Shown: positions 1-64,000 of the stretch, in pieces | How the letters are laid out: each line of letters starts with the position of its first letter | Position numbering within the stretch: the stretch's first letter is position 1 | Origin: Mytilus galloprovincialis | Taxonomy: Eukaryota; Mollusca; Bivalvia; Mytilida; Mytilidae | Reading direction: 5' to 3' | DNA length: 64,000 nucleotides | NCBI RefSeq assembly: GCF_965363235.1 | Contig: NC_134840.1 | Coordinates: 97,042,416-97,106,415 of the forward strand | Notes under the pieces: generated by a model | What the model was told of the DNA's origin: nothing | Databases searched by the model: none | What the model saw: the letters and a program-made list of their open reading frames with translations, nothing else | Program-made: the position numbers and the translations under genes

Positions 1-152
1 TTTTAAAAATAACATTTATTCAACCATACCATGATGCTTTATTTGTCTGATGTAATGTCTTTGGTTGTGTATATGTCTCTTTTAATAAAGGGAAACTATT
101 ACCTAAATTATCTTATCTATATCAGTACAATATCTTTCCTTTTATAATATTG

Positions 153-1990
153 AAAAAGAGGGACGAAAGATATTAGAGGGACAGTCAAACTCATAAATCG
201 AAAATAAACTGACAACGCAATGGCTAAAAATGAAAAAGACAAACAGACAAACAATAGTACACATGATACAACATTGAAAACTAAAGAATAAGCAACACGA
301 ACCCCACCAAAAACTAGGGGTGATCTCAGGTGTTCCAGAAGGGTAAGCAGATCCTGCTCAACATGTGACACCTGTCGTGTTGTTCATGTTATAACAAATC
401 TGGTAAATAGTCTAAATCGATAGGTCACATTAATGAAAGAAAAGGGATTTGTAGTTACCACGTAAGGTACATAATCGATATCATCTGTGAAACGGATATT
501 CAATAACGCTCAACCAACTCATGATGGCGTCCGTAAAATTTACGAAGGGATGATTTCAACTTCACCATTTGGAACTCTTGGTTTAATAGCTTCCTTGTGA
601 ACAGCAACCCTCTATCATGAAAATCATGATAGGAAATACAAGCACGGGAATATTGTATCAATTGGGAGATATATACCCCGTATGCAGGTGCTGATGGAAT
701 GTTGCTACTTAGAAATAGAAAGTTCACAATTGGAAAGCTGAAATCATCTCTTTTGTCGTAAAGTTTGTTTTCAGCCGACCCTCATTGTCAATTTCTAAAT
801 GTAAGTCAAGATATGTGGCCGACTTAACTGCATCTGTTGTATCCTTTATCTTAGTTCAATGGGATAGATGCGTTCAACATAGTCACCAAATTTTGATTTT
901 TTTTTAGTGAGAGAACTTCATCTATATAGCGGAAAGTAAAGTTAAAGGATATTGCTAACTTCTTATCTTTCTTCCTAAGAAGTTCGTGTATGAAGTCAGC
1001 CTCATCATAATAAAGAAACAAGTCGGTAGGAAGAGGGGCACAATTGGTTCCCATTGGAATGATGACAGTCTGTTGAAAAACACGTCCTCCGAACGAAACA
1101 AATATGTTGTCAATCAAGAAATCAAACAGCTTGATAATGTCAGTTTCAGAGATTTTTTTGTTTGAATCAGAGTGATCCTTTACAAAGTAGGATTTATCCC
1201 TCCCTAGTCAAGATACTTGTATCTACGTTGGCCATTATTTTTTATGAAAGAAAGCAATACCAACTCCTCTTTCAATTTGTCCTTTTGTTTGAAATGTGGA
1301 ATACTTGTGTAAAGTCTAGAAAAGTCAAATGTTATAATACTATTGCAAGATGAAAGAGAGTCAGATTGTATGTACTCTAAAAGATCTTTTGGTTTTTTTG
1401 GTATCTACATCTGATTCACGCCACCTCTAGAATAGGCAGTTTCACAATAGCTTTGAAGCCCGGCTTTGATTGCTGATAAAATAGATGTTGATAATTTAGA
1501 AAGAGGTTTCGTGGAGCACTTGGAAGACCAAGCAATATACCGTTGTTTGTAAGGACACTTATGTAGTTTAGGTATCAAATACAGTGATGGAAGATCGAGT
1601 TCCTCATCTTTGGTTGAAATTCCAAAGGAACATAGAACAGACCTATGATTATCCAGGATTTCCTCTTTGGTAAGTGTCGTAAGGGTATATGTTGAGTTTC
1701 CAAGTGAATTGTCAATACCTAATTCATTTATCAAGCAGTTAATCTAATGAGTTTTTACATACAAAAACAATGATGTTTGGGGCTTTATCTGCGAGGACAA
1801 CAACATATTTGTCATGTAGGTAGGATAAGTGTTTTGCAACATTTGGGTCTTTAAAGATTGACGTAGCTTGGGTATTGATAGACCCGTTCAGTTTCTTAAT
1901 TCTGATTTGTATCAACAACCTTAAAGCCTTAATCCATACGGAAAGAGTGTCTACGTCTTCCTTCTCGCGCTAAGCCCATTGCCTGGCATA
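153..1990 (-). mobile_element. 5'-truncated Penelope-like element, copy 1
   Basis: On the minus strand the translated blocks follow a PLE reverse transcriptase: VLADKAPNIIVFVCK, then YLIPKLHKCPYKQRYI, then FDFSRLYTSIPH (motif A), GTNCAPLPTDLFLYYDE (motif B), FRYIDEVLSL (motif C, with E where YxDD has its last D), and the thumb-side block PAYGVYISQLIQYSRA. The blocks lie in different frames with stops between them, so the copy is dead. The 3' end is the AAGAGGGACGAAAGATA tail near 153, shared with fragments at 32568 and 46677. No GIY-YIG domain follows the RT; the N-terminal part is missing, so the subfamily is uncertain. Confidence 0.85.
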
Positions 1991-3440
1991 AAAACATATT
2001 GTAAATTTTCCCCAAGTTCAGATAACAGCATTTGTTGTTTACAAAATACTATATGAAGTTTCTAACTTTGCATTGCAGTTTATATAGTTAATACAAATGA
2101 AATGATTCTAATGACAGTCTGCATCTCTTAATTTCGAGGTCTTCGCTTTGTTTTCCTCTGACTAGCAATAAAACACTGCCTTGTCAAAGTGGGCGTCTGT
2201 TTGGATGTGCAGGGTATATAGATTCGCAGATACACCGGTGTGAATTGGAAAATTGAATCATATCTGTCGTGTAAATCGTGTACCAAGATCTTTGTGTTAA
2301 GAATTATAATAACAACTTTTGAGAGTTCCATTGGTGCCCTGTTGCAAGGGTATATTTCACTATTACTATAAATCACTATTTGATATACCATTAAGCTCCA
2401 GTGGTTTTCGAAATTTTCACCCGTTATCTCGTTCGACCCTACTTTATTCTGTAAGGTAAAACAAAAATGTATTGATGATTTCCTGTCGCTCAACATCCTC
2501 ATCTCATACATTCTAACAGAACTTTGTTGTATGTAACATTCCATCTGCCCCTTTCATTTTTGTCAGGAATTTGACAGTTGTTTTCCATTTGATCGATGTT
2601 TTTGAGCATTTGGATTTTCCCCGTTTGTTATGGGTCATGTCTTTTTGCGACCGTGTCTGAATAGGTCACAAATATAGACCACAAATTTCTGCAAATTTTT
2701 GTAAAGGAACAGATTCCATTACTATGACTCGTTTATTCAACTTTCAGTTTAGTCATTTAAAATGCTAGGCAAGACTCGAGCTTTAAGTGATTAAATATAA
2801 CTGTTTCGAGTGGAGAAATAAAACATAGATATAAAGATTCCTTAACTGCAACAGAATTATTCGGTCAATGATCTTGCTGTCACAAAAGAACATTAAACTT
2901 GATAGAGCTCTTTTATAGATACAAACCAACCACAACTGAACCCTTGCCTTAAACGGCTTCACGTTGTCATGACTTTTTACGTATATTTTAGTCATGGGAA
3001 CCGTGATTTTTTTATGCAGTGAGTTGCAGTGGTCTATGAACTAGCTTCCAGTCATCGAAAATACTTATATCGGTGTTTTGGTAAAAAAGATGAATTTCGT
3101 AACGTGCAGATATGTAAATAATTGTAAAACTGCATAATTGAAATTTAAATCATTAAAGTTATATTAAATAAATGCAACAGGAATTATGTTGCATAACGTT
3201 CAGCGGAATAAACATTGAATTATGCATGCTTGTATCGTCTGATGTATGTCTATTTGAGAATGCCCAGTTCTACCATCATTTGTACAAATGTATAACTGTC
3301 TCATTCACATTCATTCCACAAATCCTGCTTGATAAAGGCAACAGTAGTTTACCGCTGTTCGAAATTCATAAAGCAGTTAAAACTTAAAAAAAATATGAAA
3401 CTATTTAATTGTGTAGATTTGGGAATCAGTTTCTACGTAA
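1991..3440. other. No recognisable gene
   Basis: AT-rich sequence upstream of the truncated PLE. An open frame of 138 codons on the minus strand (2128-2544) has no family signature that I recognise and lacks coding character. The same stretch recurs at 10472-11921. Confidence 0.6.
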
Positions 3441-3444
3441 GAAA

Positions 3445-3590
3445 ATGCCTGTACCAAGTCAGGAATGAGACAGCTGACTGTTATCCGTTCGTTTGATGTG
3501 TGTAAGCTTTTTATTTTGGAATTTGATAACACACTTTTTGTTTTGGGTTTTCCCAGCAGTTCGGGTTTTTTTTTTTTTTTAACTTTTTAT
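3445..3590 (+). repeat. Dispersed repeat, GTACCAAGTCAGGAAT family
   Basis: Starts near ATGCCTGTACCAAGTCAGGA, continues with a block like CCGTTCGTTTGATGTGT, and ends with a block like GTATTTTTGTTATTTTACTTT in the better copies. Further copies lie at 3855-3995, 14345-14470, 36290-36395, 36505-36640 and 38290-38435, so the window alone defines a family. No coding content. Confidence 0.75.
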
Positions 3591-3854
3591 GATTCAGATT
3601 ATAACACAATGTTGACTGCTGTACCTCTTTTTTTTGACATTTTTACCATAGCCACTTGTTTCTGAAAAACATACTATATTACTAAATGTGCTTTATTAAG
3701 GTATATAGGAAGACAAGTGCTTGGGTTTTAATATCGGTTGGTTTTGTTCACACACTGTTGTCAATTTAATGGAACATTATTCGACTGTCATAACAGTCAG
3801 AGGTTTAACTAGCTATAAAACCAGTTTTAATCAACCATTTTCTATTAAAGAAAA

Positions 3855-3995
3855 TGCATGTACCACGTCAGGAATATGACAGTTGTTTTCCATTCGTTTG
3901 ATGTGTTAAAGCCTTTGATTTTGTCATTTGATAAAGTACTTTAAGATTATAATTTTCCTTAGTGTTCGGTATTTTTGTTATTTTACTTTTTATAT
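3855..3995 (+). repeat. Dispersed repeat, GTACCAAGTCAGGAAT family
   Basis: Second local copy of the family, beginning GTACCACGTCAGGAATATGA and ending GTATTTTTGTTATTTTAC. Repeated at 12337-12476 in the duplicated segment. Confidence 0.75.
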
Positions 3996-4307
3996 ATCCT
4001 TCTCGCATAGAAATTGCCAGTCATCAATCGAACCACTAAACTTCTATTTTCAAAACAATCAACTATGAGTTTATTTATTACAATATTTAACAACAAATAT
4101 TATTCTAAATATATAAGTGACAACCTTATCTTTTACCCGTTGCTATGTAAAGATATAGGAGATTGACTAATTGATTCTAATTATTAAAGTTCGTAAGAAT
4201 GAAATCATAAACTCTTCTACATTCAAGGCCGTGTGGTCCACTAAAGTGTTAAAGGAAATTATGTCTCAGCTTGAGGTCACCTGTATATTGGTTACCTAAA
4301 CTACAAA

Positions 4308-5319
4308 TCAGATGCTCCGCAGGGCGCAGCTTTATACGACCGCAGAGGACGAATCCTGAACAGTTGGGGCAAGTATGGACACAACATTTAAGCTTGATAC
4401 AGCTCTGAATTTGGATTGTGATTAAATAGTTGACACAACATAGGTATCTGACACAGAATGAATGTGGTCTAAGAACTTAAACTTAAAAATTTTAAATTGG
4501 ACATTTACCTACTATTTTCTAATATCCAAAATCTAAATACATGGTTAAATTCAGCATATCATAGAACCCCAAGAATTCAATTTTTAATGAAATCAAATAA
4601 TGTTCAATTTTAGACCCTTTAGACCTCAATGTGGACCAATTTGATAACAGGGCCCAAATATTAAAAATCTCAATACATGGTTAGATTCAGCATATTGAAG
4701 AACTCCATATATTCAATTTTTGTTGAAATCAAACAAAGTTTAATTTTTGACCCTTTGGACTTTGATGTAGACCAATTTGAAAACGGGACAATACTGTGCA
4801 ATTGAATATTTCTTGCTATTGCGCAAAACTGTGCAATTGAAAATTTCTTGCTATGGCCCAATATTGTGGAATTACATATTTCTTGCTATTGTGCAATACT
4901 GTGCAATTGAAGATTTCTTGCTATTGCGCAATACTGTGCAATTGAAGATTTCTTGCTATTGCGCAATACTGTGCAATTGAAAATTTCTTGCTATTGCACA
5001 ATACTTAATATAATAATTTGGACCCCGATTTGGACCAACTTGCAAACTGGACCCATAATCAAAAATCTAAGTACATGTTTAGATTCAGCATATCAAAGAA
5101 CCCCAAGAATTCAATTTTTGTTAAAATCAAGCATTATTTTGGACCCTTTAGACCTTCATGTAGACCAATTTTAAAACAGGACCAATAGATTTCTATTTAC
5201 TTTTACTAAAGTTAGAGTACGAAAACCAAATGTATTCCGACCACGACGATGAAGAAGACGATGCCAACGTAATACCAATATACGACCCAAAAGTTTTCAA
5301 TTTTTGCAGTCGTATAAAA
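4308..5319 (-). mobile_element. HINE-like element, family A (copy 1)
   Basis: Non-autonomous element read on the minus strand. Its 5' end is TTTATACGACTGCAAAAA. Its 3' part carries the inverse TGCGGTCGTATAAA, then an imperfect hairpin (GCTGCGC/GCGGAGC), then CTGA followed by T. Asymmetric inverted ends plus a 3' hairpin and CTRR-T fit Helitron/Helentron-derived non-autonomous elements. The interior holds ~135-bp tandem units and a 35-bp minisatellite. Other copies lie at 12790, 24915 and 59502. The class assignment is inference from structure; no protein is encoded. Confidence 0.65.
4789..4999. repeat. 35-bp minisatellite, six units
   Basis: Six units of the type CAATACTGTGCAATTGAAGA + TTTCTTGCTATTGCG, expanded inside the family A element. 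The equivalent place in the 59502-61947 copy has only about three degenerate units, so the array changed size within the family. It recurs at 13271-13481. Confidence 0.85.
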
Positions 5320-5537
5320 CGTCAATGAAAATCATTTAACCACAGCGACAAGTGATTAGTAGAATTGATGTTATTCAACAAAATTGTCATTTGAAAAATC
5401 GATTACAGATTGTGTTTTTGCTGCAATTTATATGTTAACCTACTTCTGTAAGAAAAAAAAATATGTATTTGAACTATTAATTTTCTATTGGACTGACCGT
5501 TTCTCAAATAAAGTCCCAACAGGTTAGAGGGAGTGTA

Positions 5538-5637
5538 NNNNNNNNNNNNNNNNNNNNNNNNNNNNNNNNNNNNNNNNNNNNNNNNNNNNNNNNNNNNNNN
5601 NNNNNNNNNNNNNNNNNNNNNNNNNNNNNNNNNNNNN
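5538..5637. other. Assembly gap (100 N)
   Basis: Exactly 100 undetermined bases, a conventional unknown-length scaffold gap. It separates two duplicates of the same locus. Confidence 0.99.
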
Positions 5638-8116
5638 ACAAGGCAGTGTTTTATTGCTAGTCAGAGGAAAACAAAGCGAAGACCTCGAAATTAAGAGATG
5701 CAGACTGTCATTAGAATCATTTCATTTGTATTAACTATATAAACTGCAATGCAAAGTTAGAAACTTCATATAGTATTTTGTAAACAACAAATGCTGTTAT
5801 CTGAACTTGGGGAAAATTTACAATATGTTTTTATGCCAGGCAATGGGCTTAGCGCGAGAAGGAAGACGTAGACACTCTTTCCGTATGGATTAAGGCTTTA
5901 AGGTTGTTGATACAAATCAGAATTAAGAAACTGAACGGGTCTATCAATACCCAAGCTACGTCAATCTTTAAAGACCCAAATGTTGCAAAACACTTATCCT
6001 ACCTACATGACAAATATGTTGTTGTCCTCGCAGATAAAGCCCCAAACATCATTGTTTTTGTATGTAAAAACTCATTAGATTAACTGCTTGATAAATGAAT
6101 TAGGTATTGACAATTCACTTGGAAACTCAACATATACCCTTACGACACTTACCAAAGAGGAAATCCTGGATAATCATAGGTCTGTTCTATGTTCCTTTGG
6201 AATTTCAACCAAAGATGAGGAACTCGATCTTCCATCACTGTATTTGATACCTAAACTACATAAGTGTCCTTACAAACAACGGTATATTGCTTGGTCTTCC
6301 AAGTGCTCCACGAAACCTCTTTCTAAATTATCAACATCTATTTTATCAGCAATCAAAGCCGGGCTTCAAAGCTATTGTGAAACTGCCTATTCTAGAGGTG
6401 GCGTGAATCAGATGTAGATACCAAAAAAACCAAAAGATCTTTTAGAGTACATACAATCTGACTCTCTTTCATCTTGCAATAGTATTATAACATTTGACTT
6501 TTCTAGACTTTACACAAGTATTCCACATTTCAAACAAAAGGACAAATTGAAAGAGGAGTTGGTATTGCTTTCTTTCATAAAAAATAATGGCCAACGTAGA
6601 TACAAGTATCTTGACTAGGGAGGGATAAATCCTACTTTGTAAAGGATCACTCTGATTCAAACAAAAAAATCTCTGAAACTGACATTATCAAGCTGTTTGA
6701 TTTCTTGATTGACAACATATTTGTTTCGTTCGGAGGACGTGTTTTTCAACAGACTGTCATCATTCCAATGGGAACCAATTGTGCCCCTCTTCCTACCGAC
6801 TTGTTTCTTTATTATGATGAGGCTGACTTCATACACGAACTTCTTAGGAAGAAAGATAAGAAGTTAGCAATATCCTTTAACTTTACTTTCCGCTATATAG
6901 ATGAAGTTCTCTCACTAAAAAAAAATCAAAATTTGGTGACTATGTTGAACGCATCTATCCCATTGAACTAAGATAAAGGATACAACAGATGCAGTTAAGT
7001 CGGCCACATATCTTGACTTACATTTAGAAATTGACAATGAGGGTCGGCTGAAAACAAACTTTACGACAAAAGAGATGATTTCAGCTTTCCAATTGTGAAC
7101 TTTCTATTTCTAAGTAGCAACATTCCATCAGCACCTGCATACGGGGTATATATCTCCCAATTGATACAATATTCCCGTGCTTGTATTTCCTATCATGATT
7201 TTCATGATAGAGGGTTGCTGTTCACAAGGAAGCTATTAAACCAAGAGTTCCAAATGGTGAAGTTGAAATCATCCCTTCGTAAATTTTACGGACGCCATCA
7301 TGAGTTGGTTGAGCGTTATTGAATATCCGTTTCACAGATGATATCGATTATGTACCTTACGTGGTAACTACAAATCCCTTTTCTTTCATTAATGTGACCT
7401 ATCGATTTAGACTATTTACCAGATTTGTTATAACATGAACAACACGACAGGTGTCACATGTTGAGCAGGATCTGCTTACCCTTCTGGAACACCTGAGATC
7501 ACCCCTAGTTTTTGGTGGGGTTCGTGTTGCTTATTCTTTAGTTTTCAATGTTGTATCATGTGTACTATTGTTTGTCTGTTTGTCTTTTTCATTTTTAGCC
7601 ATTGCGTTGTCAGTTTATTTTCGATTTATGAGTTTGACTGTCCCTCTAATATCTTTCGTCCCTCTTTTTCAATATTATAAAAGGAAAGATATTGTACTGA
7701 TATAGATAAGATAATTTAGGTAATAGTTTCCCTTTATTAAAAGAGACATATACACAACCAAAGACATTACATCAGACAAATAAAGCATCATGGTATGGTT
7801 GAATAAATGTTATTTTTAAAAGACTTGGAATTGACCATACAAATGCTATAAATGCTCCATTTTATGAATCCCTATACACATTTAAGAAGTAAATAAAAAC
7901 CAATCTATCAATATTGTATGTTAGCTGTTGGTAACAACAACTACATCAAATGTCAGACAGTAAACGGAAAACCATTTATATAAAATAAATTTTGGTAATG
8001 AAAAATATCTAACATTGATCAAGAATTTTGAGCTTAGAAGAAGTTTTACAAAGTTACTTGTATCTTCTCATAAGTTACAAATAGAACAAGGTAGATATCA
8101 GCATATTCCCCGAATT
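5638..8116 (+). repeat. Left arm of giant palindrome
   Basis: Each base x pairs with 16303 - x in the right arm (8187-10665). The arm begins at the gap, so its true length is unknown. I saw no mismatches where I compared it. It contains the PLE in plus orientation and part of a LINE. Confidence 0.9.
5832..7669 (+). mobile_element. 5'-truncated Penelope-like element, copy 2 (inverted)
   Basis: Reverse-complement image of the PLE at 8634-10471, with the same broken RT blocks in the same order. Because it shares every lesion, it is a duplicate of one insertion and not a separate transposition. Confidence 0.85.
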
Positions 8117-8186
8117 CAGAGAATATGTTATAAATATTCTTCCAATACTGCCGAAGATGAGGCTCATTTTCTGTTTAATTGCAACA
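7997..8186 (+). mobile_element. LINE fragment, C-terminal zinc-binding region
   Basis: The frame beginning at 8015 reads MIKNFELRRSFTKLLVSSHK, then LQIEQGRYQHIPRIQRIC, then TAEDEAHFLFNCNKF. This is the C-terminal region found after the reverse transcriptase in many animal LINEs (usually C-x2-C ... E-D-E-x-H-F-L-x-x-C). The first cysteine pair is degraded (CYKYS). The frame stops making sense at 8187, where the palindrome turns back on itself. Confidence 0.7.
8117..8186. other. Palindrome spacer
   Basis: These 70 bp between the two arms are single copy. They carry the zinc-finger part of the LINE fragment, so the turn-around lies inside a formerly continuous LINE sequence. Confidence 0.85.
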
Positions 8187-10665
8187 AATTCGGGGAATAT
8201 GCTGATATCTACCTTGTTCTATTTGTAACTTATGAGAAGATACAAGTAACTTTGTAAAACTTCTTCTAAGCTCAAAATTCTTGATCAATGTTAGATATTT
8301 TTCATTACCAAAATTTATTTTATATAAATGGTTTTCCGTTTACTGTCTGACATTTGATGTAGTTGTTGTTACCAACAGCTAACATACAATATTGATAGAT
8401 TGGTTTTTATTTACTTCTTAAATGTGTATAGGGATTCATAAAATGGAGCATTTATAGCATTTGTATGGTCAATTCCAAGTCTTTTAAAAATAACATTTAT
8501 TCAACCATACCATGATGCTTTATTTGTCTGATGTAATGTCTTTGGTTGTGTATATGTCTCTTTTAATAAAGGGAAACTATTACCTAAATTATCTTATCTA
8601 TATCAGTACAATATCTTTCCTTTTATAATATTGAAAAAGAGGGACGAAAGATATTAGAGGGACAGTCAAACTCATAAATCGAAAATAAACTGACAACGCA
8701 ATGGCTAAAAATGAAAAAGACAAACAGACAAACAATAGTACACATGATACAACATTGAAAACTAAAGAATAAGCAACACGAACCCCACCAAAAACTAGGG
8801 GTGATCTCAGGTGTTCCAGAAGGGTAAGCAGATCCTGCTCAACATGTGACACCTGTCGTGTTGTTCATGTTATAACAAATCTGGTAAATAGTCTAAATCG
8901 ATAGGTCACATTAATGAAAGAAAAGGGATTTGTAGTTACCACGTAAGGTACATAATCGATATCATCTGTGAAACGGATATTCAATAACGCTCAACCAACT
9001 CATGATGGCGTCCGTAAAATTTACGAAGGGATGATTTCAACTTCACCATTTGGAACTCTTGGTTTAATAGCTTCCTTGTGAACAGCAACCCTCTATCATG
9101 AAAATCATGATAGGAAATACAAGCACGGGAATATTGTATCAATTGGGAGATATATACCCCGTATGCAGGTGCTGATGGAATGTTGCTACTTAGAAATAGA
9201 AAGTTCACAATTGGAAAGCTGAAATCATCTCTTTTGTCGTAAAGTTTGTTTTCAGCCGACCCTCATTGTCAATTTCTAAATGTAAGTCAAGATATGTGGC
9301 CGACTTAACTGCATCTGTTGTATCCTTTATCTTAGTTCAATGGGATAGATGCGTTCAACATAGTCACCAAATTTTGATTTTTTTTTAGTGAGAGAACTTC
9401 ATCTATATAGCGGAAAGTAAAGTTAAAGGATATTGCTAACTTCTTATCTTTCTTCCTAAGAAGTTCGTGTATGAAGTCAGCCTCATCATAATAAAGAAAC
9501 AAGTCGGTAGGAAGAGGGGCACAATTGGTTCCCATTGGAATGATGACAGTCTGTTGAAAAACACGTCCTCCGAACGAAACAAATATGTTGTCAATCAAGA
9601 AATCAAACAGCTTGATAATGTCAGTTTCAGAGATTTTTTTGTTTGAATCAGAGTGATCCTTTACAAAGTAGGATTTATCCCTCCCTAGTCAAGATACTTG
9701 TATCTACGTTGGCCATTATTTTTTATGAAAGAAAGCAATACCAACTCCTCTTTCAATTTGTCCTTTTGTTTGAAATGTGGAATACTTGTGTAAAGTCTAG
9801 AAAAGTCAAATGTTATAATACTATTGCAAGATGAAAGAGAGTCAGATTGTATGTACTCTAAAAGATCTTTTGGTTTTTTTGGTATCTACATCTGATTCAC
9901 GCCACCTCTAGAATAGGCAGTTTCACAATAGCTTTGAAGCCCGGCTTTGATTGCTGATAAAATAGATGTTGATAATTTAGAAAGAGGTTTCGTGGAGCAC
10001 TTGGAAGACCAAGCAATATACCGTTGTTTGTAAGGACACTTATGTAGTTTAGGTATCAAATACAGTGATGGAAGATCGAGTTCCTCATCTTTGGTTGAAA
10101 TTCCAAAGGAACATAGAACAGACCTATGATTATCCAGGATTTCCTCTTTGGTAAGTGTCGTAAGGGTATATGTTGAGTTTCCAAGTGAATTGTCAATACC
10201 TAATTCATTTATCAAGCAGTTAATCTAATGAGTTTTTACATACAAAAACAATGATGTTTGGGGCTTTATCTGCGAGGACAACAACATATTTGTCATGTAG
10301 GTAGGATAAGTGTTTTGCAACATTTGGGTCTTTAAAGATTGACGTAGCTTGGGTATTGATAGACCCGTTCAGTTTCTTAATTCTGATTTGTATCAACAAC
10401 CTTAAAGCCTTAATCCATACGGAAAGAGTGTCTACGTCTTCCTTCTCGCGCTAAGCCCATTGCCTGGCATAAAAACATATTGTAAATTTTCCCCAAGTTC
10501 AGATAACAGCATTTGTTGTTTACAAAATACTATATGAAGTTTCTAACTTTGCATTGCAGTTTATATAGTTAATACAAATGAAATGATTCTAATGACAGTC
10601 TGCATCTCTTAATTTCGAGGTCTTCGCTTTGTTTTCCTCTGACTAGCAATAAAACACTGCCTTGT
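8187..10665 (-). repeat. Right arm of giant palindrome
   Basis: Reverse complement of 5638-8116. Its outer end is set only by the gap: beyond 10665 the sequence continues as the direct duplicate of 1-5537. Confidence 0.9.
8634..10471 (-). mobile_element. 5'-truncated Penelope-like element, copy 3
   Basis: Same broken PLE as 153-1990, offset 8481. RT motif B (GTNCAP) and motif C (FRYIDE) are readable on the minus strand near 9510-9560 and 9400. Confidence 0.85.
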
Positions 10666-11921
10666 CAAAGTGGGCGTCTGTTTGGATGTGCAGGGTATAT
10701 AGATTCGCAGATACACCGGTGTGAATTGGAAAATTGAATCATATCTGTCGTGTAAATCGTGTACCAAGATCTTTGTGTTAAGAATTATAATAACAACTTT
10801 TGAGAGTTCCATTGGTGCCCTGTTGCAAGGGTATATTTCACTATTACTATAAATCACTATTTGATATACCATTAAGCTCCAGTGGTTTTCGAAATTTTCA
10901 CCCGTTATCTCGTTCGACCCTACTTTATTCTGTAAGGTAAAACAAAAATGTATTGATGATTTCCTGTCGCTCAACATCCTCATCTCATACATTCTAACAG
11001 AACTTTGTTGTATGTAACATTCCATCTGCCCCTTTCATTTTTGTCAGGAATTTGACAGTTGTTTTCCATTTGATCGATGTTTTTGAGCATTTGGATTTTC
11101 CCCGTTTGTTATGGGTCATGTCTTTTTGCGACCGTGTCTGAATAGGTCACAAATATAGACCACAAATTTCTGCAAATTTTTGTAAAGGAACAGATTCCAT
11201 TACTATGACTCGTTTATTCAACTTTCAGTTTAGTCATTTAAAATGCTAGGCAAGACTCGAGCTTTAAGTGATTAAATATAACTGTTTCGAGTGGAGAAAT
11301 AAAACATAGATATAAAGATTCCTTAACTGCAACAGAATTATTCGGTCAATGATCTTGCTGTCACAAAAGAACATTAAACTTGATAGAGCTCTTTTATAGA
11401 TACAAACCAACCACAACTGAACCCTTGCCTTAAACGGCTTCACGTTGTCATGACTTTTTACGTATATTTTAGTCATGGGAACCGTGATTTTTTTATGCAG
11501 TGAGTTGCAGTGGTCTATGAACTAGCTTCCAGTCATCGAAAATACTTATATCGGTGTTTTGGTAAAAAAGATGAATTTCGTAACGTGCAGATATGTAAAT
11601 AATTGTAAAACTGCATAATTGAAATTTAAATCATTAAAGTTATATTAAATAAATGCAACAGGAATTATGTTGCATAACGTTCAGCGGAATAAACATTGAA
11701 TTATGCATGCTTGTATCGTCTGATGTATGTCTATTTGAGAATGCCCAGTTCTACCATCATTTGTACAAATGTATAACTGTCTCATTCACATTCATTCCAC
11801 AAATCCTGCTTGATAAAGGCAACAGTAGTTTACCGCTGTTCGAAATTCATAAAGCAGTTAAAACTTAAAAAAAATATGAAACTATTTAATTGTGTAGATT
11901 TGGGAATCAGTTTCTACGTAA
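10472..11921. other. No recognisable gene
   Basis: Duplicate of 1991-3440. AT-rich, with no protein family or RNA gene recognised. Confidence 0.6.
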
Positions 11922-11925
11922 GAAA

Positions 11926-12476
11926 ATGCCTGTACCAAGTCAGGAATGAGACAGCTGACTGTTATCCGTTCGTTTGATGTGTGTAAGCTTTTTATTTTGG
12001 AATTTGATAACACACTTTTTGTTTTGGGTTTTCCCAGCAGTTCGGGTTTTTTTTTTTTTTTTAACTTTTTATGATTCAGATTATAACACAATGTTGACTG
12101 CTGTACCTCTTTTTTTTGACATTTTTACCATAGCCACTTGTTTCTGAAAAACATACTATATTACTAAATGTGCTTTATTAAGGTATATAGGAAGACAAGT
12201 GCTTGGGTTTTAATATCGGTTGGTTTTGTTCACACACTGTTGTCAATTTAATGGAACATTATTCGACTGTCATAACAGTCAGAGGTTTAACTAGCTATAA
12301 AACCAGTTTTAATCAACCATTTTCTATTAAAGAAAATGCATGTACCACGTCAGGAATATGACAGTTGTTTTCCATTCGTTTGATGTGTTAAAGCCTTTGA
12401 TTTTGTCATTTGATAAAGTACTTTAAGATTATAATTTTCCTTAGTGTTCGGTATTTTTGTTATTTTACTTTTTATA
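11926..12476 (+). repeat. Two copies of the GTACCAAGTCAGGAAT repeat
   Basis: Duplicates of the copies at 3445-3590 and 3855-3995, here at 11926-12073 and 12337-12476. The sequence between them is AT-rich and featureless. Confidence 0.75.
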
Positions 12477-12789
12477 TATCCTTCTCGCATAGAAATTGCC
12501 AGTCATCAATCGAACCACTAAACTTCTATTTTCAAAACAATCAACTATGAGTTTATTTATTACAATATTTAACAACAAATATTATTCTAAATATATAAGT
12601 GACAACCTTATCTTTTACCCGTTGCTATGTAAAGATATAGGAGATTGACTAATTGATTCTAATTATTAAAGTTCGTAAGAATGAAATCATAAACTCTTCT
12701 ACATTCAAGGCCGTGTGGTCCACTAAAGTGTTAAAGGAAATTATGTCTCAGCTTGAGGTCACCTGTATATTGGTTACCTAAACTACAAA

Positions 12790-13801
12790 TCAGATGCTCC
12801 GCAGGGCGCAGCTTTATACGACCGCAGAGGACGAATCCTGAACAGTTGGGGCAAGTATGGACACAACATTTAAGCTTGATACAGCTCTGAATTTGGATTG
12901 TGATTAAATAGTTGACACAACATAGGTATCTGACACAGAATGAATGTGGTCTAAGAACTTAAACTTAAAAATTTTAAATTGGACATTTACCTACTATTTT
13001 CTAATATCCAAAATCTAAATACATGGTTAAATTCAGCATATCATAGAACCCCAAGAATTCAATTTTTAATGAAATCAAATAATGTTCAATTTTAGACCCT
13101 TTAGACCTCAATGTGGACCAATTTGATAACAGGGCCCAAATATTAAAAATCTCAATACATGGTTAGATTCAGCATATTGAAGAACTCCATATATTCAATT
13201 TTTGTTGAAATCAAACAAAGTTTAATTTTTGACCCTTTGGACTTTGATGTAGACCAATTTGAAAACGGGACAATACTGTGCAATTGAATATTTCTTGCTA
13301 TTGCGCAAAACTGTGCAATTGAAAATTTCTTGCTATGGCCCAATATTGTGGAATTACATATTTCTTGCTATTGTGCAATACTGTGCAATTGAAGATTTCT
13401 TGCTATTGCGCAATACTGTGCAATTGAAGATTTCTTGCTATTGCGCAATACTGTGCAATTGAAAATTTCTTGCTATTGCACAATACTTAATATAATAATT
13501 TGGACCCCGATTTGGACCAACTTGCAAACTGGACCCATAATCAAAAATCTAAGTACATGTTTAGATTCAGCATATCAAAGAACCCCAAGAATTCAATTTT
13601 TGTTAAAATCAAGCATTATTTTGGACCCTTTAGACCTTCATGTAGACCAATTTTAAAACAGGACCAATAGATTTCTATTTACTTTTACTAAAGTTAGAGT
13701 ACGAAAACCAAATGTATTCCGACCACGACGATGAAGAAGACGATGCCAACGTAATACCAATATACGACCCAAAAGTTTTCAATTTTTGCAGTCGTATAAA
13801 A
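12790..13801 (-). mobile_element. HINE-like element, family A (copy 2)
   Basis: Duplicate of 4308-5319, including the six-unit 35-bp minisatellite at 13271-13481. Confidence 0.65.
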
Positions 13802-14018
13802 CGTCAATGAAAATCATTTAACCACAGCGACAAGTGATTAGTAGAATTGATGTTATTCAACAAAATTGTCATTTGAAAAATCGATTACAGATTGTGTTTT
13901 GCTGCAATTTATATGTTAACCTACTTCTGTAAGAAAAAAAAATATGTATTTGAACTATTAATTTTCTATTGGACTGACCGTTTCTCAAATAAAGTCCCAA
14001 CAGGTTAGAGGGAGTGTA

Positions 14019-16690
14019 GGGTTCACAAACATGTTAACTCTAAAACATTTTATAGGTGACTGTCCTAAGTCAGGAGTCTGTAACTCAGAGGTTGTTTTTG
14101 TATATTTTTTCATAAATCAGGCATTTTTGTTTTTTCAATTTACCTTTTGTCATGTCTTGGTCTTTGTAGGAGACAATGTGCTATGGGTTTAGTTCAATGT
14201 TAAAAGCTGTACCTTGACCTATAGTTGCTTAAATCTGGTTCATTAGGATTGTGCTGGATAGTTGTAGCATTTACAATCATACCATCTTTTACTTTATATC
14301 GAACGACTTATTACATTATTGAATATGAACATACTTTGCACTGACCCGTCAAGAATAAGACAGTTTTCCAATGATTCAACGAGTCTGAGCTTTTAATTTT
14401 GCCATTTGACTTCCGACTTTCCGTTTTGAATTTTCCTCAGAGTTCTGTATTTTTGTTATTTTAACTTTTTTTCATACATATCTGCAAGAGTAAAAGTTTT
14501 AAAGACAATTCAAACTCATATACATTGTATCAGGTTCTTTTTAAGACACATAGTTTTTGTTTGTGTTATACTAAAGTCCCAGGTAAGAGAATGGGATCCC
14601 ACTAACATTCTGTATCATGTGTATGTGACCGTCCCAAGTCAGAATCCTGTCATTCAGTGGTTATTGTTTGTTTGTTACATTTTTTTTTAATTCATCATTT
14701 TGTGCATAAATTAGCCTTTTAGTGTTCTGTTTGAATTGTTTTACATTTCTAAGTTTTGGGCCTTCTATAGCTGACTACGTGGTATTGGCTTTGATCATTG
14801 CTGAAGGCTGTACAGTGACCTATAATTAATTGCTGCCCTGTTTGGTTTTTTATAGAGAGTTGTCTCATTGACAATCTTCTTTAATAAACAAACTAAAATT
14901 CATTAAAAAAATTCATATTAAACAATACCCGTTTTAAATCACTATAATTTGTCCCAATAACACTGTTTTTTTATGAATAATCAACTCAATAAGAGATTCA
15001 ATCTTTAATATAACAAGTCAGGAATTTGTTTTTATCAACTATCATTCATGGATGTACCATCTATATAATGTCTGCTGATTAAAATGATACAGAAAGCTTT
15101 AAGTATAAAAGAGACAAAAATATACACTCATACATACTCTGTTAACATGGGAGATTCATAAAGGTGTAAAGGAAAAAAAATCTCCACCAAAATGATTCTA
15201 TTAGGCCAAATAAAGTCATATTTAGTTTCTCAGTCATGTTTCAAAATTTTTACATTGGACGTTCTTCATACAAAATCTTATATTATGTTCACCTACTTCT
15301 TTTTACAAAAGAAAAAGAAGTTTTAAAAATCTATGAAACAGGACTGAAAATCTAAAATAAAAACATTTTTGCCCAATACTAGCTAGACTAACTATACACA
15401 GTTGTACAAAATGTTTGTAGTACATGGTAATATTGCACAAGATTGAAGCTGTAAAGATAATGATTTTTTAAATGAAAATTATTTGTAAAATGAACATCAT
15501 ATTAGTAGCAATAGTTTCAGTAATGTTGCTGTAAAAAAAAAAATGCCAAAATTATAAAATCACAGAAAAATGATAGATCATGTCTGTTATTCCATTGATA
15601 AATTGGAATAAATCGTCACAACTAAGTCATAATAACAAATGATATTTGTTGTTAGTTTGAATAAGGTTGAAGATTTTATTCATTTTTTTAAAACCTTATT
15701 ATTGTTATTCATAGCTACTATTTAGGATTCAAAATTAAATATTTCCCAAATTGTTAATTTTACAATATACAATGTTATAATATCTTTAAATTCTTAGCAC
15801 TTAAATGCATTTGTAAAAATATGTACCTATAAAAAAAATGACTATAGATATCCACAATAATTTGCACAAGCAAAGATGACTAGATCTTCAGAGCCTAGAC
15901 GGATTCTGCATTATAAATCAGATATTGTAAATCATTTGACATGACAACTGTCCTTCAGACTGTTGTAAACATTTACAAGTTATGAAATATCATCTTGTTT
16001 CTTATTTGAGAAACTAACAGTACACAAAATATTCTTAAATCATTTAAAAATATCCAAAAATTGTGTGTTTCTGATTTTGACATCAAACAAGTTTTAAGGA
16101 GGTAGACCTAGGTTAAGGGAAATAACTCTTAAAATCATCAGTACGTTTGTGTCAACCATTTTCATTAATATGTTCTAAGCTTCTTGGATACATAGATTAT
16201 TTTCAATCTGTTTCAGGTAAATGCTTAAAATACATTGACAAAACTTGACTTTTACAAACGCATAATTGATTTAAAGAGTTATACCCCCTTAAATTTGATC
16301 AAGACTCTCAATAAATTTTTTAGACTAAAGCAGCTGAATTCAATAATACTTCAAAACCAAAGAATTTTTTCTGCAATTACTAAATTTCAATTTTACAGAG
16401 TTATAATTTTTGTGATATATGTTTACAGTCAGCATCTAATAATATTGTGTCAAATGTTCTACTAATTTTATATGATTCTGATTCAGGATAAATCTAAAAT
16501 GACAATAAAGGAAAAAGTGACAATAAATTAAACCTTTGTGTGTGAACATTTATAATGGAAGCAACAAACTTTTAAGAATAGTTTAAATGACTAGTATCAA
16601 CCAAATGCTTATACCATCTATAACATGTGAGAACATGGCCAATATGATACAGTTGTTAACTAACAGTACCCTGTTAACACTGCCAATAAG
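14019..16690. other. Gene-free stretch with repeat fragments
   Basis: Contains two copies of a bivalve repeat marked by GTCCCAAGTCAG, CAGTGGTTATTGTTTG and TTGTCTCATTGACAATC (about 14040-14285 and 14620-14885), and one GTACCAAGTCAGGAAT-family copy (14345-14470). The rest is AT-rich without a recognisable gene. Confidence 0.65.
14620..14885 (+). repeat. Dispersed repeat ending in a TTGTCTCATTGRCAATC block
   Basis: Best preserved local copy of a family also seen at 14040-14285 and 55885-56240 (+), and as tail fragments at 36168-36250 (-), 36996-37035 (-) and 47965-48000. No open frame, so it is probably a non-autonomous element or a retroelement tail; the class is unknown. Confidence 0.7.
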
Positions 16691-16698
16691 ATGTATTT

Positions 16699-16885
16699 CA
16701 TACTAAACACTACCTGTGTTAACAGTCAACATGTGCATGTACTTCATACTAAACAGTACCTGTGTTAACAGTCAACATGTGCATGTACTTCATACTAAAC
16801 AGTACCTGTGTTAACACAGTCAACATGTGCATGTACTTCATACTAAACAGTACCTTGTTAACACAGTCAACATGTGCATGTACTT
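16699..16885. repeat. 45-48-bp minisatellite, four units
   Basis: Four head-to-tail units containing CATACTAAACAGTACC, GTGTTAACA and GTCAACATGTGCATGTACTT. Units 3 and 4 carry a 3-bp longer AACACAGTC version, so the array holds two unit variants. An open frame through it is a by-product. Confidence 0.9.
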
Positions 16886-19302
16886 CCCTTACTGAACATG
16901 TCATGCATGTGTTAACACAACTGTGCACGACTTCAATATTTTCTTAACCCTACTCTTCATAAATAAACACCTTTATACCTACTATCAGTTTTGGATAAGT
17001 ATTAACTCTTTTGTGTATCAACATAAATGTACATATATTGGAATATTAACATAAACAGCAAAATTTTATCCTATTTAAAAGAAAGTAATAAATATTTCCT
17101 AGTATAAGTGAACCAATAAATTAAGTGTTGAACAAAAGTACAAATATCTTGGTTTTGATCAATTCTGAACACCAGCCTTTATAAATTTCAACAGCTGTTT
17201 CAGGCATGTGTGTACATTTTGAACATGTATATTAAAAAAATTATGTGTGAATTTGTTTAAAAGATTTAGTGTTGACAGTTGTACATGTGTACATTTGATT
17301 GAAAAATGTAAGTGTTACACATGTACTGACTAGAAACACATGTATCATTATGTTACATGTACACTTTGTTTTTACAGAATAACAAGTGTTATACATGTAT
17401 AGATGGTATTATACATTAATTCTTTAAGAAATTTTGACATGCACCTTTTAATAGTAAAGAATGATAAAATGAATGAGTCAGCATCTTACAAAACTTAACT
17501 ACAGATTCTTACATACAGATGAATTTTCATTCTGGTCACACAAATATCAACCATTTATTAAACACATTTATTCAAACATACATTCCACATTTATTCCATG
17601 AATATATTAATAAAACTATGTACAAATCACTATTTAAAAAAAAAGACATATTTTTCCCATTTTTAGAAAATTCTCATTCAGTTATCTCCCTTTGAACAGT
17701 TACTTCCCTTAGTACAAATCATACACATTATTACTTAAGCCAATGGAATGAGTTCATGTTTCAATGTTGAAATCAAATAATGCCTCTTTGAAACATAAAA
17801 TTCTGTGAACAAATACTGACATTTGGAGAAATACAGTGAAGTTTTTTTTCATCAAACTGATAAAGGAAAACTGTTAAACTTTTCAAATATACTAAACAAG
17901 TTTTCCTCAAAAATTTACCGTCATAAAAATGAGATTTTGATGATCTTTTACATTAATATCAGAATTGTGACAATGTTTATAATATCATTTCTAATGCTTG
18001 ACTGTATAAATCTATCCTTAAATGCTATTATTTCAGAATATTTACAGCTAATTTCCTATTTTATGTAAATGAAGATTTGGTTAGCTGGCTTGCTTTGTTT
18101 GTATATTGTACAATTGTATTGGGAAAATGTCCAATGGAATTGAAATATGATATATACAGCTTTAACTATGTCATATATATTGTTTGGAGATGTCAATTTT
18201 AATTACAAATCTTGAATAAACAATTATACAAACAAAAAAGGCAAGCCAAACAAAGTTTTACTCTACAAGCATTAGGAAATTAGCTGTAATGTGTTTGCCA
18301 TTTAGATTGCCCTAGTAGTTTAACATGATCAGATCTATATTTCAAGCACCATCACATACATGTGCATCTTAATGTTTCATTTTGAGAGCCAATTAGAAAA
18401 TGTTGATGTACGATTTTAATCATTTTTCCAGTAATGCTTTGGATTAAGATCAGTTTAACTGGTGAGGTCTGATAAAAATCTGTACAATACGATGGCATGT
18501 TACAGTAATCAGAAACAAACACATGCAAGAATTGTAATTAAAAATGTAATAAATTATGATCATTTGTTAAAATACATTCAGTATTATATATGTATCTGTA
18601 TGAATATATTCGGTACAGCAATATGGGAGCAACAGATCTTTCAAATGGTTATCAAATAATTTGGTAAGATCCAAATAAAAAAACCAAAATGTTTTAAACA
18701 GAATATTTTGTTAATCCAAAAAGTAAAATGAAATATTACAGACTTGTGTAGTTTTATTTTGGCCTGCATAAAGATGTATCATTTTGCCATTGGCTTTGAT
18801 TCACAAACCAGTACAAATTTAATAGTCTTTCCATGGAATGTGCACAACTTCAACTAACTTGGTTCTTAGGAACTGCTGAAATTCCAAGCTAAACATTCGA
18901 ACTACAAGTATGAATTTTATAAAGTGTTTTCGTACATCTATTCATTATTAAATATTATCATAACAACCATCCAAGTATACAATACAATAGCAAAACTAAC
19001 AGTCAAAAAACATACAATCGTTTCATTTACTCATTTACTCTGTGAAACAGACTATAAATTTCAGTCAATATTTCATTCAATGATATAGACTATAGAACCA
19101 TATGAAATAATCTTATAATCATTCAATGATGACTTAAAGCTGATAACAAAATGAGATAAAACTGAGGCATTCAATCACTTAGATAAACACATGAATTCCC
19201 AATTCACACCCCCATTCATTGAAAACATCAGATTTTTACAAATACTCTATTAAAATCAACACATCGGTAAACATTTGATCATACATTCAAAGAAACAGAC
19301 TA
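16886..19302. other. Gene-free AT-rich stretch
   Basis: No protein family, RNA gene or recognisable element. Around 17270-17420 the sequence is rich in ACATGT/TGTACA words. Confidence 0.55.
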
Positions 19303-19622
19303 TAGTAGTGTCAACCCTGTGGAATTATGACCCGTGTATATAGTATATTAGTCCTGAATACAACGTTTGGTGGTGCGCCTGTCAGATGCGGAACGTACAG
19401 ATAAGGTAATAGGTAACAGGTGAATATACTATTGGTATCGGTAGCGGACTCGACCCGGAACTTCTTAATTATTGGCAATATTAATTACTTGGAAAACAAA
19501 AGGGCCTGGAGTGGTGTAATTTTTAATCTACACCTTTGTACTATATTAGTTGAATTCTGTGATTCGTCGTTTTTACGTGATGACGGCTGACAAATTGGAC
19601 CTCGTAATTTTAGTATTATAGA
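19303..19622 (-). mobile_element. Helitron-like fragment with 5' end
   Basis: On the minus strand the piece starts TCTATAATACTAAAATTACG directly after an A, which is a Helitron-type 5' terminus (TC start, insertion after A). The body (including GGTGGTGCGCCTGTCAGATG) is almost identical to 48750-49033. No terminal hairpin and CTRR end is present here, so the 3' part is missing. It encodes nothing. Confidence 0.55.
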
Positions 19623-19683
19623 TGTAAAATCCACCATAAAGGTTTTAAGTACTGGTGTAAAATTGCGCGTTTGAAATTCGACC

Positions 19684-19855
19684 AGGTAGACGTAAAATAA
19701 TTTTGTCGTTCAAAGTATGACGGGATACATAAATACAGACTCACGTAAAATAGATATCACGAAAAACAGACTTAACAGTAAAAGTAATAATAATAAATAA
19801 AATAATTGTGTGTTTCAAAGTATGACGGGATACATAAGTACAGAGTCACGTCAAA
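19684..19855. repeat. ~105-bp tandem repeat, left part
   Basis: Units marked by TTCAAAGTATGACGGGATAC start at 19709 and 19814. The array resumes after the Naiad insertion at 23921-24060 (next unit at 23985). Removing the element restores the ~105-bp spacing. Confidence 0.8.
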
Positions 19856-19889
19856 TAAAATTGAGAAAGGAAATGGTGAATATGTCAAA
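19853..19889. repeat. 37-bp direct repeat, left end of Naiad
   Basis: Identical to 23884-23920. It contains ATTGAGAAAGGAAATGGTGA. On the element's strand it is the 3' terminus, repeated in front of the 5' end, as in the partial tandem (pseudo-LTR) arrangement known for PLEs. It includes a short target duplication (GTCAAA) at the junctions. Confidence 0.85.
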
Positions 19890-20496
19890 GCGACAACCAC
19901 CCGACCATAGAGCAAACAACAGCCGAAGGCAACCAATGGGTCTTCAATGTAGCGAGAATTCCCGCACCCGTAGGTGTCCTTCAGCTGGCCCCTAAAATAT
20001 GCATAATAGTACAGTGATAATGGACGTCATACTAAACTCCGAATTATACACAAGAAACTAAAATTTAAAATCATACAAGACTAACAAAGGCCAGAGGCTC
20101 CTGACTTGGGACAGGCGCAAAATTGCGGCGGGGTTAAACATGTTTATGAGATCTCAACCCTCCCCCTATACCTCTAGCCAATGTAGAAAAGTAAAAGAAT
20201 AACAATACGCACATTAAAATTCAGTTCAAGAGAAGTCCGAGTCTGATGTCAAAAGATGTAACAAAAGAAAATAAATAAAATGACAATAATACATAAATAA
20301 CAACAGACTACTAGCAGTTAACTGACATGCCAGCTCCAGACCTCAATTAAACTGATTGAAAGATTATGTCTTCATCATATGAATATCAGGTACAATCCCT
20401 CCCGTTAGGGGTTTAGTATCATACTATCATAAAAATATGAGAAGAACATAACCCGTGTCATGCCAACAACTGTTATTTTTTAAGAAATAAATGTGT

Positions 20497-23400
20497 TTAG
20501 TTCCGATGCAAAGACCCTATCAGTGAATCAATGTTAAAGCCAAAATATGCAATCTTTAATGACCTGACAACAGTATCGTAACTATATCCCCTTTTAATAA
20601 GTCTATTTAAAGGTTTTGTTAGTTTCTGAGGAGAATACTGACATTTTTGTGCTTTATAAAGAATATTTCCATAAAATTTTGGATGTGAAATACCTGAACG
20701 TATAAGATGTCTGCATGTTGAGTTATATTTACGAATTATTTCCTTATACCGGTGATAAAATTTAGTAAATGTTTTGACCAGTTTGTGATATCGAAAACCC
20801 TGGTGTAATAATTTTTCAGTAATACATAAATGTCTCTCGCTAAAATCTAATACATTGTTACATACACGAGCGAATCGTACAAGTTGAGATATATAAACAC
20901 CATAAGATGGTGACAAGGGAACGTCACCATCTAAAAATGGATAATTAACAATAGGAAATGAAAAATCATCTCTTTTATCATAAATTTTTGTATTAAGCTT
21001 CCCGTTTATGATACAGATATCAAGATCGAGGAAAGGGCAGTGGTCATTGTTATCATTAGCTTTATTTTAAGTAAGTTCTACAGGATAAATTTCTTTAGTA
21101 TACATACTGAAGTCGTCGTTATTTAGAGCCAATATATCATCCAAATATCTAAAAGTATTGTTAAATTTTTGTATCAAATGTTGTTTTGATGGGTCTTTGC
21201 TAATTTTAGTCATAAATTGTAACTCATAACAATACAAAAACAGGTCCGCAATAAGTGGTGCACAGTTAGTCCCCATTGGAATTCCAATAACTTGACGATA
21301 TACGGAATCTCCAAAGCGAACAAAAATGTTATCAAGTAAAAATTCAAGTGCATAAATAGTATCAAAGCATGTCCAATTGACATAGTTCTTTTGTTTATTG
21401 CTACTAAAAAATGATCTAAAAGAGTTTGAACATATGTACTCGCATTCCGACTTTTTAAATGCCCAGTTATTTAGGGATGTGAATTTTTTCTTAATAAGAA
21501 TATGAGGCAAAGTGGTATATAGGGTAGAAAAATCAAAACTTTGAACATATTCAAAATCACCAATATATGCATGCAATTTATCAAGTACTTTCAACGAGTT
21601 TTTGACACTCCAAAAGTAACTAATTCCACTATTTTCAAAGGCCTTATTTGAACAATTTATTATCAGGTTTTTTATTGTACCAAGTGTACTAGTAAGTAAA
21701 ACAGACAATTTAGTAGTTGAACAATGGCTGGAAGATGAAATAAATCTATATTTGTAAGGTTTTTTGTGCAGTTTCGGAAGCCAGTACATAGTTGGGACTT
21801 TTATTGTGTTTGGTTCTGCTTGTAAAGAAGTAGCTATAAGTTTATGTTTGTTACAGATGTCGTTTTCTGAAAATGAAGTCAGTTGGAATGTTGGTGAATT
21901 CGTGATTTCCTTTTGCAGAACCTCTATATAAAATTTACGTCAAACAATAATGATATTATTAGCAGCTTTATCAGCCGGGACAAAAACAAATTCCTTGGCT
22001 AGTTCTGTTAGTTTATTTTTGATACGCGAAATAGGGTTTTTATAGTTTTTGTTGAGGGTAAAATGTTCTTTAAAATGTTGTATTCGAATATCAACTATCT
22101 TCATTACTGAATTAAAAAAAGAGTCCAAAGATTTTTTGTCAGCTTTTTCCCGTTTTACCCATTTCAAACAGTAGGCGCGGAGTGAGTCGTTGATGATATT
22201 ACGACACTCATTCCAGTTAATAGTTGACGGGGGACGATATTTAGGTCCTTTACTGAGGAATGATTTTAACTCTCGGTCGCGAACGATGTTAAGGTCTCCT
22301 GTTATAACATGGGAAATTGGTCCATAAGTGTATTCTGAATTACTGCAATTACACGACATAGGTGTATTTTCAGTGATATTTACATCTTTACACAATTGGC
22401 TATAATTAAACACATATTTTCGGGTAGATTTCTTGTAAATATAACAAATGAGAGGGAGTTCAGTATTATCAAAATATCCAGGAATTTGGTCTTTAACAGA
22501 ATGGTCGTTAAAAATACCGGCAATATTTACAAAATCAAAACCTTTATTGACATACTTTATTTTAATAAAATGTTTTTTATGATCTTCAGGGCGATCAATT
22601 TTTGGAAACAGTTTAGAATAACAATATGCCATTATAATTTGGACAATTTCATACTTAGGACTGTAATATGAAATTGTGTTGCAATCCTCTAAAATTTTAT
22701 TTAATTTATTTATAGGTAAAGAACAAAGCTTGGTTAACAGATAATGTCTGCCGTTGTTTTTTGAAATGGAAATTAGGTCCGAAATATTTGTATGGTTGGT
22801 CCGAAATTTTCTTTGATTGCGATTTTTTCTGCGTCCATGAGAACGATTTTTACGAACAGTTTTAGAAACTATATCCAAAATGTTAACAGAATCGGTTCTT
22901 GATATATTGCCAATTCCCATGATATTATCATTAAGACCGAGAGGGTAGACTGTCTGTAATTTTTTAATCCAATTTAATTCATTTATTTTTCGTGATCGTA
23001 CAAACTTGGAATGAGATTCACCAGGCTGCTTATTTACTACTTCTAAAGGTTGAACTGTTAAATATTTAATAGGATGACTGTGCTTCTTAAGATGTTGATA
23101 AATGATACTTTTGAATTTATTGGGTCTTTTAAAACGATACAGGTGTTCTTGCGTGCGTTTAGATAAATATCGCCCAGTTTCACCTACGTACTGAATACCG
23201 CATCCCGGTTTGTTTCATGTGAGTAAATAAATAATACTGTTTGTTTTTCAAGTAATATCAGTTTCAAAATTTAGAGAAAATGTGCGACCATTAAATGTGG
23301 ACCTTACTGTATTGTTGGTGGAAAGACGGGGACACGTAAGTCATTTTTTGGCATGACACTTATCGATAGAAGGGTAACCACGATTTTTATTGTTAAAAAC

Positions 23401-23505
23401 GTTAGCTATGGTAGTATTTTTAGATAAGCGATTCTGAAGATTGAGACGTGTAGATACCCTTTGAACGAGTTTAGTATTTAATATTTTTCCATTTCTAAGC
23501 TTCAT
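20497..23505 (-). CDS. Naiad PLE polyprotein: GIY-YIG endonuclease + reverse transcriptase, probable selenoprotein
   Basis: One frame of 1002 codons from ATG at 23505 (context MKLRNGK). Codons ~45-112 hold a Cys-rich block leading into GIY-YIG (GIQYVGETGR at 103-112; then KRTQEH, and NELNWI with the likely catalytic Glu). A linker carries CNCSNSEYT...HVITGDL. The RT has DFSTLYT at 658 (motif A), GTNCAPLIADLFLY at 745 (B) and YLDD at 787-790 (C), then the thumb with GVYISQL. TGA codons sit at 23343-23341, 23250-23248, 23217-23215 and 21942-21940, in contexts KCHAKK-x-LTC, DIT-x-KTN, YLLT-x-NKPGC and NIIIV-x-RKF. In PLEs as I know them each of these is a Cys. A TAA at 21069-21067 (VELT-stop-NKAND) is not explained by recoding and suggests this copy is damaged or holds an assembly error. 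The start could also lie at 23616. Confidence 0.8.
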
Positions 23506-23883
23506 ATTTGTTTTTTGGTATGTAGATTTATTAAAGGAGCAAAGACTGGCGTCCAGAATATGAACCATCACACAGAAGATTAAATTGTGTAAAAAGGATA
23601 AAACTGTTCGGCTCAAGACGTCAAATGCTTATTGTCATAAGTTACCCGACAAATTTAACAAAAGATAGGGTATATCAAGGTAGCGACTGACGTCTGACTA
23701 AATTGATGAATGGGGCTGAATATTAAAATACTACTTTTTGATAGATATTCCTAAAGTAATGAACTTAGAGAAGTTCTCGCTCGGACACACACTCCATAAT
23801 CTAGTATAATATAAGAGCATAAACCTTAAGCACGGGGAGGCACTCTACTGTCTCCACACGGCACTAAAGACAAACTCTGTAAA

Positions 23884-23920
23884 AAATAAAATTGAGAAAG
23901 GAAATGGTGAATATGTCAAA
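23884..23920. repeat. 37-bp direct repeat, right end of Naiad
   Basis: Second copy of 19853-19889, followed by the resumed host array (TGTATATCAC...). It marks the element's 5' end on the minus strand. Confidence 0.85.
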
Positions 23921-24060
23921 TGTATATCACAAAAAAACAGACTTAACAGTAAAAGTAGTATTAATAAATAAAATAATTTTGTCGTTCAAAGTATGACGGG
24001 ATACATAAGCACAGAGTCACGTCAAATGGATATCTAAAAAAACAGACTTAACAGTAAAAA
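23921..24060. repeat. ~105-bp tandem repeat, right part
   Basis: Continuation of the array at 19684-19855. The unit at 23985 reads TTCAAAGTATGACGGGATAC and ends in the shared AACAGACTTAACAGTAAAA. Confidence 0.8.
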
Positions 24061-24914
24061 GACAAATAAAAAGATACTATAACACGTTATTTAGATGATA
24101 AACAACGTCAGTACGCAAAATCTATACTTCAAGACCATCGTGTATAATTTGTGAAGTTGATACGGAATATTTATCAACAAGTTCTTGATACCTTCCGATG
24201 TTTTCAAGTTACATATGATGCTTCCTAGTTTGCTTTTGATACAGGTAGAAAAGAGACATTTTCGCACATTTTACATGGCTATGGTCCATAAGGTATCACC
24301 CCTGATGTCAGCTGCCTTCAGGAATCAACAATACTTTCCTTTTTGCTTTTGACACAGCCTGACTCAAAGACATGCGTATCAGTGTATATAAAGTGCGAAT
24401 CCAGTCAGTTCATTTTCACTGTTGTATGCGAGTATGTTCATTGTAGAATAAAGGATCATGGGAAAACTTTATTTGTTTACGTGTTGAAAATACCAAAATA
24501 ATTGATTTGAAACTAAATTTTAACATATTTTCATTATGATGTGTCTTTTTAATGTAAAATAACAGTATTAAATTTCAAATATGTGTTATAAAAGCAACAT
24601 AACATAGAATATCAGTCATTAAAAGCGATCCATTTTCACTATAGATGCGATGAATTATTTCTGTATGGCATTCATTTCTGATGTAGAATTTTTGAAAATG
24701 CGATGAATTTTTATTGTAGATTAATGTTATAATTAGACTTGCAATAAATGAAAAACTTATATGATTACTTTGATATTTAAATTTATATCTATTTATAACT
24801 TGTATATGTCTATAAAAACTGGCTGACCATTTATACGTTTTCCCACAGTATTGACATGTGGGAACTGTAAACTGAAATGTTTCCCCGCATTGTTTTTTTT
24901 TCTCTGGTTCGTAT

Positions 24915-25725
24915 ATTGCTATGATGTCGTTATTGTCTGCGTCGTCCGAAGACCCATTTGGTTTCCGGACAACTTTAATTTAAGTGAATGGATCTATATA
25001 AATTTTAAAGAAGGTTCAATACCACAAAAGGAAGGTTGTTGGGGATGATGGTTCCAACCGTTTACGAAAAAGGGGCATAAAAGAAGCATGTTTTTAGTTT
25101 CAGGATAATTACTTGTGTATAAGAATTTTGATTGTACTGAAATTGTACCACAGTGTTCAATACCACAAGTAGAATGTTAGATTTCATTTTAGGGTTATGG
25201 TACTAACAGTTTAGGAATGAAGGAACAAAAAGGGATAAAAAACAATCATGTTTGTAGTTTCCGGATAATTACTTGTATGTACGTTTTTGGATCTTTTTCG
25301 CATTATCACAAAGGGAAGACTGGGATTTTGTTCGGGGATAATTGCCCAAAACATGCAGAAATTAGGGGCAAAAGATATGGCAAAACAAACATTTTTCTAG
25401 TTTCCAGACAACATCTTGTGTTCAAGTGTATGGACCTCTCTAACATTGTACTGCAAGGTTCATTACCAGAAAGGAAAGACTGTGATTTGTTTTGATGGTT
25501 ATTTATCCTAGAAGGAAAACAAATGTTATGGGCGGGAAGAAACCTTCAGTTGCACAGTATTGCGCATACGATTTAAGATCTTCAACCAAATTAACCTTGT
25601 GTCAGAAACCTATATAACGTCATAAATTTGATCGCAATCCAAATTCAGATAGTATCAAGCTTTAATATTATGTCCAAATTTGCCCCAACTGTTCAGGGTT
25701 CGATCTCTGCGGTCAGCGAAGCATT
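24915..25725 (+). mobile_element. HINE-like element, family A (degenerate, opposite orientation)
   Basis: The right end at 25627-25725 is the reverse complement of the family's 3' region (CCCCAACTGTTCAGGGTTCG, CTCTGCGGTC), decayed at the hairpin. The body has about 3.5 tandem units of 130-190 bp, each with a form of CACAAAGGGAAGACTGGGAT and AGTTTCCGGATAATTACTTG. This array differs from the arrays in the copies at 4308 and 59502. Confidence 0.55.
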
Positions 25726-25788
25726 TTTAATGTTTTACTATGTGATTAAAAGTTCCTGTTGCTTTCTTCATATGGTAAGCTATGCCAG

Positions 25789-25927
25789 CATAGGCGTATC
25801 CAGGGGGGCCTTTGAAAAAAATTGGTTGATTATATAGGGAATCACTGAAGCATGACTTGAGCCCCCTCCCCCCTTTTAGGTCAGCCATCGGGCCCGCCTT
25901 ACAAAAAGTTCTGGATCCGCCACTGCC
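25789..25927. mobile_element. Short MITE, CAGTGGCGGATCCAG ends
   Basis: About 139 bp with imperfect inverted ends: AGCATAGGCGTATCCAGG on the left and CTGGATCCGCCACTG on the right. Terminal AGTGGCGGATCCAG is a common MITE end in invertebrates. No coding capacity. Confidence 0.6.
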
Positions 25928-26639
25928 CAGTTCTGCTTTTGAAGTGTTTGGAACAATGAGTACAAATCAGGCTTTATTTTATTTTATTTGAAATAAATAT
26001 TAATTCTATTGAATTTATTGGAGTGTTCAATCAAACTTTTCATCTCAAAGTCAGCACAATCAAATCCTTTTCTTACTTTAATTATTGTTTGTGCTAGTCG
26101 ACTGAATTTGGAATTTAATGCATAAAAATTAATAAAATTCATACAGTGAAAATGCACCGCATATACAATACTAATGAATCGCTCTACAGTGAAAATGAAA
26201 GTAAAGTACCATTATTCAACAGTAAACATGACTCGCATAAAGATAGCATCATAGTGGAATTCAATACAATATGGGCAAACTGAATAACAAAAGCTATTCT
26301 ACGTTATACAACATTAATAATTGTGTTGTAATGAATATTTTTTTTGCAACTACATCTTTCCTGCTAGTTTTTAATCACCTGCACGATTTGTTCGTAAAAC
26401 GTCATAAATATTCACCTATTTCGGTATATATTTCACGTATGGATGGCTCTCGGCGCGATAAAAACCCGTTCCAATCTCTTACTTTGTATAACTTGTATTA
26501 TTTATCACTAAATATAATACATGTGAACAATTTTCTTCATTTTCTTCAAAAATCATAATTTTTTGTCTGTTTATTTACCATTCTGCATCAGAAATGCATG
26601 GCATATACAGTGAAAATGGATCCGCACTTTACATACACT

Positions 26640-28250
26640 GCGTATCTTTTCTTTTCTTTTTGGCTAGTTATTATATGTTATTTGATCCAACTTATTGTGT
26701 ACTGTACATAGTTACAGGATATCTAATTTTGATCTTTATCAATTACACTTGCATTTAAATGCAATAGATATTTAAAATGATTATAGATTCTTTATCTACA
26801 TACTTTTTAGTAACTTTTTTTTTATCTCATTGTTTGTATTGTATTATGCAAATTATTGATGTTGTAATGTTTATGCCTTTTGGGGTCCATAATTGGAAAT
26901 ACAAATTATTTACCTAAACTGAAAGTTGAATGTTAAACATTAATAAGGGTATTACATTTAAAAAATGATTAAGTGAAAAAGTACTTTTTCTCTTTTGATT
27001 AGAAGGTAGGACGACATTCTAGTGCATACATAATCCGAAAGCTCCCAACTTCTGATTATTTCCAATACGGCTTCTATTTTTAGCAATATAATTACCTTAT
27101 AAAAACCCCGTTATATGATTACGTGTTATAGATCAAATCAACCGTTAAGATCAGGTAAGTTGACATAATGGAGCTGGCTTCCACAATATCATGATTTTGA
27201 AACAAATGTATATAGGTGAGACAAAATCTGTATAAATGTTGATCTCTTAAATAATGAAATATCCATTTAATTATTCTTCAAATTTAAACGATTGATTGCC
27301 GTTTGCTTAAAGTGAAGATTTTTTTTTGTGTACATGTATACGTATCCAAGTTATCTCAAAACAATTTCATTGTAAGGATTTAGAAAATAGAAAAATTATA
27401 CTAGATAGACAATAACGTTTTCTATGTCTACGAAGAATAGAAAGCATCTACATATTCATCGATTGCATGAAAACATGTTTGAAACTTCAGTTCAAACGAC
27501 TCCGCTGTGGTCAAGTGGGAATAAATTGGATAATCTTTATATATAGATGTAAGTACTACAATATTTTTTCACCATGCTAAGATAAAGTTATATGAACGTT
27601 TTACAAGTATTCATAGCCCTAGACCTTAGATGTTCAATGCTGTACCTTAAACCTTCAGCGTTTAATTTAACATCCTTATACCTTCAGCTCTGTACTTTTT
27701 AATCTCAGTATTGAACTTTTTATTTCTAGTGCTCGTTTTTACATTTTGAACACAGTTCTGTTTATGTTCAGCATTAGAGTTTACAACTTTCACGAACGAC
27801 ACATTATCTCCAGCGCAAAACAATGTAAATTCAGAATCTTTTATGTGCTTGGGATCAAGAAGGCATATACAAAACAAACGAATTTTGATTTTAATGATTT
27901 AAAATATTTTCTTGTTGTTCTCATAAGTACTATATTATTGATCTTTATTTTATTTATATTGCTATTATGGACACTTATGGTCCTACATCCAGTCAATACT
28001 TTTTTTTGCGTTATTGTTGGTCATTTGTTTCTCAGACAATAGTTAACGTATTTTACTGAACCCGTTGGAGTTCAGTATTTTTGTGATTTTACTTTTTGTA
28101 TGTATGCTGATTAGGTGTTAGTCTGAAAAACATAGCTTACCAATACGTTGGTGTGGCTTTGAACTTGCATTTTGTGAATGACTTTTTATATGGTCATTTT
28201 TTTTATAAATTTCCTGTTACAAAACTTTGATTTTTTCGACAAACTAAGGA
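26640..28250. other. Gene-free stretch
   Basis: AT-rich. A 98-codon open frame at 27746-28042 is hydrophobic but has no start context or family signature and is not called. A repeat tail (GTTGGAGTTCAGTATTTTTG) lies at about 28060-28100. Confidence 0.5.
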
Positions 28251-28254
28251 TTTT

Positions 28255-28455
28255 CTTATCCTAGAATAGATTACCTTAGCGTATTTGGCACAACTTTTCG
28301 GAATTTTGGGTCCTCAAAGCTCTTCAACTTTGTACTTGTTTGGCTTTATTATTATTTTGATCTGAGCGTCACTGACGAGTCTTGTGTAGACGAAACGCGC
28401 GTCTGGCGTATTAAATTATAATCCTAGTACCATTGATAACTATTTTTGTGCGGTT
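28255..28455 (+). repeat. Bivalve dispersed repeat, CGAAACGCGCGTCTGGCGTA family
   Basis: Carries GCACAACTTTTCGGAATTTT, GAGCGTCACTGACGAGTCTT and CGAAACGCGCGTCTGGCGTA, ending near TGATAACTATT. Other copies lie at 39602-39690 plus 41738-41830 (split by an insertion) and 41965-42165. SINE or MITE status is not clear from sequence alone. Confidence 0.75.
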
Positions 28456-29225
28456 CGTGTCAGTCTGATGGTTAAAGCCTTTCGAACTGATTCTTGCAGT
28501 TTGTTCTTATAGTGCGATGTAACACCACTATACTAATTTTGAGCTAGGTTGAGCGATAATGAACAAGTTTATCTCTGCCACATTCTGTATCTCCTGTAAC
28601 AGTTATAAAATGTTTGTTAATTATATTACTTTTCGGATAAATCAGACCGCTTGTTTTAATTGTTTGAAATTTAATAACATTTTGTTTAGTAGGGATCTTT
28701 TATAGCTAAATTACTACATCGTAGTGACTTTGGACGTCGTTGTAATGCTTTGATATTGTTTTCCTTTTCTTTGCTTGCTTTAAACTTTTTGACCTCTACA
28801 TATTCTGAAGATATATGATTTTCGGTTACCTCTTTATCAAAATAAGGAATTGTTGGTATATACCTACATCGGCATGCAAACTAAGACTTGAAAACAGTAC
28901 AAGAATCATGCGTGCCAAAATAGGTTTGAACCTCAACTACTGGCAATCCAATTTAAAATTAATTATTTGTTCTTTCGGAGTTTGTTTTTGCGCGTATTAA
29001 TGCATTATTTTAATTATGCATATACTCAGATTTATAATATTTATGCAATTCATGCGTGGATCTAAAAGTTTGACTTGTAAAACGGAGATATAGTGGTGTT
29101 GGGGATTTGACTAAAAAATACATTACTTTCATTTCATTCTTGACACATTTTGTCTAACTGTTATTATAAAAGTTGCAAAAAGTAATCTCATTGTCATATC
29201 TATATGATTCTTTTGTAGGCTTAGT
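28456..29225. other. Upstream region of the cGAS-like gene
   Basis: No gene. At its end TATGATTCTTTTGTAG is a good splice acceptor eight bases before the ATG at 29226, so the gene probably has at least one upstream non-coding exon, which I cannot place. Confidence 0.5.
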
Positions 29226-30500
29226 ATGGCTGAGGCCAGATCAATTGACAATAATTGGAAAGAGCCATTTCATGTATATGGAAAAGGCGAGGGAAAACTT
29301 CGTCGTAGAGTTTTGAAGCAAGTACACGATTATCGTGTAGAACCTGCAAAATGGGAAAAACAAACTGAGCAGACCAATGACTTTCTCGATAAACTTGTTG
29401 AAAAAATTTATGAAAGAAACCTTCCAAATGCCAATGAAATGGAGGTAATAAAAGAGTACATAAAACAAGCTAGTGCAAGACAAGGATTGAAAATAAATGA
29501 ACCGGATGAATATGATGTCATTATACCACTGATCATAAAGGGATTAGATATTCAGACTGCATGTGTCAAGGATACAGATGGAAAGGTTATTTCCGGTTTT
29601 GAAAGAGAAAGAGTTATGAACAAGGATGATCTCAATTCAACCCACCCCCGAATGTCCAATGCAAAGGTCTTCACAACAACAAAAGATGGAACTGTTTTCC
29701 TAAATTCAAAAAACTTTTATCAAAAAATATGGATGCCAGAAGTTGATAAAGCACTTGCAGATATTCAAAAAGAAATGCCAGACTTGAAGTTTAAAAGACG
29801 GGAGCATCCGCCATCTGTAAATATTCAAGTGACATACCCCGATGGTCGTGTCGTTAATTTTGATATTGTACCTGGAAAATATACAGGAACCGAACAAATT
29901 CAAATTCCATCAGAAGTTACAGGCAAAAAGGACACTTTGGTTGAATTTCCAAGTTTTGCACTTCCTAAATATGATAACAAAAATAATCCAAGATTAAATT
30001 CCGAAGATAGAGAGCTTATTTTTAGGTCCTGCACAAGTTCATATGAAAGGTATATGGCGGATTTATGTAGAAGTTCTCCTGAACGACAGTATATTATGAC
30101 TGCAAATTGCATTATCAAAAACGCTATAAAAACGTTGCAGGAAGAACAGAATCCTCTTGGCAACCTTATTAACTCATACCATTTGAAAACAATTGCTTAC
30201 CATATTATAATGGATACAACAATATTGTCTAAAATGGAGATTACCGGTGTCAAAGATGCGCTTGGACTTCATCTCACATACATAAGAAAGTATGTGTCGG
30301 AGCGATACCTTCCAGATTTCTTTCTCGGAAATAAGAACCTTGCAAAGATATTTCCTGGATCTAAAATCCTTGAAAATCGCAGACAACTCAATTTATTTTG
30401 GAAAGCTAATCCCAGACTTTTACTGGCAGCTATAAATGGCCTGAAGAGGTTACTCGAAATTCTGGAAGGCTGCTTCACGTGCACTAACGGTTTAAGTTAA
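29226..30500 (+). CDS. cGAS/Mab-21-like nucleotidyltransferase (cGLR-type)
   Basis: A 424-residue protein with its coding region in one exon. The N-terminal nucleotidyltransferase core holds ASARQGLKINEPDEYDVIIPL: E95 and D97 match the two metal-binding acids of the cGAS ExD motif, and D213 in VVNFDIVPG is a good third acid. The usual GS before the activation loop reads A82-S83. The C-terminal lobe has RSCTSSYERYM, NSYHLKTIAYHI and LPDFFLGNKNLAKIF, typical of Mab-21 proteins. No cGAS-type zinc ribbon is visible. Known family role: cGLRs sense nucleic acids or other ligands and make cyclic dinucleotides that signal through STING; bivalves have many paralogues. Activity here is inferred from the intact acids. 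The start follows a splice acceptor. Neighbours give no functional clue. Confidence 0.85.
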   Translation: MAEARSIDNNWKEPFHVYGKGEGKLRRRVLKQVHDYRVEPAKWEKQTEQTNDFLDKLVEKIYERNLPNANEMEVIKEYIKQASARQGLKINEPDEYDVIIPLIIKGLDIQTACVKDTDGKVISGFERERVMNKDDLNSTHPRMSNAKVFTTTKDGTVFLNSKNFYQKIWMPEVDKALADIQKEMPDLKFKRREHPPSVNIQVTYPDGRVVNFDIVPGKYTGTEQIQIPSEVTGKKDTLVEFPSFALPKYDNKNNPRLNSEDRELIFRSCTSSYERYMADLCRSSPERQYIMTANCIIKNAIKTLQEEQNPLGNLINSYHLKTIAYHIIMDTTILSKMEITGVKDALGLHLTYIRKYVSERYLPDFFLGNKNLAKIFPGSKILENRRQLNLFWKANPRLLLAAINGLKRLLEILEGCFTCTNGLS

Positions 30501-31284
30501 TGCTTTCTTTTAACATTCATTTCAAAATCCCCTCATGGGGTACCAGTTAATCATTTTGTTGTTTTTACGTTGACAAAGTTAAAATTATATTAATTGTACA
30601 ATTGCTCTTTCCGAATTTAGAATACTGACGTTGTTTTTTTTAAATCAGAAATAATCGATTACCTTAAAGTCATAAGAAACCTCAAATTAAAAAAAAATAA
30701 TGTATATGTTTAACTCAATGGATAGTTTTCATTATTAAACTTTTGTACATGCATATACTTTTTTCTGAAGAAAATTCTTTAATTTGTTCATATTTAGAAG
30801 AAGTTTACTTTATTCCATGAAGCAATTTCCCGACATATTTTCCGTATGCAAAGTTACCTCCGAGTGACACATCTCGTAATAATCCGATGATCGCAATACG
30901 CACAGATATCCTTAGAATAAACTTTTATATGGTTGTATATGTTAAACACGTGCTCAATATCCATGCTTTTTTGTTGTTGTTGACAAACAGGTGACATTCG
31001 TTAAACTTCGGCTTCAAAACACGAACTTTAATTACCTGCCATATTTTCACAACAACACTGACCGATTGAAAAAAAAATTGACGATTATACGAAATTTATG
31101 CGAAAAAAAATATGATAAAATCGTGGCCAGAAGACTAAGTTTATGATGTTTGTATGCATTTGTTCAAAAATTGGAATAACATTATTTTTCACTAGTCACT
31201 CTATTCATTTGGCTTGATTATAATAAGTCGTCGATAATTGAATCTGTACATTAATCAAGTGTGACCTATTCCGGATTGTAACAC
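30501..31284. other. Downstream region, no gene
   Basis: AT-rich sequence after the cGAS-like gene, presumably containing its 3' UTR. I could not choose a polyadenylation site with confidence. Confidence 0.5.
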
Positions 31285-31322
31285 TATCTTCTTCTTCTTC
31301 TTCTTCTTCTTCTTCTTCTTCT
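31285..31322. repeat. (CTT)n microsatellite, about 12 units
   Basis: Pure CTT run of about 36 bp. On the minus strand it is an (AAG)n run at the 3' end of the LINE fragment, so it may be the element's own tail and not an independent microsatellite. Confidence 0.9.
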
Positions 31323-32275
31323 GGAAGTCCACCCTATCTGCAGGGTCACCGCATTTAAAAATTTTGTTTATTTTTAAAATTGCGTTATTTAAAATTCTAT
31401 CTACTGGTTAAAATTTAAAATAATATTAACAGAGTTAGAATAGGATAAAACTAAAAATTAGTTAAAACAGGAACTTGTATGTACACTATACATTTAAAAT
31501 TATAAAATGGATAAAAGTAATCTTATCAGTTGTTTAAATTCTCTTAGCAAAGGAAACTGAAAGGAACTACTAATCTGTACTAGTAATTGGTTAAATTTAT
31601 GGACTAGTATGGTTTCTTAATAAGTTTAAATATATGTAATTAAAAGATAAAATGGTAAGGGATACGAATAAAACAAGAAACTTGTAAAAATTAGTTTTAA
31701 GTAAAACAGTAGAGTTTGTCAATAGAATTTGGGTCTATAAGAGTATTTACAGGGGTAATTAATACATATGCTCTAGTTATGGTTTAACTATGAATTACTT
31801 AGTATTAATTAAGTATATAGACAAAGTAGTATAATACTTGTTATATGTTACATTCCCACGACTGACAGCCACTTGTAGTTTAAGCTCAGAACTCAACTGA
31901 TTGTTCATTTGTTTACCAAAAGTTGGGTTCTTTTAGCATGCATTGCATAGATCCAGTCTTTGCAGATTCGTTCTAAGTCTCTCTGCTGAGGCACAGTTAT
32001 AAGGTCGTTCCTAGAACAGTCAACCAATAATTAAAGAAGATCCTCATCAGAATCAATTATACTGCAATAGTGGATATGATTATCCTCTAGTAGGGATTTT
32101 AGTCTATCTTGATGAATTTTTCTCACACAATTCAGACTTTCACAGTTGATTAGGACATGTTTATAATCCTCAGGTCCTACCATGCACAATTTGCATTCTG
32201 CAGATTTTGTTCCGTCGAGTGATGCGTGGATCGAAAGAGAAGGAAACGTTTACCCTGTCGACACGGCTAATCTCG
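31285..32275 (-). mobile_element. 3' part of a LINE, with (AAG)n tail
   Basis: The minus strand from about 32250 to 31910 reads HASLDGTKSAECKLCMVG, then PEDYKHVLINCESLNCVRK, and later RDLERICKDWIYAMHAK. The C-x2-C ... H-x4-C pattern is the zinc-binding C-terminus that follows the RT in many animal LINEs. One in-frame TAA follows SDEDLL. A ~590-bp 3' UTR leads to the AAG run at 31285. The RT itself is absent, so this is a 5'-truncated copy, the usual outcome of LINE insertion. The clade cannot be fixed. Confidence 0.75.
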
Positions 32276-32567
32276 CTATTATTTAAATGCATGAGGTTTT
32301 GTAATAACCTTGTGTTTATGAAGTTTAAACATCAGGTACTACCGTTGCAGTAAATCATGTCAACTTGAAAGGCTTCCAAGATAGGAGTGTTCATCATATC
32401 AAAATATATATATACAGCGAAACTTTTATTTTTGCTTATATATATATATCAGCGTGAACATTTTTACTTTATTTCAACATCATGTATGTACTGGAATTAT
32501 AAAAATGAATTTATTGTTGATTGAATAAAAAAATATTTACGAAATACCGAACTGCAGGGTAAATTCA

Positions 32568-32850
32568 AAAGAGGGACGAAAGATACAAGAAGGACAGTCA
32601 ATCTCATAGATCGAAATAAACGCCATGGCTAAAAAATAAAAACTTTTAAGACAAACAGACAAATAAAGACACAACAAAGAAACTAAAGACTAAGCAACAC
32701 GAACCAGGCCAAAATCTGATGTAATCTTATGTGCTTCGGAAGGGTAAGCAGATATTGCTTCACATGTGGCACCCGTCGTGTTGCTCATGTTTTTACAAAC
32801 TGAGTAGTCTAATTATATATGTCACATTCGTGGTTAAAATGATCAATACA
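32568..32850 (-). mobile_element. PLE 3' tail fragment
   Basis: Begins AAAAGAGGGACGAAAGATAC and runs through CAACACGAAC, AAGGGTAAGCAGAT and CCCGTCGTGTTGCTCATGT, colinear with 153-450. Only the 3' end is present; no RT remains. Confidence 0.75.
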
Positions 32851-33903
32851 ATTTGCCAAAATCAAACGCTCCACTTTATCAACCAACAGAAGAATGAATA
32901 CCAACTGCCATATTCATGACTATAAAGTTCACTCATTTACAAAGAAACCCATTTTCTGAACCTCTTACTTCTATGATAAGTGTTTGTAGCTCTGGAACAT
33001 TAAAAACAGCAAGGTGAACAACTCAAACAAACGTAATTGGTTAACGTGACAATAATTGGGATCCAAAAAAGGGGGTAAACATACAGACCAGATATACAAC
33101 TGACTTAAACAATTCTATACATATATAGAATTAAATCTGACATAAAACCGACAATTTTGTTTGAAAGTAAGTAGTACATACAGATAACCCCCTCCCTTTT
33201 TGATCAGGAGTTGGCAAGATATTATTTACAAAAAAACTGATATCAACGTAACACACGTATTTCCTGACCATAAGGGATAATGATAGCCTTTTTTCATAGA
33301 ATTTTCACCACTTTCTAACACTGCCAAACATTATGAATTAACAGTTTAAAAAATCTTAAGTACTTTCATTCTACTATTCATAAATGAATGTTTAGGCCTT
33401 TTATCATGCAGTGAATACAAAATCTAAAAAACAATATTTCATTTTCACACTGTATGTAAAATCATTTCATATTTTTTCTATACTTGATTCATCCCTCAGT
33501 TTGGGAAAGTATGTTCATTTGATACTGTATTTTTGTCCAATCACACTGTTCAAATACATTGACTTAAGTGGGATACACAAAAGATCGAGTAACCTAAATT
33601 CTGGATGGAAAATACTACCGTGCTACCTACAATACGCATATTATATCAATTTCAGAAAATTTGACTCCTGTGAAAAATAATTGACCGATTCTGACTTTCG
33701 AACTTGAATGAACTATCGATTAAAACCTTCGATATCAATTTGATAAAAACACTTCATGAAAAGAATACATTTACTTTGGGTTTTTTTAAATTGATGCTCG
33801 ATCATGCGCTCCATACATTAACGAACAGCCATATCAGTTATATCGTGACGTAAATGCGACACGATAATGATGATTAAAAAATCAGACATTACCCACATGA
33901 AAC
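32851..33903. other. Upstream region of the TRIM-PHR gene
   Basis: No gene or named element recognised. ATGAAAC at 33897 is an upstream ATG in another frame that overlaps the presumed start. A missing upstream exon is possible (see the incomplete RING of the next gene). Confidence 0.45.
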
Positions 33904-35493
33904 ATGGCCACATCTACATGTTACACAACTGATGACTTTAAAAGTCCTAAATATTTACCGTGTTCACATACATTTTGTGAAGGATGTATTTCGACCTATA
34001 TTACTTCCTGCTTTGAAAAAGGCAACACAGTCGATTTTGCATGTCCAGTGTGTAGAGGAGTTGTATCAAACCTCCACAAAAACTGTTCAGCGGAGGAGGT
34101 TGCCAAACAACTCCCTGTGAACTTTCTTATCGTTGGATTATTGGACTTGAAGAAGATACAACGGCCAGAAAAGCGATGCATGTCTTGTGAAAGGCTCGGA
34201 ATTGAGTCAACAGCGGCTCATTTGTGTGTTAATTGCTCTGATACTTTGTGTGACACCTGTAATAAGTGCCATACTGCAAATAAAGTCAGCGCAGATCACA
34301 AGATAAGGTCACTCACTGATGTGTTCCCTGAGGACAAGATCCCTAAATCTTTTAACAGTAAATGTAGTGAACACACGAATAAGAACATAAAACTCTTCTG
34401 CAAAGATCATGACATTCCTTGTTGCTCTATGTGTGTCTCTGTCACACATAGAAAATGTGGAGAAATAGTTACAATTGAAGATGCTGCGAAAATTTATTTG
34501 TCTGAAAATTCTGTTGACAAAATTCAAAACGAGCTTCAAGAGTATTGTGAAAATATGAATACTCTGGTTTCGAGCAACAAAACAGTTTTGAAAGATTTAG
34601 AATCGGATTATAAAGTTAAATCGGAAACAATAGAAGCCACGTGTAAAGAAATGATGGACACAGTTCGGGTTTTTGAGACTGACAGAAAAGCTGAATTGTT
34701 GAAGATTTTTGAAGAAAAGAAAGATAATTTAGAAACTCGAATAACTCAACTTGAAAACCGATTGAAAGCGATAAACTATGAAAATGAAATTTTAAGAATT
34801 AGCAAGGAAAGGGCATCGGATGTGCAGGTATTGCTAGAATCAATGAAAATAAAAAGCCAACTAAAAGGACACAAGAAGTTACTAGACGATAAGGTAAATA
34901 TGCCTACTCAAGTCGAATTGCCAAGTGTGGAAAATTTCGCTGTAAAAATTGAAAATGTATTACATGAAAAATGTAAAATTACTAGTTCCAGCGTTTACAA
35001 ATTTAACCGATTCAATACGTTTTCAACGAATTGGATTATGAGTAGCTCCCATTTGAATTCAATTTCAGTCAAAGTGTCAAGTGACATTTATCTTGTTGGA
35101 ATTCTGTCTTACTGTTGCAAGAATGACATTTGTTATAGTATAACGGTAACGTTAGGACATGAATCTAAAACTTTAGCCGAAATAACTACATACGTGGACA
35201 ACATGATGATCGTGGACAACAGGATGACCGTGGACAACAGGATGACCGTGGACAATTTGATGCAAGTTGAATTTTCTAAGGCTGTCAAATTGTCCGCTAA
35301 CCAAAAGTATGATATAGCAGTAAAGGCCAATACTTCCAAAACAATACAGTTTGATTATGGAATGCGTGGACAAGCAAACGTTATGCATGAAGGTATAAAT
35401 TTTAATTTTAAATCATCTCTTATAAATAAAAGTTCACCTACAAACGTTCAGAGCGGACAAATTCCTGGACTACTTTTTAGAACAATGCAATAG
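33904..35493 (+). CDS. RING/B-box/coiled-coil protein with C-terminal PHR domain (TRIM-like)
   Basis: A 529-residue single-exon frame. RING ligands C20, H22, C25, C28, C47 and C50 are present, but the first Cys pair is not: only C6 precedes them, off-register (KYLPCSHTFCEGCIS is otherwise typical). B-box 1 is at ~92-123 and B-box 2 at ~154-182. A coiled coil spans ~200-325. A PHR domain covers ~363-526 (VYKFNRF, WIMSSSHLNSISVKVS, YLVGILSYC, SGQIPGLLF at the end). PHR domains occur in Pam/Highwire/RPM-1 and some BTB proteins; I know no vertebrate TRIM with one, so this looks like an invertebrate domain combination. Likely role: E3 ubiquitin ligase or adaptor, perhaps immune, by family analogy. 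The missing zinc pair may mean an inactive RING or an unseen 5' exon. Residues 431-454 are four 6-residue repeats. Confidence 0.85.
   Translation: MATSTCYTTDDFKSPKYLPCSHTFCEGCISTYITSCFEKGNTVDFACPVCRGVVSNLHKNCSAEEVAKQLPVNFLIVGLLDLKKIQRPEKRCMSCERLGIESTAAHLCVNCSDTLCDTCNKCHTANKVSADHKIRSLTDVFPEDKIPKSFNSKCSEHTNKNIKLFCKDHDIPCCSMCVSVTHRKCGEIVTIEDAAKIYLSENSVDKIQNELQEYCENMNTLVSSNKTVLKDLESDYKVKSETIEATCKEMMDTVRVFETDRKAELLKIFEEKKDNLETRITQLENRLKAINYENEILRISKERASDVQVLLESMKIKSQLKGHKKLLDDKVNMPTQVELPSVENFAVKIENVLHEKCKITSSSVYKFNRFNTFSTNWIMSSSHLNSISVKVSSDIYLVGILSYCCKNDICYSITVTLGHESKTLAEITTYVDNMMIVDNRMTVDNRMTVDNLMQVEFSKAVKLSANQKYDIAVKANTSKTIQFDYGMRGQANVMHEGINFNFKSSLINKSSPTNVQSGQIPGLLFRTMQ
35194..35265 (+). repeat. 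In-frame 18-bp coding repeat, four units
   Basis: Four 18-bp units, GTGGACAACAGGATGACC and variants, encode VDNMMI-VDNRMT-VDNRMT-VDNLMQ inside the PHR domain. The two middle units are identical, pointing to a recent slippage event. Length in multiples of three keeps the frame. Confidence 0.9.
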
Positions 35494-35599
35494 TTAACAA
35501 TTAAATAACTAAATCGAATACAACTTAGTTTTTGTACATTTTTTACTTATTGTTTTGTTTTTATAGCAAAAATTTATAGACGCTTTACTATACTTTTTT

Positions 35600-35964
35600 T
35601 AGCTCATTTGGCCTGAAGGACCAAGTGAGCTTTTCTCATCACTTGGCGTCCGTCGTCTGTCGTCCGTCGTCGTCGTTAACTTTTTACATTTTGAACCACT
35701 GAATGGAATGGAACCAAACATGCCATGAATGTTCCTTATGAGGTGCTGACTAAGTGTTGTTACTTTGTTGCCAATCCATCATCCAAGTTGCCGCCAGCGG
35801 GGAATTCGTTTAACATAGGACCCCATGAGAAATGCATAGAAATATCTTCTTTTAGAAAACCACAGAATGGAATGCAATATTAAACCAAATTTTACCTTTT
35901 TATATGTGAATTTAAAAACCCAAGTAGAGTCAGGTGAGCGATACAGGCTCTTGAGAGCCTCTAG
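35600..35964 (+). mobile_element. HINE-like element, family B, single-unit copy
   Basis: 365 bp. The 5' end AGCTCATTTGGCC(T)GAAGG matches, inverted, CAGGTGAGC near the 3' end. The 3' end is a perfect 16-bp hairpin AGGCTCTTGAGAGCCT (35945-35960) followed by CTAG and T. The interior holds one copy of the 166-bp unit that is repeated 11 times in 39691-41737. A CGTCCGTCGTC microsatellite follows the 5' end. Confidence 0.75.
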
Positions 35965-37479
35965 TTAAGTTTATTTATGGACGCCTACAGTAAAAACAAG
36001 TCTTACTGAAATGCAAAAGTTATTCAGACTTATACATCGCATAACGGTTAATAAGAACGGTTGTGACAGTAACTTACTTTATTTCTGTTGACCTATATAT
36101 TTTTTTAAGTGATTAAGATTATAACACTGTACCCTTTTTTGGGGGTATTTTTTGCATTTTTACTTATGATATGAAAAAGAAGCTGTGGTATGATTGCCTA
36201 TGAGCATGACGAGATAACACTTCACCAAAGACCAAGTTACAAAGAAAAGAAAAAACAACTATGGGTAAAATTCTTACTGCATAATCTGTTTTATTTATTA
36301 GTTTGATGTGTGTGAGCTTTTGATTTTGCCATTTGCTTTGGTTTTTATCCGTTTAGAATTTTCCTCAGAGTTTGGTATGTTTGTTATTTTACTTTCCACA
36401 AATCGTTGTCAATATAATTGAATATATAATGCGACTGTAATACAGGTGAGAGTTTTGGTAAGCTCATAATAAAACCAGGTTTAATCCACCATTTTCTATG
36501 TAGAAAATGTCTGTACCAAGTCAGGAATAAATCAGTTGTTATCCGTTCGTTTGGTGTTTTTGACATTTTGACTTTGTCATTTAATAGGGACTTTCCGCTT
36601 TGAATTTTTTCAACGTTTGGTATTTTTGTTATTTTACTTTTACTAAGGTTATCATGATTATCTTGAATTTAAAGGTAGATATTTTTTTGGTTTGAGCGAT
36701 TGAGTGGTTTGCAGAAATGTTGTATATAGTGGAGTTTTTAATTCTCTAATTCCTTAAATTCAGGCAATTTACATATGTTACATGATTGATTGGTAGATTT
36801 TAGCTCACTATATGGACTCTGTTGATAACGCAGAGCAAACATAACGGTGAAAATCATGTTAAAGTATAATAACCCTTCCGGAGTACCTTAATGTTTGTAT
36901 TCAAACGTTCAGCAGATGGTACATACACATTCTGATTGAGCACAGGCTAAAAATTATATAGTTTTTTTTATATACGATTACTGAATAGATAGAAGAAGAT
37001 GGGGTATTAATGTCAATGAGACAACTATCCATTCAAATCTTTATAAGTTAAAGCATCATTGATGTTAATTGTGATCAAGCAATATTCATAGCTAGTCTTA
37101 TATTTTTTCTAATCGTACTTTGTTCTATATATTTTCTGATCGTATATCTTTCCCTCTCTTTCCATTTTCATAACCTCACTGTAAAATGTTTATGCTTTTG
37201 TCAAAAGATTTAGAATTGTCAATATTGATGCAAATATTTATTTTGATATTCCAATTTTAGACACTGTTAAATTAAAAAAAAAATATTTGCAATTTAATGG
37301 TTTTGAAAAAAAAATGGAAAGGAAAATCTTGGAAAAAGTAATATATTTTTTTATATGCCAATACTAATAATTCGCTTAATAATTTCAAGAAAGAAAAAGT
37401 ATTTTTTATCTAAATTGGTGTTCACTTTTTATTAGGAAAAAATACATTTCCTGAGCTCAAATATAAGACAATAACAATC
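35965..37479. other. Gene-free stretch with repeat fragments
   Basis: Holds GTACCAAGTCAGGAAT-family copies (36290-36395, 36505-36640), antisense tail fragments of the TTGTCTCATTGRCAATC family (36168-36250, 36996-37035), and otherwise AT-rich sequence. No gene recognised. Confidence 0.6.
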
Positions 37480-38030
37480 AAAACCAAGGAGTAGACAAAG
37501 ACTCATAAAACCAAAAGACATTTACATCAACAATTATAGATAATAATTAAGAAACAACACGAACTCCACTTAAAACCGGGATTGAAATCAGGTGCTCCGG
37601 ACGGGTAAGCATTTCCTGCACCGTATACGGCAACCGTCGTGTTATTTCTTTGTTCCGTTCGGTAATGATAGAAGGTTATTATGACTGAAGAAGAATATCA
37701 GATATGATTTCTGATACACTTTTGTCATAATGGCTTATCAGCTCATGATGGCGACCATAAAATTTCTTGAGTGATGACCTTAATTTGATTGATTCATAGC
37801 CCTGTCTTAGCATTTTTTGGGAAAGCAGTATTCCTCGTTCAACAAAATCAACGTACTTTTAGCTAGCTCTAGAGTAACGTATCAATTGAGACACATATAC
37901 TCCATATGCTGGTGCCGCACAGAAATGGAAAGTTGACTATAGGAAAGTTAAAACTATCGCGTTTGTCATAAATTTTGGTATTCAAACTACCATCAGTAGT
38001 CATTTCGAGAAAAAATAAATGTCACACAAT
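37480..38030 (-). mobile_element. PLE fragment: RT thumb and 3' tail
   Basis: The minus strand carries the block equivalent to APAYGVYVSQLIRYSRA near 37900, the thumb block with FYGRHHELI near 37755, and then the tail with CACCTGATTTCAATCCCGG. It is colinear with 300-800 but diverged, so it is an older, separate insertion. Confidence 0.7.
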
Positions 38031-38289
38031 GAACGAATTTCGTATTTGTAATTTACAATGACGACTTTCAAGGAGATGTTCACATAAGTGATAGACTGTA
38101 TGAACAGCAAGTTACGCCAATTATCAAAATATTTGATACCGGCCCGAATTTTAAAAAAAATCATATACAGGATATATAGATTTTTGTCAGGCCTAACTTA
38201 CCATTTGAGCAATAATAACGTGGTTGTTCTTTTTGATTTAAAAACAATCACTTAAGCCTACTGGTAATTATAAAGTCTATTTCTACATT

Positions 38290-38435
38290 TGAAAATGCAT
38301 GTACCAAGTCAGGAATATGACAGTTGTTGTCCATTCGTTTGATGTGTTTTGTCATTTGATTTTGCCATGTGATTAGGGACTTGACGATTGAATTTTCCTC
38401 GGAGTTCAGTATTTTTGTGATTTTAATTTTCACAT
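38290..38435 (+). repeat. Dispersed repeat, GTACCAAGTCAGGAAT family
   Basis: Runs from GCATGTACCAAGTCAGGAAT to CAGTATTTTTGTGATTTTAA; one of the better preserved copies. Confidence 0.75.
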
Positions 38436-38542
38436 TTGTTATAAAACCTTAGCATACTAGCTTTTGCAAAAAGACTATTTATTACCATCCGTGTTCTCTA
38501 ACGTTTTAAACCTTATAAGTTTTTAACATTACCCTTTTGGTT

Positions 38543-38632
38543 CATCGCACTTTAGAGTAATATTTCATCGTACTTTAGCAAACAAACAACCGTCGCACTT
38601 TAGCGTGATACACCATCGTACTTTAGAGTCCT
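38543..38632. repeat. Cluster of TCGYACTTTAG motifs
   Basis: Four copies of CATCGCACTTTAG / CATCGTACTTTAG / CGTCGCACTTTAG within 90 bp, at irregular spacing of about 20-30 bp, separated by unlike sequence. This is not a simple tandem repeat. Function unknown. Confidence 0.7.
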
Positions 38633-38639
38633 ACAGATA

Positions 38640-39231
38640 TATCAATACACATCTTGACCCTGATTTAATACATTACATTACACAAGCACAAGATACTAAA
38701 TATTTTGCATACTTTGAAAATAAAAATACCAATTGATTAATATATAAATATATTGCTTTCTAACATAAATTCACAAATAGTAAAGTATTGCTTGTCCATC
38801 CTTTTCTTAATTTGAAGACAAACAACATAAAACAAATTGGCAGTTGATGATTAAAATGATGTATAAAGTTTCTGAAAGTCGTACAAACACATAATTAGTT
38901 GCATGATATGTCTTCACTTTAGTATTCTGCACCATCTATAAAACCAGAATGGTTGCATAGATAAAAGCATAGCTGAATCAGAAACGAAAACCTATGAAAA
39001 AGATCAACATATTATATCTACTAAACAACAGGTCCCTTACTTAGGACAGGTGCAAACAAATGCAGCGTGTTTTACGTTTTAACAGGGTACAATCTTCAAC
39101 TTAACCTGAACTTAACTGTAACCATGGACAAAATGTATTAGTTATAATACAAAAAAGGTGTAATTGTAAAACAATATCAGAATTATAAATATAACCTTGA
39201 ACAAAATGGTATTACAATATTAATAAACGAG
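38640..39231. other. Gene-free stretch
   Basis: AT-rich. A short decayed block near 39035 (CTTACTTAGGACAGGTGCAA) resembles the Naiad tail (GACTTGGGACAGGCGCAA at about 20104). Confidence 0.5.
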
Positions 39232-39601
39232 AATTGTTCATAGTACAGGGATGATTAACTTGTACTATCATGTCCATGTTAAGTGGACCTTGCAATTGGG
39301 ATTAACATTAGAAAGATCATATCATAGGGAACATGTGTACTAAGTTTCATGTTGATTGGACCTCAACTTCATCAAAAGCTATCCCGACCAAAAACTTGAA
39401 CCTGTAACTTGCACTATCCTTTTCTATGTTCAGTGGAACGTGAAATATTGGTCAAAAATTTAATTTGACATCAACATAAGAAAGATCATATCATATGGAA
39501 CATGTGTACTAAGTTTCAAGTTGACCAAAATGTTAACCTAAGGAGGGACAGATGAATGGACACACAGACAAAAAAAACGTTATGCCCCTAGGTAGGGCAT
39601 A
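39232..39601 (+). mobile_element. HINE-like element, family D (degenerate)
   Basis: Contains AGAAAGATCATATCATAGGG, TGTGTACTAAGTTTCA twice, and an end like TATGCCCCTAGGTAGGGCAT. It appears to hold two partial units of the ~300-bp element at 53050 and 59733. Confidence 0.6.
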
Positions 39602-39690
39602 GTTAGTTATCAAAGATACCAGGCTTATAATTGTATACGCCAGACGCGCGTTTCGTCTACATAAGACTTATCAATGACACTCAGATCAAA
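39602..39690 (-). repeat. Dispersed CGCGCGTCTGGCG repeat, first half
   Basis: Reads AGTTATCAAAGATACCAGGC, then GCCAGACGCGCGTTTCGTCT, to CTCAGATCAAA. It is colinear with the reverse of 28255-28455 up to GATCAAA and resumes at 41738, so the family B element was inserted inside it. Confidence 0.8.
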
Positions 39691-41737
39691 CTAGAGGCTC
39701 TCAAGAGCCTGTATCGCTCACCTGATTCTACTTGGGTTTTTGAAATCATATAAAAAATATAAAATTTGGCTAAAAGTGACAACACAACCTCATTTATAAG
39801 GAAAGGAACATGTTTAATTTCATTCAAAAGTCCCCCACTGGCGGCCATCTTGGATGACGGATCGGCTACAAAGTAACAACACTTGGTCAGCACCACATTA
39901 GGAACATTCATGCCATGTTTGATTTCATTCCATTCAGTGGTTCTCTAAAAGAAGTCATTTGTATGCATTTCCCATAGGGTCCTATGTTAAACTAAGTCCC
40001 ACGCTGGCGGCCATCTTGGATGATGGATCGGCTACAAAGTAACAACACTTGGTCAGCACCACATAAGGAACATTCATGCCATGTTTGGTTTCATTCCATT
40101 CAGTGGTTCACTAGAAGAAGTGATTTGTATGCATTTCCATTAGGGTCCTATGTTAAACTAAGTCCCCCGCTGGTGGCCATCTTGGATAATGGATCAGCTA
40201 CAAAGTAACAACACTTGGTCAGCACCCCATAAGGAACATTCATGCTATGTTTGGTTTTATTCCATTCAGTGGTTCTCTAGAAGAAGTCATTTGTATGCAT
40301 TTCCCATAGGGTCCTATGTTAAACTAAGTCCCCTGCTGGCGGCCATCTTGGATGATGGATCGGCTACAAAGTAACAACACTTGGTCAGCACCCCATAAGG
40401 AAAATTCATGCCATGTTTGGTTTTATTCCATTCAGTGGTTCTCTAAAAGAAGTCATTTGTATGCATTTCCCATATGGTCCTATGTTAAACTAAGTCCCCG
40501 GCTGGTGGTCATCTTTGATGATGGATCAGCAACAAAGTAACAACACTTGGTCAGCACCTCAAAAGGAACATTCATGCCATGTTTGGTTTCATTCCATTTA
40601 GTGGTTCTCTAAAAGAAGTCATTTGTATGCATTTCCCTTAGGGTCCTATGTTAAACTAAGTCCCCCGCTGACGGCCATCTTGGATGATGGATCGGCTACA
40701 AAGTAACAACACTTGGTCAGCACCCCATAAGGAACATTCATGCTATGTTTGGTTTTATTCCATTCATTGGTTCTCTAAAAGAAGTCATTTGTATGCATTT
40801 CCCATAGGGTCCTATGTTAAACTAAGTCCCCTGCTGGGGCCATCTTTGATGATGGATCGGCTACAAAGTAACAACACTTGGTCAGCACCCCATAAGGAAC
40901 ATTCATGACATGTTTGGTTTCATTCCATTCAGTGGTTCACTAGAAGAAGTCATTTGTATGCATTTCCAATAGGGTCCTATGTTAAACTAAGTCCCCGCTG
41001 GCGGCCATCTTGGATAATGGATCGGCTACAAAGTAACAACAATTGGTCAGCACTCCATAAGGAACATTCATGCAATGTTTGGTTTCATTCCATTCAGTGG
41101 TTCTCTAGAAGAAGTCATTTGTATGCATTTACCATAGGGTCCTATGTTAAACTAAGTCCCCTGCTGGCGGCCATCTTGGATGATGGATCGGCTACAAAGT
41201 AACAACACTTGGTCAGCACCCCATAAGGATAATTCATGCTATGTTTGGTTTTATTCCATTCAGTGGTTCTCTAAAAGAAGTCATTTGTATGCATTTCCCA
41301 TAGGGTCCTATGTTAAACTAAGTCCCCGGCTGGCGGCCATCTTGGATGATGGATCGGCAACAAAGTAACAACACTTGGTCAGCACCTCATAAGGAACATT
41401 CATGCCATGTTTGGTTTTATTCCATTCAGTGGTTCTCTAAAAGAAGTCATTTATATGCATTTCCCATAGCGTCCTATGTTAAACTAAGTCCCCCGCTGGC
41501 GGCCATCTTGGATGATGGATCGGCTACAAAGTAACAACACTTGGTCAGCACCTCATAAGGAACATTCATGCCATGTTTGGTTCCATTCCATTCAGTGGTT
41601 CTCTAGAAGAAGTTCAAAATGTAAATTGTTAACGACGACGACGACGGACGACGCCGGACGACGCCGGACGACGACGACGGACGACGGACGCCAAGTGGTG
41701 AGAAAAGCTCACTTGGCCCTTCGGGCCAGGTGAGCTA
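39691..41737 (-). mobile_element. HINE-like element, family B, 11-unit copy
   Basis: Left edge CTAG (39691-39694) plus the 16-bp hairpin AGGCTCTCAAGAGCCT; right edge GGCCAGGTGAGCTAAAA. Between them are about 11 tandem units of ~166 bp, each with GGATCGGCTACAAAGTAACA, TCATGCCATGTTTGGTTTCA and CATTTCCCATAGGGTCCTAT. On the plus strand each unit opens a 62-codon frame, which is a by-product of the repeat. The same element at 35600-35964 has one unit. Confidence 0.8.
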
Positions 41738-41830
41738 AAAAGTTAAAAAGCCGAACAAGTATCAAGTTGAAGGGCATTTAGGACCCAAAATTCCAAAAAG
41801 TTGTGCCAAATACGGCTAAGGTAATCTATG
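41738..41830 (-). repeat. Dispersed CGCGCGTCTGGCG repeat, second half
   Basis: Continues 39602-39690 after the inserted family B element: AAAAAGTTGTGCCAAATACG is the reverse of the 28290 region of the intact copy. Confidence 0.75.
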
Positions 41831-41855
41831 CCCGGGATAGAAAAAAAACTTAGTG

Positions 41856-41960
41856 TTTCTCGCTGCATTGAAGACCCATTAGTGGCTTTCGGCTGTTGTC
41901 TGCTCTATGATCGGGTTGTTGTCTCTTTGATACATTCCCAATTTCCATTTTCCCTTTTAT
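41856..41960 (+). mobile_element. Solo Naiad-type PLE 3' tail
   Basis: TCGCTGCATTGAAGACCCAT, CTTTCGGCTGTTGTCTGCTC and TTGATACATTCCCAATTTCC match, in this orientation, the 3' end of the Naiad at 19856. A severely truncated insertion. Confidence 0.75.
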
Positions 41961-41964
41961 TTTG

Positions 41965-42165
41965 TAAACATTTATGATAATGACCATATAATTGATATTC
42001 ATGTCAACACCGAAGTGCTGACTACTGGGCTGGTAATACTCTCGGGGACGAAACGTCCAACAGCAGTGGCATCGACCCAGTGGTGTAAATAGTTATCAAA
42101 GGTACCAGGATTATAATTTTAAACACCAGACGCGCGTTTCGTCTACATAAGACTTATCATGCAAG
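41965..42165 (-). repeat. Dispersed CGCGCGTCTGGCG repeat, longer version
   Basis: GATATTCATGTCAACACCGA, GGGGACGAAACGTCC (a near-palindrome) and CATCGACCCAGTGG lead into GTTATCAAAGGTACCAGG and CCAGACGCGCGTTTCGTC. It extends the repeat beyond what 28255-28455 keeps. Confidence 0.7.
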
Positions 42166-42874
42166 TGGAATTGATTTTTAGTTAGATATAGTTGAGGTTG
42201 AGATTGACATTTTTTTTTTGTAATCATGTAATCACATATTGTCTTAATCAAATTCCATAACTTTACTTGTTTCAATTGAAGTAAAGCAGAATTACACCTA
42301 CATGAATATCAATATATTGGTATATGTTGATAAAGGAAGCCACGAAGTTATGACATAAGAGTGCACACACTGAAATGTCTCGCCGTCTTTACTAACCATT
42401 TATATTATGTTGATAGTGCTAAATATACATTTTTACTACAACCATCACATAAACTTAACATGATCCAAGAAAACTAGGCCAAGGTCATTTAACCGAAGGA
42501 GAAATACATGTACACTTTACAATCATTCAATACACCAAACAAAGTTTGCCTATTGCTTATAGTTTCTAAGAAACAGACTAAACCAAGACAACTAAACATT
42601 GACCAACGAACCATGAAAATGAGGTTAAAGTCAGATGAACCATGCCAGGTAGACATGTACAGCTTACAATCCTACCAAATATAGTCGACCTATTGATTAA
42701 AGTTTAAGAAAAACAAAATAAAACACAAAAGCTTAACACTTATCAATGAACCGTGAAAATGAGGTCAAGGTCAAACCTGCCAGTTGGACATGTACACCAT
42801 ACTATCATTCCATACATACATACATGAAGTATACCTATTGCATACAGTAAAAGAAAACCAGACCAAAAAACACA

Positions 42875-43913
42875 ATTGACAGCTGCGCCATGAGCGCATG
42901 ATACATCTGTTGTATTTTTTAAGAATAAAGTTCAATAATTTCTCAATGTCATTTCAGATTATAAACTAAAGGAAGATTATTCTAACTGATATATAAACCA
43001 GTCACCAAAATTTAATGAAAACTGCTTAAAGCACTTTAAAGGGATTGTCTGAAAACTGGAAAAGCACCCCTTTTTTTTTTAATAAAATCGCATAACTCGA
43101 AAGTGTAAAATCTAAAATTTATAAAAATTATAAGGGAGCTTACATCAATAGATATAAACAATTTTCCAAAGCTTCAGGAAAAATGCTGAAACCAATTTTG
43201 AGTAATTATCCGAAAACTGGAAAATCCCCATTTTTAATGAATAAAAATCCATAACTCAGAATTGTAAAATCTAAAATTTATAAAAATCAAAAGGAAGCTC
43301 GTGTCAATAGACATAAATAAGTTTCTTGGAAATTGGTGAAAGCATTTTTGAGTTATTGTCCAAAAACTGAAAAATCCCCCCTTTTTAATGAAAACACCAT
43401 AAAGTTCTTAGAAACGTAAAATTTAAAATTTATAATAAACAAAAGGGAGCTCACGTCAATAGGTGTGAACAATTCACCAAATTTTCTTGTAAATTGGTGA
43501 AAGCATTTTTGAGTTATTGTCCGAAAACTGAAAAATTCCCCCTTTTTAATGAAAACACCATAAAGTTCTTAGAAACGTAAAATTTAAAATTTATAAAAAA
43601 ACAAAAGGAAGCTCAGGTCAATAGGTGTGAACAATTCACCAAAGTTTCTTGCAAATTGGTGAAATCATTTTAGAGTTATTGTCCGAAAACTGAAAAAATC
43701 CCCCCTTTTTAATGAAAACACCATAAAGTTCTTAGAAACGTAAAATTTAAAATTTACAAAAAACAAAAGGGAGCTCACGTCAATAGGTGTGAACAATTCA
43801 CCAAAGTTTTATGCAAATTGGTTGAAGCATTTTTGAGTTAATGTTCAACTTGCTGATGACAGACAGACAGACAAACAACAGTATACAATAATACGTCCCG
43901 TAAACGCGTATAA
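42875..43913. mobile_element. Tandem-array element, family E (161-bp units)
   Basis: Five units of about 161 bp with GAAAACTGAAAAATCCCC and GGTGTGAACAATTCACC. It starts near TTGACAGCTGCGCC(ATGA)GCGC (small hairpin) and ends ATACGTCCCGTAAACGCGTA. It interrupts family F between AACACAA and AAACTTA, a junction intact at 47275 in the other family F copy. Confidence 0.75.
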
Positions 43914-44329
43914 AAACTTAACTATAACCACTGAACCATGAAAATGATGTCAAGGTCAGATAACACCTGTCAGCTGGACATGTAAACCTTACATGTCCTT
44001 CCATACATTAAATATACTAGACCCATTGCTTACATAATCTGAGATATGGACTTCACCACCATATCTTAACCTTGTTTACTGATCCATGAAATTAGGTTGA
44101 GGTCAATTGAAAACTGTCTGCGAGCATGAGGACCTTGCAAGCTATGCACATACCACATAAACTTGTCCTATTACTTATCATCAGAACTGAACCATGAAAA
44201 TGAGGTCAAGGAGAATGGTCATGTGACAGACTGAAACTTTGTTATAGAAGGCATCTATATACAAAGTATGAATCATCCAGGTCTTCCACCTTCTAAAATA
44301 TAAAGCTTTCAAGAAGTAAGCTAATAAGA

Positions 44330-45050
44330 TTTGATCATTAAGCATTACATAAATTTAATAAATTGAGATTATCGTCTGCTAAACTAGAGTTAACTTTTCT
44401 TTAATTTTGAAGGACTTGAGCATCTTTTATTTACCTACATAATTTCATAAGCGGTTTCCCGCTTTTATCAAATAATTTGGTATAAAATTGCATGCTTTTC
44501 ATAGTTTGTTCATTCCGTGATTTGAACTGAAGGAATACAAAAACCCAACCGATCCCACCCTTGAGAACATTTTCTGCTGTTTGTTGTATATTTTCAGATA
44601 TTATTAAAAGAAGCGTCATGGATTGGACAGAATGTGAACTGAATATATTGCTTTACTGAATGGCTGAATTTATCACAGTTGGCGTTTGGTAGCCCAGTTG
44701 CCATTTGGAGAAAACATATGATGGTTGCCCTACAATGTTTTTATCTTGGACATTAATGAGACATTGTCGATGAATGCAAATTCGTTGGCGGGTTGATACA
44801 TAGTTGAACTGTCCTAATAAATCCATGACAAAAATTGCCAAAATTCAAACTTACTATTTGTTGTTTTTTATTATGATCATTTATTAATTTATTTTAGCAA
44901 TTTGTCTACATTTGTATAATAAAGATAATCTGGCGTCATTGAAAATATTACGAGTGATTTCAATGAATTTAGGTTATCTTTTATCTGGTATATCGAATTC
45001 CTAAATTTACTTCTGTTGGTTTCTTTTGAATATTTAATAATATGACCCCA
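44330..45050. other. Unassigned insertion inside family F
   Basis: Absent from the family F copy at 46590-49490. Two 62-codon minus-strand frames (44431-44619, 44653-44841) contain ENVLKGGIGWVFVF and VSTRQRICIHRQCLINVQ, which might be decayed coding sequence, but I recognise no family. Confidence 0.4.
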
Positions 45051-46676
45051 TCATTACCGCAGCCTCTTGATCACTATCCCTATGTCATGCTTTCTGGCTC
45101 GACAAAAAAGAGACTAATCTCGAGCTCCTAAATTGAAAGACAAATAAACACAACATATTTTGTAACATTTTATTTTTTGTCAGTATACAGATGATAACTG
45201 CCTCTATAGAACTTTCAGTCATATCTCACTTATGATAATTCTAAACTTATACAATGAAACCATGTAACAGGTGAAAGGATCATAATATATCACTTATAAT
45301 AGGTATGGATGTTATACTCTCCAAACATAACAAATACTAATAAAAGGAGATGTGGAGTAAACACGAAAACTTCACTTCAAATAAATCAATCTGTCTTATC
45401 AAGTGGAGGAGTTTTAATTGATGAATTTGAGTTAAAAAAATTGAGTTGTTTGCTGTCAGATTAGTGAGCAACTTGCACAAATACCTTCATAAATCAAATT
45501 AATTGAATCGGTTATAATCATCTGTACAAATAGGAAAAAAGTAGATGTGGGGTAAACACGAAAACTTCACTTCAAGTAAATCAATCTATCTTATCAAGTC
45601 AAAGGGTCTCAATTGATGAATTTGAGTTAAAAGTTTTTTTTTGTTAGCTGTCATATTGGTGAGCAACTTGCACAATCAAATAAAATAGTTTGATTATAAT
45701 TATCCATAGAAATGTGAAAATAAATGTTTTAACCTTTTCAAACTTATTGCATTAATCTAGGAAGGCTCTTCCATTACCATGTTCAAATTTTGTAATCAAA
45801 TAAGTCTGCCATCTAACATGGTGGCCAAGGAAAATTACTCCCACCTCAAATTACATCAATGGAAAAAACATAAACAATGTATAAATACATTTTGTTGTAT
45901 AAAAGTTGTTTACCTGGGTTGTGTTCAATATCGTAGCTGCTATGTACATGTTGACTACTGTATATAGCTATCCTAGCCGCTAAAAAAGTTATTTTGATAA
46001 GCTAGATACATAAGATAGTGTTCAACATAGATAGATATCTAAGATGGTGGCTACATTAGATGCTACAATATTGAATGCAACACTGGTAAAACTAAATCAA
46101 AGTGGGAAGGATGTTGAAAACAAACCAATTAAGAAATTCAACCACCATGCTGGTCAATCATGTTCTCCACTTATCCTCTTATATGACATATTGACCAATC
46201 AGAAATTACAATTACAACTAAACTTTTGAATTAGTCCATCATTATAAAACATGTTTGCAAAATTCATTTGATAATGACAAATATTTTTTGCGTCAACTTC
46301 AAATTGATTTTTTCTGTGTAATCTTGATTTCCTAATTTATTTTTTTTTCATTTTTATCTGTTTGTTTTCAGGCTTGGTTATTTTTTGACAAACAATACAT
46401 AAATATTTCTTACAACTGACTGCTTTAAGTGTTGAGGAATATTCATTTTCAACCTGTTTTCATGCAATACCAGTAATTTGAAGTTCTAACCTGGTCAGGA
46501 GCTTCTTTTTTTCAAATCCTGCTCTCCCAATAAGAAAAAAGCAAATGTTCACTTATGAGATGAAACAGAACTAAGAAAATGTAACAGAACTAAGACAAGA
46601 ATGTACACGCTGAAATGTCTCGCCTTCTTTACTAATCGTTGATATTATGTTGATAGTCCTAAATATAAAGCTTTAT

Positions 46677-47100
46677 TACAAAAAGAGGGACGAAAGATAC
46701 CAAAGGGACAGTCAAACTCATAAATCTAAAACAAACTGACAACGCCATGGCAAAAAATGAAAAAGACAAACAGAAAAGCAATAGTACACATGACACAACA
46801 TAGAAAACTAAAGAATAAACAACACGAACCCCACCAAAAACTAGGGGTGATCTCAGGTGCTCCGGAAGGGTAAGCAAATCCTGCTCCTCATGTGGCACCC
46901 GTCGTGTTGCTTATGTGATTACAAATCCGGTAAATAGTCTAATTCGGTAGGTCACATTCATGAAAGGGAAGGAGATTGTAGTTACGACGTAAGGAATATA
47001 TCCGATATCATTTGTGAAACGGTTATTCCATAACGGTTAACCAACTCGTGATGGCGTCCGTAAAATTTACGAAGGGATGATTTCAACTTCACCATTTGGA
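46677..47100 (-). mobile_element. PLE 3' fragment nested in family F
   Basis: Starts AAAAAGAGGGACGAAAGATA and ends TGATTTCAACTTCACCATTT, colinear with 150-573. The short frame at 46659-46898 resembles that at 117-371 and is tail sequence, not a gene. Both junctions with family F are visible. Confidence 0.8.
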
Positions 47101-47360
47101 CTGTCACATAAACTTAAAGTTAACCAAGAAAACTAAACATTGACCAATGAATCATGGAAATGATGTCAAGGTCAGATGAACCATGCAAGGCAGACATGTA
47201 CAGCTAACAATTCTTCCACTCAACAAATATAGTTGACTTGTTACTTATAGTTTAAGAAAAACAGACCAAAACACAAAAACTTAACACTGAGCAATAAACC
47301 GTGAATATGAGGTCAAGGTCAAATTAAACCTGCGCGACTGACATATACACAGCAAAAAGT

Positions 47361-47575
47361 GCAACGCATGTTTTACGTACGTTTTAAAAAACGTCTGTAA
47401 AACATACGTTTTACATATGGAAAACGCATGTTTTAGCCAACATGCGTTAAACGCCTGTACCAAAACGGGTGTTTTACGCCCGTTTTGAAACGGGCGTAAT
47501 ACATCACGTACGTAAAACGTATGTTTTAAAAACGCACGTAAAACATATGTTTTACGTGTGCTTTACGTGCGTTTT
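47361..47575. repeat. Dense array of permuted AAAACG/CGTTTT palindromes
   Basis: Within 215 bp almost every base belongs to words such as GCATGTTTTACGTACGTTTT, AAAACATACGTTTTAC, AACGGGTGTTTTACGCCCGT and CACGTAAAACATATG. Each is a short palindrome or half-palindrome of the form AAAACRYRYGTTTT with a varying purine-pyrimidine core. It is not a head-to-tail repeat, because orientation and core vary. It should form several alternative hairpins. I do not recognise it. Confidence 0.8.
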
Positions 47576-48344
47576 CATTATATATTTTTGTGTTACGCCG
47601 CCTTTTTTTTCTCATATGAAAAAACTCATTTTATAACTTCAAGAGAATTTTACATCAAATTGAACATGTTTTTCACAATTTATTTTCCATCGCTTTTTAT
47701 TTTCTAGAGAGTATATTTATAATTAGTGTATAAGCTGACAAAAAAATTAGAACTGTTACAGCATAATATGCAAACATGAATATTTGCATAATGGTTAAAA
47801 TTATCTGTTCATGCTAAGCCTCTTTAAGCTGATAAAATGATAATAAGCTATATTGTATGTATATATGTCTCTGATATTATTAAACTTAAAATTTACACAT
47901 TAAATGTAGTCATGCATGTGAATCTAGAATTTTAAAAATGCATGTGCAAATTTTCTGTTGAACTCAGAAGTAATCTTATTGGCAATCATACCACATCTCC
48001 TTGTTTGTAAATGAATAAAAAAAAAATCAATGTGAAAAGGTGAAACATTCATGTATTTACAATGTATGTCTTTGATACAAGTATGAAAATATCATCTTAT
48101 CATATCTTTTTGTTTGAACGGAATCATTTCCACTTAAGGTTAGATGTAACTGCTGAGGCAATGGGAGTTAATTTAAAATAATAGTTTCTATAACTGATTA
48201 CAAAGTATACTCATATTTAGATAAATTTGATTTATTTCCCTTGTCCACCCCCCCTCCATTTTAAAGTATTGAGCAATTAGAATATGGCAATGAAGAAAGA
48301 ATGGCCAAAACACTAAAAATATATCTACTATCATTTAAAAAATA
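47576..48344. other. Unassigned part of composite insertion
   Basis: AT-rich, with one short repeat-tail block (TTGGCAATCATACCACATCT at about 47980). It is absent from the other family F copy, so it arrived with, before or after the palindrome array and the Helitron. Confidence 0.45.
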
Positions 48345-49033
48345 CTAGAACACACCCGTGATATCACGGGTCCGTGACTGAATTAAAGTATATAACTATG
48401 CGCAAGCCTTATTTTAGTATTAGTATTGTCATCTGATAAAGTCATGCCGATTAAAAGATACACAGTTTTTCTCTGCTTTCAAGTCTTTCTGTTTGAACCC
48501 TTCGAACTGAAACAATAATATTAATTTTTTGGAAAACAAAAGGTCCTGGAATGGAGTATTTTTTAATCAACAGCATTGTCCTATATAAGTTATAAATAAA
48601 GTTGAATTCTTTGCTTCGCTGTTTTACGTCATGCCCACTAACAAATTGAAAACTGTACCTATACGCCTTATTTTTAGTATTCGTATTGTTATCTTAGAAA
48701 GTCTTACTGATTAAAATACTACATATAGGTAACAATTTGACAATTTAGTAATGTCAACCCTGTGGTTATGACCCATGTATATAGCATATTAATCCTGAAT
48801 ACAACGTTTGGTGGTGCGCCTGTCAGATGCGGAACGTACAGATAAGGTAATAGGTAACAGGTGAATATACTTTTGGTATCGGTAGCGGACTCGACCCGGA
48901 ACTTCTTAATTATTGGCAACATTAATTACGTGGAAAACAAAAGGGCCTGGAGTGGTGTAATTTTTAATCTACACCTTTGTACTATATTAGTTATATATAA
49001 AGTTGAATTCTGTGATTCGTCGTTTTTACGTGA
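48345..49033 (-). mobile_element. Non-autonomous Helitron-like element
   Basis: On the minus strand the 3' end is an 18-bp perfect palindrome ACCCGTGATATCACGGGT (48354-48371), then GTGTT, then CTAG (48345-48348), then a host T. This is the classical Helitron terminus. The body contains two diverged copies of a block with GGAAAACAAAAGG and matches 19303-19580. Compared with that copy, the first ~45 bp of the 5' end are absent. It encodes no Rep/helicase. Confidence 0.7.
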
Positions 49034-49446
49034 TTGTTGGACATGACCACCTTCCAGTCCTTCCATGCACCGAATATACTAGATAGTATCTGAGTTATGG
49101 ACTTGACCACCAAAACTTAACTTTGTTCACTGATCCATGAAATGAGGTCGACTTCAAGTGAAAACTGTCTTACTGGCATGAGGACTTTGCAAGGTACGCA
49201 CTTTATCTTATAACTTATAAGAGAGAATTTAACATTACTAAAAAATATTAACTTTTTTGTCAAGTAGTCACTCAACCATGAAAATGAGGTCAAGGACATA
49301 GGACATTTGACTGACGGAAACTTCGTAATATGAGGCATCTCTATACAAAGTATGAAGCATTCAGGTCTTCCACCTTCCAAAAAATAAGGCTTTTAAGAAG
49401 TTAGCTAACGCCTCCGCCGCCGTAGCCACCGAATCACTATCCCTAT

Positions 49447-49482
49447 GTCGAGCTTTTCTGCGACAAAAGTCGCAGGCTCGAC
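49447..49482 (+). other. 36-nt double hairpin at the end of family F
   Basis: GTCGAGC-TTTT-CTGCGAC-AAAA-GTCGCAG-GCTCGAC: two 7-bp stems in series separated by a 4-nt bulge. A decayed version lies at the end of copy 1 (about 45086-45105). Probably a structural terminus of the element. Confidence 0.8.
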
Positions 49483-49944
49483 GAAAATCTTCCTTTTATT
49501 GTTTCAAGCTCTTATGTCTTTTTGTTTTTAATGAAAAGGTATATTTACAGTTATAAAAGGGGCATCAGTTTTTGTGGGTAATTTCGATAGTTAATAAATT
49601 TCAGACAGTCAAGAATACACATGCAATGTTGATAATTTATAATAGCGATTATAGACATTGTGTACTGTTTTTATGGAACTTATGTAGTTCTTTATTACGT
49701 TTGATTAAATATTAAATCAAATTTGAGCGTTTAAACTAATTTCCCCTTGAATGATGCTAGAAAGATGGCTATTGTACTTGCCTTCTGAGTCAGTGATGAC
49801 ATATGGAGGCAGTCGTTTTTACAAATAAGAATATCATTAGTTTACCTTAAAGCAAGAATGATAATTTGTCTAGAGTTTGACAAGCATTATAACAAAGGGA
49901 GACATACTAATGTGATAGAGGACTTGTGTATGTTGCTAGTGAAC

Positions 49945-51965
49945 GCGGAAATGATTTTCAGTTACATATAGTTGATTAAATGCTGTTGAGGTTGACATTG
50001 ACATTTGTCTTTGGTAATCACATATACAATGTGTGGTATCTTAATCAGATTAAAAAGAATAATTTTTATAATAATCTTAAAGATCAGCAGATTAAGATAT
50101 ATGGTATATAGTTTTTCAAGTCTTCATATAGGGGGAGTACCAATGTATGACCAATTGATACATACATGTATATCAAAATATTGGAGAAAATGCATCAATT
50201 TGATAAGTCTAACATATAATAAAGGAATATGTCTGTGTTGATATAGTCAGACACAAAGTTATGACAAAAACCTAATCTCATAATTTGAAAGGCAAACAAA
50301 CACAAAATATGTTTTAACATTTTATTTTTTGTCAGTATACAGATGATAACTGCCTCTATAGAACTTTCAAAGTCATATCTCACTAATGAAAATTCCAGAC
50401 TTATACAATAAAACCATGTAACAGGTGAAAGGATCATATTGTATATATCACTAATAATAGGTATGGATGTTATACTCTTCAAACATAACAAATAGGAATA
50501 AAGGAGATGTGGGGAAACCTCGAAAACTGCACAGCAAATAAATCAATATATTTAAAAAAAATTAAGGGTTTCAATTAATGTAATTTGAGTTTTATCTTTT
50601 TTTGTTAGCTATAATGTTTTAGAGCAATTCACACAAATTCAACTTTGTTAAAACTATCTTAAGTCTTTAAAAACAAGTGAAACTGCGAGCTACTGCTCAC
50701 TGATGATACCCCCGCCGCAAGTGGATAATATTAATAGTGTAAAAATATGCAAGTGTTCGGTAAACAGGAAGTTGTCGAGTGATGAATCTGAAAACGCATC
50801 ACACGGTATAGCTGACTTATATTAATCCTGAAACCAAATTTCAGAAATCCTTGTATTGTAGTTCCTGAGAAAAATGTGACGAAAATTTTGAACTTGGTTA
50901 TCATGTGTAAAATCATACAAGTGTTCGGTAAACAGGAAGTTGTCGAGTGATGAATCTGAAAATGCATCACACGGTATAGCTGACTGATATAAATCCTGAA
51001 ACCAAATTTCAGAAATCATTGTATTGTAGTTCCTGAGAAAAATGTGACGAAAATTTTCAACTTGGCTATCATGTGTAAAATCATACAAGTGTTCGGTAAA
51101 CAGGAAGTTGTAGAGTGATGAATCTGAAAACGCATCACACGGTATAGCTGACTTATATAAATCCTGAAACCAAATTTCAGAAATCCTTGTATTGTAGTTC
51201 CTGAGAAAAATGTGACGAAAATTTTCAACTTGGCTATCATGTGTAAAATCAGACAAGTGTTCGGTAAACAGGAAGTTGTCAAGTGATGAATCTGAAAACG
51301 CATCACACGGTATGGCTGACATATATAAATGTTGATACCAAATTACAGAAAGGGTGGATGTGTAGTTCCTGAGAAAAATGTGACGAAAGTTTCATGGGAC
51401 GGACTGACTGACGGACTGACGGACTGACGGACGGACTGACGGACTGATGGACGGACTGACGGACAGACAGAGGTAAAACAGTATACCCCCCCTTTTTTAA
51501 AGCGGGGGTATAATAATAATTGTTAAGCTTTTTCAAACTCATACTTTTTCATTAGACTAGGTTGTTCCATGTTCAAACTTGGTTAAACAATTAAGTCTGT
51601 CATCAAACATGGTGGCAAAAAATAACTCACAAATGAAATTACATAAATGGAAAACAATGTGTTTTGCTATACCAGAGTTTTTTTTAACTAAATCGTTTTA
51701 AAAGTTGGAGCGATTTTGAAAACAGACCAATTTTAGAAATTCAACCACCATGCCGGTCAATCATGTTCTCTACTTATTTTCTTATTTGACATATTGACCA
51801 ATTAGAAATTCCAATTACAACTCCACTTTTGAATTAGTCCATCATTATAAAACATGTTTGTAAAATTCATTTGATAGTGACAATTATTTTCTGTCATCAA
51901 ATTCGAGTTCAAATTTTCTTAGTAATCTTCATTTATTCAGTAATATATATATTTTTTCATTTGTT
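49945..51965. repeat. Segmental duplication, copy 2
   Basis: Counterpart of 42162-46370. It lacks the family F insertion and shows the uninterrupted site AAGTTATGACAAAAACC, but has gained a family C element at 50680-51513. The two copies are about 7.8 kb apart in the same orientation. Confidence 0.75.
50680..51513. mobile_element. HINE-like element, family C (168-bp units)
   Basis: One end has GATGATACCCCCGC, the other the inverse GCGGGGGTATA as part of a hairpin (TATACCCCCCC...GCGGGGGTATA, about 51482-51512). Four tandem units begin AAGTGTTCGGTAAACAGG at 50751, 50919, 51087 and 51255, exactly 168 bp apart. Because 168 is a multiple of three, long frames run through the array on the minus strand; they are not genes. 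A GACGGACTGAC microsatellite precedes the hairpin. Confidence 0.75.
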
Positions 51966-53049
51966 ATTATCAAATCAAAGATTGATGCCACCATGAACTT
52001 GCATATAATACAATTATTTCCTAATTAATACACACATACAATATATACATCTTTTTAATAGTAAATGCATAGTGACAGTAATATCAGAAAATACTGTGTA
52101 GGTGTTGCACTTTTATATTTAGCAATAAAAAAACAATAAAAAATGATACACATGCATATTTTCTAAAATCAAGCTTAGTAACATGAGAAGATATATATTG
52201 TGATAACTGGATTTTCATCTTGGCAGACTAGTTAGTTGCAAAGTGATAAAATACATATAATGAATTTGAAAAATTACAATGAAGAATCTAATGAAAGCTT
52301 CAATGAGTTGAGCTTTTTTTCCTAAATGCATATACATACATTTGACATGAAAATGAATCAACATCAATTAAGATATATTATACATATTAATACATTTAAA
52401 CATTTTTTTATATTTCAATTACAAATGTATTAAAGTATATCAATTTGCTGTAACTGTAAATGGATCATATTCACAGAGTTTAAATTCATTATTTCTATAA
52501 TTTGAGGTTTTCTGGTAATCCATGATAGGGATCATCTCAAAATATCAAATTTAAATGATGAGACATTTTTCATGATTTTATCCTATTATCAAAAGGGTGA
52601 AAAATCTCCCTTAAAATTTTTACCCACTTTTCAGTATATATATGCAGAAGGTGATTCAGGTGTCTGGATGATTCATGCTGAGATTTTGTTTATGTAAACC
52701 TCAATTCCTATATTTATTTTTACTGTAAGTTTGTTCATTTGGTAAACATTACATAATAAGAAACAATCATACTGTAATTAATACTTTTGCTGATAAAGTG
52801 AAAGTGAAAGTGATCTTTGTCTATATGATATTACCAAAAGAAAATATGCAAAAAACAATTTAATAAACATCTGTGCAAAATAAATCAATATCAAATTATG
52901 AAATAGTTAACGTCTTACATTCCATGATGACAGTCAGTTTTATAAATGCTTCAAATAAGAATGTTGTTTTAACCTAGTTAACATGCATAACAAAATATTG
53001 ATGGTTATTTTTTAAATATCATTAAATAACATTATGACAAAAAAAAACC
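51966..53049. other. Gene-free AT-rich stretch
   Basis: Nothing recognised on either strand. It may be part of a long FBXO28 3' UTR or intergenic. Confidence 0.45.
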
Positions 53050-53357
53050 AAGAATGTGTCCCAAGTACACGGATGCCCAACTCGCACTATCATTTTCTAT
53101 GGTCAGTGGACCGTGAAATTGGGGTCAAAACTTTAATTTGGAATTAAAATTAGAAAGATCATATCATAGGGAACAAGTGTACTAAGTTTCATTTTGATTA
53201 GACTTCAACTTTTTCAAAAACTACCTTGACCAAAAACTTTAACCTGACGCACAGACAGACGGACGAACAAACGGACGGAGGGAGAAACAAACGGACGGAC
53301 GAACTGAGGCACAGACCAGAAAACATAATGCCCCTCTACTATCATAGGTGGGGCATA
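53050..53357 (+). mobile_element. HINE-like element, family D
   Basis: About 308 bp. Starts AAGAATGTGTCCCAAGTACA with GATGCCCAACTCGC nearby, and ends in a hairpin-capable TAATGCCCCTC...GTGGGGCATAA. A GACGGACGAACAAACGG microsatellite precedes the end. Copies also lie at 39232 and 59733. Confidence 0.75.
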
Positions 53358-53930
53358 ACAGTTTACTGAATTCAGATTTCCCTCCATACCTTACAGTGTT
53401 AAATATTGAAGACCATAACACTCCCTTGAAGTGAAATGGATGTTCCATTATAACATCATTAAGAGGTTTATAGAATTAAAACTTGTCTGTCATCAGTATT
53501 CATACTTTTGAATTTTGACTTGCATACATGCACAGGCATTAGGGCTTCTATATTATTCAACATTTTGAGATTTTGTTTTTTAAAAATTTTGGGTTAAACA
53601 CATGAAAAACGTTAATTTTCATAGTTACATCACAGGTGAACATTCAATACCTACATTGTTAATTTCCAGATTAAAGAAACTCAGTGATTTGTCAACACAA
53701 TTACGCATTAGAATAATTTTGAAATTATTGAATAAGTTTAAGGTTTTTTGTAAATTTTAGAGGTCAAATAATGGCTCCTTCATACAGTACCTTCTCCTTT
53801 ATTGTGTTAACATATTTAATGGGGTTCAATTATCACCAGTAAGAGGGATTTAAAAGTATATTCAATGTACAATGTATGTACTGAAGGTATATGTTGCCCA
53901 ATCATCAAACATTTACTGCTTTTTTACATT
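53358..53930. other. Gene-free AT-rich stretch
   Basis: No gene or element recognised. Confidence 0.45.
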
Positions 53931-53934
53931 TAAG

Positions 53935-54081
53935 GAATGACTGTAATATTTTTTCTGTCTATGAAGAAATAACATAAAAAATTTGGTGCACACTGAATAA
54001 CGCGCGTAGCGGGTTATTTAACAGTGCGCACCACATTTTGTGTTATTTCAAATAGACAGAAAAAATATTACAGTCATTTCT
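53935..54081. repeat. Foldback element with ~65-bp arms
   Basis: The left arm starts AATGACTGTAATATTTTTTC and the right arm ends GAAAAAATATTACAGTCATT. The arms pair almost throughout around a short GC-rich loop with GCGCGTAGCGG. A transcript crossing it would form a very stable hairpin. It could be a foldback MITE; the flanks at 54090-54235 (including GATGACGTCACGGG and GCCAATCAGAAGACGCG) may belong to the same unit. Confidence 0.8.
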
Positions 54082-55161
54082 TATAATTTAATTCTAAATT
54101 CCATTTTAAACCATAGAAAACCATGAAAAAACGTTGATGACGTCACGGGTCACATGACTAAATTATGTCTATGGGCTCATAACAAAATAACGTCAGCCAA
54201 TCAGAAGACGCGCTACATCCAAAATTAAATTATACCAAACTAATCCCTTTAGAGATTCCTAGTAATGGACATTATACATGTTATATAAACTGAATCAGAT
54301 TACCTAATTTACTTATATTAAAAACATGAAAGATTTAATTCTGATATTAAGGTAAGCTTTGAAACTTCTTCTTTTTATATCTTTACAATACTTCAATGTA
54401 ACAAATTATAAAATTCAATAAAAAAAAACTATAATTTGCTTTTCAGAATCTAAAGACTTATGAATCATTCCACCGTTCAATCACCGAATTTAAAATAACA
54501 TTACACAAACATGTATACAATCTTTAGATTCAAAAACACAAATTATGTACTGTAAATTCAGAAATTATTGCAATTTTTTTATTATTCAATGGGAAAAATG
54601 CAACAGCAAATCGCATTAATTCAAACTAGCATATGTAATTTTGTTTATATAAATTAACAGGATTTTTATAAATATTGCAAAATTTAAAATCACAGTTTAG
54701 TCTAAAATGATATAATCCCAATAATAAATACACGCAATAATTTCTGAATTAAAAGCAATCAGCTGACATTATTCACATATAAAATAACCCCCTATAGACT
54801 ATGACAGTTCCATGAAAATGGTAAGTTGCATTGGGACTTCTTAAATTCATCCCAAATTAACTTGCTTTATTAAGAGTTATTTTTGTGGACATCAAATCAC
54901 AGATTACCCATGACCTGAGTCCAAAATTATAACTTCCCTTCAATTTCTGTACAGGTAAACCAACTTATTTTCGTGAATTCTTTATTTCACATTTAGCCAT
55001 TTCTAGGCACCTTCGTAATGATTTATTTTTACAATGCATTTATATGTCAGATAGTTCAATGTTTTACATGTTCATATCATTTTCCGATTCACAAAACATG
55101 AAATATAAATCACTACTGAAAGTCAGCTGGTTTACATTATACAATAATATTTGTATATCAT
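54082..55161. other. Presumed FBXO28 3' UTR and flank
   Basis: AT-rich, directly downstream (minus strand) of the FBXO28 stop. I could not choose a polyadenylation site. TGACGTCA at about 54138 is a CRE-type palindrome, but a chance match is possible. Confidence 0.4.
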
Positions 55162-55619
55162 CTATGTTTTCTGTCGTTTTGTTGATGTTCTGGTCTGTCG
55201 TAATGGTTTCCTCTTGAGTGCACTCGTCGGTGAAGTTTCTGCGACCATAAGTAACCTGCTGTTCCTAGTCACGTCTTTATCTTCCTTCAATTTTGTTATT
55301 TCAGAATAAATATCTTCAAACTTTACATCATATTCTAAAATCTTTTTATTCAGTTCGTTTATTTTCTTCTGTTGTTCATTAATAGTTTCTGTCTGATCGT
55401 TTAATTTCTTCTTTTGATTCTGAATTTTCTTCTCCTGATCCAATGTTTTTTTACGAGTTTCTAACCAGCGATTTTTCATATCAGTTATTTCCCTTTTATA
55501 CTGTGTAAGAACGAGAGATTGTGACCGGAACTGACCAGTCAGTCTGGAGAGTTCATGTCTTATTGGGGGACCTCTTACAGCTGATGGTGTTGTTAAAGAT
55601 ATCACAGGTGATGACTGAC
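55162..55619 (-). CDS. FBXO28: FBXO28 terminal exon (coiled coil, C-terminus)
   Basis: The acceptor is TTCTATTTCAG before GTCAGTCATC. The split codon G|GT joins DTS-G-QSSPV. It encodes the Lys/Gln-rich coiled coil (LTGQFRSQSLVLTQYKREIT through EITKLKEDKD) and ends ALKRKPLRQTRTSTKRQKT-stop. An ATG just upstream (55644) is intronic and not the start. Confidence 0.9.
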
Positions 55620-58312
55620 CTGAAATAGAATTAAAGTAAGCCAATGAATATATGATCTTTGGGATTGAGAGGAATATCTGGTAAAAATCATAGTGGAATT
55701 GTTTCAGGGGTAGGTATTTTGATAGATTGTTTGGGTACAGGTTAATTAAGAAATAGAGTATTCAACAACATATAAGATTCCTAGTAGCTGGTATCTATGT
55801 CCAAAGTCCTTTTGTGAGTCAATATTTGTATGTTTTGTATTGATCTGATGAGTCAGGCCTTTTTCAACTTCTATAGTTTCTGATATATTGTGCTGTTACA
55901 CCACTGTCCCAGGTCAGGTGGAGTGTTCGTTGCCCGCAAAATGTTTTAACTTGCCACACTCTGTACGTGTCTGTCCAAAGCCAGAAGAATGTAGCTCAGT
56001 GGTTGTCCTTTGTTTCTGTTTGTCAAACATTTTTTCGTTTGTTGTTTTGAAAATATATCAGACTGTTAGTTTTCATGTTTAAATTGCTTTACATTTTTCA
56101 TTTTTGGGTCTTTAATAGCTTGCTTTGATCAACGGGTTTTGCAAATTGTTGAAGGACATACAGTAACCTTTAGTTGATAACTTTTATGTTTTTTGGTCAA
56201 ATCTGGAAAGTTGTCTCATTGACCAGTGGACAACAATTTATCATTAAAGCTCCTTCTGATGGTAACACTTGACATTAAATTTTGAAGTTTCTGTATATTC
56301 ATTTATTAAAAATATACACAAAGAGATCATATATCTTGATTGTTATTTCATATCACCAATACTAACTTTTTTTACTGATAATTTCTTCATAGTGATTTTT
56401 GACTGAAAGATTCTGTGTGCACCAGTCAGGGGACTTACTTAAATAAGTGATTTTCTAAATCACTGATTTAAGTAACATTATTTCCATAAAGGTTGGAAGT
56501 TAGAGTTGTCTTTCTTTAATAATCACCTATTTAAGTAGTACAAATTAATCACTAGAAGAAGTGATTTAATTTTACTGTAGCTTTAAATATAGAATACTAA
56601 TGATCCAGGGACTAATTATGTTTCTAAACTTATCAGAACCAACATCTGTGTTGTCTAGGATGACCAGGTCATTTCAGGTGATGACCTTGTACTGAATCTA
56701 GGATAATGACATAAAAATCACTTGTTTAAGTATCAGACCTCAATTTCCTTCCCAAAAATCACTTCTTTAAGTATCATTCTTTTAATAATCCCTACTAATT
56801 TTAACACCCCCGAACAGTGAGATTTTTATCGCGAACAGTAGAATTTTATTACATAATCTGAAAGATGAAACCTTGAACTTCACAGGAAAAATACTCCCAC
56901 TGCTGGGAAAAATCTTTTAAAGAAAGTATCAGTTCATTATGTAAAGCCATTATTATAGCATTTTTTCAACTAAAATAGAATTTTCAGCTAAATGATAGCA
57001 TCAAAGGCAGAAACCTTTCTACTTAAAAGAAGCAAAAAGTTTATTTTTTTTAAATTTTACTAATTAAAAGACATTATTTAAACCTATGTGTTTAAAATTT
57101 GGAAAAAAATACAAAATTCCAATTTGTGACAAAACAACGATTTTGCTACTCAAATAAGTGATTTAAAAATCACCTATTTCAGTAAGTCCCCTGACTGGTG
57201 CACTAGTACTATATATTTGATTAGAATGTTAATGTGTAGTGTGCTTAGTAGACAAACAGCAAATACCAATTTTCAATCCGTTGTGTGTATAAATGATTTT
57301 ACCTGATGTATCGGGACTACTACACGAATCGTTAAAAGGATAAGGTAATGGCAGTGCAGGAAGCCTTGTTTTCAGAGTTGGTGCTATTTTCTCCTCAAAG
57401 TGTTCCATAGCCATAGAAGAAATATCTCGTAATTCTTGTAAGAACTCATGAGCCCTCGGAGGCTGGTCTGTAGTTGGTTGTTTTGTTGTTCTCTGTAAAG
57501 CTTTTAAAATCTTCAACAATTCATCAAGCACCTGAAAAATATTGTTGTTTCTCACTTTATATCCATTGATTAAATAATCATATTTTTTGGTCCCCATATT
57601 TAAAATAACAATACATGTATGTCTCAACTTCTAAAGAATATCATTTTTCATAGAAATAAAAAAAAAAGTGTCCTAGCTTTACCATTAGGTTTTATAAGTT
57701 ACATTTGTTTGTTTGGTAGCATAATATGCATTATTTAACATTTTCAAACATGTGTTTCATTGTCATTTGATATATGTCTTGTGAATTGTGTTGTTTTGGT
57801 AAAAAATGTCATGAATGTGGTAAAATGTAGAAAACTCTTTTTTTTAGTAATGGTGCATAATTATTCCCAATGAAGTTTGTCTAACATGTCTTATTAACAA
57901 ACCCCTTAATGATCACATTGGTTTAATTGTAACACGTTTAAACCTGTTTTTCTTTAATTTGTTCATGTCAGTGTGAATTTAATATCTACCCTGAACTTCC
58001 TGAACATATTATACTAGTATCCTATGTAGTAAAAATAGTAGACTATAGTTTATCATATAATACCTTGCCAGGTATAAAACAGCACAGACCAGTATCTATA
58101 TATCTCATATAAGTCATACTAAGTAATGATAGGCGTGTTTCTATTGCAGATAGTATATCTACGTGTCTGGCTAACGGGTGATTTCTACGTTCTGACTCTC
58201 GACGTGGAAGCTGGCTTTTTACTTTTTTCTGTATCTGTGAATGAAGTCTGTCTACTCTGGTGAATCCTGTATTGAGCAGAGCCTGACATCTCTTGTTGAT
58301 CTGATGGCAAAC
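55162..58312 (-). CDS. FBXO28: FBXO28, F-box only protein 28 (3' three exons)
   Basis: Exons 58312-58064, 57531-57303 and 55619-55162 join in frame (249 + 229 + 458 = 936 bp, 311 residues plus stop), with AG acceptors and GT donors at every junction. The sequence shows the FBXO28 signature: QLPRRESERRNHPLARHVDI, ETRLSLLSMTYMRYIDTGLC, CCFIPGKVLDEL, RAHEFLQELRDISSMAMEHF, then a coiled coil and a basic C-terminus (KRQKT). Human FBXO28 is 368 residues; the missing N-terminus with most of the F-box must lie on one or more exons beyond the window or in the >5.6 kb upstream intron. Known role: substrate-recognition subunit of an SCF ubiquitin ligase in the nucleus; human targets reported include MYC and topoisomerase II alpha. 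Introns here carry a repeat fragment and a MITE. Confidence 0.93.
55885..56240 (+). repeat. Dispersed repeat in FBXO28 intron
   Basis: Copy of the family at 14620-14885: CACTGTCCCAGGTCAG, GCTCAGTGGTTGTCCTTTGT and AAAGTTGTCTCATTGACCAG. A 64-codon frame in it is incidental. Confidence 0.7.
56423..57197. mobile_element. MITE in FBXO28 intron
   Basis: 775 bp. Perfect terminal inverted repeats CAGTCAGGGGACTTACT...AGTAAGTCCCCTGACTG, continuing imperfectly through AAATAAGTGATTT. It is flanked on both sides by GTGCAC (56417-56422, 57198-57203), a likely 6-bp target duplication, though being palindromic it could be part of the ends. The interior repeats AAGTGATTTAANAATCAC motifs. No transposase. Confidence 0.8.
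57303..57531 (-). CDS. FBXO28: FBXO28 middle exon
   Basis: The acceptor is TTTTTCAG before GTGCTTGATG; the donor follows GATACATCAG with GTAAAATC. It encodes VLDELLKILKALQRTTKQ through RAHEFLQELRDISSMAMEHF to SSPDTS, the best conserved FBXO28 block. Confidence 0.92.
58064..58312 (-). CDS. FBXO28: FBXO28 exon with RRESERRN block
   Basis: 83 codons, both borders in phase 0: the acceptor is TTTTAACAG before GTTTGCC, and the donor is GGCAAG followed by GTATTA. It encodes VCHQINKRCQALLNTGFTRV, which corresponds to the end of the F-box region, through CCFIPGK. Confidence 0.92.
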
Positions 58313-59501
58313 CTGTTAAAATGTACAAATGCACAAAGAAATTAATGCATGTAAAAATCTTCTATTTTTACTCAGTTAAGTATACAGATATATGTACATA
58401 CATTTTTTTGTACATTGTACATATGTACATGTATGACTTCATGAGAGAAAAGACAAAATATTATGTCATCTGTCAGTTGATTGGCAAAGGTAATTAAATT
58501 AAACTGCTGGAAGGAAAAAAGAATATTCCTTCAGATTTGCTATAACATTTCATGGATTGTAGCATTAAATAAAACATCAGATTTACAATGTGAAGTGCAG
58601 TATAATATACGTAATTTGATTGGTTGACTAATCAGATTCTACAATAGATCAGATCTCACAAGCTGTCAATGAACAAAGTGTAGTAGTCAGCCAGGAACCA
58701 GCTTATGTAAGCCTAAGTCAATCATGTGATCAATTACATTATTAGATTTCCTCTCTCTTGGATTTTCTCTTTCCTGCTATCAATGCACAAAAAGGAAATT
58801 GACTTCCTGTGAAAATATTGACAAGAATCACATTTTGAGATTCATATTAACAGCTACTATTATCTTATGGATCTGGCCCAAATTAATCTGTCCCTAGTAG
58901 TTCATGCCCATATTCATAATATTGATTCAGCCACAATTTATGTTGATCTGGCCCATAAACAATATATATTTGACATGTAGTTTCCTTAAAAGTATACCTG
59001 ATATCAGTAAAATATTCAGTTGTACCTTGATTGGGTTGAAACAAGAACTTCAAGAAACTCTATGACTTTATCATGTTTATAGCAATTATTCATTTGTGTG
59101 TTATCATGGTTATGGGGCCAGAATGACAAAGGCGGCTGAAAAGCCTGATATTGTGTCAGATTAATTTGAGTCGAGAACAACCTATTTCTTCACTTTTTTG
59201 CTGCCACAAGTTTTTAAGGTCAAATGCCCAACAATGATGTCATTCCATAAACATGATACAAATGTACATGATGTAAATGACTTCACACTATAATGACTAT
59301 TACATTTGAGTGCCATTGAATAAAATACACTGTACAAGCTTTGGTCTTTTATTTGAAGGAGATACAGCAATGATTAAAAAGATTGCATCAGACAGCAAGA
59401 GGGTTTAATTTAAAAATACCAGAAAATCATGTGTCCAGAATGTATCTTTAAGCGTCTTTACAAGAACCCTTGCAGTAGGCAGACATTTTAACATTTTACA
59501 A
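58313..59501 (-). other. FBXO28 upstream intron, repeat-poor part
   Basis: No exon or named element recognised. No F-box exon was found on the minus strand here. Confidence 0.5.
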
Positions 59502-59732
59502 CCAGATGCTCCGCAGGGCGTAGCTTTATACGACCGCAGAGGTTGAACCCTGAATGGTTGAGGCAAGTATGGACACAACATTCAAGCTGGATTCAGCTCT
59601 AAATTTGGATTGTGATTAAATAGTTGACACAGCATAGGTTTCTGACACAGAATGAATGTGTTCTAATGAACTTAAAATTTTTGTTTTCTCTTAGAGCAAT
59701 TCACTATGCTGTTGAATATTAATCCTCTCAAA

Positions 59733-60037
59733 ACAAGAATGTGTCCTCAGTACACGAATGCCCCACTCGCACTATCATTTTCCATGTTCAGTGGACCGTG
59801 AAATTGGGGTAAAAACTCTAATTTGGCATTAAAATTAGAAAGATCATATCATAGGGGACATGTGTACTAAGTTTGAAGTCGATTGGACTTAAACTTCATC
59901 AAAAACTACCTTGACCAAAAACTTTAACCTGAAGCGGGACAGACGGACGGACGAACGGACGGACGAACGAACAGACAGACGGACGGACGCACAGACCAGA
60001 AAACATAATGCCCCTCTACTATCGTAGGTGGGGCATA
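59733..60037 (+). mobile_element. HINE-like element, family D, nested in family A
   Basis: Starts AAGAATGTGTCCTCAGTACA with ATGCCCCAC near the start, and ends with the inverse GTGGGGCAT (hairpin ATGCCCC...GGGGCAT). A GACGGACGGACGAACGG microsatellite precedes the end. About 90% like 53050-53357 by eye. Confidence 0.8.
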
Positions 60038-61110
60038 AAAATGTTTGAAGAAATTTTCTTTTTTATTTATGAAATTTCAAATGAGAAAAATTGAACCCAA
60101 TTTTTTTAATCACATCCCCCTTTCCCTTATTCCAAAACTAATCTCAATTAAAATTTCTAATGGAGTTTGCAACAATAACTACTCATTTAAATACATCATA
60201 AAATATTAAGATGTAAAAAAAACTGCTTGTTATCACTGAATGTTATTTATTATAATTTATCAGTTGGTAGTAAAAAGTGAATATACATTGTATATTGTAT
60301 ATAACAAAGATTTAAGTTGATTCTGGACAAAGAAAGATAACTCCAATTAAAAAAAAATCTTGCTATTGCACAATATTTTGCAATTAGATATTTCTTGCTT
60401 ACTATTCTGGACAAAGAAAGATAACTCTAATTAAAAAAAAATTTGCTATTTCACAATATTGTGCAATTAGATATTTCTTGCCATTGCGCAATACTGTGCA
60501 ATTGAAAAGACTTGCTTATGCACAATACTTAATATAATAATTTTAGATCCTGATTTGGACCAACTTGAAAACTGGGCCCATAATAAAAAATCTAAGTACA
60601 TTTTTGGATTCAGCATATCAAAGAACCCCAAGATTTCAATTTTTGTTGAAATCAGACTAAGTTTAATTTTGGACCCTTTGGACTTTAGTGTAGACCAATT
60701 TGAAAACAGGACCAAAAATGAAGAATCTACATACACAGTTAGATTTGGTATATCAAAGAACCCCATTTATTCAATTTTTGATGAAATCAAACAAAGTTTA
60801 ATTTTGGACCCCGATTTGGACCAACTTGAAAACTGGGCCAATAATCAAGAATCTAAGTACATTTTTAGATTCAGCATATCAAAGAACCTAACTGATTCAT
60901 TTTTTGTCAAAATCAAACTAAGTTTAATTTTGGACCCTTTGGACCTTAATGTAGACCAATTTGAAAACGGGACCAAAAGTTAAGAATCAACATACACAGT
61001 CATGACAGTTAGATTCGGCATATCAAAGAACCCCAATTATTCAATTTTGATGAAATCAAACAAAGTTTAATTTTGAACCCTTTGGACCCCTTATTCTGTT
61101 GGGACCAAAA

Positions 61111-61860
61111 CTCCCAAAATCAATACCAACCTTCCTTTTATGGTCATAAACCTTGTGTTTAAATTTCATAGATTTCTATTTACTTATACTAACGTTATGG
61201 TGCGAAAACCAAGAAAAATGCTTATTTGGGTCCCTTTTTGGCCCCTAATTCCTAAACTGTTGGGACCTAAACTCCCAAAATCAATACCAACCTTCCTTTT
61301 GTAGTCATTAACATTGTGTTTAAATTTCATTGATTTCTATTTACTTAAACTAAAGTTATTGTGTGAAAACCAAGAATAATGCTTATTTGGGCCCTTTTTT
61401 GGCCCCTAATTCCTAAACTGTTGAAACCTAAACTCCCAAAATCAATCCCAACCGTTCTTTTGTGGTCATAAACCTTGTGTCAAAATTTCATTGATTTCTA
61501 TTTACTTAAACTAAAGTTATTGTGTGAAAACCAAGAATAATGCTTATTTGGGCCCTTTTTTGGCCCCTAATTCCTAAACTGTTGAAACCTAAACTCCCAA
61601 AATCAATCCCAACCGTTCTTTTGTGGTCATAAACCTTGTGTCAAAATTTCATAGATTTCTATTAACTTAAACTAAAGTTATAGTGCGAAAACCAAGAATA
61701 TGCTTATTTGGGTCCTTTTTGGCCCCTAATTCCTAAAATGTTGGGACCAAAACTCCCAAAATCAATACCAACCTTCCTTTTGTGGTCATAAACCTTGTGT
61801 TAAAATTTCATAGATTTCCATTCACTTTTACTAAAGTTAGAGTGCGAAAACTAAAAGTAT
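61111..61860. repeat. 161-bp tandem array, five units
   Basis: CTCCCAAAATCAAT starts at 61111, 61272, 61433, 61594 and 61753, a spacing of 161, 161, 161 and 159 bp. Units include TTGGCCCCTAATTCCTAAAC and GATTTCTATTTACTTAAACT. Confidence 0.9.
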
Positions 61861-61947
61861 TCGGACGCCGGACGATGACGACGACGACGACGCCAACGTG
61901 ATAGCAATATACGACGAAAAATTTTTCAAATTTTGCGGTCGTATAAA

Positions 61948-64000
61948 AACTATAAATGAAAACAATGTGGTAAGTTAAGGAAAATTATTTATGGAATTTC
62001 AGATAAAGTTATTCTGAGTGAAACATATACATCTACAGCTACAACATAGCTTTGTGTCGTCACTTTGCTATGTTGTCACTCTAAAAGGGTACTTCGACCC
62101 ATCACTCAAGTATAAGTTTTACTTTGATGTCTTCCAACATCATAACAAATTTGTAAATAACATTTAATATAAATAGTTCCAAATTGTGCTCATAATTTAT
62201 GTATGGTGCAGTCCGGTGTATCCGCGCACCTAAGACTTATGACTTCACTTCATTCAACTGATAAAACCAATAATTGGATAATATTGTGTGAATACATTCA
62301 TAACATACTTTTATTTCATAAAATTATCAGTTTGTAGGGTTTCGCCCTCAACATTTTGTGTAATATTTGTCCAAAATTGGGGAAACCCCTGTTGTGAGAG
62401 TTCTTCCAATGTCCGGTGATTTCGTGCATGCCTTCCAAAAATAGCTTATTTTGAATAGAGGAAAGATTTGCTACTACGAAAGGTAGCTAAATTCAAACCA
62501 AACACACTGCCAGGGTGCAGAGCAAAAATTATATCAATCTGATAAAAAATTTGACTTAAAGGGAAATTCCGCGATTTTTTACTTATCATCTAATTATGTT
62601 CATCTTAACATAAAAAACACATTTGCAAAGTTTTAAATTTATATTCCTTCTAATAACGGAGAAAATCAAGTATTTGTAACGTTTTTGGTTGAATTCTCGA
62701 GTGGGTCGTGACGTATTAGCCCGATTTATTGAGTTCTGGGAAAAAATAAAATCTGTTTAACTCTTATAGCTTATCGACAATATACGTAATTAAAAGCGCT
62801 AAGCTGACGAATGGTCGTAGTTATTAATCACAATATAAGAATGAACGAAAATGAATATGCATTTACCGTTTTGTATTGATTGAATTAAACTCCTATAAAA
62901 TTATCTCTAGTAAATGTTTTTGAATAAATTTAATTAATTATTGTTGAGATTTTATTCATAAAATATTTATTGAACATTTTTACTGATATTGAACTGAAAA
63001 TATTTCAGTTCTATTTACCGTTATTGTTTTGATAATCATTTCAATGCAACTAATGTGTGAGCAGAGTGTGTATATTTTTTGTAAAGGTCACTGTATATTT
63101 CTCGGCTTGAGGTCAATTCGTTTACCTTGTAGCTATTTAGCCGCAGGTGTGAGTTCAAGCGTACACAGGTATAAATGTTGTTATTTGGAAAGGATAAACA
63201 GAAAGGATTAGAAAGATTATGATGTCACGATGTTAATACACTAAGATTTAATACACGATGAGAATAAAGATTCAATAAAAAATTGTGTAAATTAATTGAA
63301 AATAAAATTCAGATTCGTAATTCCGAAAATGTATAAAAATAAAAGGAAACAATTTTTGATTACTTTCTTATCGGCAATTGGCGTAAAGATTCAAATATTA
63401 AGTAAAAAATAGTAGTTTTAATCTTTAATAAAAACTAAATGCAATATTACCCAATTTGATATACCATTGTACATCTGTTTGATATCATTGACTTTACCGG
63501 AATTTCTTAACTTGTATTCAAATCTGGCTGTGTTTAAATGCTAATAAAACTATTGCAATTATAAAGTTTTTAATTGACAAAAAAATACAACATACAAGAT
63601 TTTTTTTTAGTTTCTTTTTAACATTTTATTCTTACATAATTAAATAATTTGACAATCATTTACACGAACTTTTTGTGAAAAAATACCAATTATCTAAGGT
63701 AAGGCATTATTTTTTTAAGGATTTTTGAGGATTTTTTTTTTTATTCTATGATAATATTTGTGCAATGTTGAACATGATAGCCGTCATCAATCCAAATAAG
63801 TAATACAGTAGTTGCAATAAAAGTTATATTTTAGTCCTGCATAACTGATATTGACGAATTTAGAAGAGTTCGTCCATTCGTTGTTCTTGAAACAATCATT
63901 ATTAGTATACATGTAAGTTTCCTGACGTATAAGAGCCATTGAGGATGAGCTCCAGAGAAAGCAGACTAGTAGCGTTTCGTTCGTTTGTTTGTTGGGAAAG
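61948..64000. other. Gene-free stretch, right edge
   Basis: AT-rich. Possible short element ends: CAGTCCGGTGTATCCGCGCA at about 62212 with a related GTCCGGTGATTTCGTGC at 62411, and AAAGGGAAATTCCGCGATTT at 62559. I could not find partner ends. No coding exon, including the missing FBXO28 F-box exon, was recognised on either strand. Confidence 0.45.

Follow-up and report, generated by a model that had tools for sequence, protein, structure and literature searches.

PLEs of the Naiad type combine several hallmarks: an N-terminal GIY-YIG endonuclease, a CxC linker motif, a PLE/telomerase-like RT with an insertion-in-fingers domain, pseudo-LTRs, and no canonical hammerhead ribozyme. In 2021, Craig, Yushenova, Rodriguez and Arkhipova (MBE 38:5005; cited in PMC11167929) reportedly described Naiads of spiders and clams that had independently evolved into selenoproteins with several selenocysteines (Sec). 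To our knowledge, selenoproteins encoded by mobile elements are rare, and routine annotation takes in-frame TGA codons of this kind for decay. In this work, a 64-kb stretch of Mytilus galloprovincialis DNA (64,000 nucleotides, hereafter the window) was analyzed by comparison with related loci and with models of protein domains and structured RNAs. As a result, we report one copy of a Naiad-type PLE whose family very probably encodes a selenoprotein, since Cys stands opposite every in-frame TGA in the relatives and a SECIS_1 match lies 3' of the ORF.

The ORF of the element occupies 20497..23505 on the minus strand and comprises 1002 codons plus a terminal TAA, with four TGA codons and one TAA in frame. 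The TGA codons are codons 55 (23341..23343), 86 (23248..23250), 97 (23215..23217) and 522 (21940..21942), with first bases at 23343, 23250, 23217 and 21942 when the minus-strand frame is read; their contexts are KCHAKK-U-LTC, DIT-U-KTN, YLLT-U-NKPGC and, at the start of the RT, NIIIV-U-RKF. Both the positions and the contexts agree with those quoted in the first-pass annotation, which however left out the TAA at codon 813 (21067..21069, minus strand). This codon lies inside the C-terminal part of the RT and is followed by 189 more codons in frame before the terminal TAA, while in codons 1-812 TGA, present four times, is the only stop triplet. If TGA counts as a sense codon, translation from the ATG at 23505 could thus proceed through 812 codons and not through 1002. 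The real start is uncertain, since the frame is also open 5' of this ATG and an earlier in-frame ATG occurs at 23568. Over 20497-23505, the two other minus-strand frames contain 54 and 124 stops, versus 6 in the frame of the ORF (terminator included), and the ORF seems to have been kept open by selection until recent times. Relatives L003 and L001 have Ile opposite the TAA, as plain damage would give and unlike the Cys found opposite the TGAs. The TAA is probably an inactivating mutation of this copy, which, because of it, has probably lost activity and is probably dead.

Three parts of the predicted protein could be recognized: a GIY-YIG endonuclease region at the N-terminus (22927..23361, minus strand, codons 49-193), identified by homology to loci L010 and L017; the CxC motif SCNC (22345..22356, minus strand, codons 384-387) between the endonuclease and the RT; and an RT core (21130..21987, minus strand) with the motifs ADKAANN, FDFSTLYT, IPMGTNCAPL and YLDD. 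The RT motifs start at codon 507, i.e., C-terminal to the endonuclease region, and are homologous to those of other PLE fragments. L010 and L017 exceed the Pfam GIY-YIG cut-off; the window protein itself has no Pfam GIY-YIG match, and Pfam RVT_1 gives it sub-threshold matches only. The R, H, E and N residues of the endonuclease are invariant across the three aligned sequences, that of the window frame included. Judged from the sequence, the order of the domains and the motifs fit the description of Naiads; membership rests on this order and these motifs. Searches of PDB sequences with the 812-codon stretch gave no matches at E<=1, and with the N-terminal part two matches at chance level (E ~2). 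The structure predicted for the endonuclease from a three-sequence input has a mean pLDDT of 44.8 and was not used as evidence.

The ends of the element are marked by a 37-bp direct repeat, with identical copies at 19853..19889 on the 3' side and 23884..23920 on the 5' side (minus strand), which would delimit an element of 4,068 bp and is perhaps a short remnant of a pseudo-LTR. Further out, a unit of ~113 bp at 23915..24027 recurs with 90% identity at 19745..19856 (minus strand, 5' and 3' sides, respectively), and this flanking unit may be a tandem repeat that served as the insertion target. No hammerhead ribozyme was found within the element; the only match listed in the window, a type I hammerhead at 28366-28409, lies outside it and scores 34.5, just above the gathering score of 34. 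The segment around it, 28353-28442, shares 87% identity with 39693-39604, which lies close to a tandem array at 39828-41613 with a period of ~166 bp (from self-match spacing) that matches repeats in two of three Bathymodiolus symbiont assemblies at 68-90%. The last 106 bp of the Naiad 3' region (19853-19958) recur in the other orientation at 41857-41962 with 85% identity, adjoining the repeat 41747-41854. A second copy of this repeat, 28243-28347, sits beside the hammerhead at 28366; the segment 41857-41962 is perhaps part of a non-autonomous element carrying the tail of the Naiad.

The relatives used for comparison came from a second scan of prokaryotic genome contigs, which yielded five PLE loci from assemblies of Bathymodiolus symbionts or of Candidatus Thioglobus, and from follow-up searches of three of these assemblies; these PLE fragments are presumably host DNA. 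Wider searches led only to the same three assemblies: among 83 genomes at the family level three gave hits, among 83 at the order level one did (endonuclease alignment), and a sample of 369 genomes of the class likewise gave one. The protein of the ORF had no close relative among viral contigs, prokaryotic genome contigs, phages or plasmids, and the viral contigs, scanned with four small alignments, gave no relatives either. When the DNA of the 3' region was compared with the three symbiont assemblies, no match was obtained, an empty result that is uninformative for this kind of search. One further candidate, L018/L026 (G002:C162; E 1.4e-4 and 2.5e-7), was rejected as a PLE relative: its ORF resembles a bacterial GIY-YIG protein and has no Cys just ahead of the GIY-YIG core, the place corresponding to codon 97.

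A second, older PLE is present in the window and was also used for comparison; its DNA is 67-81% identical to the symbiont-assembly fragments (first 60 rows among the matches listed). Together with the matches of the tandem array to symbiont-assembly repeats, this similarity in itself indicates a bivalve, perhaps a mussel, as the source. It occurs three times with identical translated matches because of the repeats within 1-14018: the segment 1-5537 is repeated at 8482-14018 (99.96%), and 5638-10665 forms a near-perfect inverted repeat. This arrangement reflects either recent duplication, inverted as well as direct, or faulty assembly. At the center of the inverted repeat, at 8075-8228, Rfam mir-283 is matched on each strand with scores of 37.4 and 37.3 bits (cut-off, 50); these sub-threshold matches are probably artefacts created by the palindrome itself.

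In every comparison counted, the residue opposite a TGA codon is Cys (8/8): three of three sites in L010, three of three in L017, one of one in L006 and one of one in the older PLE of the window. Codon 55 is aligned with TGT in L010 and TGC in L017, codon 86 with TGC in both, codon 97 with TGT in both, and codon 522 with TGT in both L006 and the older PLE. For this count, the repeated copies of the older PLE were taken once, and the weak GIY-YIG locus L018/L026 was left out. The endonuclease relatives L010 and L017 both belong to assembly G002 and the RT relative L006 to G001, so that these three loci represent two Bathymodiolus-symbiont assemblies; the set of relatives is small and divergent (29-44% identity), and it consists of other PLEs, not of reference Naiad or Neptune proteins. 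Within that range, two earlier claims were borne out, namely that each TGA site is a Cys in PLE/GIY-YIG proteins and that the older PLE keeps a real Cys at the fourth site. The endonuclease alignment has 137 columns common to the window protein, L010 and L017, and at seven of them both relatives carry Cys; at these seven columns the window element has TGA three times, Cys three times (codons 50, 58 and 102) and Thr once (codon 82).

A SECIS element had been suspected on the minus strand 3' of the ORF, and Rfam indeed gives a SECIS_1 match there (20376..20439, minus, i.e., coding strand), although below the gathering score (32.5 versus 35 bits). The match begins 57 nt past the ORF stop, covers the full length of the model and retains the AUGA, apical AAA and UGA cores in register in the alignment. 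Its E-value is 0.0011 in a 5-kb search and 0.015 over the 64-kb window, both calculated over all 4227 Rfam families; it is the sole SECIS match among those listed for the window (Rfam, E<=5). Given its composition, this stretch has an ordinary folding energy (z -0.82, with 34 of 200 shuffled sequences equally stable), and a crude core-plus-stem scan of the window produced 13 hits (overlapping hits counted separately), with the SECIS_1 stretch second by energy; the argument from the SECIS is built on the combined sequence-and-structure score and on position, not on stability. Rfam searches at E<=1 in 9 of 18 related loci gave no matches, a blank that weighs little because those loci are PLE fragments.

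The locus therefore has features of a eukaryotic selenoprotein gene, in-frame TGA codons opposite Cys in four homologous sequences and a SECIS 3' of the ORF, and the original reading of the element as a selenoprotein Naiad PLE finds support in the GIY-YIG/CxC/RT order, the Cys alignment and the SECIS match. Three other explanations were weighed against it. The one that survives best supposes that the family once encoded a selenoprotein but that Sec has since gone out of use in the lineage leading to this copy, where TGAs and SECIS are leftovers. The TAA in this copy and the SECIS score under the gathering threshold are what such a relic might display, but apart from the TAA the frame is unbroken over 1002 codons and the AUGA, AAA and UGA cores have all been kept, and we consider this history improbable. 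Still less probable is an ordinary PLE pseudogene in which the TGAs are random nonsense mutations and the SECIS match arose by chance. Damage of this sort is seen in the older PLE of the window, which is full of stops, and the Naiad copy carries its own TAA; however, four of its five internal stops are TGA codons on Cys columns. Under random placement, the chance that three random codons all fall in the 7 Cys columns out of 137 is 8e-5, and addition of the RT site (3 Cys among the 115 columns of L006) brings it to ~2e-6. Given five random nonsense mutations in the ORF, the probability that at least four are Cys-to-TGA changes is 3e-5 to 8e-5 across three transition weights. These estimates agree with the earlier argument that random decay would be unlikely to hit four Cys positions. 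In addition, the homology to L003 runs through the RT in a single frame, and the SECIS match sits at the expected place. Decoding of TGA by another route, either a variant nuclear code or editing, is scarcely credible, as nothing beyond the open frame itself was found to favor it, the relatives have Cys at all four sites, a Sec-type 3' signal is present, and A-to-I editing of UGA yields Trp, not Cys.

If the element belongs, as we favor, to a selenoprotein Naiad family, its working may be proposed as follows. A single ORF would encode, from N- to C-terminus, a GIY-YIG endonuclease, a linker with the CxC motif and a PLE (telomerase-related) RT. In intact members of the family, which presumably exist, the SECIS hairpin just 3' of the ORF would recruit the selenocysteine (SECIS-binding) machinery of the host, and the UGA codons 55, 86, 97 and 522 would be decoded as Sec replacing Cys at three sites of the endonuclease and one site of the RT. 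The Sec of codon 97 would be close to Cys 102, immediately before the GIY-YIG core; that of codon 522 would stand at the start of the RT, past ADKAANN. The resulting protein is expected to contain the inserted Sec, to be functional and to support target-primed insertion, and the Cys positions of the endonuclease may bind zinc. PMC8230778 gives 46 Sec for the selenoprotein P of oyster and 132 for that of one bivalve species, which makes the decoding of several Sec codons per mRNA plausible in such hosts. A broader proposal, that a mussel-lineage Naiad family carries Sec in both the RT and the endonuclease, with its transposition tied to the selenium supply of the host and enabled by the ability of bivalves to decode Sec processively, is offered tentatively and seems rather doubtful at present.

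With respect to what the locus adds, a single raw copy was recognizable from Cys-aligned TGAs combined with a SECIS, and the four sites together with the 3' signal provide handles on the reasons for selenium use by a retrotransposon. The surprise is limited, because selenoprotein Naiads are said to be already in print. A literature search by title gave no paper on selenoprotein PLEs among the matches listed, and the main text of PMC10294476 names Penelope once and does not name Naiad. At least five genome papers, including one on the spider Uloborus, contain the words penelope, selenocysteine and retroelement one or two times apiece.

Three known systems can be set beside the window element. 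Selenoprotein P is a plasma selenium protein whose sequence is not known to be related to the element. The likeness between the two lies in the several UGA-Sec codons per mRNA, described for molluscs in PMC8230778 and predicted for the window element. Canonical PLEs (Penelope/Poseidon, Neptune) share with it the type of RT and a GIY-YIG domain with its Cys positions, but their GIY-YIG domain is C-terminal, whereas the endonuclease of the window element is N-terminal, and they carry Cys at the sites where the element has its four TGAs. L010 and L017 seemingly have the canonical order: their reading frames stop shortly past the endonuclease, and they thus resemble PLEs with a C-terminal endonuclease rather than Naiads. 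The selenoprotein Naiads said to occur in spiders and clams are alike in their N-terminal GIY-YIG, CxC linker, C-terminal RT and several selenocysteines; this kind of selenoprotein PLE has probably been reported already, and the window element is probably a further member of it.
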